Shown: positions 1 through 64,000 of the stretch, piece by piece
Layout: each line of letters starts with the position of its first letter
Position numbering within the stretch: position 1 is the stretch's first letter
NCBI GenBank assembly: GCA_013201395.1
Contig: JABMJD010000003.1
Span: forward strand, 62,001 to 126,000
Length of the DNA: 64,000 bases
Source of the DNA: Candidatus Syntrophopropionicum ammoniitolerans
GTDB lineage: Bacteria; Bacillota; Desulfotomaculia; Desulfotomaculales; Pelotomaculaceae
Direction of reading: 5' to 3'
Notes under the pieces: model-generated
The model's input: only the letters and a program-made list of their open reading frames with translations
Database searches by the model: none
Told to the model about the DNA's origin: nothing
Position numbers and translations under genes: made by a program

Positions 1-11
1 TTCTTGTTTTT

Positions 12-245
12 TTAGCCGGCAGTATCGGTAGGTGTAACCCTTTTGTTAACCCCATCGATATAAAAAAGGTCCCCTATTGAACATCCCAGAATTTTTGCTA
101 TTTCAAAGGCCTCATTTACATAAATCTTCCTTAAGCCTCTTTCTTTAAGACTATATGCATTTTTACTCTTAAAACCTAGTTTCTCTGATATTTCTTCTTG
201 TGTTATTCCTAATTTTTCGCGGCGTTCTCTCAAACGATGGTACAC
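12..245 (-). CDS. small XRE-family HTH protein of the mobile element
   Basis: A 77-residue protein that is essentially one helix-turn-helix domain of the Cro/C1 (XRE) type: the ITQEEISEKLGF stretch gives the first helices, followed by a second helix pair ending in a GCSIGDLFYID motif. The start is taken as GTG at 245 because GGAGGTGA lies five bases upstream. It is transcribed divergently from the ImmR-like repressor, from a promoter with consensus -35 and -10 boxes that overlaps repeated operator-like sequences. In ICEBs1 and related phages the gene in this place is an excisionase or Cro-like early regulator. That role is inferred from position only; the protein is a bare DNA-binding domain. 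Confidence 0.75.
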   Translation of the reverse strand: MYHRLRERREKLGITQEEISEKLGFKSKNAYSLKERGLRKIYVNEAFEIAKILGCSIGDLFYIDGVNKRVTPTDTAG

Positions 246-259
246 ACTATCACCTCCCA

Positions 260-367
260 GGTAACCACAATGTTAACCCCTATATGTTATTATAGTCACC
301 GTCCTGGTTACTGTCAACACTATTTTGAATAAAAGTAAGCTTTTTGGTTACATTGTTAACAGTAACC
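260..367. promoter_or_regulatory. repeated operator sites between divergent regulators
   Basis: Three copies of a GGTTAC/GTTAAC-containing motif lie between the divergent regulators: 260..277, 306..318 and 346..367. The last is a near-perfect palindrome (GGTTAC...GTAACC around TTGTTAAC). The middle site overlaps the -35 of the leftward promoter, and the right site covers the -35 of the rightward promoter. This is the layout expected for a phage-type repressor that controls both its own gene and the early genes. Assigning these as ImmR binding sites is inference. Confidence 0.65.
289..317 (-). promoter_or_regulatory. consensus sigma-A promoter of the leftward HTH gene
   Basis: On the minus strand TTGACA (312..317) and TATAAT (289..294) are separated by exactly 17 bases, a perfect housekeeping promoter. 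One operator-like repeat overlaps the -35 and another lies downstream, so the promoter is probably repressed while the element is quiescent. Confidence 0.8.
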
Positions 368-384
368 AGTTTGTGCATTATAAT
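356..384 (+). promoter_or_regulatory. promoter of the ImmR-like repressor gene
   Basis: TTAACA (356..361) and TATAAT (379..384) lie 17 bases apart, about 20 bases before the TTG start at 405. The -35 sits inside the palindromic operator at 346..367, so the repressor probably controls its own synthesis. Confidence 0.65.
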
Positions 385-404
385 TCTTATGAGGGGGAAT
401 AACC

Positions 405-863
405 TTGAATTTAGGACGCCGCATTAGAAAATTAAGAACATACAAAGAATTAACCCAAGAAGAACTTGGAAAACTACTAAATAAAACAAAAAACAACATA
501 TCACAGTATGAAACAGACAAACGTTCTCCTGATCCGGAAACGATACGGCAGTTAGCCGATATTTTCAATTGTAGCGTCGATTATCTATTTGGCCGCACCG
601 ATGACCCTACTCCGCCCAGGGCGAAACGGCAGGAACCCACCCACGAGGAATATATACTGGACGTGCGGACCCTGGCGGACGCAGCGATCCGCATCGCGAA
701 TCTTTTCAACGAGGACCTCATAGACGAAGACGAGTATTTGCGGCTTAATAGATTAGCTGTCAAAAAGTTTCCTTTGCGGCCGACCAAGGGATCGCCTGCA
801 GCAGCCCACCTAGTAGTAAACGTGCCCTGCACTGGAGTGTTTGAGAAAAAAAAGGATCGGTAA
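405..863 (+). CDS. ImmR-like XRE repressor
   Basis: A 152-residue protein with an N-terminal Cro/C1 helix-turn-helix (about residues 1-65: LTQEELGKLL, then NISQYETDKRSP and a CSVDYLFGR end). Its charged C-terminal part is likely for oligomerisation. The TTG start is chosen because GAGGGGG lies just upstream. The next gene, 43 bases downstream, encodes an ImmA/IrrE-type protease, the standard pair in ICEBs1 and related phages: the repressor keeps the element silent and the protease destroys it on induction. Family membership is clear; the regulatory role is inferred from the pair and the operator repeats upstream. Confidence 0.8.
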   Translation: MNLGRRIRKLRTYKELTQEELGKLLNKTKNNISQYETDKRSPDPETIRQLADIFNCSVDYLFGRTDDPTPPRAKRQEPTHEEYILDVRTLADAAIRIANLFNEDLIDEDEYLRLNRLAVKKFPLRPTKGSPAAAHLVVNVPCTGVFEKKKDR

Positions 864-905
864 AGGCTGTCGCAAACAAGATTATTGCACCATGGTGGCA
901 TCATA

Positions 906-1406
906 ATGAAACTAAACTCAGGTTTACTAAAAAAACAAGCGGAAATATACGGGATAAGGGTAGTTTACAAGCTCCTCCCCGAAGGCTTGCTTGGGGAAGC
1001 CAATGCCGACGCTATGACTATCACATTAGACATGGGCCTTTTAGATGACCCCAGACAGCATGCATGCGTTCTAGCGGAAGAAATTGGACACATTCTATTG
1101 CCACCCAGACCAGGCCATGTTAGATATCATTCTAGGGGATTTTACCAACAAGAAAATTGCAGCCTAATCAAGCATACAGTTGCCCAGGACGAGCGCAAAG
1201 CCCGTGACTGGGCAACTAGTGTTTTATTGGGACATGTCACTTTGTGTCGAATACAGTCGATTGGGGCAACAAGCATTAAGGGGCTAGCCGATTGCTTAGG
1301 CACTGAGCCCTGGCTTATAACTCATAGAATCAGCTACTTGAGGCGAAAGGAACATGCGGGTGGGCGGAAAGCGAAATGGAGGGATTTAATAAAACGGCAA
1401 AAATAA
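906..1406 (+). CDS. ImmA/IrrE-family metallopeptidase
   Basis: A protein of about 166 residues carrying the ImmA/IrrE (DUF955) signature. The zinc-site helix reads LAEEIGHILLPP: the usual HExxH has an alanine in place of the first histidine, although a histidine lies a few residues earlier (QHACVLAEEIGH). I recall this variant from other phage-type members, so it need not be inactive. ATG at 906 is preferred over the TTG at 885 because GGTGG lies seven bases before it. The gene directly follows the ImmR-like repressor. Its expected substrate is that repressor, which it would cleave to derepress the element. The C-terminal third is basic. Confidence 0.75.
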   Translation: MKLNSGLLKKQAEIYGIRVVYKLLPEGLLGEANADAMTITLDMGLLDDPRQHACVLAEEIGHILLPPRPGHVRYHSRGFYQQENCSLIKHTVAQDERKARDWATSVLLGHVTLCRIQSIGATSIKGLADCLGTEPWLITHRISYLRRKEHAGGRKAKWRDLIKRQK

Positions 1407-1479
1407 AAAGGAGGCATGTGGTTTAGATTAAAAACACTAGCTAGATAATTAAACTAAAAATTCAAAGGAGGTAACTACC

Positions 1480-1983
1480 GTGAAAACTAAGGCCATTCCA
1501 ATTTTAATACTTGCGTGTATGTTGTTATCCGGTTTGTTCTTAGCCGGGTGTGGCTCGGACCCAGTGCAAGAGGACTTGCTTAACTATCTAAATGAGCAAA
1601 CGCCCAGACTGGCGGCAATGGAAAATGAGGTAGTAGAGGAACTTGATAGCGTAATAGGTAAAAATTATAGCAATGACATAGAAACCTACCAGGTCATTGT
1701 TGACAAGGTTATACCGGGGTACAGGGATTTTATGGAGGCGTTAGAAGCTGTAAAGCCGGCTACCCCAGAGGTTGTGGGGCTGCACGAAATATATATTGAT
1801 GCTGTAAATAAACAGTTTAATGCTATAGTTCAAATTTCTGCTGCAATTGAAAACCAAGATACGAACTTAATTTCCCATGCAAATGAAAAACTATCCGAGG
1901 GCAGGAAGGGCATTAGGACATACGAAAATGAGTTGCAGGCGTTAGCACAAAAGCACAACGTGGTTCTACAGGAGGGGTCCTAA
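1480..1983 (+). CDS. small predicted lipoprotein of the mobile element
   Basis: A 167-residue protein with an N-terminal signal peptide ending in the lipobox LAGC (Cys at about residue 24), so it should be lipid-anchored on the outer face of the membrane. The rest is predicted mostly helical and acidic with no motif I recognise. GTG at 1480 is supported by AAAGGAGGT upstream. The stop codon is immediately followed by the ATG of the metallo-beta-lactamase lipoprotein, and that start uses a GGAGG inside this gene, so the two are translationally coupled and probably act together at the cell surface. Function unknown. Confidence 0.7.
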   Translation: MKTKAIPILILACMLLSGLFLAGCGSDPVQEDLLNYLNEQTPRLAAMENEVVEELDSVIGKNYSNDIETYQVIVDKVIPGYRDFMEALEAVKPATPEVVGLHEIYIDAVNKQFNAIVQISAAIENQDTNLISHANEKLSEGRKGIRTYENELQALAQKHNVVLQEGS

Positions 1984-3240
1984 ATGAGTAATGCCAGAAC
2001 AAAACATTGGGCAATAAGCATTATTGTTGCTTTTATGTTGCTGTTTACGGGGGTGGGTTGCAGTTCTTCACCACCAGATGAGACACAGGATCCAGTAGCA
2101 GCAGTAAGTAGCCAGACAGAAAATGTTAGTAAACAAGCTACGCCTGATGCAACGGGAACATTAAAAATTAGCTATATTGATGTCGGCCAGGCTGATTGTA
2201 TTTTAATCCAAACTAATGACGGCAACAACATGCTGATAGATGCCGGTAAAAACGCAGATACTGAAATAGTTACTGATTATCTAAAAAAGCGAAATGTCAC
2301 CAAGTTTGATTATGTTGTCGGAACCCATCCCCACGAAGATCACATCGGCAGCCTGGATACTATAATAAACACTTTCCCAGTGGAAAAAGTAATCATGCCT
2401 AAGGTGGCTCACACCACTCAAACATACCAAGACGTGCTGACTGCTATAAAAAACAAAGGTCTTAAAATCACGGCCCCCATCCCTGGGGCTGAATATATAC
2501 TCGGGGATACTAAATTCACCATACTGGCACCGAACAGCGAAAACTATGAAAACCTAAATGACTATAGTGTAGTGATTAGATTAACCCATGGCGAAAACTC
2601 ATTCTTGTTTACCGGTGACGCTGAGGCCGTTTCTGAAAATGAGATGCTGGAGAAAAACCATGCCTTAAAAGCAGATGTCCTTAAGGTCGGCCACCACGGC
2701 AGTGATACATCAACTACTGCAAGCTTCCTGAAGGCTGTATCTCCACGCTACGCCGTGATAAGCGTCGGGGGAAACAATACCTATGGACATCCTTCTCCGG
2801 CTGTAGTGGACAGGCTATCCGCTGCACAGATTGAAATTTACAGGACAGACCAGGATGGGACCATCTTCGCAACATCAGACGGTGAGAAAATTTCAGTTAG
2901 AAAAATAGCATCATCGCCAATCAAGCCAAATGCCCCGCCTACCACAACACAAGAAACAGAACAGCCTGCACCGCAGACATCACAGGAAGTAGCCCCACCA
3001 ACTCCTGTGCCCACGCCTGAACCAGCGCCAACGCCGGCACCCACCCCCGCCCCAGTCCCAGCACCAACAGTGCAGTCTGAGGCAAGCAGCAGTGACACCA
3101 CTGTTTATATAACAAACACAGGTAAGAAATATCACACCAGTGGATGCTCATCCCTAAGCAAGAGCAAAATCCCCATAAGCCTACAAGATGCTAAGAATAG
3201 AGGATACGGGCCATGTGCCAGGTGTCACCCACCACAATAA
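1984..3240 (+). CDS. ComEC/Rec2-like metallo-beta-lactamase lipoprotein
   Basis: A 418-residue surface lipoprotein: signal peptide with lipobox TGVGC (Cys26), then a metallo-beta-lactamase fold from about residue 60 to 310. Metal-binding motifs visible are HPHEDH (about 115-120), TGDAE and VGHHGSD. This resembles the C-terminal hydrolase domain of the DNA-uptake protein ComEC. A proline/threonine linker (about 315-370, PTPAPTPAP-type repeats) follows, then a C-terminal module with CSSLSK...CARCH, resembling the Ada-type zinc-binding module found at the end of many secreted nucleases and MBL proteins. It sits between a lipoprotein and a DUF3006 gene, a pairing often seen for this MBL class. 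Nuclease activity is plausible but not shown. Confidence 0.8.
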   Translation: MSNARTKHWAISIIVAFMLLFTGVGCSSSPPDETQDPVAAVSSQTENVSKQATPDATGTLKISYIDVGQADCILIQTNDGNNMLIDAGKNADTEIVTDYLKKRNVTKFDYVVGTHPHEDHIGSLDTIINTFPVEKVIMPKVAHTTQTYQDVLTAIKNKGLKITAPIPGAEYILGDTKFTILAPNSENYENLNDYSVVIRLTHGENSFLFTGDAEAVSENEMLEKNHALKADVLKVGHHGSDTSTTASFLKAVSPRYAVISVGGNNTYGHPSPAVVDRLSAAQIEIYRTDQDGTIFATSDGEKISVRKIASSPIKPNAPPTTTQETEQPAPQTSQEVAPPTPVPTPEPAPTPAPTPAPVPAPTVQSEASSSDTTVYITNTGKKYHTSGCSSLSKSKIPISLQDAKNRGYGPCARCHPPQ

Positions 3241-3254
3241 ATATGGAGGTTGTT

Positions 3255-3452
3255 ATGAAAGTTATAATTGATAGATTCGAGGGAGAGTTTGCGGTTGTCG
3301 AACTTCCCGGGAGGAAAACGGTAGACATGCCGCTCGAACTAATACCCCCAGGCGCAAAGGAAGGTGATGTTTTGTCTATAGAGCTAAACAAAAAAGAGAC
3401 GGAAAAGAGAAAAAGAGAAGCAGAAAAGCTAATGGAGGATTTATGGGAGTAG
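3255..3452 (+). CDS. DUF3006 family protein
   Basis: A 65-residue protein matching DUF3006: an N-terminal beta-rich part (IDRFEGEFAVVEL...LIPPGAKEGDVLSIEL) and a basic C-terminal helix of Lys/Arg/Glu repeats. ATG at 3255 is chosen because TATGGAGG lies just upstream; an upstream in-frame start would overlap the MBL gene. DUF3006 genes commonly sit beside secreted ComEC-like MBL genes, as here, so it probably serves that protein. Its molecular role is unknown. Confidence 0.7.
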   Translation: MKVIIDRFEGEFAVVELPGRKTVDMPLELIPPGAKEGDVLSIELNKKETEKRKREAEKLMEDLWE

Positions 3453-3511
3453 TTCTTTTTTAAATGAAAGTTGAAAGTGCTGGGAAAACAGGTATCTCTG
3501 GAGGTAAAATC

Positions 3512-5023
3512 TTGTATAAAGCATCTGAGTTTGATCACATAATCATGTACCTACGCAAATCTCGTGAAGATGTAGAACATGAAAAACGGACCGGGAAAGA
3601 CGCGTTACAGGCCCACCGGGAGCGCCTATCTGAATTGCTATTATCCAAAGGCATTTCCGGCTGGGTCGAACGCGCCGAGGTCAAGACCGGCGACACAATA
3701 GCCGGCCGGCCAATGTTTCGACGAATCCTAAACAAGGATATACCCGCTGCCGCCGGCAAAAAAATAGCTATCTGTATAACGGAAATATCCCGCTTGGGCC
3801 GCGGCGACATGGAGGACGCCGGGAGGATTTACAAAACTGTCATTAATTATAATATTTGGCTGATCACGCCGCACAAGGAATATAACCCCCAAAACTCAGC
3901 CGATCTGCGCCAGATTAGGTTTGAGCTTTTTCTTTCTCGTGAAGAATACGAGATGATCAAGGACAGGTTGTGGCAGGCTCGCGATCAAAAGGGGAAAAAG
4001 GGGTACGCGGCAAATTACATTGTCACCCTTGGTTTTGGACAAAACAGGGGCAAGGTATTTGAAATACCAGAAGAAGCTTGCTTGGTACGGGAAATTTTTG
4101 AAATGAGAGCCGACCAGAAAAGTTACCAGGAGATAGCCAATATTTTGAACGCCCGAGGGCTAAAAACAAAAAGAGGCACGAAGTATCACCAAACTACTAT
4201 CGGCAGGATCATAAAAAACCCCCGCTACATCGGTAGGGCTAGGTGGCGTGGCCAGTACTATGAAAGCAAGGGGCCTATTATCGTCCCACTGGAGCTTTGG
4301 AACCGGGTTCACCAGGAGGTACAACCGGCCAGAACTGTCCTGCGCAGAACAACAAAAGCTGACTCCCCTTACCTTGTTGAGCTATACTGTCATGATTGCG
4401 GACACCGAATGTATGGTGAATGGATAACGAAAAAGCAGCTTTTAAGGTGCGGTTGCCGGGAGGACCACAAAGAATACGGAGTGTACGTTTGTGTGGGGAG
4501 GAAAAAAGCAGATCCAAAATGCGTCCACCGGCAATGGGTTACTTATATTCATGGGCTTGTATTGACAGAGCTTAAAGCCATATTGGCTAAAAAAGGGGTA
4601 GTGGGACAGCTTATCAAGGAAAGAGAAACAAGGCTGTACGCCGACACCGACGGGATAAAAGAAAGGCTAACTTTCAAGGAAAAAGAAATCAAGACCAAAG
4701 AAGCGTTCCTGGACAAATGCAAAAGAGACTATAAAAATGGCGACCTGGCAGCCACACTTTACACAGAACTTTTTGATGAAACAGAAAAAGAAATAAATGC
4801 GCTAACTGGGGAAATGGTGGACCTTAAGCAACAACTAGAAAGGGCCGTTGTCAAAATGGAGAACCCGCAGGTTCTGCTATCAAAGCTAAATGAAAATATA
4901 AAAAACTGGGGCACTCTTTCCAACCCGACCAAAAAAAGAATAATTCAGTCATTTCTTCCCCATGTTTCCGTAGCGAAGGATGGAACCCTGCACGTTGTTA
5001 GGATCCTGCCTGCGCAGCTGTAA
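3512..5023 (+). CDS. large serine recombinase (site-specific integrase)
   Basis: A large serine recombinase of about 503 residues. The N-terminal resolvase domain starts at IIMYLRKSRED, in which the serine is the predicted nucleophile. Then come the recombinase domain (about 165-275, GFGQNRGKVFEIPEE through the NPRYIGRARW motif), a zinc ribbon with paired cysteines (CHDCGH...CGCRE), and a C-terminal coiled coil. TTG at 3512 is preferred over ATG 3464 because GGAGG lies seven bases before it. The stop is about 25 bases from the junction with the broken comM gene, the usual place for an integrase gene next to its attachment site. It should integrate and excise this element. Confidence 0.88.
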   Translation: MYKASEFDHIIMYLRKSREDVEHEKRTGKDALQAHRERLSELLLSKGISGWVERAEVKTGDTIAGRPMFRRILNKDIPAAAGKKIAICITEISRLGRGDMEDAGRIYKTVINYNIWLITPHKEYNPQNSADLRQIRFELFLSREEYEMIKDRLWQARDQKGKKGYAANYIVTLGFGQNRGKVFEIPEEACLVREIFEMRADQKSYQEIANILNARGLKTKRGTKYHQTTIGRIIKNPRYIGRARWRGQYYESKGPIIVPLELWNRVHQEVQPARTVLRRTTKADSPYLVELYCHDCGHRMYGEWITKKQLLRCGCREDHKEYGVYVCVGRKKADPKCVHRQWVTYIHGLVLTELKAILAKKGVVGQLIKERETRLYADTDGIKERLTFKEKEIKTKEAFLDKCKRDYKNGDLAATLYTELFDETEKEINALTGEMVDLKQQLERAVVKMENPQVLLSKLNENIKNWGTLSNPTKKRIIQSFLPHVSVAKDGTLHVVRILPAQL

Positions 5024-5056
5024 AAACCATCGGGAATAAAGTCCCACAATTGACAT
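5024..5056. other. probable right attachment junction (attR) of the element in comM
   Basis: Immediately after the recombinase stop, the comM frame begins with an upstream TAA at 5037 and then becomes comM-like at the Ile-Asp-Ile-Val-Gly-Leu codons (from 5049). The crossover should therefore lie within about 5040..5055. The stretch contains a small inverted repeat, GGGA/TCCC around ATAAAG (5032..5045). The exact core cannot be fixed because the left junction is outside the window. Confidence 0.65.
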
Positions 5057-6515
5057 AGTAGGGCTGCCTGATGTCTCAGTCAGAGAATCGAAGGATAGGG
5101 TACGGGCGGCAATTAAAAACTCTGGTCTAGAATTCCCTGTCAAAAGAATTACTGTAAATTTGGCCCCGGCAGATCTAAAAAAAGAAGGCCCCATATATGA
5201 TTTGCCTATTGCAATTGGGATTCTCGCTGCTACCGAACAGCTATCACAGGAACAATACGCCAGGTTCGCCTACTTAGGTGAACTTTCTTTAAACGGCTCC
5301 CTACGCAGTATTACCGGGGCGCTGCCCAATGTCCTGGCAGCAGTAGAAGCATCAATGGATGAAATCATTGTTCCCAGGGAAAATGCAGCCGAAGCTGCCC
5401 TTGTTAAGAATGCAACTATTTTCCCCGCCGCCAGTCTGGCGGAACTAGCCGGTTTCTTGCGCGGTGAAAACAATATAACCCCTTTCGCTCTGGATTTAGG
5501 GCATTATAGTATGCCATCTGCAGCCGACTGTCCTGACTTTGCCGATGTAAAAGGGCAGCATACGGCCAGGCGCTCACTTGAAGTAGCAGCAGCAGGTTCA
5601 CACAACCTGCTTATGTTTGGTAGCCCGGGTTCAGGCAAAACAATGCTGGCCCGCCGTCTACCCGGTATCCTGCCTGATATGACCTTTCATGAATCTATTG
5701 AAACAACTAAAATTTACAGCCTGGCCGGCCTGCTCACGCCTGACATGCCGCTAGTTGCCCACAGGCCTTTCAGGTCACCCCATCATACAGCTTCTGCTGT
5801 TGGTATCGTTGGTGGAGGTAGAACACCTCGCCCCGGTGAAATTAGCCTTGCCCATCATGGAATTTTATTTTTGGACGAAATGCCCGAGTTCCACAAGAAT
5901 GCACTTGAAGCCCTCCGTCAGCCCCTTGAAGATGGCGTGATTACAATATCAAGGGCTGCGGCCTCACTGACATATCCCGCCAGGATAATGCTTGTTGGGG
6001 CCTTAAATCCATGCCCCTGCGGCTATTTAGGCGATCCTTTGCGGGAATGCATGTGTACCCCCTATCAGGTGCACCGCTACATCTCCCGCCTTTCCGGTCC
6101 GCTCCTGGACCGAATGGATATCTGCGTAGAGGTGCCAAGGCTACCATATGAGGAAATTAACTCGAAAAAAAAACCGGAAGGATCGGCATCCATAAAAAAA
6201 AGGGTTGAATTAGCACGAAAACGCCAGCGTGAAAGATTTTTTAGTGTTCACCAAAATGGTAGTCGAAAAGCCCCTTTTTGCAACGCCCAAATGAGACCGA
6301 GGGACATAGGCCGTTACTGCCAAATGACCAAAGCGGCCCGGAGTCTTCTGCAGTCCGCCTTTCAAACATTGGCTCTGAGTGCCCGGTCTCATGATAAACT
6401 CCTCAAGGTTTCCCGCACGATTGCAGACCTGGATGGTGCGGATATTATTAATGATGGTCACCTGGCAGAAGCCTTCCAATACCGCTCAATGGACAAGATC
6501 CTGGCTAACTATTGA
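5049..6515 (+). CDS. comM: 3' part of comM/yifB, interrupted by the element
   Basis: This encodes the C-terminal 488 or so residues of the YifB/ComM Mg-chelatase-like AAA+ ATPase, which in proteobacteria is a branch-migration helicase for natural transformation. The coding frame is recognisable from IVGLPDVSVRESKDRVRAA (5055 on), upstream of the first usable start, TTG at 5160. Walker A (GSPGSGKTML), Walker B (LFLDEMPEF) and the C-terminal Mg-chelatase region are intact. The first 35 or so residues expected in the family are missing; they should lie beyond the left edge of the mobile element. In this state the gene is probably non-functional or makes only a truncated protein. Precise excision would restore it. 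Confidence 0.85.
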   Translation: MDIVGLPDVSVRESKDRVRAAIKNSGLEFPVKRITVNLAPADLKKEGPIYDLPIAIGILAATEQLSQEQYARFAYLGELSLNGSLRSITGALPNVLAAVEASMDEIIVPRENAAEAALVKNATIFPAASLAELAGFLRGENNITPFALDLGHYSMPSAADCPDFADVKGQHTARRSLEVAAAGSHNLLMFGSPGSGKTMLARRLPGILPDMTFHESIETTKIYSLAGLLTPDMPLVAHRPFRSPHHTASAVGIVGGGRTPRPGEISLAHHGILFLDEMPEFHKNALEALRQPLEDGVITISRAAASLTYPARIMLVGALNPCPCGYLGDPLRECMCTPYQVHRYISRLSGPLLDRMDICVEVPRLPYEEINSKKKPEGSASIKKRVELARKRQRERFFSVHQNGSRKAPFCNAQMRPRDIGRYCQMTKAARSLLQSAFQTLALSARSHDKLLKVSRTIADLDGADIINDGHLAEAFQYRSMDKILANY

Positions 6516-6745
6516 GATAACGGGGAAAGGAAATATGGTGTCTTATTTTTTGTATCCCACTATTGCACCTGGTATTATATCTTGTGCTGATAACAGCCCT
6601 GCTGATACCCTACCTTTTGAAAAATCGGGGCAAAATTGCAAGAGCAACAGATCTTTACTTTATAATAAATACTGTATATAATAATTTAATAGGAGACATA
6701 TTATCACAGTTTTTCTAAGCTAGACCTATAAACCAAACAATCAGA

Positions 6746-6780
6746 TCGGCGGTTACAAGGTAGTCGCCGAATATTTTTTA
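6746..6780 (+). terminator. rho-independent terminator after comM
   Basis: Stem TCGGCG (6746..6751) pairs with CGCCGA (6765..6770), followed by ATATTTTTTA. It lies about 230 bases after comM and just before the Rnk-like gene. The stretch 6516..6745 holds no convincing gene. Confidence 0.6.
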
Positions 6781-6806
6781 GCAGTTTATGAAAGGTGGCT
6801 TGACCA

Positions 6807-7220
6807 TTGTCGAGACAAATATTCATTACTGAAAAAGACAAAATAAAACTACAGAAACTTATAAATGAGGCTAAAGAATTTCATCCCAGTAGTGAAGTGT
6901 ACCTAAATAACCTGGAACAGGAATTGGATCGGGCGCAATTAGTGGATTCTCAGAAGGTGCCACATAATGTGATTACCATGCACTCAAAGGTATTGTTGAG
7001 AGACATAGATTCCGGCGAAGAAATGACCTACACACTCGTTTACCCTAATGAGGCCAACATAATGGAGGATAAGATTTCAGTGCTGGCCCCGGTGGGTACG
7101 GCGATCATCGGCTTGCGTGAAAAAGATGCTATTGACTGGAAAATCCCTAGTGGCATGGTCAGATTGGAGGTAAAAGAAATCCTCTATCAACCGGAAGCAG
7201 CAGGTGATTTTGATTCATAA
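6807..7220 (+). CDS. GreA/Rnk-family transcription-factor-like protein
   Basis: A 137-residue protein: N-terminal helical segment (about 1-50), then a GreA/GreB C-terminal FKBP-like domain with SKVLLRDIDSGEEMTYTLVYP, the signature of the domain shared by Gre factors and Rnk. The N-terminal part is shorter than the long coiled-coil arm of GreA, which favours an Rnk-like RNA-polymerase-binding protein without transcript-cleavage activity. TTG start at 6807 with AAAGGTGG upstream; another TTG nearby is in a different frame. It stands alone on plus between comM and yraN. What it regulates is not evident. Confidence 0.75.
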   Translation: MSRQIFITEKDKIKLQKLINEAKEFHPSSEVYLNNLEQELDRAQLVDSQKVPHNVITMHSKVLLRDIDSGEEMTYTLVYPNEANIMEDKISVLAPVGTAIIGLREKDAIDWKIPSGMVRLEVKEILYQPEAAGDFDS

Positions 7221-7430
7221 AACCAATCACCTTTAATCTTTGGTGTAACGTAAGATTTAATATCCCCTAAAATTCGACTGCCACATTTTTATACAGATTT
7301 TATCCTATACTGCTTCCAACATTGCCATTATACTAAAACACCTGTTTACGTACAGTAGCAGAAAGCAACCTGCTAAATTTTTTCTTTTTTTTGGGAATAT
7401 TCAGGATGTATCTAACACCCCCTATCATTA

Positions 7431-7805
7431 TTAGAAGGCGTTTATTATATGATCAAGCTTGCCTACCCCTTCATGCTTATCAAACAAAATACCAATAACA
7501 TCGAACCGGCAGCTACTGTCGGTTTTTCCATGTGCGATTAGATAATTCCAGGCCACCTGCCTTAATTTATGCTGCTTGCGCCTCGTAACACTTTCTTGGG
7601 GTAACCCGTATTTTACAGTACTGTGTGAACGTACCTCCACAAAGACAGTCACTCTTCTATCTACCGCGATCAAATCTATTTCACCGAGACCACAGGTGTA
7701 ATTCCGGCAAATCACCTCATACCCAATCCCTTTTAAATATTCAGCAGCATAGTCCTCACCTTTTTTCCCCAGCTGTTTTCTCCATATCGTCATACCCTTA
7801 TACAT
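7431..7805 (-). CDS. YraN/UPF0102 endonuclease-like protein
   Basis: A 124-residue UPF0102 protein, a restriction-endonuclease-like fold: KKGEDYAAEYLKGIGYEVICRNY at the N-terminus, then the GEIDLIAVD...FVEVRSH core holding the predicted acidic and basic active-site residues. The likely start is the second methionine (MTIWRKQLG), close to the annotated one. In many Firmicutes yraN sits between rnhB and comM. Here comM is next door but on the other strand, and the formate dehydrogenase block separates it from rnhB. The biochemical role of the family is poorly defined. Confidence 0.85.
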   Translation of the reverse strand: MYKGMTIWRKQLGKKGEDYAAEYLKGIGYEVICRNYTCGLGEIDLIAVDRRVTVFVEVRSHSTVKYGLPQESVTRRKQHKLRQVAWNYLIAHGKTDSSCRFDVIGILFDKHEGVGKLDHIINAF

Positions 7806-7866
7806 TCCTTCACTAGTTAATGGTTTACCCTATAGTCTAGATTTCTTTAGATAAAGACACATTAAT

Positions 7867-7902
7867 GAAAAAACCTCCGCAAAAAGTTGGTGCGAAGGTT
7901 TT
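7867..7902 (-). terminator. terminator of the formate dehydrogenase operon
   Basis: Read on minus: AACCTTCGC pairs with GCGGAGGTT across a short loop, then TTTTTTC. It lies about 150 bases after the catalytic-subunit stop and before yraN. Confidence 0.7.
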
Positions 7903-7938
7903 AGACTAGATGAGCCCTAAGGGATAACCCCATTATTT

Positions 7939-7995
7939 AGCCTGCCCCCGGAGCCATACCCGGTATTTTCAGGCCGGGTTAGACTCCTGCAGGCT
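7939..7995 (-). other. long three-part RNA hairpin in the fdh 3' untranslated region
   Basis: Three nested stems stack into one rod: AGCCTGC/GCAGGCT (outer), GGAGTC/GGCTCC (middle, with G-U pairs) and ACCCGG/CCGGGT (inner), closed by a ten-base loop. No U tract follows, so it is unlikely to be a simple terminator; the real terminator lies about 40 bases further on. It could protect the message 3' end or bind a protein. Function unknown. Confidence 0.55.
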
Positions 7996-8054
7996 GGCAT
8001 CATCTGGTTATTTGCTGGTTTGCTAATCCTTTAACCTTTTAGTTTAGTTAATAT

Positions 8055-11000
8055 TTATGCTTTTCTAATATTAACCAGAAAGGCCTTGTACTCCGGAACA
8101 GCAACGTTAGCATCGCCAATGAAGGGCGTTAGATTATTCCCAACATCCCCCTGGGATAACCCCGTGTAGCCCCAATGCCATGGTAACGATACAATTTCCA
8201 CAGGACTATCATTTACAATTAAAGGTCTCACAATCGGCAAAACGTTGGCCTTGCATTTTATTTCTGCCCGGGCACTGCTAACGATTATATCATCGCCGGC
8301 TTTTATACCTAAATTGGCAGCCAGGGTCGGTGATATGGTAGCAAATTGCTCCGGCATCAATTCCACCAGCCAGGGGCTGTTTCTCGTCCTGACTCCAGTT
8401 TGGTAATGCTCAATATAGTGGACAGTAGTAGCAACATAAGGGAATTCTTCACTGCCGGTTTCGGCCAGTTTAGAAAAAATGCCGTCCCATCTCATTGCCA
8501 TGGGGTTATTTTGCTGGCTACTAATCGGGTTTTTCACCGGACTTTCCACCGGTTCATAGTGCTCCGGCATCGGGCCCTCTTTTAACCCTGAGGGATTAAA
8601 GAAACGCCCTTGCCCCTCCGGCAGCATAATAAAGGGTGCGTTGGCAGTTACTTCAGGCGGTGAAGGTGCCTTTGTCACCGGGTTCACGATACCAAAGTCA
8701 GGCACATCGTTGGTAACCCATTTTGCTCCATCCCAGTAGATCAGGGGCTTATCCTTTTTCCAGGGCCGTCCGGCCGGGTCGGCTGAACAACGGTTATAAA
8801 CAATACGCCGGTTCAAAGGCCAGACAAAGGTCCACTTAGGATATACGTTAAGCCCGCTTTTGTCTTCAGTACCATGCCGTTTGGTGGCAGGGACTTTTAA
8901 CAACGGGTCTTGCTCCTGAGGATCTACATAATAGTAACCGGTATAAACCCATACCCCACAGGCTGTAGAGCCATCATCCTTGAGGTCACCAAACGTACCC
9001 AGGACCCGCCCGTCGGCTATATTATAGCCGTTAATTTCAATGGCTATTTTTTCTATATCCGGCTCATCGTTATCCTGTTGATCATAGTCCCAGGTTATGT
9101 TTAAAATGGGATCTGTGAATGCGCCGCCATCTTCATATTCTTTGCGGATAGCCTTGTACAACCGGTCGGCAATCCAAAGGTCACTTTTTGCCTGTCCGGG
9201 TGGTTCCACAGCCTTCCAGCGCCAGGGAATATGGCGCGCGCTATTTGTTCTGGTGCCTTCTTTTTCATAAATATGGGCTGCCGGCAGTAAGAATACTTCT
9301 GTATCTATTTCTGCCGGGTTTGCTCCCGGGCGCCGCCAGAAGGCAGCCGTTTCGTTCTCGAAAATATCGACACATACCATCCAATCCGCTTTCTCCAGAG
9401 CTTTGGCCTCATTAGAAGCGTCAGGCCCGGCTACAGATGGGTTTTCCGCCCAACAAAAGACACCCTTAATATGTCCTTCCTCCAGAGAGCCGTAGGAAGA
9501 CATGTGAGAGTGGTCTTTACCATCTGATTTAGGCAACCAATCAAAACAAAAGTCATTTTCCCTGGTTGCTTTATCGCCGTACCAGGCTTTAAGCAAACTG
9601 GCTACAAATTTAGGCGTATTGGACCAGTATCCCGTTTTGGGTGTTGTCACGTCCAGATAGTCTTGATACGTGGGGTGTTTAGTGGCATCAGGGACAGCAA
9701 GATAAGCTGTAATATTGTTCCAAAGCATCCCCATGTCGCAGGCACCCTGAACGTTAGATTGTCCCCGTTGCGGGTTTACACCGCCACCGGGCATACCCAC
9801 ATTACCCAGTAGGAGTTGAACCATGCAAGTTGCCCGTGTGTTTTGGGTACCATAACTATGTTGGGTGATCCCCAATACATAAATTAGGTTGCCGGCCACA
9901 TCCGGTTTTCCTGACTCACAGTAGGTAGAGTAAGCCTCCAGCAAAGTATCTTCCGGGGTCCCTGTGACATTACTTACGGTTTTTATGTCATAGCGGGAAA
10001 CATGCTTCTTCAGAATTTGCCAGACGCACTGAGGATCCTGCAGAGTGGGATCCTTTCTAATATTATCGCCGTCCTTTTGGTAGGCCCAACTTGCAGTATT
10101 GTAGACCAATTTGCCGTCCTTTTCCTCCAGGCCTGAGAAAAGTCCATCTTCAAAATGATAGTCAGGACTGATTAGGTAGGAAGCATTGGTATAGTTTTGC
10201 ACATATTCATGTTGGTAAAGATCATTTTCTATGGCATAATTCATTAAACCATATAGGAATGATATATCCGTACCCGGACGCAAGGGAACATAAATATCTG
10301 CCTGAGCTGCTGTTTTGGTAAATCTGGGGTCAACAACGATGATTTTGGCTCCCTTTCCCTTGGCTATGCCAATATGACGCATGGCCATTGGGTGAGATTC
10401 AGCCGGGTTGGAACCAATAATCAGGAACATGTCCGCATTTTGATAATCATTAAAGTTATTTGTCATTACTCCCCGACCAAATGAATTAGCCAGACCGGCT
10501 ACGGTGGGGGAGTGTCAGAGGCGGGCACAGTGATCAAGATCAACTACACCAAGTCCACCCCGCATCAATTTATTTATTATATAATCCTCTTCGTTGTTAA
10601 CATTAGCGCTGCCCATTTGGCAAATAGCCATGGTGCGGTTAACAGTAACGCCATTCTCATCTTTTTCTTCAAATGTTTCATCCCGGGTCTTTTTTACCCG
10701 CTTGGCAATTTCAGATAAGGCCCAGTCCCAGTCTTTTACCTCCCACTTGTCACTATTAGGGGCACGGTAAAGAACCTCCGTTAACCGCCCCGGATTGAGC
10801 ACGCGTTGACGGTTTTTATCTACAATTGTATAAACATCTGAAAGAGCTGTCCCCTTGGGACATAAGGCCCCTTCATTAATGGGGCTGTCAGGGTCCCCTT
10901 CAATATAAACCACCTTATCATCTTCAGAATAAACTATAGTAGTACAACCACATCCACAATAGGAACAGCCGGAGGAGGTTTCCTTGGTTTTCGTTATTTT

Positions 11001-11138
11001 TAAAGGACCAACATCATAACTAGGCAGGTTTTCACCCGCGGCAGCAGGTTTTGCACTGATTCCTTCAAAAAAAACCGTTCCAGCCGCGCCTATTCCCAAA
11101 TACTTAAAGAAATCACGGCGGCTAATACCTTTTTTCAT
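8055..11138 (-). CDS. fdnG: selenocysteine formate dehydrogenase, catalytic subunit (Tat-exported)
   Basis: A molybdopterin oxidoreductase of about 1027 residues that oxidises formate. Two open frames (8055..10466 and 10515..11138) are one gene: the frame continues through TGA at 10515..10517, reading DHCARL-Sec-HSPTVAGLANSFGRG, which aligns with E. coli FdnG around its Sec residue. A bacterial SECIS hairpin follows. The N-terminus has a twin-arginine signal (SRRDFFKYLG) and a [4Fe-4S] cysteine cluster (CSYCGCGC...CPKG). The body carries the MGD-binding segments. It is the last gene of the operon after the iron-sulfur and membrane subunits, so it should act outside the membrane and pass electrons inward. 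Whether it uses molybdenum or tungsten cannot be told. Confidence 0.93.
10480..10517 (-). promoter_or_regulatory. bacterial SECIS element of the formate dehydrogenase
   Basis: Directly after the UGA codon the message can form a stem UAGCC/GGCUA closed by the loop GGUCU. As I recall it, the E. coli fdhF element has its GGUCU apical loop at the same distance, 18 bases after UGA. This should recruit SelB and selenocysteyl-tRNA. The selenocysteine machinery genes are not in the window. Confidence 0.8.
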
Positions 11139-11241
11139 AGCGGTTAATATTACCCTCCTTTACCTTGGAATAAACACTGTTAATTTTGCTGGGTATCACA
11201 CAAATCCATACCCTGTAATTCATTTCAAATATCATTTACAA

Positions 11242-12414
11242 TTAGGCTTGGAAGCCTGTACCGGTTCCAATTGAGTGACCGCTGCCATGAACATATTCCT
11301 CTTTGGCCATAATTGGGAAGTTTTCAACAAAGAAACAATATGCCAGGACCAGGAAGCTCCACATACCCATTGTCATCAACCACTCCCAGATACTGGGGAA
11401 ATAGCTGCCTCCCATGGCTCCGGCCATACCTGTAAATACCACGTTTACCCGGTTGAATACAACCCCGACGACCACTAGTATGGAAGCTGTCAATACACCA
11501 CCTAGCTTGTTACGTACAGACGGCATAGCATACATGATAATTGGGAGGATAATAAACAAGATCATTTCTATTAGAAACATATTACTTTCAAAGGACCCAT
11601 TAAAGGCCATAGAAAACACACCGCGGTATACCAGATCAATTATTTTCACAATGAGATAAATGACCAGCATCCACAAGGTCACTTTTGTCAGGCTAGAGAA
11701 TATTGGCAATTCTGGTTCCCGCCCATATGTTCTAGCCGCAAGGGTCCCTTCAATGGTAACCATAGCGGGCCCAAGAAAGAAAGCCGACCAAACGAAGAAA
11801 AATGGGATGAGCATCGACCACCACAGCGGGTAAAGTCTATCAACAGCCACAATATAGAGAGAGCCGAGTGAGGACTGGTGCAGGGAAGGCAAGACTATGC
11901 CTAGAATTAACAAGAAAGGTAATGCACCGTGCAGTATCCTCTTGAGGCTCGGGAAATTGATCTTTTCAAAAACAATATCACCAAACTCCAGTACCTGCAC
12001 TGTTGTATAGATGGCTATGCACCAAAATACTTCAAATAACACTGAGTGATATCCCCAATAAAAGAAGGGGCGCCAGAAGTTGAACCAACGTCCAATATCC
12101 AGAAACAAACTGACCAGTGCTATGATATAGCCGAGCATAGAAGTCAAAAGAGCAGCCCGAACTATTGGTAGGTATTTATCCTTATGCAGCACGTGCACAA
12201 TTAAGGCAGTGCTGAAACCGCCACCTGCCAGGGCAATGCCGCAAAGCAAGTCAAAACCAATCCACAGACCCCAGGGCCATTCATCACTCAGATTGGTTAC
12301 AGCCCCCAGTCCGGATATAAAACGCCAAAGTGCAACTGCAGCAGCAATTCCCACCAGCAGTATCAATAACTTTCTAAAACCAGTCAACCTGAAACTAAAG
12401 CGTCCAAATTGCAT
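11242..12414 (-). CDS. HybB/NrfD-type membrane subunit of formate dehydrogenase
   Basis: A 390-residue integral membrane protein with about ten hydrophobic segments, of the NrfD/PsrC/HybB family. It resembles HybB of hydrogenase-2 more than the haem-b FdnI subunit, and no pattern of haem ligands like FdnI is apparent. Family members pass electrons between a periplasm-side iron-sulfur protein and menaquinone and may move protons. It lies between the iron-sulfur and catalytic subunit genes, so the enzyme should link formate oxidation to the quinone pool. Confidence 0.85.
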   Translation of the reverse strand: MQFGRFSFRLTGFRKLLILLVGIAAAVALWRFISGLGAVTNLSDEWPWGLWIGFDLLCGIALAGGGFSTALIVHVLHKDKYLPIVRAALLTSMLGYIIALVSLFLDIGRWFNFWRPFFYWGYHSVLFEVFWCIAIYTTVQVLEFGDIVFEKINFPSLKRILHGALPFLLILGIVLPSLHQSSLGSLYIVAVDRLYPLWWSMLIPFFFVWSAFFLGPAMVTIEGTLAARTYGREPELPIFSSLTKVTLWMLVIYLIVKIIDLVYRGVFSMAFNGSFESNMFLIEMILFIILPIIMYAMPSVRNKLGGVLTASILVVVGVVFNRVNVVFTGMAGAMGGSYFPSIWEWLMTMGMWSFLVLAYCFFVENFPIMAKEEYVHGSGHSIGTGTGFQA

Positions 12415-12444
12415 TTAATTCTCACCTCCAGTTATCCAGAATAA

Positions 12445-13278
12445 CTACTTATTGTCAACAGGCTCAAACAATTCTGACTCCTCAATATGCTCCGCACGGC
12501 GCTTGGTGTAGGCGCGCATTATAGTTAGAACAGCACCCCATCCAAAGAATAGAGCAGGGGTCCATTTAAGCACATCCCAGGTTAGGGAAGGTATTGACCT
12601 AGTGGTGACAGGTTTGCCGAAAGCTTCGGTCCTGAAACCTATTTTGTCAAAGGGAACGTCAGAAATATAAAGCCACGAAGTACCACCATATTCCTTTTCA
12701 CCGTATACATGCTTTACATACCCTGGAATTGTATTAATTCTTTCCCAGGCCTCCGCCAATAGTTCATCCCTATCCCCATATTTCAACGCACCCGTTAGGC
12801 AGGCTGAAACACAGGCCGGCTCCATGTCCTCCTTCATGCGGTCGTAACAAAAACGGCATTTCAACACATAAGGAAAAGCCTTGTCCCACTGGAATGAAGG
12901 CACCCCAAAAGGGCAAGCGATCATGCAGTAGCGACAGCCGACACAGTAATCCTTATTAAGTTCTGTTGGCTTGTAAATTACTGCCCCTTCTTTTGTTTTA
13001 ACAAAGGAATGAGTAAAACATGCTGACTCACAGGCAGGTTCGAGACAATGCATACATTGTCTTTTTACGAAGCGCCATTTGAGTTTCTGTCCTTCTTCTT
13101 CGATTAGATAATAATTTACTTTGGTCCAGGTATTGGCACTCAACTTCTCTGGGTTGTCCCAGCTGTTGGAAAACTCGCTCTTATCGGCCGGCAAATCGTT
13201 CCATGATTTGCACGCAACCTGGCAGCTGCGGCAACCGATACACCTGGTAATGTCCACCAGGACACCTTTAGACATCAT
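12445..13278 (-). CDS. formate dehydrogenase iron-sulfur subunit
   Basis: A 277-residue ferredoxin-like subunit with four cysteine groups for [4Fe-4S] clusters: CIGCRSCQVAC near residue 12, CMHCLEPACESAC, CVGCRYCMIACPFG and CRFCYDRM...CVSAC. A C-terminal hydrophobic helix (TWDVLKWTPALFFGWGAVL) anchors it, as in FdnH. It has no signal of its own, so it should be exported as a complex with the Tat-signal catalytic subunit. It is the first gene of the fdh operon; GGAGGTGG precedes the paired ATG codons. A cofactor riboswitch lies just upstream. Confidence 0.9.
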   Translation of the reverse strand: MMSKGVLVDITRCIGCRSCQVACKSWNDLPADKSEFSNSWDNPEKLSANTWTKVNYYLIEEEGQKLKWRFVKRQCMHCLEPACESACFTHSFVKTKEGAVIYKPTELNKDYCVGCRYCMIACPFGVPSFQWDKAFPYVLKCRFCYDRMKEDMEPACVSACLTGALKYGDRDELLAEAWERINTIPGYVKHVYGEKEYGGTSWLYISDVPFDKIGFRTEAFGKPVTTRSIPSLTWDVLKWTPALFFGWGAVLTIMRAYTKRRAEHIEESELFEPVDNK

Positions 13279-13327
13279 TCCACCTCCGGTTTCTGCTTGG
13301 ATTTAAGATACTCGGGCATTTTACCTT

Positions 13328-13438
13328 ATCCCCTTTCCAAATCCGGGAGGCACACTAGTTTCCCTGTGCACCCTAACGACCTGGCATTCATAGCTATTAT
13401 AGGCTTCCAGATTGCCAGGTTCGGAGATTTTAGCACAC
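13328..13438 (-). ncRNA. putative Moco/Tuco (molybdenum or tungsten cofactor) riboswitch before the fdh operon
   Basis: On minus, closing stem AUCUCC (13433..13438) pairs with GGGGAU (13328..13333). Inside are a GCC(A)GGUCGU segment, AGGGUGC, a hairpin with GGGAAAC (GNRA loop), GUGCCUCCC and GGAAAGGGGA. The same landmarks in the same order occur before moeA at 16716, with a compensatory change in the closing stem (A-U here, C-G there). They match my memory of the Moco RNA motif. No terminator follows before the ribosome-binding site of the iron-sulfur gene, so control may be at translation. Confidence 0.72.
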
Positions 13439-13442
13439 ACAA

Positions 13443-13471
13443 ATTATACCCTTTTTCTGTCTGTACTCTAA
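13443..13471 (-). promoter_or_regulatory. candidate promoter of the fdh operon
   Basis: A perfect TATAAT on minus (13443..13448) lies just upstream of the riboswitch aptamer. The matching -35 (TTAGAG, 13466..13471) is poor, so initiation may need an activator. Confidence 0.45.
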
Positions 13472-13520
13472 TACCCCCTCAAATATTTCCTCCTTTCTTT
13501 CTATAAATAAAAAATGCTTT

Positions 13521-13587
13521 GGGCTACATCACACCGTATGACATTAATTGGGGTTATAAAGCCATAAAATAATCTAATAGGTAGCCC
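13521..13587. repeat. inverted repeat upstream of the fdh operon
   Basis: Perfect arms GGGCTAC (13521..13527) and GTAGCCC (13581..13587) flank about 53 AT-rich bases, between tatC and the fdh riboswitch. The surrounding 13472..13730 has no gene. It may be a regulator site or chance. Confidence 0.3.
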
Positions 13588-13730
13588 GCAAATTATTTAT
13601 TTAAGTTCTATACAATTATTTGATTTACCTGCATAAAAAATAATTTTTCTGTGTTTTTTTGAGAAGTTTATAATATTACATACATTAATTAAAAAGCGAC
13701 CCTTTACAAAAGCAGGTTCAAAAAAATTTA

Positions 13731-14501
13731 TTATGGCTGGGCATCTGCCGCTTCCCTGGCCTGTTCCCGCGCTTTTCTACGGATCATTCTGCGTTCAGTA
13801 ATACGCACCACCAAAACACTAAACTCAAAAAGCAGGTACATGGGCCCACTAACTATTAAACAGGTAATAATGTCTGGGGTAGGAGTAATAACAGCAGCAA
13901 TAACAACAGATACCAGGATCGCGTAGCGACGGTTTTTAGCACAGAAAGCATAGCTGACTAACCCCAACCTGGCTAAAAAATAGCTGACTAAAGGAAGCTC
14001 AAAGACGATGCCGAAAGGAATGAGGAAAGAGATGGTAAAGGAAATATATTTGTCAATGGTCAGCACCGGTAACAGGTTCGGACCGGCAAACTGTAGTAAG
14101 AAATTGACACCATAGCGCAGCACGCCAAAGAAACCGAAAGCCACCCCGGCAATAAAGCTTAGAAATGAAATCACTACAAATGAGGTAAAAAAAATCTTTT
14201 CATGTTTCTTCAAGGCGGGCACAACAAATCCCCAGATTTGCCACAAAATAATGGGTAGCGAAGCCAGGAAGCCGGTGAAGAACGATAATTTTAGTTTTAC
14301 AAATATGGGCTCGGTAACGCCCAGAAAGCTTACCGTTTGATCAAGTCTGGTCAGCGGTTCCATAAGGATCTCTAGAATCTGGTCAATAAAAAAATAGGCA
14401 GCAATGGCCAGCACTATGATAGAGATTGCAGAAACGACAAAAACCCGGCGCAGTTCTTCCAGGTGTGCCATTACGGGCATTTCTTCTGTTTTTTTAGCCA
14501 T
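13731..14501 (-). CDS. tatC: twin-arginine translocase subunit TatC
   Basis: A 256-residue membrane protein with the six-helix TatC pattern. It starts with EMPVMAHLEELRR, the conserved cytoplasmic motif, and has the FFTGFLASLPIILWQIWGFVVPAL segment and LPFGIVFELP-type region (here LIPFGIVFELPLVSYFLARLG). It binds twin-arginine signals of folded proteins. The only clear Tat substrate nearby is the formate dehydrogenase just downstream, and tatA is about 4 kb away, so this is probably a dedicated export pair. GGGAGGTG precedes the ATG. The 267 bases upstream, to fdhE, show nothing I can name. Confidence 0.93.
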   Translation of the reverse strand: MAKKTEEMPVMAHLEELRRVFVVSAISIIVLAIAAYFFIDQILEILMEPLTRLDQTVSFLGVTEPIFVKLKLSFFTGFLASLPIILWQIWGFVVPALKKHEKIFFTSFVVISFLSFIAGVAFGFFGVLRYGVNFLLQFAGPNLLPVLTIDKYISFTISFLIPFGIVFELPLVSYFLARLGLVSYAFCAKNRRYAILVSVVIAAVITPTPDIITCLIVSGPMYLLFEFSVLVVRITERRMIRRKAREQAREAADAQP

Positions 14502-14768
14502 TTCACACCTCCCGTAAGCAATGAAGAATAATTATTGGATCCTTGGACTAGTAATGCAAGAAATCGATTTTTGCTGCTGCTACTGTTATTTGTATTGCTT
14601 TATGCGGCCCATCCACTCCAATAAACAATTAAAATCTGAATGGGATTCCATAATCAACCCGGTTGCCCAGATTTACGTCATTAGAAACACATATTCATTA
14701 TTACTCTTAAAGAATTAACTTACGACACCTTTGCTTAATATTCCTGCCATCTTATCTATCTGATACAA

Positions 14769-15563
14769 TTAATCAACCTGTTGATTGAAATAACCCTCCC
14801 GCATAGCCAGGATGTCCAACTGTACCGTATTAATGTCTTCCCAGAAAGGCATTAGCTTTTTGCCGCCCATTTTGGCTCCATCTACGGTTTTAATGTAGCC
14901 CAGGCATTTGTCACAATAATAAACCCTGTATTTTCCCATTCCTTCCACTGTGAAAAATTGTGATTCCTTACTTGCACAATGAGGGCAACCCAGACGATAA
15001 AAACGCCATTTCGTTTCACAAAGACCACAATATAGGTAACGTTTGCCACTTTCCTTCTCCAGCAGTGCCAAAACGGGTTTGGCGCCACAGACAGGACAAT
15101 GCCCCCTCATCCATGTTTCAGAATCAAAAATGGCCTTTACATTGTTGGCATACTGCCGCAGATATGGCCTGGTAGTATGGTTCAATAAAAATCCAAAGGT
15201 TTCAGGGAACAGGTCTATTTTTAAATGTGAGAGCACATTTTCCCCCGGGATAAATGCCTTGGCGGCAAATTCTTCCCGGTCAACCGGTGCAACAGGCAAA
15301 GCAGACTCTATCTGCTTTATTTCCTCAGCTAGTTCAGGCAGGTGTTCCTTGATTATACCGGCCACCTGTTTCATGGTAGTAAAAAAGTCTTCAGTTTTAA
15401 CCTGGGGTGGACATATAGCAGCTAACGGCAGTGTCCTCTCTTGCCTTTGTTTCAAAGCGGCCTCATCAGGCATGTTGAAAGTTACGGCGTCGTCCTTTAC
15501 TGTAATCTGCAAAAATTTCTGATGATAGTCCCCTAGCATATCCTGTAGTGACGGAGTTTGCAT
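14769..15563 (-). CDS. fdhE: formate dehydrogenase accessory protein FdhE
   Basis: A 264-residue FdhE-family protein. It has four CxxC pairs in its central and C-terminal part (HCPVCGAKP, YCGLCETKW, GCPHCASKE, YCDKCLGY), matching the rubredoxin-like iron-binding sites of FdhE, which is needed for maturation of respiratory formate dehydrogenases. The N-terminal 110 residues are helical and variable, as in the family. First in a minus-strand series fdhE, tatC, then the structural genes, separated from them by gaps of about 270 and 450 bases, so it may have its own promoter. Confidence 0.88.
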   Translation of the reverse strand: MQTPSLQDMLGDYHQKFLQITVKDDAVTFNMPDEAALKQRQERTLPLAAICPPQVKTEDFFTTMKQVAGIIKEHLPELAEEIKQIESALPVAPVDREEFAAKAFIPGENVLSHLKIDLFPETFGFLLNHTTRPYLRQYANNVKAIFDSETWMRGHCPVCGAKPVLALLEKESGKRYLYCGLCETKWRFYRLGCPHCASKESQFFTVEGMGKYRVYYCDKCLGYIKTVDGAKMGGKKLMPFWEDINTVQLDILAMREGYFNQQVD

Positions 15564-15814
15564 TGTAAAATTTCGCCCACTTTCTTTTTATATTATATTA
15601 GCCCAGCATTATGTGCATTCTTCTATTCTAGAGTGAGCATAACAAGTAGGACATATGGATGTCAATTAAATTATTTTCCACTCCGGCAGCAAAATCGGCT
15701 CGGGCGTCAAGGACATTTTGTTTTTTTGGCGAAGTCTATTGTTAAATTAAGGAGTGCCTTTAAACACACAGTGTAAATGGGGCGCAAATACTATGACTCC
15801 CGGGAGAAACGGCA

Positions 15815-16597
15815 TTGGACATATCAAGGTTAACAGTCAAGGAAATCAAAGAATTAGCCGCCGGGCCAAAAGGAGCCGGCCCCGAATTCAGGCAGGCCCT
15901 GGCGGAGGACAAAAGAATAGGAGTCCTGGAAATATACAGGAAGCTATTGCGTACTGAAACGGCCATAATATATGAGACCAGGCGTCTGACAAAAATGTTT
16001 ACATATGAAAAAGACCTAAAAAAAAAGGGGTGCTATCCTATTGCGGGTGTAGATGAAGCGGGAAGGGGCCCCTTGGCCGGACCGGTGATAGCTGCCGCCG
16101 TTATTCTGCCTGAAGAAGAAGCCCCGGTTGGCCTCAATGACTCCAAAAAACTCACACCCCTCAGGCGGGAGGCATTGGCCTGCCAAATCAAAAAAACTGC
16201 ACAAGCATGGTCCATTGGCATTTCATCCGTAGAAGAGATTTTTGCTGATAATATCCACCAGGCCAGCCTAATAGCCATGCTCAGGGCTGTTTTGGGGCTC
16301 ACTCTAAAGCCTGCCCATGTGCTGGTAGATGGTTTCAAAATTAAACATCTGGCCTGTCCCCAGACACCCATTGTCGGGGGGGATGTTTTATGTGCTTCCA
16401 TAGCAGCAGCCTCAATCCTGGCTAAGGTTACCAGGGACGGTATAATGGATTCCTTCCATAGTATTTATCCACAATACGGCTTTGACCACCATAAAGGCTA
16501 CGGTACACAGGAACACCTGGAGGCCCTTTCCATATACGGACCATGTCCCATTCACAGAACAGGCTACAAACCTGTGCAGGAATGCCTGCGGCTATGA
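15815..16597 (+). CDS. rnhB: ribonuclease HII
   Basis: A 260-residue type 2 RNase H that removes misincorporated ribonucleotides and RNA from RNA-DNA hybrids. The catalytic core starts at GVDEAGRGPLAGPV with its Asp-Glu pair, followed by DSKKL and VDGFKI, which supply the other acidic residues. The N-terminal 70 residues (MDISRLTVKEIKELAAG...) form the extra domain typical of Bacillus-type RNase HII. TTG start at 15815 with GGGAG upstream. Usually this gene follows rbgA on the same strand; here it faces the other way and is separated by moeA and tatA. Confidence 0.93.
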   Translation: MDISRLTVKEIKELAAGPKGAGPEFRQALAEDKRIGVLEIYRKLLRTETAIIYETRRLTKMFTYEKDLKKKGCYPIAGVDEAGRGPLAGPVIAAAVILPEEEAPVGLNDSKKLTPLRREALACQIKKTAQAWSIGISSVEEIFADNIHQASLIAMLRAVLGLTLKPAHVLVDGFKIKHLACPQTPIVGGDVLCASIAAASILAKVTRDGIMDSFHSIYPQYGFDHHKGYGTQEHLEALSIYGPCPIHRTGYKPVQECLRL

Positions 16598-16623
16598 GCT
16601 CTGCCCTTCCCAGCATATATATT

Positions 16624-16642
16624 AATCCCCCTTTGGGGGATT
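16624..16642 (+). terminator. hairpin after rnhB
   Basis: AATCCCCC and GGGGGATT pair around three bases; the following TTGTGTATTG is only moderately T-rich. Probably ends rnhB transcription before the moeA leader. Confidence 0.45.
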
Positions 16643-16715
16643 GTGTATTGCATATTTAGGAAATATAATCAAAATGCTATATATTCTTATAGTAATAAAA
16701 TTTAACTGCTATCTG

Positions 16716-16815
16716 CTCTCCGATCCGGTTAAAACCTATATCTACAACAGGACATGGTTGCCGGACGTCAGGGTGCCCTGGGAAACCGGGTCGCCTTCCA
16801 TTGTGAAAAGGGGAG
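16716..16815 (+). ncRNA. putative Moco/Tuco riboswitch before moeA
   Basis: Closing stem CUCUCC (16716..16721) pairs with GGGGAG (16810..16815). Inside are GGACAUGGUUGCCGGACGU, AGGGUGC, a hairpin CCUGG-GAAA-CCGGG and UCGCCUUCC. The sequence matches, element by element, the aptamer before the fdh operon, and the gene downstream makes molybdenum cofactor. The Moco motif is known upstream of such genes. Whether it is the molybdenum or tungsten form depends on the P3 stem, which I could not settle. Confidence 0.8.
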
Positions 16816-16834
16816 TTGGACCCTGGGTTTGTCG

Positions 16835-16882
16835 ACCGGGCCAGCTTTGCTATGCAATGCTGGTCCGGTACTGTGTTTTTTG
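16835..16882 (+). terminator. expression-platform terminator of the moeA riboswitch
   Basis: An 11-base-pair stem, ACCGGGCCAGC (16835..16845) with GCTGGTCCGGT (16859..16869, one G-U pair), followed by ACTGTGTTTTTT. It lies between the aptamer and moeA, so cofactor binding probably controls transcription read-through. Confidence 0.75.
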
Positions 16883-16945
16883 GATTAAAATTTCCTAGAA
16901 GCCAGACACTATAGAATAAATATTGATAAACGGGGATTTCTTACA

Positions 16946-18184
16946 ATGGGTGATGACTTGATTACATCTTTTGAAAATGCAAAAAAAAACATATTAAACT
17001 CCGTAAAGCCACTTGGATCTGAATTTATTCCCATTACAGCAGCCTATAATCGTGTTCTCTATGAGGATATTGTTTCAGAAATCATGGTCCCCCCCGCAGA
17101 TGATTCTGCCAGGGATGGTTATGCAATAATAGCGGCAGATACCCGGGGAGCAACAAAAAGCAACCCCATCAGGCTGCAGGTTGTGGGAGAAATACGGGCC
17201 GGTGAATCCGCCGCAGGCAAAAAGGTAACACCGGGGACTGCAATCAGAATAATGACGGGTGCACCAATACCACAAAACACAGATTCGGTAGTCCAATTTG
17301 AGGATACTGACGAAAAAAATGGCCATGTAGACATTTTTGTTGAAGTCAAGCCCGGCCAAAATTACAGACCGGCAGGAGAAACAATTAGAAAAGGAGATAC
17401 TGTTCTGCTGCGAGGCAAACGCCTGAACTCAGCAGACATCGGCATCCTGGCCTCACTAAATTACAGTTTGGTAAAGGTGTATAAACAGCCGGTTGTAGCC
17501 ATCATTTCCACCGGCGATGAACTGGCTGATCCAGGCGCAGATATTAAAAGTGGCCACATTAGGAACGCCAACGCCTATACCATATATACCGAGGTGAAAA
17601 AATGTAACGCCATTCCTGAATATATGGGTATAGCTAAAGATACTCTAACGGATGTAAAGGAAATTTTTTTGAAAGCCTTAAAGGCTAATGTTGTCATCTC
17701 AACAGGCGGTGTATCAAAGGGAAGGTATGACTTTGTTAAGGATATTTATACTGCCCTGGGTATCGAAATTCAATTTGAAAAGGTAAAGATTAGACCTGGC
17801 AAACCATTTACCTTTGGCAAGAAAGGGGACAAACTGTTCTTTGGTTTACCTGGAAATACTGTCCCTACCTTAACATCTTTTATCCAATTCGTCAGGCCCG
17901 CGCTCCTCAGCCTGATGGGGGCAAAACAATTGGAAAAACCCGTTGTAAATGCCACCCTGGAAGAGGATATAAATAATAACTCCGACAGTGTTAATCTTGT
18001 CAGAGGCTATTTTACAATAAAAAACAATGAATTCTATGTTACATCCACAGGTGGGCAAAAACCATCCATGTTACGCTCCATGAGTGGCGCTAATTGCCTG
18101 ATCATCGTTCCGGGCAAAATTGTCAAGCTAAGGGCGGGTGAAAAGGTGCCAATCCAATTAATTGATCATGAAGAGATATATTAG
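16946..18184 (+). CDS. moeA: molybdopterin molybdenumtransferase MoeA
   Basis: A 412-residue MoeA/gephyrin-E domain protein that inserts molybdate (or tungstate) into adenylated molybdopterin. Family signatures visible: PPADDSARDGYAI near residue 50, RIMTGAPIPQNTDSVVQFED, ISTGDEL, STGGVSKGRYDFVK and LPGNTVPTLTSF. All four MoeA domains appear present and the length is normal. It is convergent with tatA and sits behind a cofactor riboswitch with terminator, so it is probably switched off when cofactor is plentiful. Its closeness to the formate dehydrogenase genes fits cofactor supply for that enzyme. Confidence 0.93.
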   Translation: MGDDLITSFENAKKNILNSVKPLGSEFIPITAAYNRVLYEDIVSEIMVPPADDSARDGYAIIAADTRGATKSNPIRLQVVGEIRAGESAAGKKVTPGTAIRIMTGAPIPQNTDSVVQFEDTDEKNGHVDIFVEVKPGQNYRPAGETIRKGDTVLLRGKRLNSADIGILASLNYSLVKVYKQPVVAIISTGDELADPGADIKSGHIRNANAYTIYTEVKKCNAIPEYMGIAKDTLTDVKEIFLKALKANVVISTGGVSKGRYDFVKDIYTALGIEIQFEKVKIRPGKPFTFGKKGDKLFFGLPGNTVPTLTSFIQFVRPALLSLMGAKQLEKPVVNATLEEDINNNSDSVNLVRGYFTIKNNEFYVTSTGGQKPSMLRSMSGANCLIIVPGKIVKLRAGEKVPIQLIDHEEIY

Positions 18185-18216
18185 GATCTTTCAAAACATT
18201 CTATCATACGTGTCTG

Positions 18217-18462
18217 CTAGTTGGTTTTTTTCTGTGTCGCATTTGCAATTTGATTAACTTCTTTGTTAATTACTTCTTTGACTTCTTTAACCTCCTTTGT
18301 AACTTCTTCAAAATCTGCAAAACTGGCCGCTGAAGCACGCCTGAATTCATTCATTGTTTTGCCCAGCGCTTTCCCCATTTCAGGTAATTTGCTGGGTCCA
18401 AATATAACCAGTGCGATCACCAGAATTAATACCAGTTCTCCCATCCCCAAGTTGGGAAACAT
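18217..18462 (-). CDS. tatA: twin-arginine translocase subunit TatA
   Basis: An 81-residue protein with the TatA/B layout: short N-terminal membrane helix ([19 protein letters not shown]), the conserved FGP hinge, an amphipathic helix ([16 protein letters not shown]) and a charged tail with KEVKEV repeats. Phe before the GP favours TatA. It forms the pore-like part of the translocase with the TatC encoded at 13731; no tatB is present, as usual for Firmicutes. It is convergent with moeA. Confidence 0.88.
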
Positions 18463-18595
18463 CTTACCACCCCCGTAGAAATAATGATATCCTAATTCTA
18501 TACCGGAGATAACAAAATCACAATATAATCTTATCTATAATCTTTTCTATGATCTTAATCATTCGGTACCTTAATAAATATTCCTGCCGGAACCC

Positions 18596-19456
18596 TCAAA
18601 CCTGACGGTCTTCGGGTGCCTCCATTGTAAAACGGCCCAATTTACCACTCCGGAATTCCTTTATAAAAACCTGGGCCACCCTTGTGGCGTCTACTTTGCC
18701 GCCAGCCAAAAGCAATCCCCTCGTTCTTCCTATCACCTGAAGCATTTCCGCCGTTTCCACGGGAAATTCTCCTGCTATTTTGTAGCGCCGCCGCAAAGCA
18801 TGGGGATAATTTTGCATGATCCATCCCAGTAAATTGCAAGCCACATCATATAGATCATAAATATCTTCCTTAATCGCACCTGTTGCTGCCAACCTAAAAG
18901 AAACTGCTGCGTCCGCAAACTTGGGCCAGAGCACACCGGGTGTATCCATTAGATCCAGGCTTCCGGCCGCCCTGATCCACTGGCGTCCCCTGGTAATGCC
19001 CGGTTTATCTTCAGTTCTGGCAACATTACGGCCGGCAAGTTTATTAATAAAATATGACTTCCCTACATTGGGTATCCCCACCACCATGCAGCGGGTCGGC
19101 CTGGGGCGTCGGCCTGAAGAAGCCAATGTGGCCATTTTTTTGGCGGCAAGCTTTTGTGCCATGCCCGGCACCCGCTTTATTCCCCTACCGCTCAAGGAGT
19201 CAACTGCCGTAGCAGGGGACCCCTTTTTTAAAAAAAAACTCTCCCAGTGAGAAGTGAGGACAGGGTCAGCCAGATCCGACTTATTTAAAACGATGAGCCT
19301 GGGTTTTCCTTTGGTTACAGCATTAATATCCGGGTTTTGGCTGCTGGCTGGTATTCTTGCATCTAAAATTTCTATTACAATGTCCACCAATCCCAGATCC
19401 CTTTTTATTTGCTGCCTGGTTTTAGCCATATGTCCCGGAAACCATTGAATATCCAT
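18596..19456 (-). CDS. rbgA: ribosome biogenesis GTPase RbgA (YlqF)
   Basis: A 286-residue circularly permuted GTPase needed for late assembly of the 50S subunit. The G4 motif NKSDLAD comes before the G1 motif GIPNVGKSYFIN and the G3-like DTPGVLWPK, the permuted order of this family. A C-terminal ANTAR-like domain (GLLLAGGKVDATRVAQVFIKEFRSG) follows. It starts with MDIQWFPGHMAKT, the family hallmark. It lies next to lepB and rplS in the conserved order. Confidence 0.95.
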   Translation of the reverse strand: MDIQWFPGHMAKTRQQIKRDLGLVDIVIEILDARIPASSQNPDINAVTKGKPRLIVLNKSDLADPVLTSHWESFFLKKGSPATAVDSLSGRGIKRVPGMAQKLAAKKMATLASSGRRPRPTRCMVVGIPNVGKSYFINKLAGRNVARTEDKPGITRGRQWIRAAGSLDLMDTPGVLWPKFADAAVSFRLAATGAIKEDIYDLYDVACNLLGWIMQNYPHALRRRYKIAGEFPVETAEMLQVIGRTRGLLLAGGKVDATRVAQVFIKEFRSGKLGRFTMEAPEDRQV

Positions 19457-19494
19457 AACCCACCTCCAAACTGGTTAACATTAACGTAGTTTAT

Positions 19495-20034
19495 CTACCT
19501 GGCCACTCCAATACGCTCCGGCGGCCAGTAAATTAACACCTCTTTCCCCACTATCAAATTCCTGGGCACGTAGCCCCAATCTCTACTGTCACTGCTGTTA
19601 TTGCGGTTATCCCCAAGCATAAAATAGCTTTCCTCCGGTACCGTCACCGGCCCATAATCTTCAAACATTAACCCCTGTGGCAGGTAATCCTCAGGCACCG
19701 GCTGGTCGTTAATATATAGTTTACTGTCCCTAATCGCTACTGTCTCCCCACCAATAGCGATCAGTCTTTTAACAAAATACCTGCTGGTGTCTTTGGGGTA
19801 TTTAAAAACAACAATATCTCCTCGCTTCGGTTCATCCAGCCGATAAGACAATTTGCTGGCAAAGATATAATCCTGCACCTGCAGTGTAGGCTCCATTGAA
19901 CCAGAAGGAATACGGAAATTTTGCATTATGAAGGTATGTATGATAAAAGCCAAAACTGCAGCCACCAAAAGTGATTGCAGGACTTCCTTAAAAAATGAAG
20001 GGTTTTTCTTGGCGGGGGCCCCATTCTGATCCAA
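19495..20034 (-). CDS. lepB: signal peptidase I
   Basis: A 179-residue type I signal peptidase with one N-terminal membrane helix (about 19-38), which cleaves signal peptides outside the membrane. Catalytic serine in PSGSMEPTL (Ser46) and lysine in YFVKRLIAIGGE (Lys89) are visible, with the GDNRNNSSDSRDWG box near the C-terminus. The length is typical of single-span Firmicute enzymes. It lies between rplS and rbgA, as in many Firmicutes. Confidence 0.95.
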   Translation of the reverse strand: MDQNGAPAKKNPSFFKEVLQSLLVAAVLAFIIHTFIMQNFRIPSGSMEPTLQVQDYIFASKLSYRLDEPKRGDIVVFKYPKDTSRYFVKRLIAIGGETVAIRDSKLYINDQPVPEDYLPQGLMFEDYGPVTVPEESYFMLGDNRNNSSDSRDWGYVPRNLIVGKEVLIYWPPERIGVAR

Positions 20035-20134
20035 ACCTATTACCTCCTGGAATTAACTCGCTTGGCTACTGCTCTTAGCAGCACAATACGGCTCAAGGCA
20101 AAGCTGCCTGTTTATTTCGGGTTAAAAGCAAGAG

Positions 20135-20155
20135 GGGACTGTATTAGCCAGTCCC
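20135..20155 (-). terminator. hairpin after rplS
   Basis: GGGACT and AGTCCC (20135..20140 and 20150..20155) pair around nine bases, just downstream of the rplS stop. The trailing sequence on minus is CCTCTTGCTTTTA, so it is a weak terminator at best. Confidence 0.4.
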
Positions 20156-20162
20156 TTCATGT

Positions 20163-20504
20163 TTACCGTTTATCCTGAATGCGAGCAGCTTTGCCCCGCA
20201 ACCCGCGCAGGTAATACAGCTTGGCCCGGCGCACCCGGCCTCTTCTCATTACCTCAATACGATCAATTTTTGGAGTGTGCAGGGGGAATGTTCTTTCCAC
20301 GCCTATCCCATAAGAAACCCTTCTAACGGTAAAGGTTTCACCCAGGCCGCCACCACGTCGTCTTATAACCACACCCTCAAAAACCTGAATTCTTTCCCGG
20401 GTGCCTTCTATAACCTTCACGTGCACTCTTACTGTATCCCCGGGATTAAACCTGACTATATTCCCCTTAATTTGCTCCTCTTCAAGCGAATGGATGAGGT
20501 TCAC
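20163..20504 (-). CDS. rplS: 50S ribosomal protein L19
   Basis: A 113-residue L19: [15 protein letters not shown]-type core (here [16 protein letters not shown]), [41 protein letters not shown] and a C-terminal [20 protein letters not shown] at 20504 is chosen because AAGGAGG precedes it and it gives the normal length; the longer frame adds a cysteine-rich stretch not found in L19. It is downstream of trmD. Confidence 0.95.
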
Positions 20505-20649
20505 TTTAAGAATACCTCCTTCCCCTAGAATACATTTAATGTTATTATTGCAAATACAAAACAAACATGTTTTACACCAGTGGTAATTATAGCACAAACA
20601 GTTTTAAGCAGCAACAAATATCCACCAAGCTAAAACCTATATTGGCAAC

Positions 20650-21402
20650 CTAACTGAGATCAAGGCCCTGCAGATCACTTTTCAGTTTTTTCAATATGGC
20701 CTTGTCTTCTTCGGTCATTTCCAATTGGGTCAGCATTTCCGGTCGTCGTTCTAATGTTCTAATTAGGGATTGTCTCCTGCGCCATTTCCTAATCTCTTCA
20801 TGGTGGCCGCTTAAAAGAATATCGGGTACAACCTGCCCGCGAAATTCCCTGGGCCTGGTATACTGTGGGTATTCTAATAAACTATTATTAAAGGATTCTT
20901 CCTGCACCGACGCATGATCCCCTAGTACCCCCGGAATGAGCCGGGTAACTGCGTCAATCACTACCATTGCCGGCAGCTCGCCACCTGTGAGGACATAGTC
21001 ACCAATTGATATTTCGTCAGTTACAAGCTCCTCCCGCACCCGTTCATCCACACCCTCATAATGGCCGCAAATAAAAATCAGATTTTCCTCACCAGCCAAA
21101 TGAAGGGCTGTCGCCTGGCTGAAAGGCCTGCCCTGGGGACACATCAGGACTATCCGAGTGGTGTCCTGATGCTCTCTAAGGACATTTCCTACTGCGTTAA
21201 AAATAGCCTCCGGCGACATGACCATACCCGCACCGCCTCCATAAGGGGTATCATCTACTGTGCGGTGTTTGTTGGTTGAAAAGTCTCGGATATCTACCAG
21301 GTTAACAGCAATTAAGCCTTTGTCCTGGGCTCTCTTCAGGATGCTGGTGGAGAACGGCCCGGCGAACATCTCCGGGAAAAGGGTGAGGATATCAATTCTC
21401 AT
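20650..21402 (-). CDS. trmD: tRNA (guanine-N1)-methyltransferase
   Basis: TrmD, about 250 residues, methylates G37 of tRNAs and so prevents frameshifting. Visible are [13 protein letters not shown] at the start, [11 protein letters not shown], the trefoil-knot region [11 protein letters not shown] and [21 protein letters not shown] at 21402 fits the family start; upstream codons would only extend into rimM. Start and rimM stop overlap by about 11 bases, implying coupled translation. Follows rimM and precedes rplS, the standard order. Confidence 0.95.
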
Positions 21403-21910
21403 CATCAACCAGCCCGTCCGGCAGTTCAACAAACATTGTCCGGCCGGGCAAATCAATCTTCTTTACTACCTGTTTGAGGGCCGGGATGAGCACTTGTCTA
21501 GAACCTGTTTCTACAATATACACATCGTTTGCTCCAGTTTGCAGAATATCTGTAATTTCCCCCAAAGACCCTCTAGTTTTATCCTTTACGGTAAGCCCAA
21601 TAATATCAAAAATATAGTAGGTGTCTTCAGGCAGAGGAAGCAGATTGGTTCGGGTAATTTCCAGTAGTGCCCCTTTAAGTTCTACCGCTCCATTCATATC
21701 CGCTATTTCTTTAAATTTAACAATGAGATACCTTTTATGCGGGACGACACTTTCCACTGTCATCAGCTTCCTGGACTCTTTTAGGGACACATACATTTGG
21801 CTATTGACTGCAAATCTTTCCGGATGCTCAGTTAGCGGTAGGACCCGGACAGCACCTGTCCTTCCCTGGGTGTTTAAAACCTTGCCCACAGTTATATATT
21901 CTTCAGTCAT
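21392..21910 (-). CDS. rimM: 16S rRNA processing protein RimM
   Basis: A 172-residue RimM, a 30S maturation factor that binds protein S19. The N-terminal domain starts [30 protein letters not shown] and a PRC-barrel domain follows ([25 protein letters not shown]), ending with DDEN. Its start follows the KH-domain gene by three bases and its end overlaps trmD, so the string is translated as one unit. Confidence 0.93.
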
Positions 21911-21913
21911 GAT

Positions 21914-22141
21914 CTAGATTATTTCCACTATCACTTTTTTCTTTTGACGCGCCGCAGCCACTTTGACCACTGCCCTGATCGCCTTTGCAATACGTCCTTG
22001 TTTGCCTATAACCTTACCCATATCTCCCCGGGCTACCTGCAGTTCGATTAGAACTGATCTGTCTTTTTCGATCATATTAACCACTACTTCTTCAGGTTGG
22101 TCAACGAGAGCCTTGGCCAAAGTTTCCACCAATTCTTTCAT
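21914..22141 (-). CDS. khpA: KH-domain RNA-binding protein KhpA (YlqC)
   Basis: A 75-residue single KH domain protein with the GKVIGKQGRIAKAIR signature (GxxG loop that grips RNA). It belongs to UPF0109/YlqC, known as KhpA in streptococci where it partners KhpB in control of cell division messages. Between rpsP and rimM, as is usual in Firmicutes. Confidence 0.93.
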   Translation of the reverse strand: MKELVETLAKALVDQPEEVVVNMIEKDRSVLIELQVARGDMGKVIGKQGRIAKAIRAVVKVAAARQKKKVIVEII

Positions 22142-22155
22142 TAATAATAGCCTCC

Positions 22156-22425
22156 CTATTCACTGACCTCTCCTGCTGTCTTTTTCAATATTCCAGCCTT
22201 ATTAAATAAGGCTTTGGCAGTTTCTGAAAGTCTGGCACCCTTGCTGATCCAATCCAGTGCCCTTTCTTCATTAATATTGATCACCACCGGATTTTTTAGG
22301 GGGTCATAAAACCCAATTTCCTCAATAAACCTACCATCCCTTGGTGAACGTGAATCAGCAACGACTACACGATAGAAAGGTGTTTTTTTTGCGCCCATTC
22401 TTTTTAAGCGGATTTTTACAGCCAT
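22156..22425 (-). CDS. rpsP: 30S ribosomal protein S16
   Basis: An 89-residue S16 with the family start [52 protein letters not shown] precedes the ATG. It lies between ffh and khpA. Confidence 0.96.
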
Positions 22426-22449
22426 ATGTCCTCACCTCCTTTTATTGAT

Positions 22450-23799
22450 CTAATTCATGAAAGGGTTTTTAAGCATTTTGCCACCCTTTTTTAATGTTTT
22501 TTCCATATCCAAAAATTGCTTCATCATTTTTTTAGTCTGCTCAAACTGTTTAAGCAGGCGATTAACGTCCTGTACCGTGGTGCCGCTGCCCCTGGCAATC
22601 CTCCTTTTTCTACTGCCGTTAAGCACCCGTTCCGGTTCATTTCGCTCCACCCGGGTCATGGAGTTGACAATCGCTTCCACAAAAACGAGCTCTTTTTCTT
22701 CCAATTTGATGTCTTTTAACTTCTTTACGCCTCCCAGACCAGGGATCATCCCTAAAACCTGTTCCAGGGGGCCAAGTTTTTTTACCTGGTTTAATTGTTC
22801 CATAAAATCATCGAGGGTAAAATCCATACTTTTGATTTTTTTCTGCATTTGGGCCATTTTTTCCGCATTGAAGTTCTCCTGGGCTTTCTCAATTAGAGTC
22901 AGCATATCACCCATACCAAGAATTCGTTCCGCCATCCGTTCCGGATGAAATGGCTCCAAGGTGTCCAGCTTTTCACCGACACCAATAAATTTTATCGGTT
23001 TACCTGTAACAGAGCGTACAGAAAGGGCCGCCCCGCCTCTGGTATCGCCATCTAGTTTGGTCAGGACCACCCCTGCCACACCTAAACGCTGATCAAAGGT
23101 CTCAGCTACATTTACTGCCGCCTGGCCGGTCATGGCATCTACCACCAGCAGTATTTCATGGGGGACAATCGTTTCCTTCATGTTTTCCAGTTCTGCCATA
23201 AGTTCTTCATTTACCTCTTGGCGTCCGGCAGTATCAATAATGACAATATCTCTGCCCCCTGTAAGGGCACCTTCAACTGAAGCCCGGGCAATATTAACGG
23301 GATTTTTCTGCCCCGGCATGGTAAAGACAGGTATATTTAGCTGGTTACCGAGCACCTCCAGCTGTTTTACCGCTGCCGGCCGGTAGACATCAGCAGCTAC
23401 CAACAAAGGACGCCGGCCCTGCTTTCGCTGCAGATTAGCTAATTTGGCGGCAGTTGTTGTTTTACCTGCACCATTTAACCCCACCATCATGATAATAGTG
23501 GGCGGCTTGGAGGAAAGATTGATTTTACTATTTTGCCCACCCATGAGGATTGTAAGCTCCTCATGCACTATTTTGATCACATGCTGGGCCGGATTTAAGC
23601 TGGCCAGCAGCTCCTGGCCGATAGCCCGTTCCCTGATCTTGGAGACAAAGTCCTTGACAACCCTAAAATTAACATCTGCCTCCAAAAGCGCCAGGCGCAC
23701 CTCACGCAGGGCCTCATTAACATCAGCTTCGGTAAGGCGTCCCTTCCCTTTTAATTTTTTAAAGGTTTCCTGCAGCCTTTCAGCCAAATTGGCAAACAT
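22450..23799 (-). CDS. ffh: signal recognition particle protein Ffh
   Basis: A 449-residue SRP54 GTPase that delivers nascent membrane and secreted proteins to FtsY. The N domain is followed by the G domain with GLNGAGKTTTAAKLA, DTAGRQ, TKLDGDTRGGAALS, and the C-terminal methionine-rich M domain (MAQMQKKIKSMDFTLDDFMEQ, then a basic GSRKRRIARGSG motif that binds SRP RNA). ATG at 23799 (MFANLAERLQ) is supported by GGGGGTGG upstream. No SRP RNA gene was recognised nearby. Confidence 0.95.
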   Translation of the reverse strand: MFANLAERLQETFKKLKGKGRLTEADVNEALREVRLALLEADVNFRVVKDFVSKIRERAIGQELLASLNPAQHVIKIVHEELTILMGGQNSKINLSSKPPTIIMMVGLNGAGKTTTAAKLANLQRKQGRRPLLVAADVYRPAAVKQLEVLGNQLNIPVFTMPGQKNPVNIARASVEGALTGGRDIVIIDTAGRQEVNEELMAELENMKETIVPHEILLVVDAMTGQAAVNVAETFDQRLGVAGVVLTKLDGDTRGGAALSVRSVTGKPIKFIGVGEKLDTLEPFHPERMAERILGMGDMLTLIEKAQENFNAEKMAQMQKKIKSMDFTLDDFMEQLNQVKKLGPLEQVLGMIPGLGGVKKLKDIKLEEKELVFVEAIVNSMTRVERNEPERVLNGSRKRRIARGSGTTVQDVNRLLKQFEQTKKMMKQFLDMEKTLKKGGKMLKNPFMN

Positions 23800-23856
23800 A
23801 GTTGTCCACCCCCTATCTTTGTTTCTCCACAAAAATCAATATTGTTTAGATTCTCA

Positions 23857-24201
23857 CTACATTTCCAGGACTTCCCCAATATTTTTCTGTGCCTCGCGCA
23901 GCCTATTTCTGTTTTCTGCCGTTTCGCATTCCTTGAGTATAGCAACAACGGCAGTAAGTTTATCTCTTTCCACTGTTGATTTTCTCGCCAACCCCAGCTT
24001 TTCTTCATATTTTTTTAATATCTGTTCCGCTCTTTTCAAGGTATCATATACCGCCTGGCGTGTTACCTTAAATTCAGCGGCAATTTCAGCCAGGGACAGA
24101 TTCTGACAGTAGTATAATTCCATATAATCTTTTTGACGCTCAGTTAGAAGTACACCATAGAAATCAAAAAGCATATTCATCCAGGCTACCTTCTCAAGCA
24201 A
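23857..24201 (-). CDS. ylxM: YlxM/UPF0122 helix-turn-helix SRP-associated protein
   Basis: A 114-residue UPF0122 protein: sigma-factor-like helix-turn-helix ([41 protein letters not shown]) with a short C-terminal helix. In Gram-positive bacteria YlxM is encoded just before ffh and, where studied, modulates the SRP GTPase cycle. The TTG start gives [15 protein letters not shown], which fits the family. The 250 bases upstream to the divergent aminotransferase hold no gene. Confidence 0.9.
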
Positions 24202-24452
24202 CTACTTGCCCCCTTCCTCTCGCCGTGCCGGCAACCCGGCCTTTTGGGCAAAAATTAGGTTATGTCACCCGATGCAGCTGAACAAACCTTACCTTTACAG
24301 TACTGCTTTATGCTCACTGCAAAGGTGATAAGCTTTACAGGTAGATTCTAAACAATTGCTTCCTTGGTGTCAAGCAAAAAACACTTATTTTATTTTCATG
24401 AAGGTTATTTTGACCAGGGGAAAGAAAATCTTATAGCGGAGGTGCAGTAGTA

Positions 24453-25874
24453 TTGAAAACTAAATCAGACAGAAATCGAAAAAGCACAAAACCAGCAAAT
24501 TTTATCCCACTTGAAGAAGCGGTTAAACAAAGTCGGCAACAGGTAGCAGAAAACCATAAGACCTACTTAAATTCAGGACTGGCCACGATGTTGGGACTTC
24601 TAGACTTTGACAAACAGTTTGTACGTGCCGAGGGAATTTATGTTTGGGACAGCAAAGGTGTCAAATATATGGATTTTCTAGGCGCTTATGGTGCCCTGAA
24701 CACAGGACACAACCATCCCCAAATCCTGGCTGCAATTGATCAGGTAAAAGGAATGCCCAACCTGCTCCAGGTTTCTCTTGGTACGATTGTAGCCGCCCTG
24801 GCCAAAAATCTAGCCCTGGTGACACCGGGTAACCTGCAGCGTTCCTTTATTTGCAACAGCGGGGCGGAGGCAGTAGAAGGAGCCCTAAAACTAGCCCGTG
24901 CTGCCAGCGGCCGGCAAAAATTGATCTACTGTGAAGGTTCTTTTCATGGTAAAACCTTGGGCGCTTTAGCGGTAACCGGGCGGGGCAAATACCAAAAGGT
25001 ATTTCAGCCCCTGGTACCGGGCTGCACGGCAGTACCCTACGGCGACCTTGATTCCCTAACCGAAGAACTTAAAAAAGAAGACGTAGCCGCCTTTATACTT
25101 GAACCTATACAGGGTGAAGGAGGAATTATAATTCCACCTTCGGGTTACCTTGCTGGGGTGAGAAAAATCTGCTCCCAGTATGGAACCCTGCTAATTATTG
25201 ATGAAATTCAAACCGGGTTGGGGCGCACAGGTAAATTGTTTGCTTGCCAACATGATGATATCACACCGGATATTATGTGTCTGGCCAAATCTCTGGGCGG
25301 TGGTGTTATGCCGGCAGGTGCCTACATTACCACTGATGAAATATGGAAAAAGGCCTATGGGGGTATGGACAAAGCACTGCTGCATACTTCAACTTTTGGG
25401 GGTAACACCTGGGCTGCGGCGGCAGCCATAGCCTCATTGGAGGTAATACTTGAGGAAAACCTGCCCCAGAAGGCCGGGGAAACAGGCGCCTATCTGCTCC
25501 AAGGACTGACTCGTTTAAAGGAAAAGTACCCACTGATCAAGGATGTGCGGGGCCGGGGGTTGATGGCCGGTATCGAATTTAACCAGCCGGGGGCTATGGC
25601 CTCCAAGATTTCCTTCGGCCTGGCCACCAAGCTCTCAGAGGAATATCTAGGTAGCCTGGTGGCGGGGGAACTGATGAACAAACATCACATAATTACTGCC
25701 TATACCCTGAACAATCCTAACGTGATTAGGCTGGAACCACCGTTAGGTGTCACCAGGGAGCAAATTGACATTGTTCTGGTAGCCCTGGAGGATATTTTCA
25801 CTAAACACAGGGGCTTTCTTAGTGCTGCTAAATCAGGGGCCAAGTCAATAATTAAATCTTTCATCAAAAAATAA
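24453..25874 (+). CDS. class III PLP aminotransferase (putrescine/ornithine type)
   Basis: A 473-residue fold-type I aminotransferase: NSGAEAVEGALKLAR (phosphate binding), FHGKTLGALAVTGR, ILEPIQGEGGI, LLIIDEIQTGLGRTGKLFA and CLAKSLGGGVMPAGA with the PLP lysine. The long N-terminal extension before MLGLLDFDKQFVRAEG resembles putrescine aminotransferase (PatA/YgjG) more than acetylornithine aminotransferase, but substrate cannot be decided. TTG start with GGAGGTG upstream. It stands alone on plus, convergent with the mtaD group. Confidence 0.82.
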   Translation: MKTKSDRNRKSTKPANFIPLEEAVKQSRQQVAENHKTYLNSGLATMLGLLDFDKQFVRAEGIYVWDSKGVKYMDFLGAYGALNTGHNHPQILAAIDQVKGMPNLLQVSLGTIVAALAKNLALVTPGNLQRSFICNSGAEAVEGALKLARAASGRQKLIYCEGSFHGKTLGALAVTGRGKYQKVFQPLVPGCTAVPYGDLDSLTEELKKEDVAAFILEPIQGEGGIIIPPSGYLAGVRKICSQYGTLLIIDEIQTGLGRTGKLFACQHDDITPDIMCLAKSLGGGVMPAGAYITTDEIWKKAYGGMDKALLHTSTFGGNTWAAAAAIASLEVILEENLPQKAGETGAYLLQGLTRLKEKYPLIKDVRGRGLMAGIEFNQPGAMASKISFGLATKLSEEYLGSLVAGELMNKHHIITAYTLNNPNVIRLEPPLGVTREQIDIVLVALEDIFTKHRGFLSAAKSGAKSIIKSFIKK

Positions 25875-25886
25875 AGACTACTTGGT

Positions 25887-25997
25887 CTAATAGGATGATC
25901 AGATTAACAAGATAGAAACCAATGTTTAACGACGGTAGCGAAAATTGCCCCTGGTGGGGTATGGTTTTCATCCTGTTAATCTTTTAAATCCTATTAG
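25887..25997. repeat. long palindromic element between convergent genes
   Basis: An imperfect 111-base hairpin. Outer arms CTAATAGGAT and ATCCTATTAG pair perfectly; inside, AGATTAACAAGAT faces ATCCTGTTAATCT and GAAACCA faces TGGTTTTC, with a GCCCC/GGGG tip. It lies between the aminotransferase and mtaD stop codons, so it could act as a two-way terminator. Its form suggests an intergenic repeat family (REP or MITE-like), though no second copy was seen here. Confidence 0.6.
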
Positions 25998-26014
25998 CCC
26001 TTTGATCTACTGAA

Positions 26015-27316
26015 CTATTTTTTGCCTACTAGCCTGTCAGCGCATTTTTGCGCCTGGGCCATAACTTCCTCTTCGTCCATCGTCAGTACCTTCCGCCCCT
26101 CCATCACTATTTGCCCATTGATAATCACTGTATCTACATCGGCAGCATTGGCAGCATAGACCAGATGAGCCACTAAATCATGCCGCGGATAGAGATGAGG
26201 ACGCTGCAGATCAACTAAAATTAGGTCTGCCAATCTGCCTGGTTCCAAAAGCCCCAGATCCCCCAGGCCCAGGGCTATCGCCCCATTATAAGTGGCCATT
26301 TTTAGTGTCTCAAAGGCAGGTAGGGCCATAGCATCCCTCGTAGCTACCTTCTGCAGGAAGCTAGCCGTGCGCATTTCCTCGATCATATCCAGGTTGTTGT
26401 TACTGGCAGCCCCATCTGTGCCCAGGGCCACATCTACACCAGCTTTGATTAAATCAGCCACAGGAGCAATACCGCTGGCCAATTTCATATTGCACTGTGG
26501 GCAGTGGACAACCCCCACCATATTGCTGGCCAGTAATTCTATTTCCTCTTGATCAAGATATATACAGTGGGCTGCCAAAACCGGGTTGTGGAAAAGGTTT
26601 AGGGAATCTAGGTGGCGTACAGGCGTTGTACTGTATTCCTTTTTAATTTTCTCTACCTCATCTACTGCTTCAGCCACGTGGGTATGTATAGCCACGCCAT
26701 AATTAGCGGCCATTTCAATAATCAACCTTAGAATGTCAGGGGGACAGGTGTAGGCGGAATGAGGCCCAAACATTGTTGTGATCCTGCCATCTGCCTTGCC
26801 GTGCCATTTTTCAATGAACTTGACGCTTTCATCTATTGCCACATCAATATTAGAATCATCACCAATCAAGCCCCGGGAAAGACAGGCCCTCATGCCGCTT
26901 TCCTCAACAGCACGGGCTACCTCGTTCATTTGAAAATACATATCGGCAAATGCTATTGTACCGGATTTAATCATTTCCAAGCAGGATAACTTGGCGCCCC
27001 AGTAAAAGTCCTCCTGTTGTAGCTTTTTTTCTAGCGGCCATATTCTATCGTTTAGCCATTTCATGAGCGGTAGATCATCAGCATAGCCCCGCATGAGGCT
27101 CATAGAAGCATGGGTGTGGGCATTGACAAAACCGGGCAGGGCTACCATTCCAGCAGCGTCAATAGTTTTTTCCGCTTTAAAATCAGCCGGTGCTGAACCT
27201 CTCTTGCCTACAGACACAATTCGATCACCAGAGATGGCAATTTCCCCATCCTCAATGATGCTATCATGCCCTACCATAGTAATTATAGCTGCTCCTTGGA
27301 TTAGAATGCTGTTCAT
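26015..27316 (-). CDS. mtaD: 5'-methylthioadenosine/S-adenosylhomocysteine deaminase
   Basis: A 433-residue amidohydrolase of the MtaD/TrzN group. Metal-binding HTHASMSLMRG, HTHVAEAVDEV, the AAHCIYLD histidine and GTDGAASNNNLDM are all present, so it should be active. Family enzymes deaminate methylthioadenosine or S-adenosylhomocysteine to the inosine forms. Next to ahcY, mtnA and mtnP on the same strand, it fits disposal of S-adenosylmethionine by-products. Which by-product it prefers cannot be read from sequence. Confidence 0.88.
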   Translation of the reverse strand: MNSILIQGAAIITMVGHDSIIEDGEIAISGDRIVSVGKRGSAPADFKAEKTIDAAGMVALPGFVNAHTHASMSLMRGYADDLPLMKWLNDRIWPLEKKLQQEDFYWGAKLSCLEMIKSGTIAFADMYFQMNEVARAVEESGMRACLSRGLIGDDSNIDVAIDESVKFIEKWHGKADGRITTMFGPHSAYTCPPDILRLIIEMAANYGVAIHTHVAEAVDEVEKIKKEYSTTPVRHLDSLNLFHNPVLAAHCIYLDQEEIELLASNMVGVVHCPQCNMKLASGIAPVADLIKAGVDVALGTDGAASNNNLDMIEEMRTASFLQKVATRDAMALPAFETLKMATYNGAIALGLGDLGLLEPGRLADLILVDLQRPHLYPRHDLVAHLVYAANAADVDTVIINGQIVMEGRKVLTMDEEEVMAQAQKCADRLVGKK

Positions 27317-27342
27317 GATTTATCCCCCTGTATGTTTTATTA

Positions 27343-28608
27343 TTATTGCCATTCGCTGAGATAAGCTTTTTGTTTTTCATTTAGGCTGTCTATGGTTATA
27401 GCCTGAGATTTCAGTTTAAGTTCTGCTACCAGCTGGTCAATTTCTGCGGGTATCGGGTAGAGTTTTTTTGCCAGGGAGCCACTTTTTTCCCTGATGTATC
27501 TTGCTGAGAGGGCCTGAATGCCAAAAGACATATCCATAATTTCCACTGGGTGTCCATCCCCGGCCGCCAGATTGACCAGCCGGCCGGCGGCAGTCAAATA
27601 GATTCGCCTCCCATCCGCAAATAGAAACTGTTCAATGTTTTGACGAACCACACTGCTCCTTTCCGCTAGGGTATCCAGGTGCTCCTTATTAATCTCCACG
27701 TCAAAATGGCCCGCGTTGGCCAGCATTGCCCCATCCCTCATAAGCTTAAAATGGCGCCCTTCCAAGGTATCCCGGCACCCTGTTACAGTGATAAAAATAT
27801 CCCCACGGGCAGCAGCCTCCACGCTGCCCATCACCTGGTAACCCTCCATCAGTGCTTCCAACGCCCGAACGGGATCAACTTCACAAACTATAACATGGGC
27901 CCCCAGTCCCCTGGCTCGCATGGCCACACCTTTACCACACCAGCCGTAGCCCAGTACCACTACTGTTTTGCCGGCTACTGCCAGGTTAGTAGTGCGCATG
28001 ATTGCCGACCACACCGATTCCCCCGTGCCATAACGATTATCAAAAAGAAACTTGCACCGGGCGTTATTCACGGCCATCATTGGGAAAAGCAGCTTTCCTT
28101 CCCGTTCCAGGTTAACCAGTCGACGCACACCTGTGGTAGTTTCCTCACAACCTCCGATAACTTCCGATGCTTGATCCGCCCGCTCAGTATGCAATAAATT
28201 TACCAGATCCCCGCCATCATCGATAATCACCTGGGGATGGGAATTAAGAACAGACAGAAGGTGTTCCCGGTACTCGGCATCGGAGGCATTGTGCCAGGCA
28301 AAAACCTTAACACCTACTGCAGCCAGGCCGGCAGCCACATCATCCTGGGTAGACAGTGGGTTGGAACCAGTAACTGCTACCTCCTCTGCCCCACCGGCCT
28401 TGATTACTTCAGCCAGATAGGCAGTTTTAGCCTCCAGGTGGATGGAAAGGGCTACCCTGAGGCCTTTGAAGGGCAGTTCCCGGGCAAATTCTCCCTTAAT
28501 AGAGTTAAGTACCGGCATGTGCTCCTGCACCCACTGGATTTTTAGTCTACCACCCGGTGCCAGTCCAATATCTCTAACAGCATAATCAGGCATTTTTTCG
28601 GCCCCCAT
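27343..28608 (-). CDS. ahcY: adenosylhomocysteinase
   Basis: A 421-residue S-adenosylhomocysteine hydrolase, splitting SAH (or, after deamination, perhaps S-inosylhomocysteine) into homocysteine and the nucleoside. The NAD site VLGYGWCGKGVAMRARGLGAHVIVCEVDP is clear, and the substrate domain holds SNPLSTQDDVAAGL and DDGGDLV. It lacks the roughly 40-residue insertion of many bacterial enzymes, so it is of the short, archaeal/thermophile type. Such short forms have been reported to prefer S-inosylhomocysteine in some archaea, and a deaminase gene lies just downstream; this is a suggestive pairing. Confidence 0.92.
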   Translation of the reverse strand: MGAEKMPDYAVRDIGLAPGGRLKIQWVQEHMPVLNSIKGEFARELPFKGLRVALSIHLEAKTAYLAEVIKAGGAEEVAVTGSNPLSTQDDVAAGLAAVGVKVFAWHNASDAEYREHLLSVLNSHPQVIIDDGGDLVNLLHTERADQASEVIGGCEETTTGVRRLVNLEREGKLLFPMMAVNNARCKFLFDNRYGTGESVWSAIMRTTNLAVAGKTVVVLGYGWCGKGVAMRARGLGAHVIVCEVDPVRALEALMEGYQVMGSVEAAARGDIFITVTGCRDTLEGRHFKLMRDGAMLANAGHFDVEINKEHLDTLAERSSVVRQNIEQFLFADGRRIYLTAAGRLVNLAAGDGHPVEIMDMSFGIQALSARYIREKSGSLAKKLYPIPAEIDQLVAELKLKSQAITIDSLNEKQKAYLSEWQ

Positions 28609-28625
28609 TATTTTTGGTTTTTGCT

Positions 28626-29657
28626 CTACATTTCCCTCAGGTTTTCACCATAAGGTGACTGTACTATACCCCTGTCAGTGATTATAGCAGTGATTAAATT
28701 GTGTGGTGTCACATCAAAAGCCGGGTTCCAAACCTTAATCCCGGCCGGGGCCAAAAGGTGCCCCCCGTGGTGGGTGACCTCCCACTGATCACGTTCCTCT
28801 ATGGGAATTCCACTGCCATTTTTTAGGTCTAGATCAACAGTGGAGAAGGGTGCCGCCACATAAAAAGGAATATTGTGCGCCTCAGCCATTACCGCTAGTC
28901 CATATGTTCCTATTTTATTGGCCACATCCCCATTAGAAGCTATCCGATCAGCCCCCACAATAACGAGGTCAACCTTTTTTTTGGCCATGAGGAAACCAGC
29001 CATGTTATCTGTGATCAGTGTTACCGGTATGTTTTCCTGCAGCATTTCCAGGGCTGTTAGCCTGGCACCCTGTAGAAGGGGTCTTGTTTCACCGGCGTAA
29101 ACACTAATGTTTTTTCCTGCAGCGTGGGCGGCCCTGACAACTCCTAAAGCTGTGCCGTAGCCGGCTGTGGCCAGGGCCCCCGCATTACAATGGGTGAGAA
29201 TATTACCATCTTGCGGCACAAGTTCTTGCCCATATTGGCCAATGCGGCGATTGCCCAAAATATCTTCATTAAAAATGGTGTGGGCTTCCTCCAGGAGCAG
29301 TCCCTTAAACTCTGTCGGATCACCGGTAGCACCACCAAGTTCCTGTAAAAGTTGAGTCAAGGCCCAACTTAAATTAACCGCCGTAGGACGGGTAGCAGCC
29401 AGCTCTCGGGCCGCTGTTTCCATCTCTTTTAAGAATATTTCCCTTTTGTTGGCCACTGCCCCGGAGGCAGCCAGGACCAACCCGTAGGCAGCGGCAGCAC
29501 CAATGGCCGGTGCCCCCCGCACAACCATATTTTTAATGGCAGAAGCAACATCACGGTGGTCAAAACATTTAATATATACTATTTCCCCGGGTAGTTTTGT
29601 CTGATCCAACAGCTCCAGGCATTCCTCACCCGACAACCAACGCATAGTCTCCAACAT
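28626..29657 (-). CDS. mtnA: S-methyl-5-thioribose-1-phosphate isomerase
   Basis: A protein of about 343 residues of the MtnA/eIF2B-like family, turning methylthioribose-1-phosphate into methylthioribulose-1-phosphate. Seen are RGAPAIGAAAAYG, LTHCNAGALATAGYGTALG with the active-site cysteine, and GADRIASNGDVANKIGTYGLA with the catalytic aspartate. ATG at 29657 is chosen (GGGAG upstream); a GTG four codons earlier is possible. It follows mtnP, the previous enzyme in the route. Later salvage enzymes are not in the window. Confidence 0.92.
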   Translation of the reverse strand: MLETMRWLSGEECLELLDQTKLPGEIVYIKCFDHRDVASAIKNMVVRGAPAIGAAAAYGLVLAASGAVANKREIFLKEMETAARELAATRPTAVNLSWALTQLLQELGGATGDPTEFKGLLLEEAHTIFNEDILGNRRIGQYGQELVPQDGNILTHCNAGALATAGYGTALGVVRAAHAAGKNISVYAGETRPLLQGARLTALEMLQENIPVTLITDNMAGFLMAKKKVDLVIVGADRIASNGDVANKIGTYGLAVMAEAHNIPFYVAAPFSTVDLDLKNGSGIPIEERDQWEVTHHGGHLLAPAGIKVWNPAFDVTPHNLITAIITDRGIVQSPYGENLREM

Positions 29658-29792
29658 GCTGTCTCCCACCCCCCATTATTTCCATCGGGCTAACAATACC
29701 GGGCCTTACAGGGTATTGAACAGACCTGCAGAATAGAGAAATTATTAATTAGATCTGCTATCCAATTCTCCAGGTTTGATGACCCATGTTCA

Positions 29793-30566
29793 TCAGGTGA
29801 CTTTGGAACAAGAGCAGGTGCTGTTTTCCTCAATCTGTTCAATAACCTGCATCAGGAGCTTTCTGATATTTCCCCCATTTTGGATCATGGTATCTATAAC
29901 CTCCTGATGGGAAAGCCTGGCGGGAGATATACCGGCACCAAAATTTGTGACCATAGCTATTGTGGAATAGCATATTCCCGCCTCCCGGGCCAGGGGGGCT
30001 TCAGGTACACCGGTCATACCGACCAGATCCCCACCCAACATGCGGTACATCTTAATTTCCGCCGCTGTTTCAAAGCGCGGTCCCTCCGTGCACACATAGA
30101 CACCCATTTTGTGATATATTAACCCCAGGTTCTCAGCAGCCTGTGCCAGGGACTCCCTCAACCGAGGACAATATGGTTCGGTCATATCGGTATGGACCAC
30201 CCCGGCGTCACCCCCGGCAAAAAAGGTTTGCTCCCTAAATTTTGTAAAATCTAGAAATTGATCTACAAATATTAAATGTCCCGGCTCCATGACCGGATTT
30301 AAGGATCCTACTGCCGCTGTAGCCAGAATATTTTGCACTCCCAGCCTTTTTAGCGCGTCTATGTTGGCCCGGTAGTTAACCATGTTAGGCGGAATCGAGT
30401 GTCCCTCCCCATGACGGTTCATAAAAGCCACCAACTTGCTCTGGTGTTTACCAATCCGGAGCACAACATCCCCATATGGCGTTGAAACCTTCTCATCTCT
30501 GATCTCCTGCAAAATATCCGGATCATATACACCGGTACCACCGATAATAGCCGTTTTAATGTCCAT
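29793..30566 (-). CDS. mtnP: S-methyl-5'-thioadenosine phosphorylase
   Basis: A 257-residue purine nucleoside phosphorylase of the MTAP type: IGGTGVYDPD at the phosphate site, NRHGEGHSIPPNMVNYRANI, ILATAAVGSLNP and CTEGPRFETAAEIKMYR. It would split methylthioadenosine into adenine and methylthioribose-1-phosphate. ATG at 30566 (MDIKTAIIGG) replaces a longer frame whose N-terminus is not family-like; a purine-rich AAGG tract precedes it. The C-terminal tail has three cysteines (STCSCSK), as in thermophilic MTAPs. Confidence 0.9.
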   Translation of the reverse strand: MDIKTAIIGGTGVYDPDILQEIRDEKVSTPYGDVVLRIGKHQSKLVAFMNRHGEGHSIPPNMVNYRANIDALKRLGVQNILATAAVGSLNPVMEPGHLIFVDQFLDFTKFREQTFFAGGDAGVVHTDMTEPYCPRLRESLAQAAENLGLIYHKMGVYVCTEGPRFETAAEIKMYRMLGGDLVGMTGVPEAPLAREAGICYSTIAMVTNFGAGISPARLSHQEVIDTMIQNGGNIRKLLMQVIEQIEENSTCSCSKVT

Positions 30567-30661
30567 CCTTCCCCCCCCGTTAACATTACCAAAATAGAAC
30601 CCAATATTACCCAATGCCCTACCTTAACGGCTGCGTTCCTCTTATTAATTAAAATTTATTA

Positions 30662-30919
30662 TCAGTTCATTAGCTTCTCTTTTTCAACCCTTTTAAATCC
30701 AAGTGAAACATCATAATGACAGCGTGGGCAAGTAAACAGATGCACACAACAAAACCCACCATGACACCTATAGCCATCTTCATAAACATCCTGTCCCAAA
30801 TAGGCACTATAATTATCGTAATAGTCCTGGATTAAACCGGCGTCGATCATAATTGCACCACATTGGGGACAGTTTTTTTCAATAGAAGTCAGACCGTTGC
30901 ATAACATGCATACGCTCAT
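30662..30919 (-). CDS. small double zinc-ribbon protein
   Basis: An 85-residue protein with cysteine pairs CMLC...CPQC near the N-terminus and CHGGFCC...CPRC near the C-terminus, separated by a Tyr/Asp-rich stretch (DYYDNYSAYLG). It probably binds zinc or iron. ATG at 30919 is supported by AAAGGGTGA seven bases before. I do not recognise a named family. It lies between mtnP and ftsY on minus. The region 30920..31189 has no convincing gene. Confidence 0.6.
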   Translation of the reverse strand: MSVCMLCNGLTSIEKNCPQCGAIMIDAGLIQDYYDNYSAYLGQDVYEDGYRCHGGFCCVHLFTCPRCHYDVSLGFKRVEKEKLMN

Positions 30920-31189
30920 GGGATAGTCACCCTTTAATATTTTAATAAACATGATAGACCTATTTGTCAAGTACGTCATTTCTTTCTAGATTAATGTTTC
31001 CTGGGATGATAAATATAAACCCCTCGGGTTTTCCTTTTTTCTTTTATTTTCTATCTACACAGAACTCAGCACAATTGCTTATAGTGTCATCGGGGTTTTT
31101 TTAACCAAATCAATCTGGTAGGAGATGACTGGAGGGAAACATTGGAACAACATGAGGCTGTAATAAGGGCTATCCAAGATGATGACACC

Positions 31190-32185
31190 TTAGTCCGCAA
31201 AAAGAGCCTCGGCAAAATCAACAGGGGAAAAGGGTCTTAGATCCTCCATTTCCTCACCAATGCCAATTAACTTTACGGGTATATCCTGGGACTGTTTAAT
31301 CGCAATGATGATGCCCCCTTTAGCACTGCCGTCCAGTTTGGTTAAAGCTATACCGGTAACACCTGCCGCCTGTTGAAAAAGCACAGCCTGATTCACAGCA
31401 TTCTGCCCCGTAGTTGCATCCAGAACAAGCAGCACCTCTTGCGGTGCACCTGCCATTTCGCGATTTAAAACGCGGCTAATTTTTTTCAGTTCTTCCATAA
31501 GGTTAGTTTTGGTATGGAGCCTTCCTGCGGTATCTATAATTAGAATATCAGCTCCGCGAGCCTTTGCCGCTTGCAGGGCATCGAATGCTACTGCCGCCGG
31601 GTCTGCTCCCTCCTTGTGTTTGATTAAATCTACCCCCACACGATCCGCCCATACTTCAAGTTGTTCAATGGCAGCAGCACGAAAGGTATCGGCTGCACCA
31701 ATAACGACCTTCTTACCATCTGCCTTGTACTGGTATGCCAGCTTGCCGATAGTAGTTGTTTTGCCGACACCGTTAACGCCCACAACCATTATTATCGTTG
31801 GTGCCACACTGCTGGTATTTAAAACAGCTGTTTCATTACCGAGCATATCCCCGATATGTTCCTTAAGAATATCTTTTAAACCCTCGGCATCATCAAGGCG
31901 CCTTTCCTTAACAGTACACCGCGTTTTTTCCACTAGTTCCATGGCGGTGTTAACACCAACATCCGCCTGAATAAGTATCTCTTCTAATTCCTCATATAGT
32001 TCTTCATCTATAACTCGGCCCCGGAACAGGACATCTATTTTTTCTATAAAGCCCTGTCGTGTCTTGGTCAGGCTTTCTTTTAAACGTCCAAAAAAGCCCG
32101 GCTTGTCCGGTACAGTCTCACCCGTGCTTGCTACCTCCTGGGCAGCAGTCTTTTTACCACTTAGTATGCGGCTGAACAAACCCAT
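31190..32185 (-). CDS. ftsY: signal recognition particle receptor FtsY
   Basis: An FtsY of about 331 residues, the membrane receptor for SRP. A short N-terminal region leads to the N domain and a G domain with GVNGVGKTTTIGKLA, AADTFRAAAIEQLEVWA, DTAGRLHTK and TKLDGSAKGGI. There is no long acidic A domain, as in most Firmicutes. ATG at 32185 (MGLFSRIL) is preferred, with GGAGGAG upstream inside the end of rnc. In many Firmicutes smc lies between rnc and ftsY; here the two genes abut. Confidence 0.94.
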   Translation of the reverse strand: MGLFSRILSGKKTAAQEVASTGETVPDKPGFFGRLKESLTKTRQGFIEKIDVLFRGRVIDEELYEELEEILIQADVGVNTAMELVEKTRCTVKERRLDDAEGLKDILKEHIGDMLGNETAVLNTSSVAPTIIMVVGVNGVGKTTTIGKLAYQYKADGKKVVIGAADTFRAAAIEQLEVWADRVGVDLIKHKEGADPAAVAFDALQAAKARGADILIIDTAGRLHTKTNLMEELKKISRVLNREMAGAPQEVLLVLDATTGQNAVNQAVLFQQAAGVTGIALTKLDGSAKGGIIIAIKQSQDIPVKLIGIGEEMEDLRPFSPVDFAEALFAD

Positions 32186-32186
32186 T

Positions 32187-32897
32187 TTACCTGGCTCCTC
32201 CAATCTTGTTTACCAGAGCTAATTTTGCTGCCTGCTGTTCCGCATCTTTTTTAGAACGTCCTCTTCCAGTACCAACCAGTTTTCCTTTATACAAAACACC
32301 GGCGGTAAAAACCTTCTCATGATCAGGTCCTTCCTCCCTGAGAATTTTATATTGGACCTGTTCACTACCACGTTGCTGAACAATTTCCTGCAGTTCAGTC
32401 TTGTAATCCCTATCCAGACGCCCTTCCAGCACATCCTCTATTACCGGCGCCAGGAGCCTCAGGGCCAGGTTGCTGGCTACCTTTAACCCCTGATCCAAAT
32501 ATACGGCACCCAGAAGGGCCTCAAAAACATCAGCCAGGATCGAAGGGCGCTCCCGGCCCCCGGAACGCTCTTCACCCTTCCCCATAAGCAGGCAAAGACC
32601 CACTCCCAGTGTTTTGGCCACTCGAGACAAAGAAGGTTCGCATACCAGGGCCGCACGCATTTTGGTCAGATTACCTTCATCCAGTTGGGGATAACTGCGA
32701 AATAAAAAATCGCTTACGGCCAGATCTAGTACAGCATCACCCAGGAATTCCAGCCTTTGGTTGTTTTCGAACCCGTTTTGTTTGCTTTCATACGTATACG
32801 AACTATGTGTCAGCGCCTGATGTAATAGCCTATAATCATGCCAGTCCACGGCCAACCTCTGAATAAGGTCCCTTAGAAAAGCCTTCCTTTTCAACAC
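32187..32897 (-). CDS. rnc: ribonuclease III
   Basis: A 236-residue RNase III that cuts double-stranded RNA, including rRNA precursors. The catalytic signature QRLEFLGDAVLDLAVSDFLF and the second acidic site DVFEALLGAVYLDQG are present, followed by a C-terminal double-stranded RNA-binding domain (YKTELQEIVQQRG...GRSKKDAEQQAAKLAL). Downstream of fabF and touching ftsY. Confidence 0.95.
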   Translation of the reverse strand: MLKRKAFLRDLIQRLAVDWHDYRLLHQALTHSSYTYESKQNGFENNQRLEFLGDAVLDLAVSDFLFRSYPQLDEGNLTKMRAALVCEPSLSRVAKTLGVGLCLLMGKGEERSGGRERPSILADVFEALLGAVYLDQGLKVASNLALRLLAPVIEDVLEGRLDRDYKTELQEIVQQRGSEQVQYKILREEGPDHEKVFTAGVLYKGKLVGTGRGRSKKDAEQQAAKLALVNKIGGAR

Positions 32898-32951
32898 CTA
32901 ATCATCACCTGGTTCACTATTTAAAAAAATGCTGGGAACAAATCATAGTAC

Positions 32952-34193
32952 CTAGACCAGATATTTTTTAAAAACCAGTGTCGCATTATGCCCGCCAAAA
33001 CCAAAAGAGTTAGTCATGGCCACATCTACCGTGGCTTTTCTGGCAATATTAGGTACATAATCTAGATCGCAGTCCGGATCCGGCTGCTCGTAATTAATAG
33101 TGGGTGGAATAATCCCATTGTCTATGGCTAAAACACAAGCCATCGCCTCTAATCCGCCTGATGCCCCCAGCAGGTGACCGGTCATAGATTTGGTAGAACT
33201 AATGGCAACCTTTGGCGCATGACTACCAAAAACGTTTTTTATGGCCAGAGTTTCCGCCTTATCACCCAGAGGTGTCCCGGTGGCATGAGCGTTGATATAA
33301 TCTATTGCGGGTGGTTCAAGGCAGGCGTCCGCCAGGGCCTCATGCATAGAGTTGGTCGCCCCATATCCTTCCGGATCAGGAGCTGTAACATGATAGGCAT
33401 CACAGGTGCTGCCATAACCAATAATTTCCGCATATATTCTAGCATTTCTCTCCAGGGCATGTTCCAGGGTTTCTAGAATTAGTATGGCTGCCCCCTCACC
33501 GATAACAAAACCATCCCGTTCCAGATCGAAAGGCCTGCTGGCTTTTTCCGGCTCAGAGTTTCGTGACGACATGGCTTTCATCTGAATGAAACCAGCCATG
33601 GCCAGGGGCGTTATAGCTGCCTCCGCTCCCCCGGTAATCATTATATCTGCCCGGCCATGCTGGAGCATCCTAAATGCCTCACCAATAGCATTACTGCTGG
33701 AGGCACAAGCAGAAACACTGGTGGTATTGGGACCTCTCAAGCGGTATTTGATTGCCACCTGGCCTGCCCCCATGTTGGCAATCATCATGGGCACAAACAA
33801 TGGGCTCACCCGCCCGGGACCCCTTTTAGCCAGAACCCGGCCCTGTTCCTCTAATGTTTCAATGCCCCCAACCCCAGAACCGAGGATAACACCAGTTCTG
33901 TCCCTATTTTCTTTAGTAAAATCTAAAGCAGCATCTTCCACAGCCATGCCGGTGGCGGCTACCGCAAACTGGGTAAACCGGTCCATGCGCCTGGCTTCTT
34001 TTCTATCCATATAAAGGGTGGGCTCGAAATCCCTCACCTCACCCGCTATTTTGGTATTAAAATTAGTTGGATCAAACCTTGTCACCGGCCCAATCCCGGA
34101 AACCCCAGCAGTCAAGGCACTCCAAAAAGCCTCTATACCTGTACCTACCGGGGATATTATACCCAAGCCGGAGACAACAACCCGTTTGAGCAA
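32952..34193 (-). CDS. fabF: beta-ketoacyl-ACP synthase II
   Basis: A 413-residue condensing enzyme for chain elongation of fatty acids. Active-site cysteine in SACASSSNAIGEAF and histidines in NAHATGTPLGDKAE and GHLLGASGG form the Cys-His-His triad. TTG at 34193 (MLKRVVVSGLG) gives the family-typical length and has GAGGGGGG upstream. It follows acpP in the fab cluster. Confidence 0.95.
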   Translation of the reverse strand: MLKRVVVSGLGIISPVGTGIEAFWSALTAGVSGIGPVTRFDPTNFNTKIAGEVRDFEPTLYMDRKEARRMDRFTQFAVAATGMAVEDAALDFTKENRDRTGVILGSGVGGIETLEEQGRVLAKRGPGRVSPLFVPMMIANMGAGQVAIKYRLRGPNTTSVSACASSSNAIGEAFRMLQHGRADIMITGGAEAAITPLAMAGFIQMKAMSSRNSEPEKASRPFDLERDGFVIGEGAAILILETLEHALERNARIYAEIIGYGSTCDAYHVTAPDPEGYGATNSMHEALADACLEPPAIDYINAHATGTPLGDKAETLAIKNVFGSHAPKVAISSTKSMTGHLLGASGGLEAMACVLAIDNGIIPPTINYEQPDPDCDLDYVPNIARKATVDVAMTNSFGFGGHNATLVFKKYLV

Positions 34194-34258
34194 AAAATTA
34201 CCCCCCCTCTTCAAAAGAGTCCCAGGATTACCTCCGGGACTCATATGTAGCAATGATT

Positions 34259-34489
34259 CTATTTGTGTTCCTGAATATATTTGACTGCTTCACCAACGGT
34301 ACGAATTTTTTCCGCATCCTCGTCGGAAATTTCCAGTTCGAATTCTTCCTCCAGAGCCATCACAAGTTCAACAATATCCAGGGAGTCGGCCCCTAGATCA
34401 TCCACAAAAGAAGCCTCCATCTGGACATCTTCTTCGTCAACACCCAATTGATCAATTATAATTGCTTTAACCTGCTCTATTATCGCCAT
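34259..34489 (-). CDS. acpP: acyl carrier protein
   Basis: A 76-residue ACP. Serine in [21 protein letters not shown] carries the phosphopantetheine arm. The ATG at 34489 is preferred, with GGGAGGTG upstream, over a start eight codons earlier. It lies between fabG and fabF. Confidence 0.95.
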
Positions 34490-34534
34490 AACTGTTTGTT
34501 CACCTCCCTTCATGTGATTAAGCCAATCACATTT

Positions 34535-35281
34535 TCAAATGCATGTCATCCCACCGTCCACAGCAATAGTCTGGCCGCTGATATAACCTGCTGCATCAGA
34601 GGTTAGAAAAGCTACCAAGTCAGCAACCTCATTGGGCCCGCCGAATTTTTTCAAGGGAATCTGGGCCAGCATTTTTTCTTTTAGTTCCTCCGGTAACCCC
34701 AGAGTCATTTCAGTAGTGATGAAGCCGGGGGCCACGGCATTAACAGTTATATTGCGGGGACCCAGTTCTTTGGCCATCGCTTTTGTTAAACCAATTAAGC
34801 CGGCCTTCGCGGCACAATAATTGGCCTGGCCGGTATTGCCGGCCAACGCCACAACCGAACTGATATTGATGATCCGCCCCCAGCGGCCCCTAATCATGGC
34901 CCTGGCTGCTGCCTTTGTACAGTTAAAAGCCCCTTTCAAGTTCACACCAATGACCTGATCCCAATCATCATCTTTCATTCTTACTATGAAGCTGTCCCTG
35001 GTAATACCGGCGTTATTCACCAGGATATCCACACTACCATATTCATCAAGGGTAGTTTTGACCAGGGCCCCAGCCTCTTCCGGGTTAGCCACATTGGCCT
35101 TAAAAACCAGGGCCCGGCTGCCGTTGTCCCTAACCTGCCCGGCTGTTTCCTCCGCCGCCTCTGCATTAGAGGCATAGTTTATGACCACTGTGGCCCCTCT
35201 TTTTGCCAATGTGAGGGCAATAGCCCGCCCGATACCCCGAGAGGCTCCGGTAATAATGGCAATTTTTCCGTCCAGGATCAT
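34535..35281 (-). CDS. fabG: 3-oxoacyl-ACP reductase
   Basis: A 248-residue short-chain dehydrogenase. NADPH-binding TGASRGIGRAIAL, NNAGITRD, catalytic Ser in ISSVVALAGNTGQ and the YCAAK Tyr-Lys pair are all present. It reduces beta-ketoacyl-ACP. It lies two bases from fabD, with acpP downstream. Confidence 0.95.
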   Translation of the reverse strand: MILDGKIAIITGASRGIGRAIALTLAKRGATVVINYASNAEAAEETAGQVRDNGSRALVFKANVANPEEAGALVKTTLDEYGSVDILVNNAGITRDSFIVRMKDDDWDQVIGVNLKGAFNCTKAAARAMIRGRWGRIINISSVVALAGNTGQANYCAAKAGLIGLTKAMAKELGPRNITVNAVAPGFITTEMTLGLPEELKEKMLAQIPLKKFGGPNEVADLVAFLTSDAAGYISGQTIAVDGGMTCI

Positions 35282-35282
35282 T

Positions 35283-36224
35283 TTAGCTAACCTCCCTGGT
35301 TAAAGCAAGGATTTTTTCCAAAGATGAACTGTCCGCAAAATTTAATATAGTCACCTTACGGTTGATTTTTTTAACCAGTCCGCTGAGCACCTTTCCCGGG
35401 CCAACTTCAATAAACGTATCCACTCCTAGAGAGATCATTTTGAGAACACTTTCCTCCCAACGAACAGGACTGGATACCTGCTTTACCAGGGACTCATTTA
35501 TCTCCAGGCCTGTATGCACAAGATCAGCGCTGACATTGGCCACCACTGGAATCTGTGGGTCTGCAACAACAACCTGCCCCAGATCATTTGCCAATTTCCT
35601 GCCAGCAGGCACCATCAGACTGGAATGGAAAGGGGCACTGACGGAAAGGGGAACAATGCGCCTGGCACCGGCCTCCTTTAGCAATGGCTCCACAGCTTTT
35701 AAGCCGGCTGTATCGCCGGCCACCACTACCTGGCCGGGACAGTTAAGGTTAACGGCCTCAATTACACCTGCTGCCGAAGCCTGCCAACAAGCCTTGATCA
35801 CCTGTTTGCCGCTTAGACCCAGCACGGCAGCCATACCGCCTTCACCAACCGGTACCGCCTGCTGCATGTACTGGCCTCGTTTGCGCACCAACCGGACTGC
35901 ATCTTCAAACATTAGTGAACCGGCAACCACCAGGGCTGTGTATTCACCGAGGCTATGCCCGGCCACTGCACTGGGAACCAATTCAGTGACACTTTTTAAA
36001 ACCTCTAAACAGGCTATGCTTGCTGTTAGTATAGCCGGCTGTGTATTGGTAGTAAGGTTTAATTCTTCCTGGGGACCTTCAAAGCACAGCCTGGACAGAG
36101 GGAAACCAAGTGCTTCATCCGCCTTTTTATAAATTACAGCCGCCTCGGGATGTTCCCGGCTAAGTTCTTTTCCCATACCGACATACTGGGAACCCTGTCC
36201 AGGAAAAACATAGGCAATATTCAT
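35283..36224 (-). CDS. fabD: malonyl-CoA:ACP transacylase
   Basis: A 313-residue acyltransferase with FPGQGSQYVGMGKEL near the start, the catalytic serine in GHSLGEYTALV and the histidine in APFHSSLM. It loads malonyl units onto ACP. Four bases after fabK and two before fabG. Confidence 0.95.
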   Translation of the reverse strand: MNIAYVFPGQGSQYVGMGKELSREHPEAAVIYKKADEALGFPLSRLCFEGPQEELNLTTNTQPAILTASIACLEVLKSVTELVPSAVAGHSLGEYTALVVAGSLMFEDAVRLVRKRGQYMQQAVPVGEGGMAAVLGLSGKQVIKACWQASAAGVIEAVNLNCPGQVVVAGDTAGLKAVEPLLKEAGARRIVPLSVSAPFHSSLMVPAGRKLANDLGQVVVADPQIPVVANVSADLVHTGLEINESLVKQVSSPVRWEESVLKMISLGVDTFIEVGPGKVLSGLVKKINRKVTILNFADSSSLEKILALTREVS

Positions 36225-36228
36225 TTAT

Positions 36229-37173
36229 TTACACCACCTGTTCATTCAAGCCCTTTACCACCCTGCGGGCACCATTGATAATGTCCAGAATTATTTCCCG
36301 GGCCGGTTGCACTTTGTTGACCATTGCACTGACCTGCCCGGCCATTACTGTACCATTTTCAATATCACCTTCCACCATTGCCCGCTTGAGGCTGCCCACC
36401 CCAAGATTTTCAATATCGGCCACGGGAGCATGGTTTTTCTCCATCTCTTCATATTTCCGAGTCAGCTTATTGCGCAAGGCACGTACAGGGTGGCCGGTAG
36501 AAACACCGGAAATTGCCGTATCACGATCCCTGGACCTAATGACAAAATCCTTGACCCTCTGAGGTATTGTACATTCTGCCGCACACATAAAGCGCGTACC
36601 CATCTGAACCCCCACAGCTCCCAGGGCCAGTGCGGCCACCAGGCCTCTACCGTCATAAACACCACCGGCAGCAATAACCGGCACATCAACCGCCTTTACT
36701 ACCTGGGGCGTGAGAGCCATGGTTGTTAATTCACCGATATGACCTCCAGACTCCATTCCCTCAGCGATAAAGGCATCTACACCCCAACGGGTCAGTCTTT
36801 TCGCCAGGGCCACTGAGGAAACCACAGGAACAACCCTGGTCCCCAGCTCTTTTAAGGCGGTCACATATTTACCAGGATTGCCGGCCCCCGTGGTCACCAC
36901 CGCCACGGGCTCTTTCAACAAAATCTCCATAATTTCTTCCGCATAGGGGGAAAGGAGCATTACGTTGACACCAAATGGCTTTTGCGTCAGCCTTCTGGTT
37001 CTATGCAACTGCTCCCTGAGCCATTCGGGAGGTGCTGCACCGGAACCAATAACCCCCAAACCACCGGCCTCAGAAACAGCCGCCACTAATTCAGCGGTAG
37101 CTACCCAGGCCATACCACCTTGAATAATGGGATATTCAATACCCAACAGGTCACATAACATGGTGCGGATCAT
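36229..37173 (-). CDS. fabK: FMN-dependent enoyl-ACP reductase FabK
   Basis: A 314-residue TIM-barrel flavoprotein of the FabK/nitronate monooxygenase family: LLGIEYPIIQGGMAWVA, GGLGVIGSGAA, FGVNVML, EGMESGGHIGELTTM and ALGAVGVQMGTRF. Its place inside the fab cluster, with no FabI gene seen, supports its being the enoyl reductase rather than a nitronate enzyme. FabK-type enzymes are insensitive to triclosan. ATG at 37173 with GGGGG upstream. Confidence 0.9.
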   Translation of the reverse strand: MIRTMLCDLLGIEYPIIQGGMAWVATAELVAAVSEAGGLGVIGSGAAPPEWLREQLHRTRRLTQKPFGVNVMLLSPYAEEIMEILLKEPVAVVTTGAGNPGKYVTALKELGTRVVPVVSSVALAKRLTRWGVDAFIAEGMESGGHIGELTTMALTPQVVKAVDVPVIAAGGVYDGRGLVAALALGAVGVQMGTRFMCAAECTIPQRVKDFVIRSRDRDTAISGVSTGHPVRALRNKLTRKYEEMEKNHAPVADIENLGVGSLKRAMVEGDIENGTVMAGQVSAMVNKVQPAREIILDIINGARRVVKGLNEQVV

Positions 37174-37220
37174 CTTCACCCCCTTATAACATCTACCTTA
37201 AACATAACAGGGTTCTCATG

Positions 37221-38213
37221 CTACCATTTTAATACTGCTGCCGCCCAGGTCAGGCCGGCACCAAATCCAACCATTAAAATATGATTTCCTTTTTTTATCC
37301 GGCCGGACTGAACCGCCTCAGCCAGGACAATTGGTATGGAAGCCGTTGATGTATTACCGTAGCGGTCCACATTTATCAAAACCTTTTCTGCAGGCAGCCC
37401 TAACCTTTTGGCAGCCGCCTCAATGATCCTCACATTAGCCTGATGGGGTATGAAGTAGTCAACATCAGACACCTTCATACCAGCCATATCCAACACTTCC
37501 TCCGCTGATCGAGCCGTTGCCCGGACAGCAAACCTGAAGATGTCCCGGCCGCTCATGTGTATGTAATGCAGTTTATGATCCACTGTTTCGTGAGTAGCAG
37601 GCATCCGGGAACCCCCGGCGGGCAAATTAAGGTGTTTCCCGCCGGAACCGTCAGCATACAGTTTGCACGCTAAAATTCCGCTACCAGGCTCGGCTGGTCT
37701 AACAACAGCTGCCCCGGCGCCATCCCCGAAAAGCACACAGGTTTTGCGATCCTGCCAGTTGACGATTTTGGATAGGTTTTCTGATCCAACAACCAGAACA
37801 TTCTTGTAGGATCCGGTAGACACAAACTGGCCGGCTACTACTAATGCGTACATAAAGCCGGAACAGCCGGCGGCCAGATCAAATGCACCTGCTTTTTTGG
37901 CTCCAATCCGTTCCTGCACTAGGCAGGCGGTAGCGGGAAAAACCATGTCCGGTGTATTGGTAGCAACGATCACCAGGTCAATCTCTTCAGCAGTAATCCC
38001 TGCACCGGCAATGGCCCCCCTGGCCGCTGCTACGGCAAAATCCGACGATGCCATTGTCGCCGGTGCGATCCGCCTTTCCCTGATACCAGAACGGGAGATG
38101 ATCCATTCGGTGCTTGTGTCGACAGTTTTCTCCAGATCCTCGTTGGTAACAATATTATTCGGCAGGTAGACCCCTACACCAGCAATACCGGCGCTGATCA
38201 ATTCTTTAGGCAC
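37221..38213 (-). CDS. fabH: beta-ketoacyl-ACP synthase III
   Basis: A KAS III enzyme of about 330 residues that starts fatty acid synthesis from acyl-CoA. The catalytic cysteine is in FDLAAGCSGFMYAL, histidine in IPHQANVRI, and asparagine in DRYGNTSTASIP. GTG at 38213 is preferred; a start further upstream would overlap plsX by about 30 bases. Even so it overlaps the plsX end by eight bases. Confidence 0.93.
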   Translation of the reverse strand: MPKELISAGIAGVGVYLPNNIVTNEDLEKTVDTSTEWIISRSGIRERRIAPATMASSDFAVAAARGAIAGAGITAEEIDLVIVATNTPDMVFPATACLVQERIGAKKAGAFDLAAGCSGFMYALVVAGQFVSTGSYKNVLVVGSENLSKIVNWQDRKTCVLFGDGAGAAVVRPAEPGSGILACKLYADGSGGKHLNLPAGGSRMPATHETVDHKLHYIHMSGRDIFRFAVRATARSAEEVLDMAGMKVSDVDYFIPHQANVRIIEAAAKRLGLPAEKVLINVDRYGNTSTASIPIVLAEAVQSGRIKKGNHILMVGFGAGLTWAAAVLKW

Positions 38214-39222
38214 TGTGGCCACCAGCCCCCCCGGCATCCATTTTTTCCATGACTTCCCGGATTGATTCTACAAGGTAGTTCTCCACCGAATCCTGGGCCA
38301 GTTTGATCGCATTTTTAATGGCATTGGATGCGGAGCTACCATGACAAATGATGGACACCCCATTTACACCCAGAAATGGGGCCCCGCCATATTCATTATA
38401 GTCAAGACGTTTTTTTAATTCTTTTAGCGCCGGTGAAGCCATCGCCATACCGAATTTAGCCAGATAGCTTCTAGTTATTTCCCCTTTAACCATTTTTAAT
38501 AACAACGTGGCCATACCTTCTCCTGCTTTGAGAACAATATTGCCGATAAAACCGTCACAAACGATTACATCAGCATGGCCGCTAAAAATGTCCCTTCCTT
38601 CTACATTGCCGATAAAGTTAATGCCGGCGGCCTGCAGTTGGGGAAAAACCGCCAGGGTGGTTTCATTACCCTTGTGGTCCTCTTCACCGTTGCTCAAAAG
38701 CCCCACCCGCGGCCTGGGGATACCCATAATTTTTTTAGCATAATGGTACCCCATAATGCCAAAACGGAGCAGGTGGGCCGGTTTACAGTCTACATTGGCC
38801 CCTACATCCAGCATCAGGGCGCGCCCTTTTTCGCTAGGTAGGATACCTGCTATCGCCGGGCGATCCACACCTTTGATCCGGCCCAGATACAACAGAGCAG
38901 CAGTCATTGCTGCACCGGTGTTCCCGGCGGAGACCACAGCACCGGCCCGGCCATCCCTGACCAGTTGCGTGGCCTTAACAATAGATGAATTCTTTTTTCG
39001 CCTAACAGCAATAGCGGGATGTTCCTCCATCCCAATCACATCCGGGGCGTGGGTTATATTAATCAGACCATCTGTGTCGGCAGGGCCTAATTCAGCCTGT
39101 ATTTGCTCTTCGTCCCCGACCAGAATTAGGGAAATATTGTATTCCGCGGCGGCAAGGAGAGCGCCCTGCACTATCTCCCGCGGCGCTAGATCTCCTCCCA
39201 TAGCGTCTACTGCTATTATCAC
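38206..39222 (-). CDS. plsX: phosphate acyltransferase PlsX
   Basis: A 338-residue acyl-ACP:phosphate acyltransferase for phospholipid synthesis. Typical start IIAVDAMGGDLAPREIVQGA, then GMEEHPAIAVRRKKNSSIV and SAGNTGAAMTAAL. Its ATG overlaps the fapR stop by four bases, so the two are coupled. PlsX feeds acyl-phosphate to PlsY. Confidence 0.95.
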   Translation of the reverse strand: MIIAVDAMGGDLAPREIVQGALLAAAEYNISLILVGDEEQIQAELGPADTDGLINITHAPDVIGMEEHPAIAVRRKKNSSIVKATQLVRDGRAGAVVSAGNTGAAMTAALLYLGRIKGVDRPAIAGILPSEKGRALMLDVGANVDCKPAHLLRFGIMGYHYAKKIMGIPRPRVGLLSNGEEDHKGNETTLAVFPQLQAAGINFIGNVEGRDIFSGHADVIVCDGFIGNIVLKAGEGMATLLLKMVKGEITRSYLAKFGMAMASPALKELKKRLDYNEYGGAPFLGVNGVSIICHGSSASNAIKNAIKLAQDSVENYLVESIREVMEKMDAGGAGGHSA

Positions 39223-39782
39223 AAAAGGTTTGCCTCCTCCGCTACTGCAAAAATTAAAAACCGGCCCACAAATACGATTTCGTCCTTTACATGGGAAGTA
39301 ACCTTTACCATATACTTATTACCTTTTTTGGATTTAATTAACGCCCGCGCCAACACCTTTTCCCCGCAGGTAACAGGACGTTTAAAGGATACCCGGGCAA
39401 TCCCGGTCAAGGCCACCTCAGCGTCAATAGCAGCCACAGCCAGGGAGTTGGCCTGGGCAAAAAGGTGATGTCCCCTGATATACCGGGTTTTACTCAGAGT
39501 CATTTCCGGTGTGACGGTGAGAATGGAAATACCACAGGAACCTACCTCCAAATCCACCATTTCACCCACCATTTCACCACCGGCCAGTGTTCTGGGTGAC
39601 AAACTGGGGTTTCTTGCCACGGTCAGCACCCTTTCCTTGAACTCCGGTATTTTTAATTCAAACCTATCCAGCCTAATGGTCTGGATACTTACTCCAAGAA
39701 TTTGTGCCAGGTCCTCATCCGTGAGGAAGGGATCACTTTCCAGGTATCTGGCCAGTCGCCGCTGTCTCTCCGCTTTATTCAT
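39219..39782 (-). CDS. fapR: fatty acid synthesis repressor FapR
   Basis: A protein of about 187 residues: N-terminal helix-turn-helix (NKAERQRRLARYLESDPFLTDEDLAQILGVSIQTIRLDR) and a C-terminal hot-dog fold domain that senses malonyl-CoA in B. subtilis. ATG at 39782 (MNKAERQRR) matches the family start. A FapR operator copy lies just upstream, overlapping the expected transcription start, so it should repress itself and the whole fab operon that follows. Confidence 0.92.
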   Translation of the reverse strand: MNKAERQRRLARYLESDPFLTDEDLAQILGVSIQTIRLDRFELKIPEFKERVLTVARNPSLSPRTLAGGEMVGEMVDLEVGSCGISILTVTPEMTLSKTRYIRGHHLFAQANSLAVAAIDAEVALTGIARVSFKRPVTCGEKVLARALIKSKKGNKYMVKVTSHVKDEIVFVGRFLIFAVAEEANLL

Positions 39783-39829
39783 TGGTATACGCCCGTACCC
39801 CCACATAAAAATAATAGCAGGTAATAAAA

Positions 39830-39846
39830 TTAGCACCAGGTACCAA
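39830..39846 (-). promoter_or_regulatory. FapR operator
   Basis: On the plus strand TTAGCACCAGGTACCAA, close to the B. subtilis consensus TTAGTACCTRGTACTAA. It sits about five bases after the -10 of the fapR promoter, across the start point, as expected for repression. Confidence 0.85.
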
Positions 39847-39851
39847 AAAAC

Positions 39852-39880
39852 AGTATAATGTAACTTTTGCCATATTGCAA
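39852..39880 (-). promoter_or_regulatory. promoter of the fapR-fab operon
   Basis: On minus TTGCAA (39875..39880) and TATACT (39852..39857) have a 17-base spacing, directly after the rpmF terminator and directly before the FapR operator. Confidence 0.75.
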
Positions 39881-39884
39881 GCAG

Positions 39885-39925
39885 TTAAAAAAAATAAGCC
39901 CCATCTTGGAAACAGGGTGGGCTCA
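39885..39925 (-). terminator. terminator after rpmF
   Basis: On minus GAGCCCACC... pairs with ...GGGGCT to form a short stem, followed by TATTTTTTTT. It separates yceD-rpmF from the fab operon. Confidence 0.65.
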
Positions 39926-39940
39926 TTTAAAGGTGCTGAT

Positions 39941-40117
39941 TTATTTGGCAATAACTTCCCGGCCTTTATAATAGCCGCACTCGGGGCAAAGATGATGAGG
40001 GATAATGAGAGCATGACATTGTGGGCATTCAACCAGTTCGGGTGCCTCAGCTTTCATGTTTGCCGCTCGCCGCTGCCTTCCTTTTTGCTTGGAAACTTTC
40101 CTCTTTGGTACTGCCAT
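39941..40117 (-). CDS. rpmF: 50S ribosomal protein L32
   Basis: A 58-residue L32: MAVPKRKVSKQKGRQRRA followed by a zinc ribbon with CPQC and CPEC, so the zinc-containing form. Just downstream of yceD, the usual order. Confidence 0.95.
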   Translation of the reverse strand: MAVPKRKVSKQKGRQRRAANMKAEAPELVECPQCHALIIPHHLCPECGYYKGREVIAK

Positions 40118-40137
40118 TATTTACACCCCCTTCGGGT

Positions 40138-40650
40138 TCATTTCCTGTTTTTTTTGAGTAATTTCTTTAAAACGTTAAACCGAGGATCACCTTCCTCAAG
40201 GGCACAACCGCAATTCTCTTTATTTAGATTTGCCCCACAAACGGAGCATAGCCCTTGACAATCCTCGGCGCATACTGCTTTCATCGGTAGGCCGAGAAAA
40301 ATACTGTTGATCACAGCCGGGGTGAGATCAATATAATCCCCTGTAAAGGTGTGCAGTTCCTCATTAGCCTCCCCTGCCGGGAGTAGTGAGTACTCCTCAT
40401 CAATAGAAACCATATAATCGTAATCAAAGGGCTGCAGACAACGACTGCAAGATAGTTCTAGTTTCCCCCCTGCTGATCCTTGTACAGTTAAGGTTTCACC
40501 AGTATTGGCAACCGTCAAGTTAGTTTTTACCGGACCGGCAAAAGCGATTTCCTCTCCGGAAAAGGTAATAGGCGGTAAATCCACAGTCTGTTCATAACGA
40601 GCAAAATCCCCGGGGCTTCTTTTTATTTGTGCCACATCGAGCCGTATCAA
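40138..40650 (-). CDS. yceD: YceD/DUF177 protein
   Basis: A 170-residue DUF177 protein, linked with 23S rRNA accumulation in plants and bacteria. The core has LELSCSRCLQPFDYDY and, near the end, the cysteines CAEDCQGLCSVCGANLNKENCGC, which may bind zinc. It precedes rpmF, a very conserved pair. Divergent from ylbJ. Confidence 0.88.
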   Translation of the reverse strand: MIRLDVAQIKRSPGDFARYEQTVDLPPITFSGEEIAFAGPVKTNLTVANTGETLTVQGSAGGKLELSCSRCLQPFDYDYMVSIDEEYSLLPAGEANEELHTFTGDYIDLTPAVINSIFLGLPMKAVCAEDCQGLCSVCGANLNKENCGCALEEGDPRFNVLKKLLKKNRK

Positions 40651-40784
40651 ATGATCACCTCAATTTCAACACCATAAAATTATATTAAGAAGGGCTGGTT
40701 TTGTCAAGAAATTTCCTTTTTTATTCATTCCGGCGGACAACCGGCAATATACTTTTCCTAAGCAAATAGAAAGGTGGATATGTC

Positions 40785-42080
40785 TTGGCCAAGCTGATCA
40801 TGCTTTTTTTTATTATCGTCAGCCTGCTGACAATAAACATTATGCTTAAAAATAACGCCCGACGTGGAGATGCCATTCGTCTTCTTTGGACGCTATCCGC
40901 ATTGGTTTTTGTCCTGAGCATGGTCTCTTGCCCGCAAATCGTGTTTGAAGGAGCAGCGCTGGGCCTGAAAACATGGTGGAATATAGTTTTTCCCGCCCTG
41001 CTTCCCTTTTTTATTGCCTCCGAGCTGTTAATGAGCTTCGGCCTCGTCCATTTTATGGGGGAGTTATTGGATCCGGTCATGCGTCCCCTGTTTAACGTTC
41101 CTGGTTCTGGCTCTTTTGTCATGGCGGTAGGATTCACCTCCGGCTATCCCATCGGGTCAATGGTCACTGCCAGACTGCGTAAAGAAGGTTTATGCAGCAG
41201 GGTAGAGGCGGAACGGCTGATGTCATTCACAAACAACTCCAGCCCTCTTTTCATGCTGGCGGCAGTGGCCGTTGGTATGTTTAATAACCCGGGACTGGGC
41301 GTGTTGATTGCCGGTACCCATTATCTTTCCAACATTACCCTGGGTCTAATACTGCGATTTTACTCATCAAAGGAAGGCGGTATGCCCCGCCAAACCAGTA
41401 CAGGAGAAAGAAATCCCATTGCCCGGGCCCTGGGGCGCATGATGCAGGTGCAAAGAAAGGAAAAACGCCCTCCCGGTAAAATCATCGGTGATGCCGTAAA
41501 CAAATCTATCGCCAACCTGCTGAGCATCGGGGGCTTCATTATTCTCTTTTCAGTAATCATAAAACTGCTCGGTACCGCGGGCGTCATCAACAGTATTGCA
41601 GAAATACTGGGTTTTTTTCTCCTACCACTGGGTTTTTCCCCAGATATCTTGCCGGCCCTGAGCAGTGGTTTTTTGGAAATGACCATCGGCTCTAAATTAG
41701 CCAGCGAAGCACCGGTACCCTTGAGCCAACAGGTTATTGCCGTAGGCATGATCCTGTCTTGGAGCGGCATTTCCGTTCACGCCCAGGCAGCAAGCATGAT
41801 TGCCGATACCGATATTAGAATGCTGCCTTTTGTTCTTTCCCGGGTCTGTCACACCTGTCTGGCCGGCATTTACACCTACCTGGCCTGCAGGTGGATGGGA
41901 AACCTGGAAATGACTGCACCTGCAATAGCCGCCACCCATTATTTCCGGGATAGCAGCTTTGCCTACCTGGGCTTTAAAATTTTCCTTCTCTTCCTCCTTT
42001 TATTGCTGGCAATAATGATTCTGTCCTTGTTATTCCACCTGCTTTTTTCCCTGAGACTGCTCATTGTAAGAAAAAGATGA
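40785..42080 (+). CDS. ylbJ: sporulation integral membrane protein YlbJ
   Basis: A 431-residue membrane protein with about eight to ten hydrophobic segments and the nucleoside-recognition (Gate) motif: ALLPFFIASELLMSFG, GFTSGYPIGSMVTARLRKEG and SFTNNSSPLFMLAAVAVGMF. In B. subtilis ylbJ is sigma-E controlled and needed for heat-resistant spores. TTG at 40785 is chosen because AAAGGTGG precedes it; an ATG five codons later is possible. This supports a spore former. Confidence 0.9.
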   Translation: MAKLIMLFFIIVSLLTINIMLKNNARRGDAIRLLWTLSALVFVLSMVSCPQIVFEGAALGLKTWWNIVFPALLPFFIASELLMSFGLVHFMGELLDPVMRPLFNVPGSGSFVMAVGFTSGYPIGSMVTARLRKEGLCSRVEAERLMSFTNNSSPLFMLAAVAVGMFNNPGLGVLIAGTHYLSNITLGLILRFYSSKEGGMPRQTSTGERNPIARALGRMMQVQRKEKRPPGKIIGDAVNKSIANLLSIGGFIILFSVIIKLLGTAGVINSIAEILGFFLLPLGFSPDILPALSSGFLEMTIGSKLASEAPVPLSQQVIAVGMILSWSGISVHAQAASMIADTDIRMLPFVLSRVCHTCLAGIYTYLACRWMGNLEMTAPAIAATHYFRDSSFAYLGFKIFLLFLLLLLAIMILSLLFHLLFSLRLLIVRKR

Positions 42081-42175
42081 TCATACAGGAGATAATATTG
42101 TTTCCCCGCACTCATATATTTCACTGTTTATGTTCATCATAACAACTAGACTAAGGATAAGCAGGTGAATAAATT

Positions 42176-44278
42176 TTGAGTGAACTAGCCGGCCTATTCA
42201 ATCCCAAATCTATAGCCATCATCGGCGCATCTAAATCTCCCGGCAAAATTGGCAATGTTATTGTTAAAAACATGATCGACTGTGGTTATAAAGGCAAAAT
42301 TATACCTGTCAATCCCAAAGAATCTACAATAGAAGGACTACAGTGTTACCCGGATGTAAATAAAATACCGGAACCAGTGGAAATGGCTGTTTTGTCAGTA
42401 CCGGCAGGAAAGTCCCTGGAAATTGCCACCGCCTGTGGCAAAAAGGGTTTAAAGTACCTGGTGGTAATTACTGCCGGCTTTAAAGAAACAGGCAAGGAAG
42501 GATTGGAACTTGAACGAAAGCTGCTGGAGATTTGTCGTCAATACAACATGCGAATGCTGGGCCCCAACTGCGTGGGCCTCATGGACACCCATGCACCAAT
42601 CAATGCGACATTTGCTGCCGGCTTTCCCTTGAAGGGAGAAATTGCTTTTATCTCCCAGAGCGGTGCTATGGTGCTGTCTATTCTAGACTGGAGCTATCAG
42701 GTGGGGTTGGGCTTTAGCAAATTTATCAGTCTTGGCAATAAAGCAGACCTAACGGAAGCCGACTTCATTGAAGATGCCTCTGAGGACCCCAACACAAAGG
42801 TCATCCTTTGCTATATCGAAGATGTAGAGGATGGGGCACATTTTCTGGATGTGGCCCGAAGAGCCAGCAGGAAAAAACCGATTGTGATTCTAAAGTCAGG
42901 GACCAGCCAGGCTGGAGCACAAGCTGCTTCTTCCCATACCGGTGCTCTTGCCGGTAGTGATCTGGCCTATGATACTGCTTTCCAACAGAGTGGCGTGATT
43001 AGAGCTAAAAACATGTCCGAATTATTTGATTTGGCCATCGCCTTCGCCAATCAACCCCTACCCCAAGGGGATCGGGTGGCAGTGATTACCAACTCGGGTG
43101 GCCCCGGGATTATAGCTACCGACAATATTGAGGAAAAAAATTTAAAGATGGCCCGGTTTACCAAAAAGACAGTAGAATCCCTGCGAAATAATCTGCCCGC
43201 CGAGTCCAATATTTACAACCCCGTGGATGTATTGGGGGATGCCAAAGCGAATCGCTTTCATTACGCCTTGCAAACGGTGCTGGCTGATCCTGGTGTAGAC
43301 AGTGCCGTGGTGCTGGTCTGTCCGGCGGCTGTGGCTGAGCCGGTGGAGACAGCAGAGGCTATGGTCGGGCTAAGTAAAGAGTTTCCCCATAAACCCCTCT
43401 TTGCTGCCATGATGGGCGGTCCCAGGCTGGAAGAAGGAGCCAGGATACTGTCTGATGCACATATCCCATGCTTTACCTTTCCGGAACCAGCCATAACCAG
43501 CATTAGCGGTATGGTAAACTACAACCGGATCAAAAATTCAACAATCCCATCAGAGCAGCGGACATTTAATGATCTGGACTTAAAAACCGTCAAGGCCACG
43601 CTCTTTGATGTAAAAAGGGATAACCGCCTGGTCTTGCTGGGCAGTGAAGCAGCGGAAATAATATCCGCCTACGGCATACCGGCCGCACCCACTATTCTGG
43701 CCATAAACCCCGAAGAGGCGGCCGCACATGCAGACCGTTTGGGTTACCCGGTGGTATTAAAAATCGCCTCCCCCAAAATTTTGCATAAAACAGATGTGGG
43801 GGGAGTAAAGGTGGGTCTTGATTCCCGAGAAAAGGTCAGCAGCGGTTTTGTAGAAATAATGGACAATGTTCACCGTTATCTGCCCCATGTAGCTGTATAT
43901 GGGGTAGAGGTGCAAAAAATGATGCCCAAAGGGATCGAAATAATTATCGGCATGACCAGGGATATCCAGTTTGGTCCTTTACTGGCCTTTGGGTTGGGAG
44001 GCATCTATGTCAACCTTTTAAAGGATGTGTCTTTCCGGCTGGTAGACGGTCTGACCCAAGGTGAGATCGACAGCATGATTGCAGAAACCAAGGCTTATAC
44101 ACTACTAAGAGGCTACCGGGGTGAAAAGCCCGCTGATATTGATGCGGTTTTAAAAATAATGGGACGGGTAGCCAAACTAGTCTCAGATTTTCCGGAAATA
44201 AATGAAATTGACATTAACCCTGTATTTGCTTACAACCAGGGAGCCAGCGCACTGGATGTCAAAATAACCATATCGTGA
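42176..44278 (+). CDS. acyl-CoA synthetase (ADP-forming), fused alpha-beta subunits
   Basis: A 700-residue ADP-forming acetate/acyl-CoA ligase. N-terminal CoA-binding domain (IAIIGASKSPGKIGNVIVKNM), then succinyl-CoA-ligase-like domains with the phosphohistidine site SSHTGALAGSDLAYD at about residue 255, and a C-terminal ATP-grasp domain (GYPVVLKIASPKILHKTDVGGVKVGL). It interconverts acyl-CoA plus ADP with acid plus ATP. TTG start, next to a DRTGG/BioD-like partner two bases downstream. The true substrate is unknown; acetate is the usual default. Confidence 0.9.
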   Translation: MSELAGLFNPKSIAIIGASKSPGKIGNVIVKNMIDCGYKGKIIPVNPKESTIEGLQCYPDVNKIPEPVEMAVLSVPAGKSLEIATACGKKGLKYLVVITAGFKETGKEGLELERKLLEICRQYNMRMLGPNCVGLMDTHAPINATFAAGFPLKGEIAFISQSGAMVLSILDWSYQVGLGFSKFISLGNKADLTEADFIEDASEDPNTKVILCYIEDVEDGAHFLDVARRASRKKPIVILKSGTSQAGAQAASSHTGALAGSDLAYDTAFQQSGVIRAKNMSELFDLAIAFANQPLPQGDRVAVITNSGGPGIIATDNIEEKNLKMARFTKKTVESLRNNLPAESNIYNPVDVLGDAKANRFHYALQTVLADPGVDSAVVLVCPAAVAEPVETAEAMVGLSKEFPHKPLFAAMMGGPRLEEGARILSDAHIPCFTFPEPAITSISGMVNYNRIKNSTIPSEQRTFNDLDLKTVKATLFDVKRDNRLVLLGSEAAEIISAYGIPAAPTILAINPEEAAAHADRLGYPVVLKIASPKILHKTDVGGVKVGLDSREKVSSGFVEIMDNVHRYLPHVAVYGVEVQKMMPKGIEIIIGMTRDIQFGPLLAFGLGGIYVNLLKDVSFRLVDGLTQGEIDSMIAETKAYTLLRGYRGEKPADIDAVLKIMGRVAKLVSDFPEINEIDINPVFAYNQGASALDVKITIS

Positions 44279-44288
44279 GGTGGTTTAC

Positions 44289-45344
44289 TTGAAAAATATT
44301 TACATATTAGGTACACCAAACAGCGGCAAAACAAGTATTGCTCTAGGCCTGGCTTTGAAGCTTCGCCAGGAAGGCCGCAAGGTGGCCTATTTTAAACCTG
44401 TGGGCAGTTATGCCGGGTCTACTAGTTTCCGGGGGGATGAGGACGCTCTCTTGATGAAAGAAATTCTGGAGATGGAACATCCACTAGAAACAATTGTCCC
44501 CTATATAGCAGGGCCCTCCTACCTGTCCAGCCATAGCGATCCCAGTGTGTCATTAAACAAGGTGCGGCGGGCTTATGAGAGTATCGCCGGCAATAGTGAT
44601 ATTATAATTATCGGTGGTGCCGGTTATCCCCATATCATGGGCTCTTTAGGTCTTGATGCCATGAGCTTGGCCCTGGAACTGCAGGCAATGCCGCTATATA
44701 TCATTAGAATTGACAATGACTACAGCCTGGATCAGACAATTTTCATCAACAGGTACATGTCTTGTAATGACACCCCTGTCTTTGGCAATATTTTTTACAA
44801 TGTTCCACGTTCTCTTTTGGCTAAAACAGAGGGAATATATAAGCCCACTTTACAAAGACTGGGATACCGTATTTTAGGGCTTGTCCCTGGTATGCCGGAT
44901 ATAACATCCCCGACAGTGAAAGAATATTATGAGGTTTTAGGTGGTGAAGTGCTGGCGGGGGAAGACAGGATGGAACAAATAGTGGAAGATATCGTTATTG
45001 GGGCCATGACTGCCGAAAGTGCCCTAGATTATCTGCGGCGGGGTGCTAACAAAGGTGTCATCACTGGTGGGGATCGTTCAGAAATAGCACTAGCCGCCCT
45101 GGAAACAAATACATCCATGATTGTTTTAACAGGCAGCCTCTATCCGGATGTCAAGTTAATCGCCCGTGCGGAAGGCCAGGGTGTCCCTTTGATTTTGGTA
45201 CATTACGACACCTACACAACTATAGAAAAAATGTCAGCAGTAAGCAGAAAAATAACTGCCGGTGACAAAAAAGCCATCAAAACAGCAGTCGATAATATTG
45301 ATCAATATGTAGAATGGAAAGGCATACTAAACGCCTTACAGTGA
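44289..45344 (+). CDS. BioD-like NTPase with DRTGG domain (phosphotransacetylase-like N-terminus)
   Basis: A protein of about 351 residues. The N-terminal half is a dethiobiotin-synthetase-like P-loop NTPase (YILGTPNSGKTSIALGLA), and the C-terminal half a DRTGG domain (IGAMTAESALDYLRRGANKGVITGGDRSEIALAAL), the layout of the regulatory part of some Pta enzymes without the acetyltransferase. TTG at 44289 is chosen because GAGGTGG precedes it. It is coupled to the acyl-CoA ligase, so it may sense nucleotide or acyl-CoA state for that enzyme. That role is inferred. Confidence 0.75.
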   Translation: MKNIYILGTPNSGKTSIALGLALKLRQEGRKVAYFKPVGSYAGSTSFRGDEDALLMKEILEMEHPLETIVPYIAGPSYLSSHSDPSVSLNKVRRAYESIAGNSDIIIIGGAGYPHIMGSLGLDAMSLALELQAMPLYIIRIDNDYSLDQTIFINRYMSCNDTPVFGNIFYNVPRSLLAKTEGIYKPTLQRLGYRILGLVPGMPDITSPTVKEYYEVLGGEVLAGEDRMEQIVEDIVIGAMTAESALDYLRRGANKGVITGGDRSEIALAALETNTSMIVLTGSLYPDVKLIARAEGQGVPLILVHYDTYTTIEKMSAVSRKITAGDKKAIKTAVDNIDQYVEWKGILNALQ

Positions 45345-45353
45345 AGGTTGCTG

Positions 45354-45800
45354 CTATTTCATTAATTTGAGCTCCGCACGCCCTTGTTCCAGTTGTTCCA
45401 TAATTTTTCCCAGGTTTTCCTGCAGGTTTACTAGAATATCATCGGCATAACCTTTGGCCCCTTCACGAATCTCCATGGCCACTGATTCGGCTTTGCCCAG
45501 GATCTCATCGGCGTTGACTTTTGCCTGGCGGACTATTTCACTATCGTCTGCCCTTTTCTCAATCTGTTTTTGCGCATCGTCCACAATGCGCATGGCTTCT
45601 TTTTGAGAATCTTGTAGGACCTTTTCCCGCTCCTGGATAATCCACTTGGCCTGGCGGACTTCCTCAGGCATGGTTGTCCTAATGCGGTCCAGGAGATCGA
45701 GCAGGCGGTCTTCCTCTACCATTACCTTTCTGGTAAATGGCACCTTGCCACTATTTTCAATTAACTCTTCCAATTCGTTTAGGGAATTTAGCAAATCCAC
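45354..45800 (-). CDS. coiled-coil protein resembling ATP synthase b / DivIVA-type
   Basis: A 148-residue highly charged, largely helical protein. VEEDRLLDLLDRIRTTMPEEVRQAKWIIQEREKVLQDSQKEA and later heptads predict a long coiled coil; there is no membrane segment. Similar proteins next to coaD in Clostridia are loosely labelled as ATP-synthase-b-like. The function is unknown. It follows coaD by 24 bases. Confidence 0.65.
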   Translation of the reverse strand: MDLLNSLNELEELIENSGKVPFTRKVMVEEDRLLDLLDRIRTTMPEEVRQAKWIIQEREKVLQDSQKEAMRIVDDAQKQIEKRADDSEIVRQAKVNADEILGKAESVAMEIREGAKGYADDILVNLQENLGKIMEQLEQGRAELKLMK

Positions 45801-45824
45801 TTTGTTATATGTCCTCCCCCAAAT

Positions 45825-46307
45825 TTATTTGTCCCGCATTTTTTCTTTTAGTTTTTGCGCCACCAGCGGCGGCACCAGGCCACTAACTGAACCACCGAAA
45901 AAAGCAATTTCCTTTACTGTGGTGGAATTGATAAAGGAATATTCTGCTCTGGTCATCAAAAAAACAGTTTCCAAATGACAAGCCAACTTTTTGTTTGTTA
46001 GTGCCATGCGGAATTCATTTTCAAAGTCTGAAATTACCCGCAGCCCCCGTACAATCGCCTTTGCCTTGTGCTCGATTGCATAATGTATGGTCAACCCATT
46101 AAACATATCTACCTCAACATTAGGAAAAGGTTTAAGTACCTCCTTCAATAATACAACCCGCTCCTCGGGGGTAAATAGCGGCTTTTTAGTAGTGTTCCAG
46201 GATACAGCTACTATTAATTTGGAAAACAACGAGGAAGCCCTGCCGATGATATCCAGATGCCCTAGTGTCACCGGATCAAAACTCCCAGGATATATAGCAA
46301 TTTGCAT
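45825..46307 (-). CDS. coaD: phosphopantetheine adenylyltransferase
   Basis: A 160-residue CoaD: IAIYPGSFDPVTLGHLDIIGRAS at the start with the nucleotidyltransferase GH pair, RGLRVISDFENEFRMA, and the C-terminal SSTTVKE-like motif (here NSTTVKEIAFFGG). It makes dephospho-CoA. ATG at 46307 has GGGAGGGTG before it; the longer frame is not family-like. Directly downstream of rsmD, the usual pair. Confidence 0.95.
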   Translation of the reverse strand: MQIAIYPGSFDPVTLGHLDIIGRASSLFSKLIVAVSWNTTKKPLFTPEERVVLLKEVLKPFPNVEVDMFNGLTIHYAIEHKAKAIVRGLRVISDFENEFRMALTNKKLACHLETVFLMTRAEYSFINSTTVKEIAFFGGSVSGLVPPLVAQKLKEKMRDK

Positions 46308-46328
46308 TCTATTCACCCTCCCCGGCAA

Positions 46329-46883
46329 TTACCGATATCTGTAAAATGAAAGTAACGTATCACCATATCTCTCCTGGCGAACCAGGATTAGTTCTTCTAT
46401 TTTCCGGGGCAGGTGATGGCCCTTACTACTTTCTACAACAACCATCCCATCGGCCTCCAATAGCCTGTGCCTAATAATACCCGTCAGTGTGCTAGCCTCA
46501 TAATCCTTAAGGTACGGTGGATCGAGAAAAATTATGTTGAACAATTTGTTTTTGCGACCCAACTGGGTTAAAACTGCTGTAACTTCTCCGCGAATCAACT
46601 GACTTTTTTCCACAAACCCGGTAACACGCAAATTTTCTTTTATAATATGTAAGGCTTTACTATTAGTTTCGACAAAAATTACACTAGCAGCACCACGGCT
46701 TAAGGCTTCTATACCGATGTTCCCACTTCCTGCAAAGAGATCTAAAAAACTGCTGTTTATTACACAGTCTCCTAGAATATTAAAAAGCGCTTCTTTAACC
46801 CGATCTGATGTCGGTCTGACTACTAATCCTGCCGGGGTTTTAAGTTTACGCTTTTTAGCCGAACCAGCAATAACGCGTGGAAT
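46329..46883 (-). CDS. rsmD: 16S rRNA (guanine966-N2)-methyltransferase RsmD, apparent AUU start
   Basis: A methyltransferase of about 184 residues. Family-typical text runs unbroken from PRVIAGSAKKRKLKTPAGL through RPTSDRVKEALFNIL, FLDLFAGSGNIGIEALSRGA (SAM site) and the catalytic FLDPPY. An automatic call would start at TTG 46631 and lose the SAM site. No ATG, GTG or TTG occurs in frame before the conserved N-terminus, but ATT at 46883 stands six bases after AAAGGAAGGG and gives M-PRVIAG, the usual RsmD beginning. So translation probably starts at AUU. coaD follows. Confidence 0.85.
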   Translation of the reverse strand: MPRVIAGSAKKRKLKTPAGLVVRPTSDRVKEALFNILGDCVINSSFLDLFAGSGNIGIEALSRGAASVIFVETNSKALHIIKENLRVTGFVEKSQLIRGEVTAVLTQLGRKNKLFNIIFLDPPYLKDYEASTLTGIIRHRLLEADGMVVVESSKGHHLPRKIEELILVRQERYGDTLLSFYRYR

Positions 46884-47022
46884 AAGAATCCCTTCCTTTA
46901 ATCTGTTATTATAGCATATTTAATCAGGAAAATCGATTGATTCAATACCTCGAAAACATCCACTGTTTTACTTCCGCATAGGCCACAATAAATAGGATAT
47001 CCTAAAAGCAGCTAAAACAAAA

Positions 47023-48021
47023 ATGGGGGTTTGCATTTTGGATCTTGATTTTTATAAAAACAATAATATTAACGTTGATCTGGCTATTGAAGCCCACGAT
47101 ATTGTGCGTGGCCAGTTGGGAACAGAAATTCCCGGAGCAGTTGTCAACCGTCACCAGTTTGCTAACGCATCGGTAACCAGTGTGCAGGTAGTGGAAGAAA
47201 AAGCAGCACAGATGATGGGCAAACCTGTGGGCACATATATAACCATAGAAGCACCTGCCATGAGGGATAAAAATCCCACTGCCCAAAAGGAGGTGGCAGA
47301 GGTCCTGGCTCAACAGCTTTCATCCCTATTTGACCTGCCTGAAAACGCCAATGTACTTATTGTTGGGCTGGGCAACAGGCAAGCCACCCCTGATTCTTTG
47401 GGCCCCAAGGTAGTGGAGCAGTCTATTGTTACCCGTCATCTATACCGATACGCCCCGGAGGAGTTAAAGGGAGGCATGCGCTCTGTGAGTGCAATGGCTC
47501 CCAGTGTGCTGGGCATCACCGGCATTGAGTCAGCCGAAATAATAAAAGGTGTGGTGGAAAAAATCCAACCGGAGCTAATTATTGCTATAGATGCCCTGGC
47601 CGCCGGTAGTGTGAACCGGATCGGTACAACTATCCAGCTTGCAGATACAGGTATTAGCCCTGGTTCTGGTATTGGCAACAAGCGCACCGGCATAAACAAG
47701 GAAACAATGGGGGTATTGACCATTGCCATCGGAGTCCCCACAGTGGTGAATGCTGCCGTTATCGCCCAGATAACAATAGAACACTTTTTAGAAAAACTCA
47801 AATCAAACCCGATGCTTAATAAGGTGCAGCAAAACATTATGCCGGACTATACCCAGGGAATAATAAATGATATTTTAAGCCCCTTCAGGGGAAATTTGAT
47901 GGTCACCCCCAAAGAGATTGATGCATTAATCCTTGACACCTCTAAGGTTGTTGCCGGTGGCATATCTATGGCCCTTCATCCAGCCATTAGTGCTGAAGAA
48001 TATAATATGTATCTTCATTAG
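47023..48021 (+). CDS. gpr: germination protease Gpr
   Basis: A 332-residue GPR protease, which degrades small acid-soluble spore proteins on germination. The pro-region and conserved TDLAIEAHDIV-like start (here VDLAIEAHDIVRGQ), GLGNRQATPDSLGPKVVEQ and IIAIDALAAGSVNRIGTTIQLADTGISPGSGIGN are present. The true start may be TTG at 47038 (MDLDFYKNNN), which has GGGGG before it. Divergent from rsmD. Strong sign of a spore former. Confidence 0.93.
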   Translation: MGVCILDLDFYKNNNINVDLAIEAHDIVRGQLGTEIPGAVVNRHQFANASVTSVQVVEEKAAQMMGKPVGTYITIEAPAMRDKNPTAQKEVAEVLAQQLSSLFDLPENANVLIVGLGNRQATPDSLGPKVVEQSIVTRHLYRYAPEELKGGMRSVSAMAPSVLGITGIESAEIIKGVVEKIQPELIIAIDALAAGSVNRIGTTIQLADTGISPGSGIGNKRTGINKETMGVLTIAIGVPTVVNAAVIAQITIEHFLEKLKSNPMLNKVQQNIMPDYTQGIINDILSPFRGNLMVTPKEIDALILDTSKVVAGGISMALHPAISAEEYNMYLH

Positions 48022-48053
48022 ATTTAAAGCATTAATTTAAAACGCAAAAATAT

Positions 48054-48082
48054 TGCAAGCAGCTATCCTAACACTGCTTGCA
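48054..48082 (+). terminator. terminator after gpr
   Basis: Perfect stem TGCAAGCAG / CTGCTTGCA with an 11-base loop, followed by TTCTAAAATTATTT. The rest of 48083..48325 up to recG shows no gene apart from a strong ribosome-binding site followed by a four-codon frame. Confidence 0.6.
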
Positions 48083-48325
48083 TTCTAAAATTATTTGGAG
48101 GTGGAATGGCAATTTATTAGAACAGGTACTATTTCGTTGGCCGACCCAGGTAACAGAGTTCTAAAATGCATCTAAGACATGTGGAACAAGTAAGACCTTT
48201 TGTCAATATTATTTAACCACCTCCTGTTTCTTGTTGTATTTAGTATAGATCAAAACGAAATATATATACTAGTGAAATATTTCTTCAAAACCCATCACCG
48301 ACACATGCAAATGCAAATTGTAGCT

Positions 48326-50395
48326 TTAACCACCGCTAATATTAATATTTTTGCCAAACCTGGCTTTCACTTCTGCAAATATTGCTCTGCTGCTGGTGTC
48401 TTTGCAAGAAGGATCCCTGTGCACCAAAGCCTGGGCCTCCCTCCTGGCTGCCTCCAGGGCTTTCCAATCCCGCAACAAGTCGGCAATTTTGAGCTCAGGG
48501 AGACCGGATTGACGGGTACCGTGAAATTCACCCGGGCCACGCAGGCGTAGATCCTCCTCTGCCAGCAGGAAACCATCCCTTGTCCTGGTCATCACCCGCA
48601 GGCGATCCCGGCCTTGATCTGTTTTCGGATCGGCAACGAGGATACAATAGGACTGGTGGCTGCTGCGCCCCACTCGACCCCGCAGTTGATGCAGTTGGGC
48701 CAGGCCGAAACGGTCTGCATCAATGATCAGCATCACCGTAGCGTTGGGAATATCCAGGCCCACTTCGATCACTGTAGTAGAAACTAACACCTTGATCTCC
48801 CCTTGGCGAAAACGGGACATTGTTTCTTCCTTTTCCGCCGATTTCATCCGGCCATGCAGCAATCCCACCTGGAGCCCCTTGAACTCATTTGCCGCTAGTT
48901 CGGCAGAAAGATTGATTGCCGACTGCAAATCGATTTTTTCTGACTCCTCCACCAACGGACAGACAATATAAGCCTGGTGTCCCAGGCTGACCTGTTTTTT
49001 AACCAGGCGCAAAGCTTTGGGTAACGCCCGGGGCAGAACAGCATATGTTTTTACGGGGTTCCTTCCCGGGGGTAGTTCGCCGATAACGGAAATATCAAGA
49101 TCCCCATACAGGGTCAGGGCTAATGTGCGGGGAATGGGGGTAGCTGTCATTACCAGGGTATCGGGCAAGTTTCCCTTATGGGTCAGGGCAGCCCGCTGGC
49201 GCACCCCGAAACGATGCTGTTCATCCACTACCACCAGGCCTAACCTTTGAAAACTAACGTCACCCTGAAGCAATGCGTGGGTACCCACTAACAGTTTCAA
49301 TTCCCCGGCAGCAATCCGGGCCAGAAGCCGCTCCCGCTCTTTTTTCCTTGTACCACTGGTCAGCAGCCCAACTTCCACACCAATAGCGGCCAAATCCTTG
49401 CTCAGCCCCAGGTAATGCTGTTCAGCAAGGATTTCCGTCGGGGCCATTAAAGCTGCCTGTAAACCACTTTCCACCGCCCGGAGCATGGTCATGGTGGAAA
49501 TCACTGTTTTCCCGGCGCCCACATCTCCCTGGAGCAAACGGTGCAAGGGTCTGGAGCCGTCCAAGTCCGCCGATATCTCCCTCCACACTCGGCGCTGGCC
49601 CCCCGTGAGCTGAAAGGGCAGATTTTTTTGGTACAGGTGCAGCAATTTACCTGGCGGCAGATAATTGTAAGACTTCACACTGCAATTTATCTCCCGTTTT
49701 CGCATCGCCAGGACCAGTTGAAGAAGAAAAAATTCTTCAAAAATGAATCTCTTTCTAGCACCCCGGGCCTCTTTTTCCCCGTCAGGAAAATGAATTTGCT
49801 GTAGGGCCTGCCCGATCCGGGGTAAATTATATTTTTCTGTTATTTCGCCAGGCAAAAAGTCATCTATTTGATTATCTAACACTGCCAGGGCAGTATTAAT
49901 CATCAGCCTCAGTTGCCGTTGGTTGAGCCCATCAGTCAGGGGGTAGACAGGCACCAGACGCCCGGCACTGAGGCTATCACCGCCATTGTCCACCTCATAA
50001 TCTTCCACCATCAATTGGGTAGCGCCATAACCCTTGTCCACTTTGCCGGTAATATAAATTTTTGTTCCCGGCGGCAGGCGTTTTCTAATAAAGGGCTGGT
50101 TAAACCAAACAGCATAAAATACCCCAAACCCATCATGCACTGCCAGCTTGGTAATGGTTAAACCCCGTCTTGGTTTTAAATCCTGGGCTGCCAGGACCTT
50201 ACCGCCTATGGTAGCGGTCTCATCATGAACTAAGGTACCGGCAGAACGCAGGTGGGTACGATCTTCATAACGCCGGGGAAAATGGGACAAAAGATCCCCC
50301 ACCGTAAATATACCCAGCTTTTGCAGGGACGCCGCCCGGCGCGGCCCGATTGTTTTTATGGACTGGACAGGTTTCAGTAATAAATTATTTTGCAT
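48326..50395 (-). CDS. recG: ATP-dependent DNA helicase RecG
   Basis: A RecG of about 689 residues that remodels stalled forks and branched DNA. N-terminal wedge (OB) domain begins IKTIGPRRAASLQKLGI and holds YEDRT; helicase motifs LLQGDVGAGKTVIS (I), VVVDEQHRFG (II), VMTATPIPRTLAL (III) and QLRGRVGRSSHQSYC (VI) follow. ATG at 50395 has GAGGG before it. Divergent from rpmB. Confidence 0.95.
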   Translation of the reverse strand: MQNNLLLKPVQSIKTIGPRRAASLQKLGIFTVGDLLSHFPRRYEDRTHLRSAGTLVHDETATIGGKVLAAQDLKPRRGLTITKLAVHDGFGVFYAVWFNQPFIRKRLPPGTKIYITGKVDKGYGATQLMVEDYEVDNGGDSLSAGRLVPVYPLTDGLNQRQLRLMINTALAVLDNQIDDFLPGEITEKYNLPRIGQALQQIHFPDGEKEARGARKRFIFEEFFLLQLVLAMRKREINCSVKSYNYLPPGKLLHLYQKNLPFQLTGGQRRVWREISADLDGSRPLHRLLQGDVGAGKTVISTMTMLRAVESGLQAALMAPTEILAEQHYLGLSKDLAAIGVEVGLLTSGTRKKERERLLARIAAGELKLLVGTHALLQGDVSFQRLGLVVVDEQHRFGVRQRAALTHKGNLPDTLVMTATPIPRTLALTLYGDLDISVIGELPPGRNPVKTYAVLPRALPKALRLVKKQVSLGHQAYIVCPLVEESEKIDLQSAINLSAELAANEFKGLQVGLLHGRMKSAEKEETMSRFRQGEIKVLVSTTVIEVGLDIPNATVMLIIDADRFGLAQLHQLRGRVGRSSHQSYCILVADPKTDQGRDRLRVMTRTRDGFLLAEEDLRLRGPGEFHGTRQSGLPELKIADLLRDWKALEAARREAQALVHRDPSCKDTSSRAIFAEVKARFGKNINISGG

Positions 50396-50513
50396 ACTAA
50401 CCCTCAAATAAAAAATATTTACTACCTGGATTTTGCATTTTTAAACAATACAGCTCTTGCAGCAGATAGCGTTTTTTGATAAAATAATTAGGTGGTCCAA
50501 AGGGGGTGTGTAC

Positions 50514-50705
50514 ATGGCTAGAAATTGTATAGTTTGCGGCAAAGGCACAGCAGTGGGCATCAAACTTAGTCACTCGCATATCCGTAATAAAAGAAAATGG
50601 GCACCTAACCTGCAGCGGGTCAGGGCTCTCATTAACGGTTCCCCGAAAAAGGTGTTGGTATGCACCAGATGCCTGAGAAGCGGCAGGATAGAGCGTGCCT
50701 TATAA
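50514..50705 (+). CDS. rpmB: 50S ribosomal protein L28
   Basis: A 63-residue L28 with MARNCIVCGKGTAVG, the basic NKRKWAPNLQRVRA segment and VCTRCLRSG; the paired cysteines suggest the zinc form. AGGGGGTG precedes the ATG. Confidence 0.95.
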   Translation: MARNCIVCGKGTAVGIKLSHSHIRNKRKWAPNLQRVRALINGSPKKVLVCTRCLRSGRIERAL

Positions 50706-50720
50706 ATATAATACCTTAAA

Positions 50721-50748
50721 AAAAAACGGCAGTTAAGCCGTTTTTTGA
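50721..50748. terminator. two-way terminator between rpmB and ribH
   Basis: AAAACGGC and GCCGTTTT form the stem; T runs follow on both strands, so it can end both convergent transcripts. Confidence 0.85.
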
Positions 50749-50775
50749 TTTTTATCTGTCTAGATGCAGTTATTA

Positions 50776-51252
50776 TCATTCTGCCTGATCTATATCCCGC
50801 ATCAGGTTGGCCATTTCAATGGCCGCCATAGCCGCATCCCAACCCTTGTTGCCTGCTTTTGTCCCGGCCCTCTCAATGGCTTGTTCGATTGTATCGGAAG
50901 TGATTACCCCGAATATAGTAGGAGTGCCACTTTCCAAACCAACCTTAGCTACACCTTTGGTGACTTCACCGGCCACATAGTCGAAATGGGGTGTAGCCCC
51001 CCGGATGACCGCGCCCAGGCAGATCACTGCATCATATTTATTTTTTGCGACTAACTTGCTTGCTGCTACCGGTATTTCAAAGGCCCCCGGTACCCAGGCC
51101 ACCTCAATGTCTTGATCCGACACCTCATGCCGGTGGAGGGCATCCAGGGCACCGCTGAGCAGTTTATTGGTAATAAATTCGTTGAATCGACCAGCCACAA
51201 TGCCAAATTTAAGCCCCCGGCCCACAAGATGTCCTTCATACAGCCTCGGCAT
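50776..51252 (-). CDS. ribH: 6,7-dimethyl-8-ribityllumazine synthase
   Basis: A 158-residue lumazine synthase. [51 protein letters not shown] and [17 protein letters not shown] match the family closely. It condenses the ribBA product with the ribD product. Last gene of the riboflavin operon. Confidence 0.95.
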
Positions 51253-51362
51253 ATATCCATCTCCTTTATTTCATAATCTAAAATAAACCTGCAGGATCTA
51301 CGGGTTTGCCTTTCAAATCCTGTCTGGTTGGTCTTTCATTAATTTTGTTTCCCGCTAACTGT

Positions 51363-52571
51363 TTAGTGATCGGCAGCAATGTTTAACAGATGACCAAGCT
51401 TTTTCTGCTTGGTGGTGAGATAGAAACGGTTACAGGCGCCCGGGTTAATCACAATAGGAACCCTCTCCATCACTTGGAGGCCGTGACCCTCCAGGCCGGC
51501 TATTTTGCGCGGGTTATTAGTCAGCAGTCTGATCTTTTTTAGTCCCAGGTCGGCCAGAATTTGCGCACCCAGACCATAGTCCCTTAGATCCGCCGGAAAG
51601 CCCAGTTCCAGGTTGGCTTCTACAGTATCCCGGCCTTCATCCTGCAGATGGTAAGCCCTGATTTTATTTAAAAGACCGATACCTCTTCCCTCCTGCCTCA
51701 TATACAGGAGAACCCCTGCGCCTTCTTCAGCAATCATGGCCATAGCATGGCTGAGTTGGCCCCCGCAATCACAGCGTATGGAACCGAAAACATCGCCGGT
51801 CAGGCATTCCGAATGCACCCGTACCAGGGGCGCCTCAGCCTTACTCAGGTCACCCATAACCAGGGCAATGTGTCCTTTGTTGTCCAAAAGGCTTTCGTAA
51901 GCCACAGCTGTAAATTCACCATGAATGGTAGGCAGTTTAGCTTCGTCAACCCGCCGCACTAGCTTTTCCGTACGGCGCCTGTACTGGATCAGGTCGGCGA
52001 TAGTAATTATTTTTAAATTATGAACCTTGATAAACTCCATCAGTTCAGGCACCCTGGCCATAGCTCCATCCTCTTTCATAATTTCACAACACACACCAGC
52101 AGGATGGAGCCCGGCCAGTTGGGCTAGATCTACTGTGGCCTCAGTGTGTCCTGTCCGCCGCAGCACACCCCCCTCTTTGGCGCGTAACGGGAAAATATGT
52201 CCGGGGCGGCGCAAGTCCTCTGGTTTTGTGCGCGGATCGAGAATTGCCCTAATGGTCATGGCCCGTTCATGGGCGGAAATACCAGTGGTGCAATCTTTGT
52301 AGTCGATGGAGACGGTAAAAGCAGTAGCGTGGGGATCAGTATTGTTGGTCACCATAGCCGGAAGTTCCAGCTCATCAAGACGTTCTCCCGAAATGGGGAG
52401 GCAGATTAGTCCCCGGCCATAAACAGCCATAAAATTGACTAGTTCGGGCGTAGCCTTTTCGGCCGCCATGATCAGGTCACCCTCGTTTTCCCGATCTTCA
52501 TCATCGACCGCCACAATGATTTTTCCCTGCCTGATATCTTCTACAGCCTCTTCAATTGTGTTGAATTTCAT
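51363..52571 (-). CDS. ribBA: bifunctional DHBP synthase / GTP cyclohydrolase II
   Basis: A 402-residue fusion. Residues 1-200 are 3,4-dihydroxy-2-butanone-4-phosphate synthase ([32 protein letters not shown]). The C-terminal half is GTP cyclohydrolase II with the zinc site [19 protein letters not shown] and [15 protein letters not shown]. It supplies both starting compounds of riboflavin synthesis. Confidence 0.95.
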
Positions 52572-52592
52572 CCTTATGCCTCCTAATATGAT

Positions 52593-53243
52593 TTAAAGAA
52601 AACCATGTTCCGCTAAAAATTCTACACTTATTCCGGCATCGCTCTCCTTGCCACCTGAAAAACTGATCATCCGCTCAATATACTTACCGACAATATCACC
52701 TTCCAGATTAACGCTATCCCCAGTTTTTTTAAATCCTAGCGTGGTTTCCTGGGCCGTGTGGGGGATTAGTGACACCTGGAAGACATCTGCCGCAAAATCT
52801 ACAACAGTGAGACTGATCCCATCTATGGCCACAGAACCTTTTTTAATCATGTAGCGCATCACTGCTTCCGGCGCCTTGATACTAATCAGCAGCGCTATGT
52901 CATGTTTTTCCCGTTGGACAATTGTACCGATCCCATCAATGTGACCGCTGACAATATGCCCACCCAGTCTGTCACCCAGACGTAGGGCCCTTTCTAGGTT
53001 TACCCTGTCACCTACTTTTAACTTGCCAAGATTGCTTTTATCCAGGGTCTCAGCCATGACATCTGCAGTAAAATCAAGCTCACCAAAACGTACCGCAGTA
53101 AGACAGACACCATTGACCATGATGCTGTCACCCACTCGGCTGTCTTCGATCACTTTGGCTGCTTTAATCAGCAGCTGGGCCGAATGAGCACCCCGCCGTA
53201 CAGCTTTTATGACCCCTAGTTCTTCCACAATGCCGGTAAACAA
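52593..53243 (-). CDS. ribE: riboflavin synthase alpha subunit
   Basis: A 216-residue riboflavin synthase with the internal duplication typical of the family: [10 protein letters not shown] and VNGVCLTAV in the first half, [11 protein letters not shown] and DGISLTVVD in the second. It converts two lumazines to riboflavin. Between ribD and ribBA. Confidence 0.95.
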
Positions 53244-53287
53244 AGGTTATCCCCCTCATATCTAAAAACCTGTACGATCAACAAGTT

Positions 53288-54388
53288 TTATTTCCTATAT
53301 TTTAAATATCCTTCTATCAAAAGGTCCACACCCAGGCGGCTTACCTTAACCCGTTCCAAGGCCATCGCCTCAACGGGGGTGTCTACCCCCAGGCCGCCCA
53401 CAGGGCCGGGCGCATCCTGTCCGCCGATTATTTTCGGGGCAATAAACCAGGCTACCTTATCTACTATTCGGGCCGAAAAAGCCGAGCCATGTATCAGCGC
53501 CCCTCCTTCGACCAAAACTGAGGTGATGCTCTCTGCACCCAAAATACCCATCAATCCGACCAGATCCACCTGGGGTCCTTCGTTGACAACCAGCACCTTG
53601 ACATTGTTTTTACTGCCCAGTGCAGCCAGCTTTTCCCGGGGCGCCCGGGTAGTAACGGCAATTATTGTGGGTGCTGCCGATTCCTGGGTCAACACCCTGG
53701 CGTTCAGGGGAATTCTAGCCTTACTGTCCAGAATAATCCGCACCGGATCACGTCCACCTCCATCAGGTAGACGGGTTGTGAGGGCCGGATCATCCGCCAG
53801 CACTGTACCGATACCGACCATAATGGCATCATACCAATCCCTTAGCTGCCTGCCGTAGGCACGTGCCTCTTCGCCTGTAATCCATTTGGATTTGCCGGTA
53901 CGGGTGGCAATTTTTCCATCGAGGCTGACAGCCGCCTTGGCCACCACAAAAGGCCGGCTGGTAGTAATATATTTTATAAAAACCTCGTTCAGAGCCAGGG
54001 CTTCCTCTTCCAACACACCGGTGGTTACCTCTATGCCCGCCGATCTAAGTAACCGCACCCCTCCTCCGGCAACAAGGGGGTTGGGATCCCTGGCAGCAAT
54101 TACCACCCTGGAAATACCGGCGTTTATAATAGCGCTGGTACAGGGACCGGTACGCCCATAATGGCAACAAGGTTCCAGTGTTACGTACATGGTTGCCCCG
54201 GAAGCTGCTTCCCCTGCCTCGTTCAAGGCATGTATTTCGGCATGAGGTGTGCCGGCCTTTAGGTGACACCCCCGCCCGACTATTTCCCCTTTTTGCTCCA
54301 CAACGGCCCCCACCATCGGGTTAGGGCTGGTGCGGCCCCTGGCCTTTGCGGCCAAATCCAGAGCTAGTCTCATATATTTTTTATCCAT
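53288..54388 (-). CDS. ribD: bifunctional riboflavin deaminase/reductase RibD
   Basis: A 366-residue fusion. The N-terminal deaminase has the zinc motif HAEIHAL...PCCHYGRTGPC; the C-terminal reductase has FVVAKAAVSLDGKIATRTGKSKWITG and VLVEGGALIHGS. It performs two middle steps of riboflavin synthesis. First gene behind the FMN riboswitch. Confidence 0.95.
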   Translation of the reverse strand: MDKKYMRLALDLAAKARGRTSPNPMVGAVVEQKGEIVGRGCHLKAGTPHAEIHALNEAGEAASGATMYVTLEPCCHYGRTGPCTSAIINAGISRVVIAARDPNPLVAGGGVRLLRSAGIEVTTGVLEEEALALNEVFIKYITTSRPFVVAKAAVSLDGKIATRTGKSKWITGEEARAYGRQLRDWYDAIMVGIGTVLADDPALTTRLPDGGGRDPVRIILDSKARIPLNARVLTQESAAPTIIAVTTRAPREKLAALGSKNNVKVLVVNEGPQVDLVGLMGILGAESITSVLVEGGALIHGSAFSARIVDKVAWFIAPKIIGGQDAPGPVGGLGVDTPVEAMALERVKVSRLGVDLLIEGYLKYRK

Positions 54389-54450
54389 TCTATTTTCCCG
54401 CCTAATGGGCCAAGGTTATTATTATAATGGCCTTTTTGAACTGGGCCTTA

Positions 54451-54490
54451 TTTAAAAAATTAAAGACCCTGGGCACAAAACCCCAGGGTC
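54451..54490 (-). terminator. FMN-riboswitch terminator
   Basis: On minus GACCCTGGG pairs with CCCAGGGTC (54465..54490), followed by TTTAATTTTTTAAA. It lies between the aptamer and ribD, so it is the off-switch of the riboswitch. Confidence 0.85.
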
Positions 54491-54548
54491 CACAACATTC
54501 GGAAAGACAAAGCTAGCCAATATGAAATCCTCAAGAATACTAGCCTTT

Positions 54549-54685
54549 ACCTTCTTCCATCCAGACTATACTGTCGGCTCCGGATTTAGACCGGATCTGC
54601 CCATATGGGCTCGCGGGCTTGGCTCCAGGCTGAAAACAGCCTGCTACCACACCGCCGGTAGGGAATTACACCCGTCCCTGAAGGT
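54549..54685 (-). ncRNA. FMN riboswitch (RFN element)
   Basis: On minus the closing stem ACCTTC / GAAGGT encloses the strongly conserved RFN blocks: GGGACGGGTGTAATTCCC, CCGGCGGT, AGCCCGCGAGCCC and GGATGGAAGAAGG. It precedes ribD. Bound FMN should favour the terminator downstream. Confidence 0.95.
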
Positions 54686-54716
54686 TTCGCTATTAATTTA
54701 TTGCTTTGATAAGCTA

Positions 54717-54745
54717 ATTATATGATTGACCCGGTCCAATGTCAA
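54717..54745 (-). promoter_or_regulatory. perfect consensus promoter of the rib operon
   Basis: On minus TTGACA (54740..54745), 17 bases, TATAAT (54717..54722). It leads into the FMN riboswitch. Confidence 0.85.
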
Positions 54746-54780
54746 TAGTTTTGCCTGATGAGTACTGAAAAGGGCTGCAA

Positions 54781-55194
54781 TCAAGTCCTATGCTTGGCTG
54801 AGAGTACGCTAAATGCATAATCCAATAATTCTGTGGTCAGGCGCTCGATATCGGCATTAATCTTATTTCTCTCCCGCACCAACCCGGCCAAACGTTCCTG
54901 TACTTCCTTTACCACCTTAAATTGACTGGTCTCAGCCAGATATTCTTGAGCCGCACCGACTGAATTAACAATTACACCAGTTCCCGGCAACACCTTTACC
55001 ACCCCGGATTCTTGCAAAAGAGATAGCGATCTCCTAATGGTTTCCGGGGATACATTATAAAGGGCAGCCAGGGTGGAACGACCAGATATTTTTTGCCCCT
55101 TGTAATACTCCCCGTTAACTATTTTCTCCGCCAGATCCATAGCAATGATAATAAACCGGGCTATATGGTATGTAGGCGCCTTTTTGCTTTCCAT
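54781..55194 (-). CDS. GntR-family transcriptional regulator
   Basis: A 137-residue protein with a GntR-type winged helix at about 15-80 (YHIARFIIIAMDLAEKIVNGEYYKGQKISGRSTLAALYNVSPETIRRSLSLLQESGVV) and a C-terminal coiled coil (VVKEVQERLAGLVRERNKINADIERLTTELL) for dimerisation. There is no ligand-binding domain of the FadR or HutC type, so it may respond through partners or simply bind DNA. It is just upstream of the rib operon but has no obvious link to it. The target is unknown. Confidence 0.78.
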   Translation of the reverse strand: MESKKAPTYHIARFIIIAMDLAEKIVNGEYYKGQKISGRSTLAALYNVSPETIRRSLSLLQESGVVKVLPGTGVIVNSVGAAQEYLAETSQFKVVKEVQERLAGLVRERNKINADIERLTTELLDYAFSVLSAKHRT

Positions 55195-55325
55195 AATTGA
55201 TACCTTTCTTAAGAACTAGACACCCGCGCTGTATTAATAAGGAGAAACTGCAGGTGGGGAAAATATTCTTTACCTGTATTATTTTGTTTAACCAGACCCA
55301 ATCATATCGCTATATTTACTGTGGG

Positions 55326-55598
55326 TCAACCCATCAACATATTTACAAGCCGCCTGGCTTCTTTGTTAACCACAGAGTAGCAAACTACCGTCCCATTACG
55401 CCTTCCTTCAATAATTCCCTTATTTCTTAAGACAGCCAACTGCTGGGAAATTGTTGACTGGGGCATCCTCAGGCGTTCGATAATTCCATTTACATTGCAA
55501 TCGTTTTCAATTAGGCCATGCACAATACAGAGTCTGGTCGGATGGGCCAGCGCCTTTAGCAGATCTGCCTTTTCCCGGTATGATACCAGATCCCTCAT
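55326..55598 (-). CDS. ArsR-family winged-helix regulator
   Basis: A 90-residue ArsR/SmtB-type repressor: KADLLKALAHPTRLCIVHGL, then recognition helix MPQSTISQQLAVLRNKGII and wing RRNGTVVCYSV. Cysteines occur at LCIV, NDCNV and VVCYS; the classical metal motif CVC is absent. Widely spaced cysteines are also found in the thiol-sensing BigR/SqrR subgroup, a possible but unproven match. ATG at 55598 follows GGAGGGGAG. It stands alone; target and inducer unknown. Confidence 0.8.
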   Translation of the reverse strand: MRDLVSYREKADLLKALAHPTRLCIVHGLIENDCNVNGIIERLRMPQSTISQQLAVLRNKGIIEGRRNGTVVCYSVVNKEARRLVNMLMG

Positions 55599-55719
55599 TT
55601 GGATCTCCCCTCCTTGCATAAATATATTATTTGTATATTACAATATTACAATGCATATGGCGATAAAAAAAATACCATTCCCGGTTAGTGAAATGGTATG
55701 TAGTATCATGCTTCATCTA

Positions 55720-56388
55720 TTAAAGGCCGGCTGCTGCTGCCTCCCTTAGCTGACGCACAGCAGCCCCTATATCTCTTTTATTAAAGATTGCCGAACCAGC
55801 TACCAAAACATCAGCACCAGCCTGCACTACAGTAGCAGCATTGTCCCTATTGATACCACCATCCACTTGTATCTCTGTTTTAAGTCCCAGACGGTTGACC
55901 ATATCCCGTACTGTACGTATCTTGGGCAGCACCAGTGGAATAAAACCTTGTCCGCCAAATCCCGGATTAACAGTCATCAGCAGCACCAGATCCAGCAGGG
56001 GCAGGACATACTCAATAGTGTCCGGCGGGGTAGCCGGGTTGAGTGCTACACCCACCCTACATCCCTTTTCCTTAATAGTAGTAATGGTCCGATGCAGATG
56101 CCGCACTGATTCTACATGCACAGTAACCAAATCTGCCCCGGCAGTAATAAAACTATCTATAAAAAAATCGGGGTTCTCAACCATCAGGTGCACATCAAAG
56201 CACATAGAGGACCTGGCCCGTAGAGCTTGCACCACCAGGGGGCCAATGGTGATGTTAGGGACAAAATGGCCATCCATCACATCTATGTGAAGATACTCGG
56301 CCCCGGCATTTTCTACCGCACTAACATCTTCCTGCAACGCAGCAAAATTGGCCGATAGAATTGAGGGGGCAATCTTAATAAGCGGCAT
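55720..56388 (-). CDS. rpe: ribulose-phosphate 3-epimerase
   Basis: A 222-residue TIM-barrel epimerase of the pentose phosphate pathway: IAPSILSANFAALQEDV, HIDVMDGHFVPNITIGP, VDVHLMVENPD-type (here FDVHLMVENPD), MTVNPGFGGQGFI and VDGGINRDNA. It starts one base after the rsgA stop, the usual pair. Confidence 0.95.
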   Translation of the reverse strand: MPLIKIAPSILSANFAALQEDVSAVENAGAEYLHIDVMDGHFVPNITIGPLVVQALRARSSMCFDVHLMVENPDFFIDSFITAGADLVTVHVESVRHLHRTITTIKEKGCRVGVALNPATPPDTIEYVLPLLDLVLLMTVNPGFGGQGFIPLVLPKIRTVRDMVNRLGLKTEIQVDGGINRDNAATVVQAGADVLVAGSAIFNKRDIGAAVRQLREAAAAGL

Positions 56389-57285
56389 CTAATACTTCCT
56401 CCTATCTATTAGTTGCCCCAAAGACTCCAGGTACTGCCGGTAACAGGCTTCACTGATCTCCCCCTGTTCAACTGCCTTCTTGATTGAACAACCTGGTTCC
56501 TTGTAATGAAGACAACCGCTAAAATAACAACTTGTTTGATAATTACTAATGCCTGGAAATAGGCCGGCTAATTCCTCCGGTTTAATATTGGGCAAATCCA
56601 GATTGGAAAACCCGGGGGTGTCAGCCACAAAACCTCCCTCCTCCATAGGAATCAATTCAATATGCCGTGTGGTGTGCCTGCCCGTTCCCAGCCTGGCACT
56701 AACCACACCTGTTTTTTGTTTCAGCCCTGGAATTAAGGAGTTCAAAATTGACGACTTGCCCACACCGGAAGGGCCGGCAAAAACCGATATTTTATTATTC
56801 AGGGTTGCCCTTAGTTCACTTAGGCCCTGGCCGGTTTTAGCGCTGGTGACAACCACATTATAATTCTCCCGGTAGCCGGACACAAATTCTGCTTGACATC
56901 CTGCCGCCAGATCAACCTTATTAAAACAAATGATGGGTACTACCTTGTTTAGTGCGGCCATAATTATAAACCGTTCCAGCAAACCCGGGTTTGGTTCGGG
57001 TTCCCGCAAAGAAAAAATGATTACAGCCTGATCCACATTGGCCACTTCCGGCCGGGTGAGAATAGAATGCCGGGGCAGTACATCTTCTACTACACAACTC
57101 CGATCATTGATCGGAGCCATCAACACCCGATCACCCACCAGCACCTGCTGTTTTCTGTGGCGTAAACGTCCTCGCAGCGTGCATTCCCGTACATCTCGAC
57201 CATCATGGATGTAGAAAAAGCCCCCATAGGCCTTAACCACAATACCCTCAATAAGATTATCCTGGTTATTCAAAACTCTGTTCAC
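56389..57285 (-). CDS. rsgA: ribosome small subunit GTPase RsgA
   Basis: A 298-residue circularly permuted GTPase that checks 30S assembly. An OB domain is followed by CFNKVDL (G4), GPSGVGKSSILNSL (G1) and DTPGFSNLDL (G3), and a zinc site CYFSGCLHYKEPGCSIK. The start is not certain: GTG at 57285 overlaps prkC by 20 bases, and TTG 12 bases on is possible. After prkC, as in many Firmicutes. Confidence 0.94.
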   Translation of the reverse strand: MNRVLNNQDNLIEGIVVKAYGGFFYIHDGRDVRECTLRGRLRHRKQQVLVGDRVLMAPINDRSCVVEDVLPRHSILTRPEVANVDQAVIIFSLREPEPNPGLLERFIIMAALNKVVPIICFNKVDLAAGCQAEFVSGYRENYNVVVTSAKTGQGLSELRATLNNKISVFAGPSGVGKSSILNSLIPGLKQKTGVVSARLGTGRHTTRHIELIPMEEGGFVADTPGFSNLDLPNIKPEELAGLFPGISNYQTSCYFSGCLHYKEPGCSIKKAVEQGEISEACYRQYLESLGQLIDRRKY

Positions 57286-59128
57286 CAGCCAATACCTGGT
57301 CTATATACACCTGTATAACAGCCTTCCCATAATAAGGCACCTCTTTAACCACCTTTTTCCCTGGAGGATAAGATTCTGTATGGAAATCATTAGTTCCCTT
57401 TGCATCCTTAACAACAATTTTAAGACTGTGCTCTTCCCCATCGTCGGGTGTCAAGGCCTGCACCCTGGCCACCTGCCGCTGGGGTCCGGGCCCATTACTC
57501 AAGGTTACCTGTACTGTAGTACCTTCCCGCACCTCAGTCCCGGCAGGGGGATCCTGGCTAATAATCTGTCCGGCGAAATATTCCATGCTGGTGGCCTGAC
57601 CGGTATTAGAATCGAGGAGCAGATTCAGTTTTTCCAGTTCTCCTCCAGCATCTTCTATAGTCAGACCCACCAGGCTGGGGACTTGCTGATCCGCTGGCTG
57701 TGGCCCCTTACTGACAGATAAAAGCACACCTGCCCCCACGGCAAGCTTTTCTCCTGGCAGGGGATCCTGATCCACAACCACACCGGCAGGATAGTTGTCG
57801 CTATATATCTCCTGCACAGGCTCAGTTACATTTAGCTCGTTAACACTGATTCTAATCCTGGCATTGTAAAGAGTCTGGCCAATAACCTCCGGTACCTCGC
57901 GTAAATCCTGTCCCATGCTAACAGAAAGTGTCACAGTGCGTGTAATCTTAATCTTTGTGTCTGGTTTCGGATCCTGAGAAACTACCAGTCCCTGGGGCAC
58001 TGTGGGGTGCAGGTTGTGGGAAACCAGGATATTTTCTATGCCCTGATCCTTGAGGATTTCCCGGGCTTCTGCTTCTGTTTTACCAGCGACATTGGGCATG
58101 TTTATTTCAGGAACATTCACATAATACCAGAAGGCGCCGGTGGCAGCAATAACGGATATCAATAATACCAACCCTAACCAAAATATAGGGGGGCGTTTTT
58201 TTCTTTTATTCTTTTTGTATTCAGGGCTGGGCCGACCCTCCGGCACACGATGCACAGTAGGAATAACCCTGGTGGCAAACTCATCCGCTTCCAGGCCCAA
58301 TTTGCCTCCCCCGCCATCGGGGGGCCGCAGCAAATCTGCGGCCATATCCTGTGCTGTTTGATAGCGATCAGCAGGATTCTTGGCCATTGCACGGGTAATC
58401 ACCCGCTCCAACTCCAGTGCTATAGCAGGATTGATAGTGGCCGGCGGGGCAGGGGATTCCTGGATATGTTTCATAGCCACGCCCACGGGTGTTTCCCCTG
58501 TAAATGGCAGAATCCCGGTAGCCATCTCATATAAAACGATGCCCAGGGAATATATATCGGACCTGGCGTCAGCCGTACCGCCCCTGGCCTGTTCGGGTGA
58601 AATGTAATGAACGGAGCCGACAACGATATCCGTCTGAGTCAGGGTAGCTGTGGTAGCTTCTCGGGCAATACCAAAATCAGTCAGTTTGGCCCGCCCAGCC
58701 TTTGTGATCAGGATATTCTGCGGTTTTATATCCCGGTGAACAATATTATTTTCATGGGCATGCTGCAGGGCTTCACTAATCTGCCCGGCTATCTCTATCG
58801 CCCGGTTAGCTGGAATAACACCCAGCTTTCTAATCAGGTTTTTGAGGTTATCCCCCTCCACATACTCCATTACCAGGTAGTGTATGTTATCCTCCTGGCC
58901 TACATCATAGATGCTGACTATGTTTGGATCAGAAAGTCTGGCCACAGCTTGTGCTTCTCCACGAAACCTCTGTACAAAATCCCGGTCGGAGGTAAATTCC
59001 GGGCGCAGCACCTTGACTGTTACCAGGCGATTTAACAAGGTATCCCGCCCCATGTAAACAATCGCCATGCCACCACCGCCAAGCTGCTTTATAAGTTCAT
59101 AACGATTCCCCATAACTCTGCCAATCAA
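57266..59128 (-). CDS. prkC: PASTA-domain Ser/Thr protein kinase PrkC
   Basis: A membrane kinase of about 620 residues. The kinase domain (about 8-270) shows GGGGMAIVYMGRD, the catalytic HRDIKPQNILI, DFGIA and SPEQARG. A membrane helix (PPIFWLGLVLLISVIAA) follows, then three PASTA repeats that bind muropeptides and an extra C-terminal domain. TTG at 59128 is chosen because GAGGTG precedes it and gives MIGR-like start. Its expected antagonist prpC and FHA proteins are in the same string. It links cell-wall state, and germination in B. subtilis, to phosphorylation. Confidence 0.93.
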   Translation of the reverse strand: MIGRVMGNRYELIKQLGGGGMAIVYMGRDTLLNRLVTVKVLRPEFTSDRDFVQRFRGEAQAVARLSDPNIVSIYDVGQEDNIHYLVMEYVEGDNLKNLIRKLGVIPANRAIEIAGQISEALQHAHENNIVHRDIKPQNILITKAGRAKLTDFGIAREATTATLTQTDIVVGSVHYISPEQARGGTADARSDIYSLGIVLYEMATGILPFTGETPVGVAMKHIQESPAPPATINPAIALELERVITRAMAKNPADRYQTAQDMAADLLRPPDGGGGKLGLEADEFATRVIPTVHRVPEGRPSPEYKKNKRKKRPPIFWLGLVLLISVIAATGAFWYYVNVPEINMPNVAGKTEAEAREILKDQGIENILVSHNLHPTVPQGLVVSQDPKPDTKIKITRTVTLSVSMGQDLREVPEVIGQTLYNARIRISVNELNVTEPVQEIYSDNYPAGVVVDQDPLPGEKLAVGAGVLLSVSKGPQPADQQVPSLVGLTIEDAGGELEKLNLLLDSNTGQATSMEYFAGQIISQDPPAGTEVREGTTVQVTLSNGPGPQRQVARVQALTPDDGEEHSLKIVVKDAKGTNDFHTESYPPGKKVVKEVPYYGKAVIQVYIDQVLAGEQSFE

Positions 59129-59233
59129 TATGTTCACCTCTATTATTATCGCCGGAACTGACAGCCTTATTGTTAAGATCAATACCCTACACCTGCCGTG
59201 CAGGAATAAATCAAAGAAAACTTCCTTACCCTA

Positions 59234-60628
59234 CTAGTAACCTTTGTTGACAGCGGCAGCCAGTAGCCTGCCGGCTATAGGTGCCGCCGCTACCCCTCCT
59301 GCCCCAGCATTCTCTACCAGTACAGCAACTGCTAGCCGGGGCTCTTCGGCAGGTGCAAAACCAATAAACCAGGCGTGGGTTTGACCATGGGGGTTTTGTG
59401 CCGAACCCGTCTTGCCGGCCACCTGAACATTGGCTACCCGGGCAGCGGTAGCGGTACCGGATCTCACCGCCTCTGTCATGCCATCTTTAATGATTCCACA
59501 AATCTGTGGTGTAGTTACCTTTAACCACTGCCGGCAGCCCGCCTGTTGCAAAACCCGACCATGGGAGTCTTCCACTGTTTGCACCAGATATGGTCGCATC
59601 AAATCACCATTATTGGCGATGGCCGCCGCCGTAAGGGCCATATGGAGGGGACTAACCAGAACCTCACCCTGACCGATAGCGCTACTGGCCAGCTCTGTTG
59701 GGATCATCTCTTTGGGGGAGGCCATTGTTCCCGGCCGCACAGGTATACCCATACCTGGATCCTGATCAATACCAAAAGCCTTGACCATCCGGGCAAAGTC
59801 CTGGGCACCAAGATTCAGTCCCAGTTGAGCAAAGGTTGTATTGCAGGAAACAGCAATAGCTTTTTTTATATCTATGCGGCCGTGTGCTGCAGTGTCATCC
59901 AGCCTATATCCATCTACCTCCAGAAAACCGGGACAGTCGAATGTAGCCGTAGCAGTAGCAGGATGTACTGTTAACGCGGCTGCAGCAGTCACTATTTTAA
60001 ATATAGAGCCCGGCGGGTAAGCGCCCTGGGTGGCCCGATTGATCAGCGGCGTGTCCTTATCCTGGGTAAGTTGAGGCCAGATTTCTGCCAGTTTGTTGGG
60101 GTCATAACTGGGATTAGAAACCAACACCCGCACCGCCCCGGTACTCGGGTCAAGGAGCACAACAGCACCCCGGCGCCCCTCCAGCATCTCCAGGGCCAAA
60201 CCCTGGAGACCGGCATCAATAGTCAATGTTACATCGCCACCCAGCTGTTCCCGGCCCAACAATTTGTGAAAATAATTCCTCACCCGATCTGTGCCTTCCA
60301 ACCCCAATAAGTAACGATCACATACCGATTCCAGGCCGGCCCGACCATATTTTTCTGAGATGTAGCCTATAAGATGGGCTGTACTGCGCCCTCGGGGGTA
60401 AACACGTTTGTTTTTTTCGCCCGCCAAACTGGTCTCAGCCAATACAACACCATTGTAATCATATATTGCACCCCGGTAGATTTGGTTTTCATATGCCTGT
60501 AAACGCCTGTTGTAGGGATTCGCCGCCAGGGCAGTTCCCCTGACAACATTAAGGTAGGATAGATAAAAAATAAGAACGACCAACAGGCCAATAACCAATA
60601 TACCGAGTTTTTTTATATTGTGTTTCAT
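59234..60628 (-). CDS. pbpA: penicillin-binding protein 2 (class B transpeptidase)
   Basis: A 464-residue class B PBP with an N-terminal membrane helix. Penicillin-binding motifs: PPGSIFKIV (SxxK with the catalytic serine), SCNTTF (SxN) and GKTGSAQ (KTG). It is shorter than most FtsI proteins and has no PASTA domain. With ftsW/rodA overlapping by four bases upstream, it resembles the mycobacterial rodA-pbpA pair. It cross-links peptidoglycan. Confidence 0.92.
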   Translation of the reverse strand: MKHNIKKLGILVIGLLVVLIFYLSYLNVVRGTALAANPYNRRLQAYENQIYRGAIYDYNGVVLAETSLAGEKNKRVYPRGRSTAHLIGYISEKYGRAGLESVCDRYLLGLEGTDRVRNYFHKLLGREQLGGDVTLTIDAGLQGLALEMLEGRRGAVVLLDPSTGAVRVLVSNPSYDPNKLAEIWPQLTQDKDTPLINRATQGAYPPGSIFKIVTAAAALTVHPATATATFDCPGFLEVDGYRLDDTAAHGRIDIKKAIAVSCNTTFAQLGLNLGAQDFARMVKAFGIDQDPGMGIPVRPGTMASPKEMIPTELASSAIGQGEVLVSPLHMALTAAAIANNGDLMRPYLVQTVEDSHGRVLQQAGCRQWLKVTTPQICGIIKDGMTEAVRSGTATAARVANVQVAGKTGSAQNPHGQTHAWFIGFAPAEEPRLAVAVLVENAGAGGVAAAPIAGRLLAAAVNKGY

Positions 60629-61935
60629 AATCTATCGTTAGCCTCATGGGAAATATTCAGCAGTAAACCCAATAAGATAAAGTTGGCCACCAGGGAACTA
60701 CCGCCATAACTGACATAGGGTAAGGTGATCCCCGTTAAAGGCAGCATTTTAGTTACTCCGGCAATAATGATCAGAACCTGTAAACCTAGTAGTGACGTTA
60801 ACCCGATAGCCAAAAGAGCGGAAAAATCACCTCTGGCACGCAAAGCTATTTTTATGCCTCTATAAACTAAGATCATAAACAATATTATAATACCAGCCCC
60901 GCCCAAAAGCCCCAGCTCTTCACAAATAGCCGCAAAAATAAAATCCGAATGTACAAGGGGTATATAGTGGGGATACCCCTGTCCCAGGCCGGTACCGAAA
61001 ATCCCGCCGGAACCAATAGCAAAAAGAGATTGGGTGATCTGGTAGCCAATATCATCAATATATGGCCAGGGGTTAAGCCATATTAATACCCGGACCCGGA
61101 CATGGTCAAATAAAAAATAACTGGTATAAGCACCGGCTGCAAAAAGCCCCAGTCCGGAAAGAACATAGGCAACCCTGGCGGTAGCAGCATAAATCATGGC
61201 TAGAAAAGCGCCAAAATATATCAAAGCCGCACCCAGATCGCGCTGGAAAACTAATAGCAGCAATGATATGCCCCACATGGTCACCAGGGGCACCCACTCC
61301 AGTGGGCGGGGCAACGAAATACCCTTTAAATTTCTAGTGCCCGCAGTTAAAATAGCTCTATTTTCCGCCAGATAGCCGGCCAAAAAAAGCACCAGCAGAA
61401 TTTTGACAAATTCTGAGGGCTGCAGCTGAAAAAAATGAAAATCTAACCAGCTCTTGGCGCCTCCCTGGACCTTACCGAAAAAAATAGGCAGTATTAAAGC
61501 TATTAAGCCAAACAGCGCATAGGTGTATTTGTAGTCGCTGAGGAAACGGAAATTCAGCAATAGACGTGATGTAAAAACCAGTGCCCCCAAACCCAGCAAA
61601 ATCCATATAAATTGGCGCAGTCCATAGTAAGGATCCAACCTGAAGAGAAATACCAACCCTGTAGAAATTATTATTGCTGTGATGGGAAGCAAATAACGAT
61701 CCCCCCGGAAACTACTTGCTTTCCAATAGGCATGAACAAGCAAAAAAGCTACCGCCACGATTAATCCGGCAACAACAGCCAGGACAGTTGGTGCCACTGA
61801 TTCATCCAGGTAAAGAGTAATCATTCCCATCATTAGATATAACACTGCCAGAAAAAGCAGGTTTCTCTCCACTGTACGGCCCCCGGCCGGCTCTTTGTCC
61901 CTGGCCCGGGGGATCGCATAACGCACTCCCGACAT
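60625..61935 (-). CDS. SEDS peptidoglycan polymerase FtsW/RodA family
   Basis: A membrane protein of about 436 residues with ten or so hydrophobic helices. SEDS landmarks: FHFFQLQPSEFVKILLVLFLAGYLA, FQRDLGAALIYFGAFLAM, HSDFIFAAICEELGLLG and LPLTGITLPYVSYGGSSLVANF. It polymerises glycan strands together with the class B PBP encoded downstream. Division (FtsW) or elongation (RodA) role cannot be told; the neighbours recall mycobacterial RodA. ATG at 61935 with GGGAG upstream. Confidence 0.92.
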   Translation of the reverse strand: MSGVRYAIPRARDKEPAGGRTVERNLLFLAVLYLMMGMITLYLDESVAPTVLAVVAGLIVAVAFLLVHAYWKASSFRGDRYLLPITAIIISTGLVFLFRLDPYYGLRQFIWILLGLGALVFTSRLLLNFRFLSDYKYTYALFGLIALILPIFFGKVQGGAKSWLDFHFFQLQPSEFVKILLVLFLAGYLAENRAILTAGTRNLKGISLPRPLEWVPLVTMWGISLLLLVFQRDLGAALIYFGAFLAMIYAATARVAYVLSGLGLFAAGAYTSYFLFDHVRVRVLIWLNPWPYIDDIGYQITQSLFAIGSGGIFGTGLGQGYPHYIPLVHSDFIFAAICEELGLLGGAGIIILFMILVYRGIKIALRARGDFSALLAIGLTSLLGLQVLIIIAGVTKMLPLTGITLPYVSYGGSSLVANFILLGLLLNISHEANDRL

Positions 61936-61983
61936 TAAAAAACTCCCGTTTAGCATATTGAGGATGCAGCAACCCTGTGTGGT

Positions 61984-62697
61984 TTAAAATTCCACCAGGA
62001 TAATCGTAATATTATCGGCACCGCCGGAGTTGGTAGCCTTTTCTAAAAGATCCCTGACTGCAGTATCCAAGTCCGGGGAAGAGTTGACAGCCGCCAGAAG
62101 TTCCTCCTGACGCATATATCTGGTCAGGCCATCGGTGCAAAGGAGCAAAAGGTCCCCGGAATGCACTTGATAGTGGTAGAGGTCTACCTCCAGAAAAGGT
62201 CCGGCACCAATAGCCCGGGTCAAGACATTTTTCCGCGGGTGGGTCAGGGCCTCTTCTTCTGTTATGCTGCCTTTCCGCAAAAGTTCCTGCACCAGAGAGT
62301 GATCCTCCGTCAACAAGGAAATCACATTGCTCTGCAGTAGATAGGCCCGGCTATCACCCACCTGGCCAATCAAAATTTCACCGTTTCGCTTCAGACAGGC
62401 AGTAACGGTGGTGCCCATACCCCGCCATTCCGGCTTCCCAGCAGATAGTGTAAAAATTTCATTGTTGGCCTCTTTTATGGAATCAACAAGAGCTCTATCA
62501 GCTATTTCCCCGCTTTTTAGCCGCCTATCCAACGCCTGCTTTAACAATCGCAAGGCCATTTGACTGGCCACCTCACCTGCCCGGTGACCACCCATACCAT
62601 CAGCCACCGCGAAAAAACCGTCTTCAGGTACAATGCAATAACTATCCTCATTTAAAACCCTTACCAGGCCGGTATCAGTTATACAAGCCCATTTCAT
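61984..62697 (-). CDS. prpC: PP2C-type Ser/Thr phosphatase PrpC
   Basis: A 237-residue PP2C phosphatase: TDTGLVRVLNEDS, FFAVADGMGGHRAGEVAS and TDGLTRYMR, SGGADNITIILVEF with metal-binding aspartates. It reverses PrkC phosphorylation. Its start overlaps the end of the FHA gene by 23 bases. Confidence 0.94.
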   Translation of the reverse strand: MKWACITDTGLVRVLNEDSYCIVPEDGFFAVADGMGGHRAGEVASQMALRLLKQALDRRLKSGEIADRALVDSIKEANNEIFTLSAGKPEWRGMGTTVTACLKRNGEILIGQVGDSRAYLLQSNVISLLTEDHSLVQELLRKGSITEEEALTHPRKNVLTRAIGAGPFLEVDLYHYQVHSGDLLLLCTDGLTRYMRQEELLAAVNSSPDLDTAVRDLLEKATNSGGADNITIILVEF

Positions 62698-63163
62698 GCC
62701 CCCACCTCACAAACTGAAAAATCACATTACCCACTCTGAGCCGATCTCCATCCGCCAGAACAACAGGCTCCTTTACCGGCACCTCATTTACAAAGGTACC
62801 GTTCGTACTACCCATGTCTTCCAACCAGTACTGTCCTTGTTTCACAAATATTTGGGCATGTTGATTGGAGGCAAATGTATCTTTAATTGTCACATTACTG
62901 TGTTCACCCCGGCCAATAATAATATCTTTGTCTATGGAGAAGGTTTGGCCGCAATCCAGATCCCCCAGGGAACTGCTAATAACTACAAGCCGGCCCATAT
63001 CGGCCCCGACAATCTCCTTTGCTACAGATTCCCCCGGGTCCGATGGCGACAGCCCCTGTTCCATTAGTAAATCCCTAACCATCCATTTAACCAGCATAAT
63101 TATAAAAAACACCAAAAGAAATAAAAAGGCATAACGCAGGATTAATAGAAGAACAGCAAACAA
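62675..63163 (-). CDS. membrane-anchored FHA-domain protein (FhaB-like)
   Basis: A 162-residue protein with an N-terminal membrane helix (LLLILRYAFLFLLVFFIIMLVKW) and a C-terminal FHA domain (IDKDIIIGRGEHSNVTIKD...HAQIFVKQGQYWLEDMGSTNGTFVNEVP) that should bind phosphothreonine. The arrangement equals mycobacterial FhaB/FipA. TTG start with AAGGTGG upstream. It lies between the FhaA-like gene and prpC. Confidence 0.88.
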   Translation of the reverse strand: MFAVLLLILRYAFLFLLVFFIIMLVKWMVRDLLMEQGLSPSDPGESVAKEIVGADMGRLVVISSSLGDLDCGQTFSIDKDIIIGRGEHSNVTIKDTFASNQHAQIFVKQGQYWLEDMGSTNGTFVNEVPVKEPVVLADGDRLRVGNVIFQFVRWGHEMGLYN

Positions 63164-63165
63164 TT

Positions 63166-63927
63166 TTATTCCACCTTAAATGTACACACTGTGGCACCAA
63201 ATGTGAGCACATCACCTGACTTTAGTGTCCTGGTTGTTATTCTTTCCCCGTTTACTTTGGTACCGTTGGTACTGTCCAAATCGTGGATCAAATAAACGCC
63301 CCGGCTGAGATCCAGACGGGCATGGCGACGTGAAATACTGTCATCATCAAGGACAATATCACAGCCTTCACGGCGCCCAATAACAATGGAATCCTTATTC
63401 AGGTTAAATATCTTTTCCCGCAGGGGCCCGCTTTCAACCCGAATTTTGGCCAAGATCAAGGGTGATCCACCAGTGGACAACTTATCTTTTAACATTGTAA
63501 AACGCTGTGTATGTTCAAAGGGTAAACCTGGATCAGCACTTTTCCCTTCCCCCGCCGGAACCTCGCTAAATAAAGACTCTACTACCACATTTCCTACCAC
63601 TATGTTGTCATCCGACACGAACTTTATCAGGGGGCAACCAGGCAATGAATACTTTTTTTCCCCAGCCTTATGAGTGATGTATTCCTGCAGTTCAGCAGCC
63701 AGGGAATCGGAAAAGGCAGCAATGTTTTCCCAGTCGGTATGATGAAGAAACACCGTATACTCATTGGGCACATAAATATTATTGATACTTACGCGCTTTT
63801 GATCCCTCATTTCCCTAACCAGTTTTTTGGCAATATCAGCTGGTTGCACCTGACCACTTGTTCTATCTTTGATCAAACCCTCAATGTATTTTTCCAGACT
63901 TCCTTCCAATCCAGAGAACATACCCAT
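63166..63927 (-). CDS. DUF3662 and FHA-domain protein (FhaA-like)
   Basis: A protein of about 253 residues: N-terminal DUF3662 domain (MGMFSGLEGSLEKYIEGL...VYVPNEYTVFL-type, here IYVPNEYTVFLHHTDWE) and C-terminal FHA domain (DSIVIGRREGCDIVLDDDSISRRHARLDL...HDLDSTNGTKVNGERI). It resembles mycobacterial FhaA, a partner of the cell-wall flippase. ATG at 63927 follows GGAGGTGGGAGG. First gene of this string within the window; 63928..64000 holds only its leader. Confidence 0.9.
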   Translation of the reverse strand: MGMFSGLEGSLEKYIEGLIKDRTSGQVQPADIAKKLVREMRDQKRVSINNIYVPNEYTVFLHHTDWENIAAFSDSLAAELQEYITHKAGEKKYSLPGCPLIKFVSDDNIVVGNVVVESLFSEVPAGEGKSADPGLPFEHTQRFTMLKDKLSTGGSPLILAKIRVESGPLREKIFNLNKDSIVIGRREGCDIVLDDDSISRRHARLDLSRGVYLIHDLDSTNGTKVNGERITTRTLKSGDVLTFGATVCTFKVE

Positions 63928-64000
63928 GCCTCCCACCTCCAAATTGGGATCCGGTTGCTTCAAGTGTTGAATCCAATCATATACAAATAATTCTCAAAAA

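Follow-up and report, generated by a model that had tools for sequence, protein, structure and literature searches.

The moeA leader of Candidatus Syntrophopropionicum ammoniitolerans carries a genuine riboswitch of a known family, and the analysis supports an OFF platform in it. With a probability of roughly 0.77, we propose that it is a Moco/Tuco riboswitch lacking P3, which would act as a transcriptional OFF switch through the exchange of an antiterminator for a terminator. Our computations show family membership, the absence of P3, two mutually exclusive structures that relatives preserve, and recurrence of the platform in other genomes, where it precedes moeA and transport genes; from these patterns we infer ligand binding, termination in the cell and the OFF direction. 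Throughout, the window is the whole stretch of 64,000 nucleotides that was analysed.

The moeA leader and its expression platform

An Rfam covariance search matched positions 16706-16829 (+) of the window to RF01055 with 58.9 bits (E 1.4e-11, model positions 1-135). A second copy, at 13438-13314 (-), scored 68.7 bits and precedes formate dehydrogenase (fdh) genes; both copies exceed the RF01055 gathering score of 36 bits and are full-length over the model. A sequence-only reading had described a Moco/Tuco-type riboswitch with a terminator before moeA, in a span (16716-16882) that takes in the terminator and the greater part of the aptamer, and had paired it with an fdh copy 3.3 kb away. These claims were borne out, the two aptamers lying about 3.3 kb apart on opposite strands. 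The regulated gene moeA (molybdopterin molybdotransferase; 16946-18184, +; profile matches MoeA_N, MoCF_biosynth and MoeA_C) starts 116 nt 3' of the aptamer, which places the RNA in the 5' leader of a gene related to Moco/Tuco. According to the Rfam structure line, P5 (16797-16806, +) has the outer pair U16797-A16806, where the Rfam consensus is C-G. The GAAA loop is present in P4, and the P2 receptor, judged by eye, is a variant (CCUAU...CAUGG). The sequence-only reading had named P3 as the stem that separates Moco from Tuco forms; the P3 positions are deleted in the RF01055 alignments of both window copies.

Folding and comparison with relatives place a terminator hairpin at 16835-16869 (+), with an 11-bp outer stem (ACCGGGCCAGC...GCUGGUCCGGU), followed by a U-run (U6; 16876-16881, +) that starts 6 nt past the stem. 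This gap is non-canonical, and a terminator consensus scan did not list the site. The same two approaches predict an antiterminator (16799-16859, +) composed of the 3' half of the aptamer P5/P1 and the 5' arm and loop of the terminator. The 61-nt platform folds with -26.9 kcal/mol, and equal stability was reached in 0/1000 dinucleotide shuffles. The energy of the 61-nt antiterminator using the aptamer 3' half (CAUUGUGAAAAGGGGAGUUGG...) was -25.3 to -25.6 kcal/mol and that of the terminator stem -25.8 kcal/mol. By prediction and comparison, the two structures share bases and are mutually exclusive. In the ligand-free state, the aptamer 3' half (P5, junction and P1 3' strand) would join the hairpin's 5' arm and loop in the antiterminator, and moeA would be transcribed. 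Binding of a Mo- or W-pterin cofactor would close P1 and P5 and free the hairpin, so that transcription would stop before moeA. The switch would thereby provide end-product feedback on metal insertion.

For the comparison we aligned 39 of the 48 distinct U-A segments, leaving out the leaders with other platforms (L180-L182, L204-L207 and L224) and, of the two U-A copies in L118, the first one. The terminator paired in 79.4% of cells (0/500 shuffles), with 95.2% in the outer stem and only 59.2% in the inner helix. For the antiterminator, which was represented by 23 pairs from the fold of one relative (L104), a single-member source that favours itself over slid versions, 84.7% of cells paired versus 40.6-54.5% when slid, and 5/500 shuffles were as high. 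Both-sided changes were detected in four of seven outer-stem pairs and in 14 cells of the terminator, above the shuffles (0/500). The antiterminator showed such changes in 12 cells (23/500 shuffles); counted by pairs there were 6, which is not above the shuffles (mean 5.2, 218/500). In the window, the loop of the core/platform duplex has lost two bases relative to the consensus. Given the pairing of a competing antiterminator and of the terminator outer stem in these leaders, the cofactor would most likely switch moeA off.

We also compared the fit of aptamer cores to their own and to swapped platforms, with identical cores and shortened leaders removed. Cores of C-G leaders with terminators (n=72) fitted their own platforms better (-13.22 vs -11.55 kcal/mol, permutation p 0.0002). 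The U-A set yielded no such gain (-15.29 vs -15.14 kcal/mol, p 0.32) because its platforms are near-identical. The core/platform duplex of the window alone was not unusual, 118/1000 dinucleotide shuffles being as stable, and the argument for the mechanism therefore rests on the comparison with relatives.

The rnhB gene ends at 16597, just 5' of the moeA leader, and the moeA copy scores below the fdh copy; both points would suit a hairpin that merely ends the rnhB transcript next to a decayed aptamer. We consider this very improbable, as aptamer and platform are kept in a syntenic relative (G104/L035) and both terminator and antiterminator recur in other leaders. U-A aptamers are also found before MoeA_N proteins in a second family of the order, where four genomes show the arrangement (L175, L176, L178, L201). 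Within the family, a regex scan of 30 fetched MoeA_N loci (73 rows listed) found the aptamer at only two, in the window and in the near relative G104; aptamer control of moeA is therefore rare in the family.

The fdh leader, the third copy and the metal

Like the moeA copy, the fdh aptamer lacks P3; its outer P5 pair is C-G (C13347-G13337). About 45 nt past P1 lies the Shine-Dalgarno (SD) sequence GGAGGTGG (13280-13287, -) of the first fdh gene. Profile matches identify this gene as the iron-sulfur subunit (12445-13278, -) and the others as an NrfD-like membrane subunit (11242-12414, -), a formate dehydrogenase-N alpha subunit (8055-11138, -) and an FdhE-like accessory protein (14769-15563, -). 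Translation of the alpha subunit gene revealed a single TGA in frame, at residue 208 (DHCARLUHSPTV), which agrees with selenocysteine. No terminator was seen in the fdh leader, and this copy probably acts on translation.

The P1 5' strand and CCUCC of the core take up part of the SD bases in the free leader; the unpaired probability of the SD was 0.04 in the free fold versus 0.54 with the aptamer set apart, a result that depends on the folded stretch (0.47 vs 0.48 with 30 extra bases). The same treatment of 27 SD-proximal C-G leaders increased SD opening by more than 0.1 in 12 and decreased it in 1. The fdh copy is thus perhaps an ON switch, as the folds weakly suggest, and one cofactor might then have opposite outputs in the window, turning off its synthesis at moeA and turning on the translation of an enzyme that uses it at fdh. 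We find this rather doubtful: besides the effect of the stretch folded, the coding start accounts for about half of the SD pairing, and the conserved CCUCC core can pair with any GGAGG. A leader peptide in the fdh leader, with the SD inside P1 and a stop overlapping the start codon, was rejected because the near relative G104 has ATA in place of the peptide's ATG. The P4 3' strand might also pair with a conserved GCGCAC that precedes the SD of Tat-type fdh genes, but this idea was dropped, no covariation being apparent by eye.

A search of the whole genome gave three RF01055 copies in total. The third (G000:C3:52192-52311) is, like the moeA copy, of the U-A form and is followed by a formate/nitrite-type transporter (TIGR00790, 200.2 bits, which does not reach the cut-off of 232.3) and a formate dehydrogenase. 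The latter is of the NADH type; its frame is broken in two after DHCART, as a selenocysteine codon would be expected to cause. The window also holds an FMN riboswitch (54545-54689, -; 108.8 bits in Rfam).

In the available text of Regulski et al. 2008 (PMC2408646), P3-less forms were assigned to Tuco by gene association. Among 166 aptamers of the family, 162 are 115-126 nt long and four are longer. Of these four, and in the whole family set, a clear P3 hairpin, judged by eye, was seen in one copy, at G092:C144:10327-10467 (L140), before a fibronectin-type-III protein; genome G092 has 23 RF01055 matches. Profile searches of the genome that holds the window found neither an AOR nor a TupA match, absences that are soft because the assembly is 90.9% complete. 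The sole molybdate/tungstate-type operon found there, on contig C7, encodes an ATPase with 440.3 bits against a WtpC cut-off of 440 and a binding protein with a modA match of 70.2 bits. The sequence-only reading had pointed to tungstate or molybdate transporters that might carry the same leader. None of the three RF01055 copies is on C7, and in this genome the transporter operon has no such leader; relatives do show the arrangement. TupA-like matches, all below the model cut-off of 400 bits, occur in 18 of 25 family genomes, each with one TupA-like operon behind an RF01055 leader, and three extra TupA-like matches in G086, G087 and G089 (L226-L228) have no leader.

Sub-forms of the aptamer and their tandems

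The outer P5 pair was C-G in 135, U-A in 27, C/A in two, A/A in one and U/G in one of the 166 family aptamers. These come from 24 of 25 genomes and comprise at least 150 family matches listed (of ~244 counted) plus extra genus matches, with weak matches under-represented. The 3' member of the pair, here called y, was nearly binary among distinct aptamers, being A in 30/30 and G in 127/127 (157 of the 166 matches; 158 distinct minus one U-G). A strict U-A pattern was detected in 27/113 genomes of the order, in four families, and the strict C-G pattern in 84/113; a pattern search at class level drew on the identical 113 genomes and yielded nothing further. In a sample of the phylum, the strict U-A pattern occurred in 6/398 genomes, three of them outside the order in two families, and the reversed control pattern in 0; the out-of-order loci were confirmed as RF01055 by Rfam. 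A tree with the two pair columns removed still grouped the forms, with 6 changes against a shuffled mean of 28 (0/500) and many unresolved forks.

By motif classes, a CCGGGC-type platform accompanies 25/30 y=A aptamers and a CUUUGUCC type 52/136 y=G aptamers. Three U-A aptamers have the CUUUGUCC-type platform, so the link between sub-form and platform is strong but not obligatory. U-A leaders are alike as a whole unit. Leaders near a start codon were in weak excess in the C-G form (31/127 vs 2/30 for U-A, p 0.044).

Mixed tandems on the same strand numbered 23, a union of successive scans (10 + 6 + 4 + 3) rather than of one uniform scan, and the C-G aptamer came first in all 23. They fall into roughly a dozen genus-by-operon groups and are not 23 independent events. 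A first set of 19 pairs included nine same-form pairs (8 C-G and 1 U-A), and the regex scan, which missed several tandems given by the covariance model, added two further C-G pairs. Partner identity in this set was 59-71% in mixed (n=10) and 84-100% in same-form pairs (n=9). Each U-A partner of the 10 mixed pairs was 86-95% identical to a y=A element from a different genome, closer than to its own neighbour. Judged from these identities, same-form tandems look like local duplicates, and mixed ones do not. Eleven tandem loci were re-scanned and all hold aptamers; nine of the loci absent from the first covariance listing were confirmed. The second aptamers of three tandem loci (g2) have the core CCUUCC...GAAAAG and are U-A by the regex scan. 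Among the mixed tandems, one (G101:C33, L194) has 402 nt between its cores, and another (G096, L103) has a c-di-GMP-I aptamer between its two members. In each of the 12 operons that contain a pair of TupA-like genes, the last aptamer is of the y=A kind. The six single-TupA operons have C-G only (G100, G101, G108), U-A only (G098, G099) or both (G109).

The sequence-only reading had tied the moeA and fdh copies to one signal. Both do belong to RF01055, but they represent two separable sub-forms (U-A at moeA, C-G at fdh), and a common signal is doubtful because these sister forms stand next to each other in other leaders without being local duplicates. Possibly, the C-G and U-A forms each recognise a ligand of their own (such as Wco and Moco, or different nucleotide forms) and mixed tandems are two-input gates; on the sequence patterns we rate the odds as somewhat against this. 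Alternatively, and to us about an even chance, both forms read the same cofactor, the U-A pair only tuning affinity or the kinetics of folding to a terminator platform that is rich in GC and spreads as one unit, and tandems sharpen the response. The near-binary y and the grouping of the forms in the tree without the pair columns favour separate ligands. The association of each sub-form with a platform type and the likeness of U-A leaders as units argue for tuning, whereas the three U-A aptamers on the other platform type weaken it. A fixed C-G-first order is not needed if the ligand is the same, and the low identity of mixed partners compared with same-form ones also speaks for different ligands, although the mixed tandems are not independent. 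Likewise, the y=A aptamer that closes each two-TupA operon fits a difference in ligand, but the single-TupA operons follow no clean rule, both forms precede formate dehydrogenases and the C-G excess near start codons is weak. Judging by a primer printed in PMC2408646, apparently for E. coli moaA, the Moco-responding RNA of E. coli has C-G at the outer P5 pair; most P3-less RNAs here have C-G as well, and this too counts against different ligands. Tuning is further favoured by the listing of Moco and Wco tandems as same-ligand systems in the available text of a 2022 review of tandem riboswitches (PMC9481103). Because sub-form is linked to platform type, we regard platform or affinity/kinetic tuning as at least as likely as different ligands for the sub-forms.

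The AOR cofactor is not known to carry GMP. AOR genes also carry C-G aptamers (L098), and the idea that the C-G form reads a GMP-bearing cofactor was dropped for this reason.

Downstream genes and relation to known riboswitches

Pfam and NCBIfam matches of similarity-cluster representatives, rather than a gene-by-gene scan, name the genes downstream of family aptamers as TupA-like binding proteins, formate dehydrogenases, [NiFe] and [FeFe] hydrogenases, S-layer-domain proteins, proteins with the PF09819 permease domain and cysteine-rich FeS proteins, the last presumably of the HdrD type. A protein with the PF09819 (ABC_cobalt) permease domain recurs after aptamers (L168:865-1926, L167:903-1970, L186:614-1171, L158:5746-6312), in one case with a weak match to a molybdopterin-binding domain, and is a candidate transporter of Mo, W or pterin. 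In two families, mixed tandems are followed by genes for S-layer-domain proteins (L070, L181), and other surface-type proteins with Big_5 and cohesin (L127) or PKD (L172) domains follow aptamers; such proteins are unexpected targets for a cofactor switch. Hydrogenase genes follow aptamers in L118, L160 and L185 ([FeFe]) and in L103 and L155 ([NiFe]), which suggests that cofactor supply may switch between hydrogen and formate enzymes. In L103 (233-646; G096:C187), a C-G aptamer (233-355), a c-di-GMP-I aptamer (366-456) and a U-A aptamer (528-646) stand in series before a [NiFe] hydrogenase small-subunit gene, and this leader may combine cofactor and second-messenger signals. A lone C-G aptamer (L282, G094:C25) lies downstream of a mobB-like gene and adjoins an integrase-like gene, both named by eye; this is possibly a disrupted operon.

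Somewhat below even odds, in our estimate, is the wider proposal that P3-less aptamers form two sister classes, with C-G or U-A outer P5 pairs, that read different pterin cofactors, and that C-G-first tandems in front of transporters, hydrogenases, formate dehydrogenases and surface proteins act as two-input OFF gates. If true, the cofactor-making moeA and the cofactor-using fdh operon of the window would answer to different ligands, and the arrangement would also show how these anaerobes adjust the uptake of metal and their formate and hydrogen enzymes to each other. How Moco-family RNAs discriminate between Mo and W cofactors has been a question since 2008, and the available text of PMC2408646 describes the ligands as not stable enough for standard binding assays. 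One covarying pair that separates two aptamer classes offers a concrete residue to mutate, and natural leaders with one of each form in series are ready-made test constructs. The openly accessible literature searched, including PMC2408646, PMC9481103 and PMC3766115 in their available main text, contains no mention of the outer-P5 split.

With the Moco RNA motif (RF01055, PMC2408646), the aptamers described here have in common the architecture, the P4 GAAA loop and the CCUNCC and AAAGG core, as well as a context of Moco synthesis and transport genes, platforms with terminators or SD sequences, and tandems. The moeA copy differs in its U-A outer P5 pair, in place of the consensus C-G, and in the absence of P3. 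That absence, in both window copies, is shared with the P3-lacking Tuco/Wco group, whereas the genome encodes a WtpC-like ATPase but has no match to TupA or AOR. PMC9481103 (available text) already describes tandem Wco riboswitches ahead of hydrogenase genes, and like those described here they are Moco-family aptamers in series with hydrogenase genes downstream. There they are listed as same-ligand systems; in contrast, most of our tandems mix two sub-forms in a fixed order.
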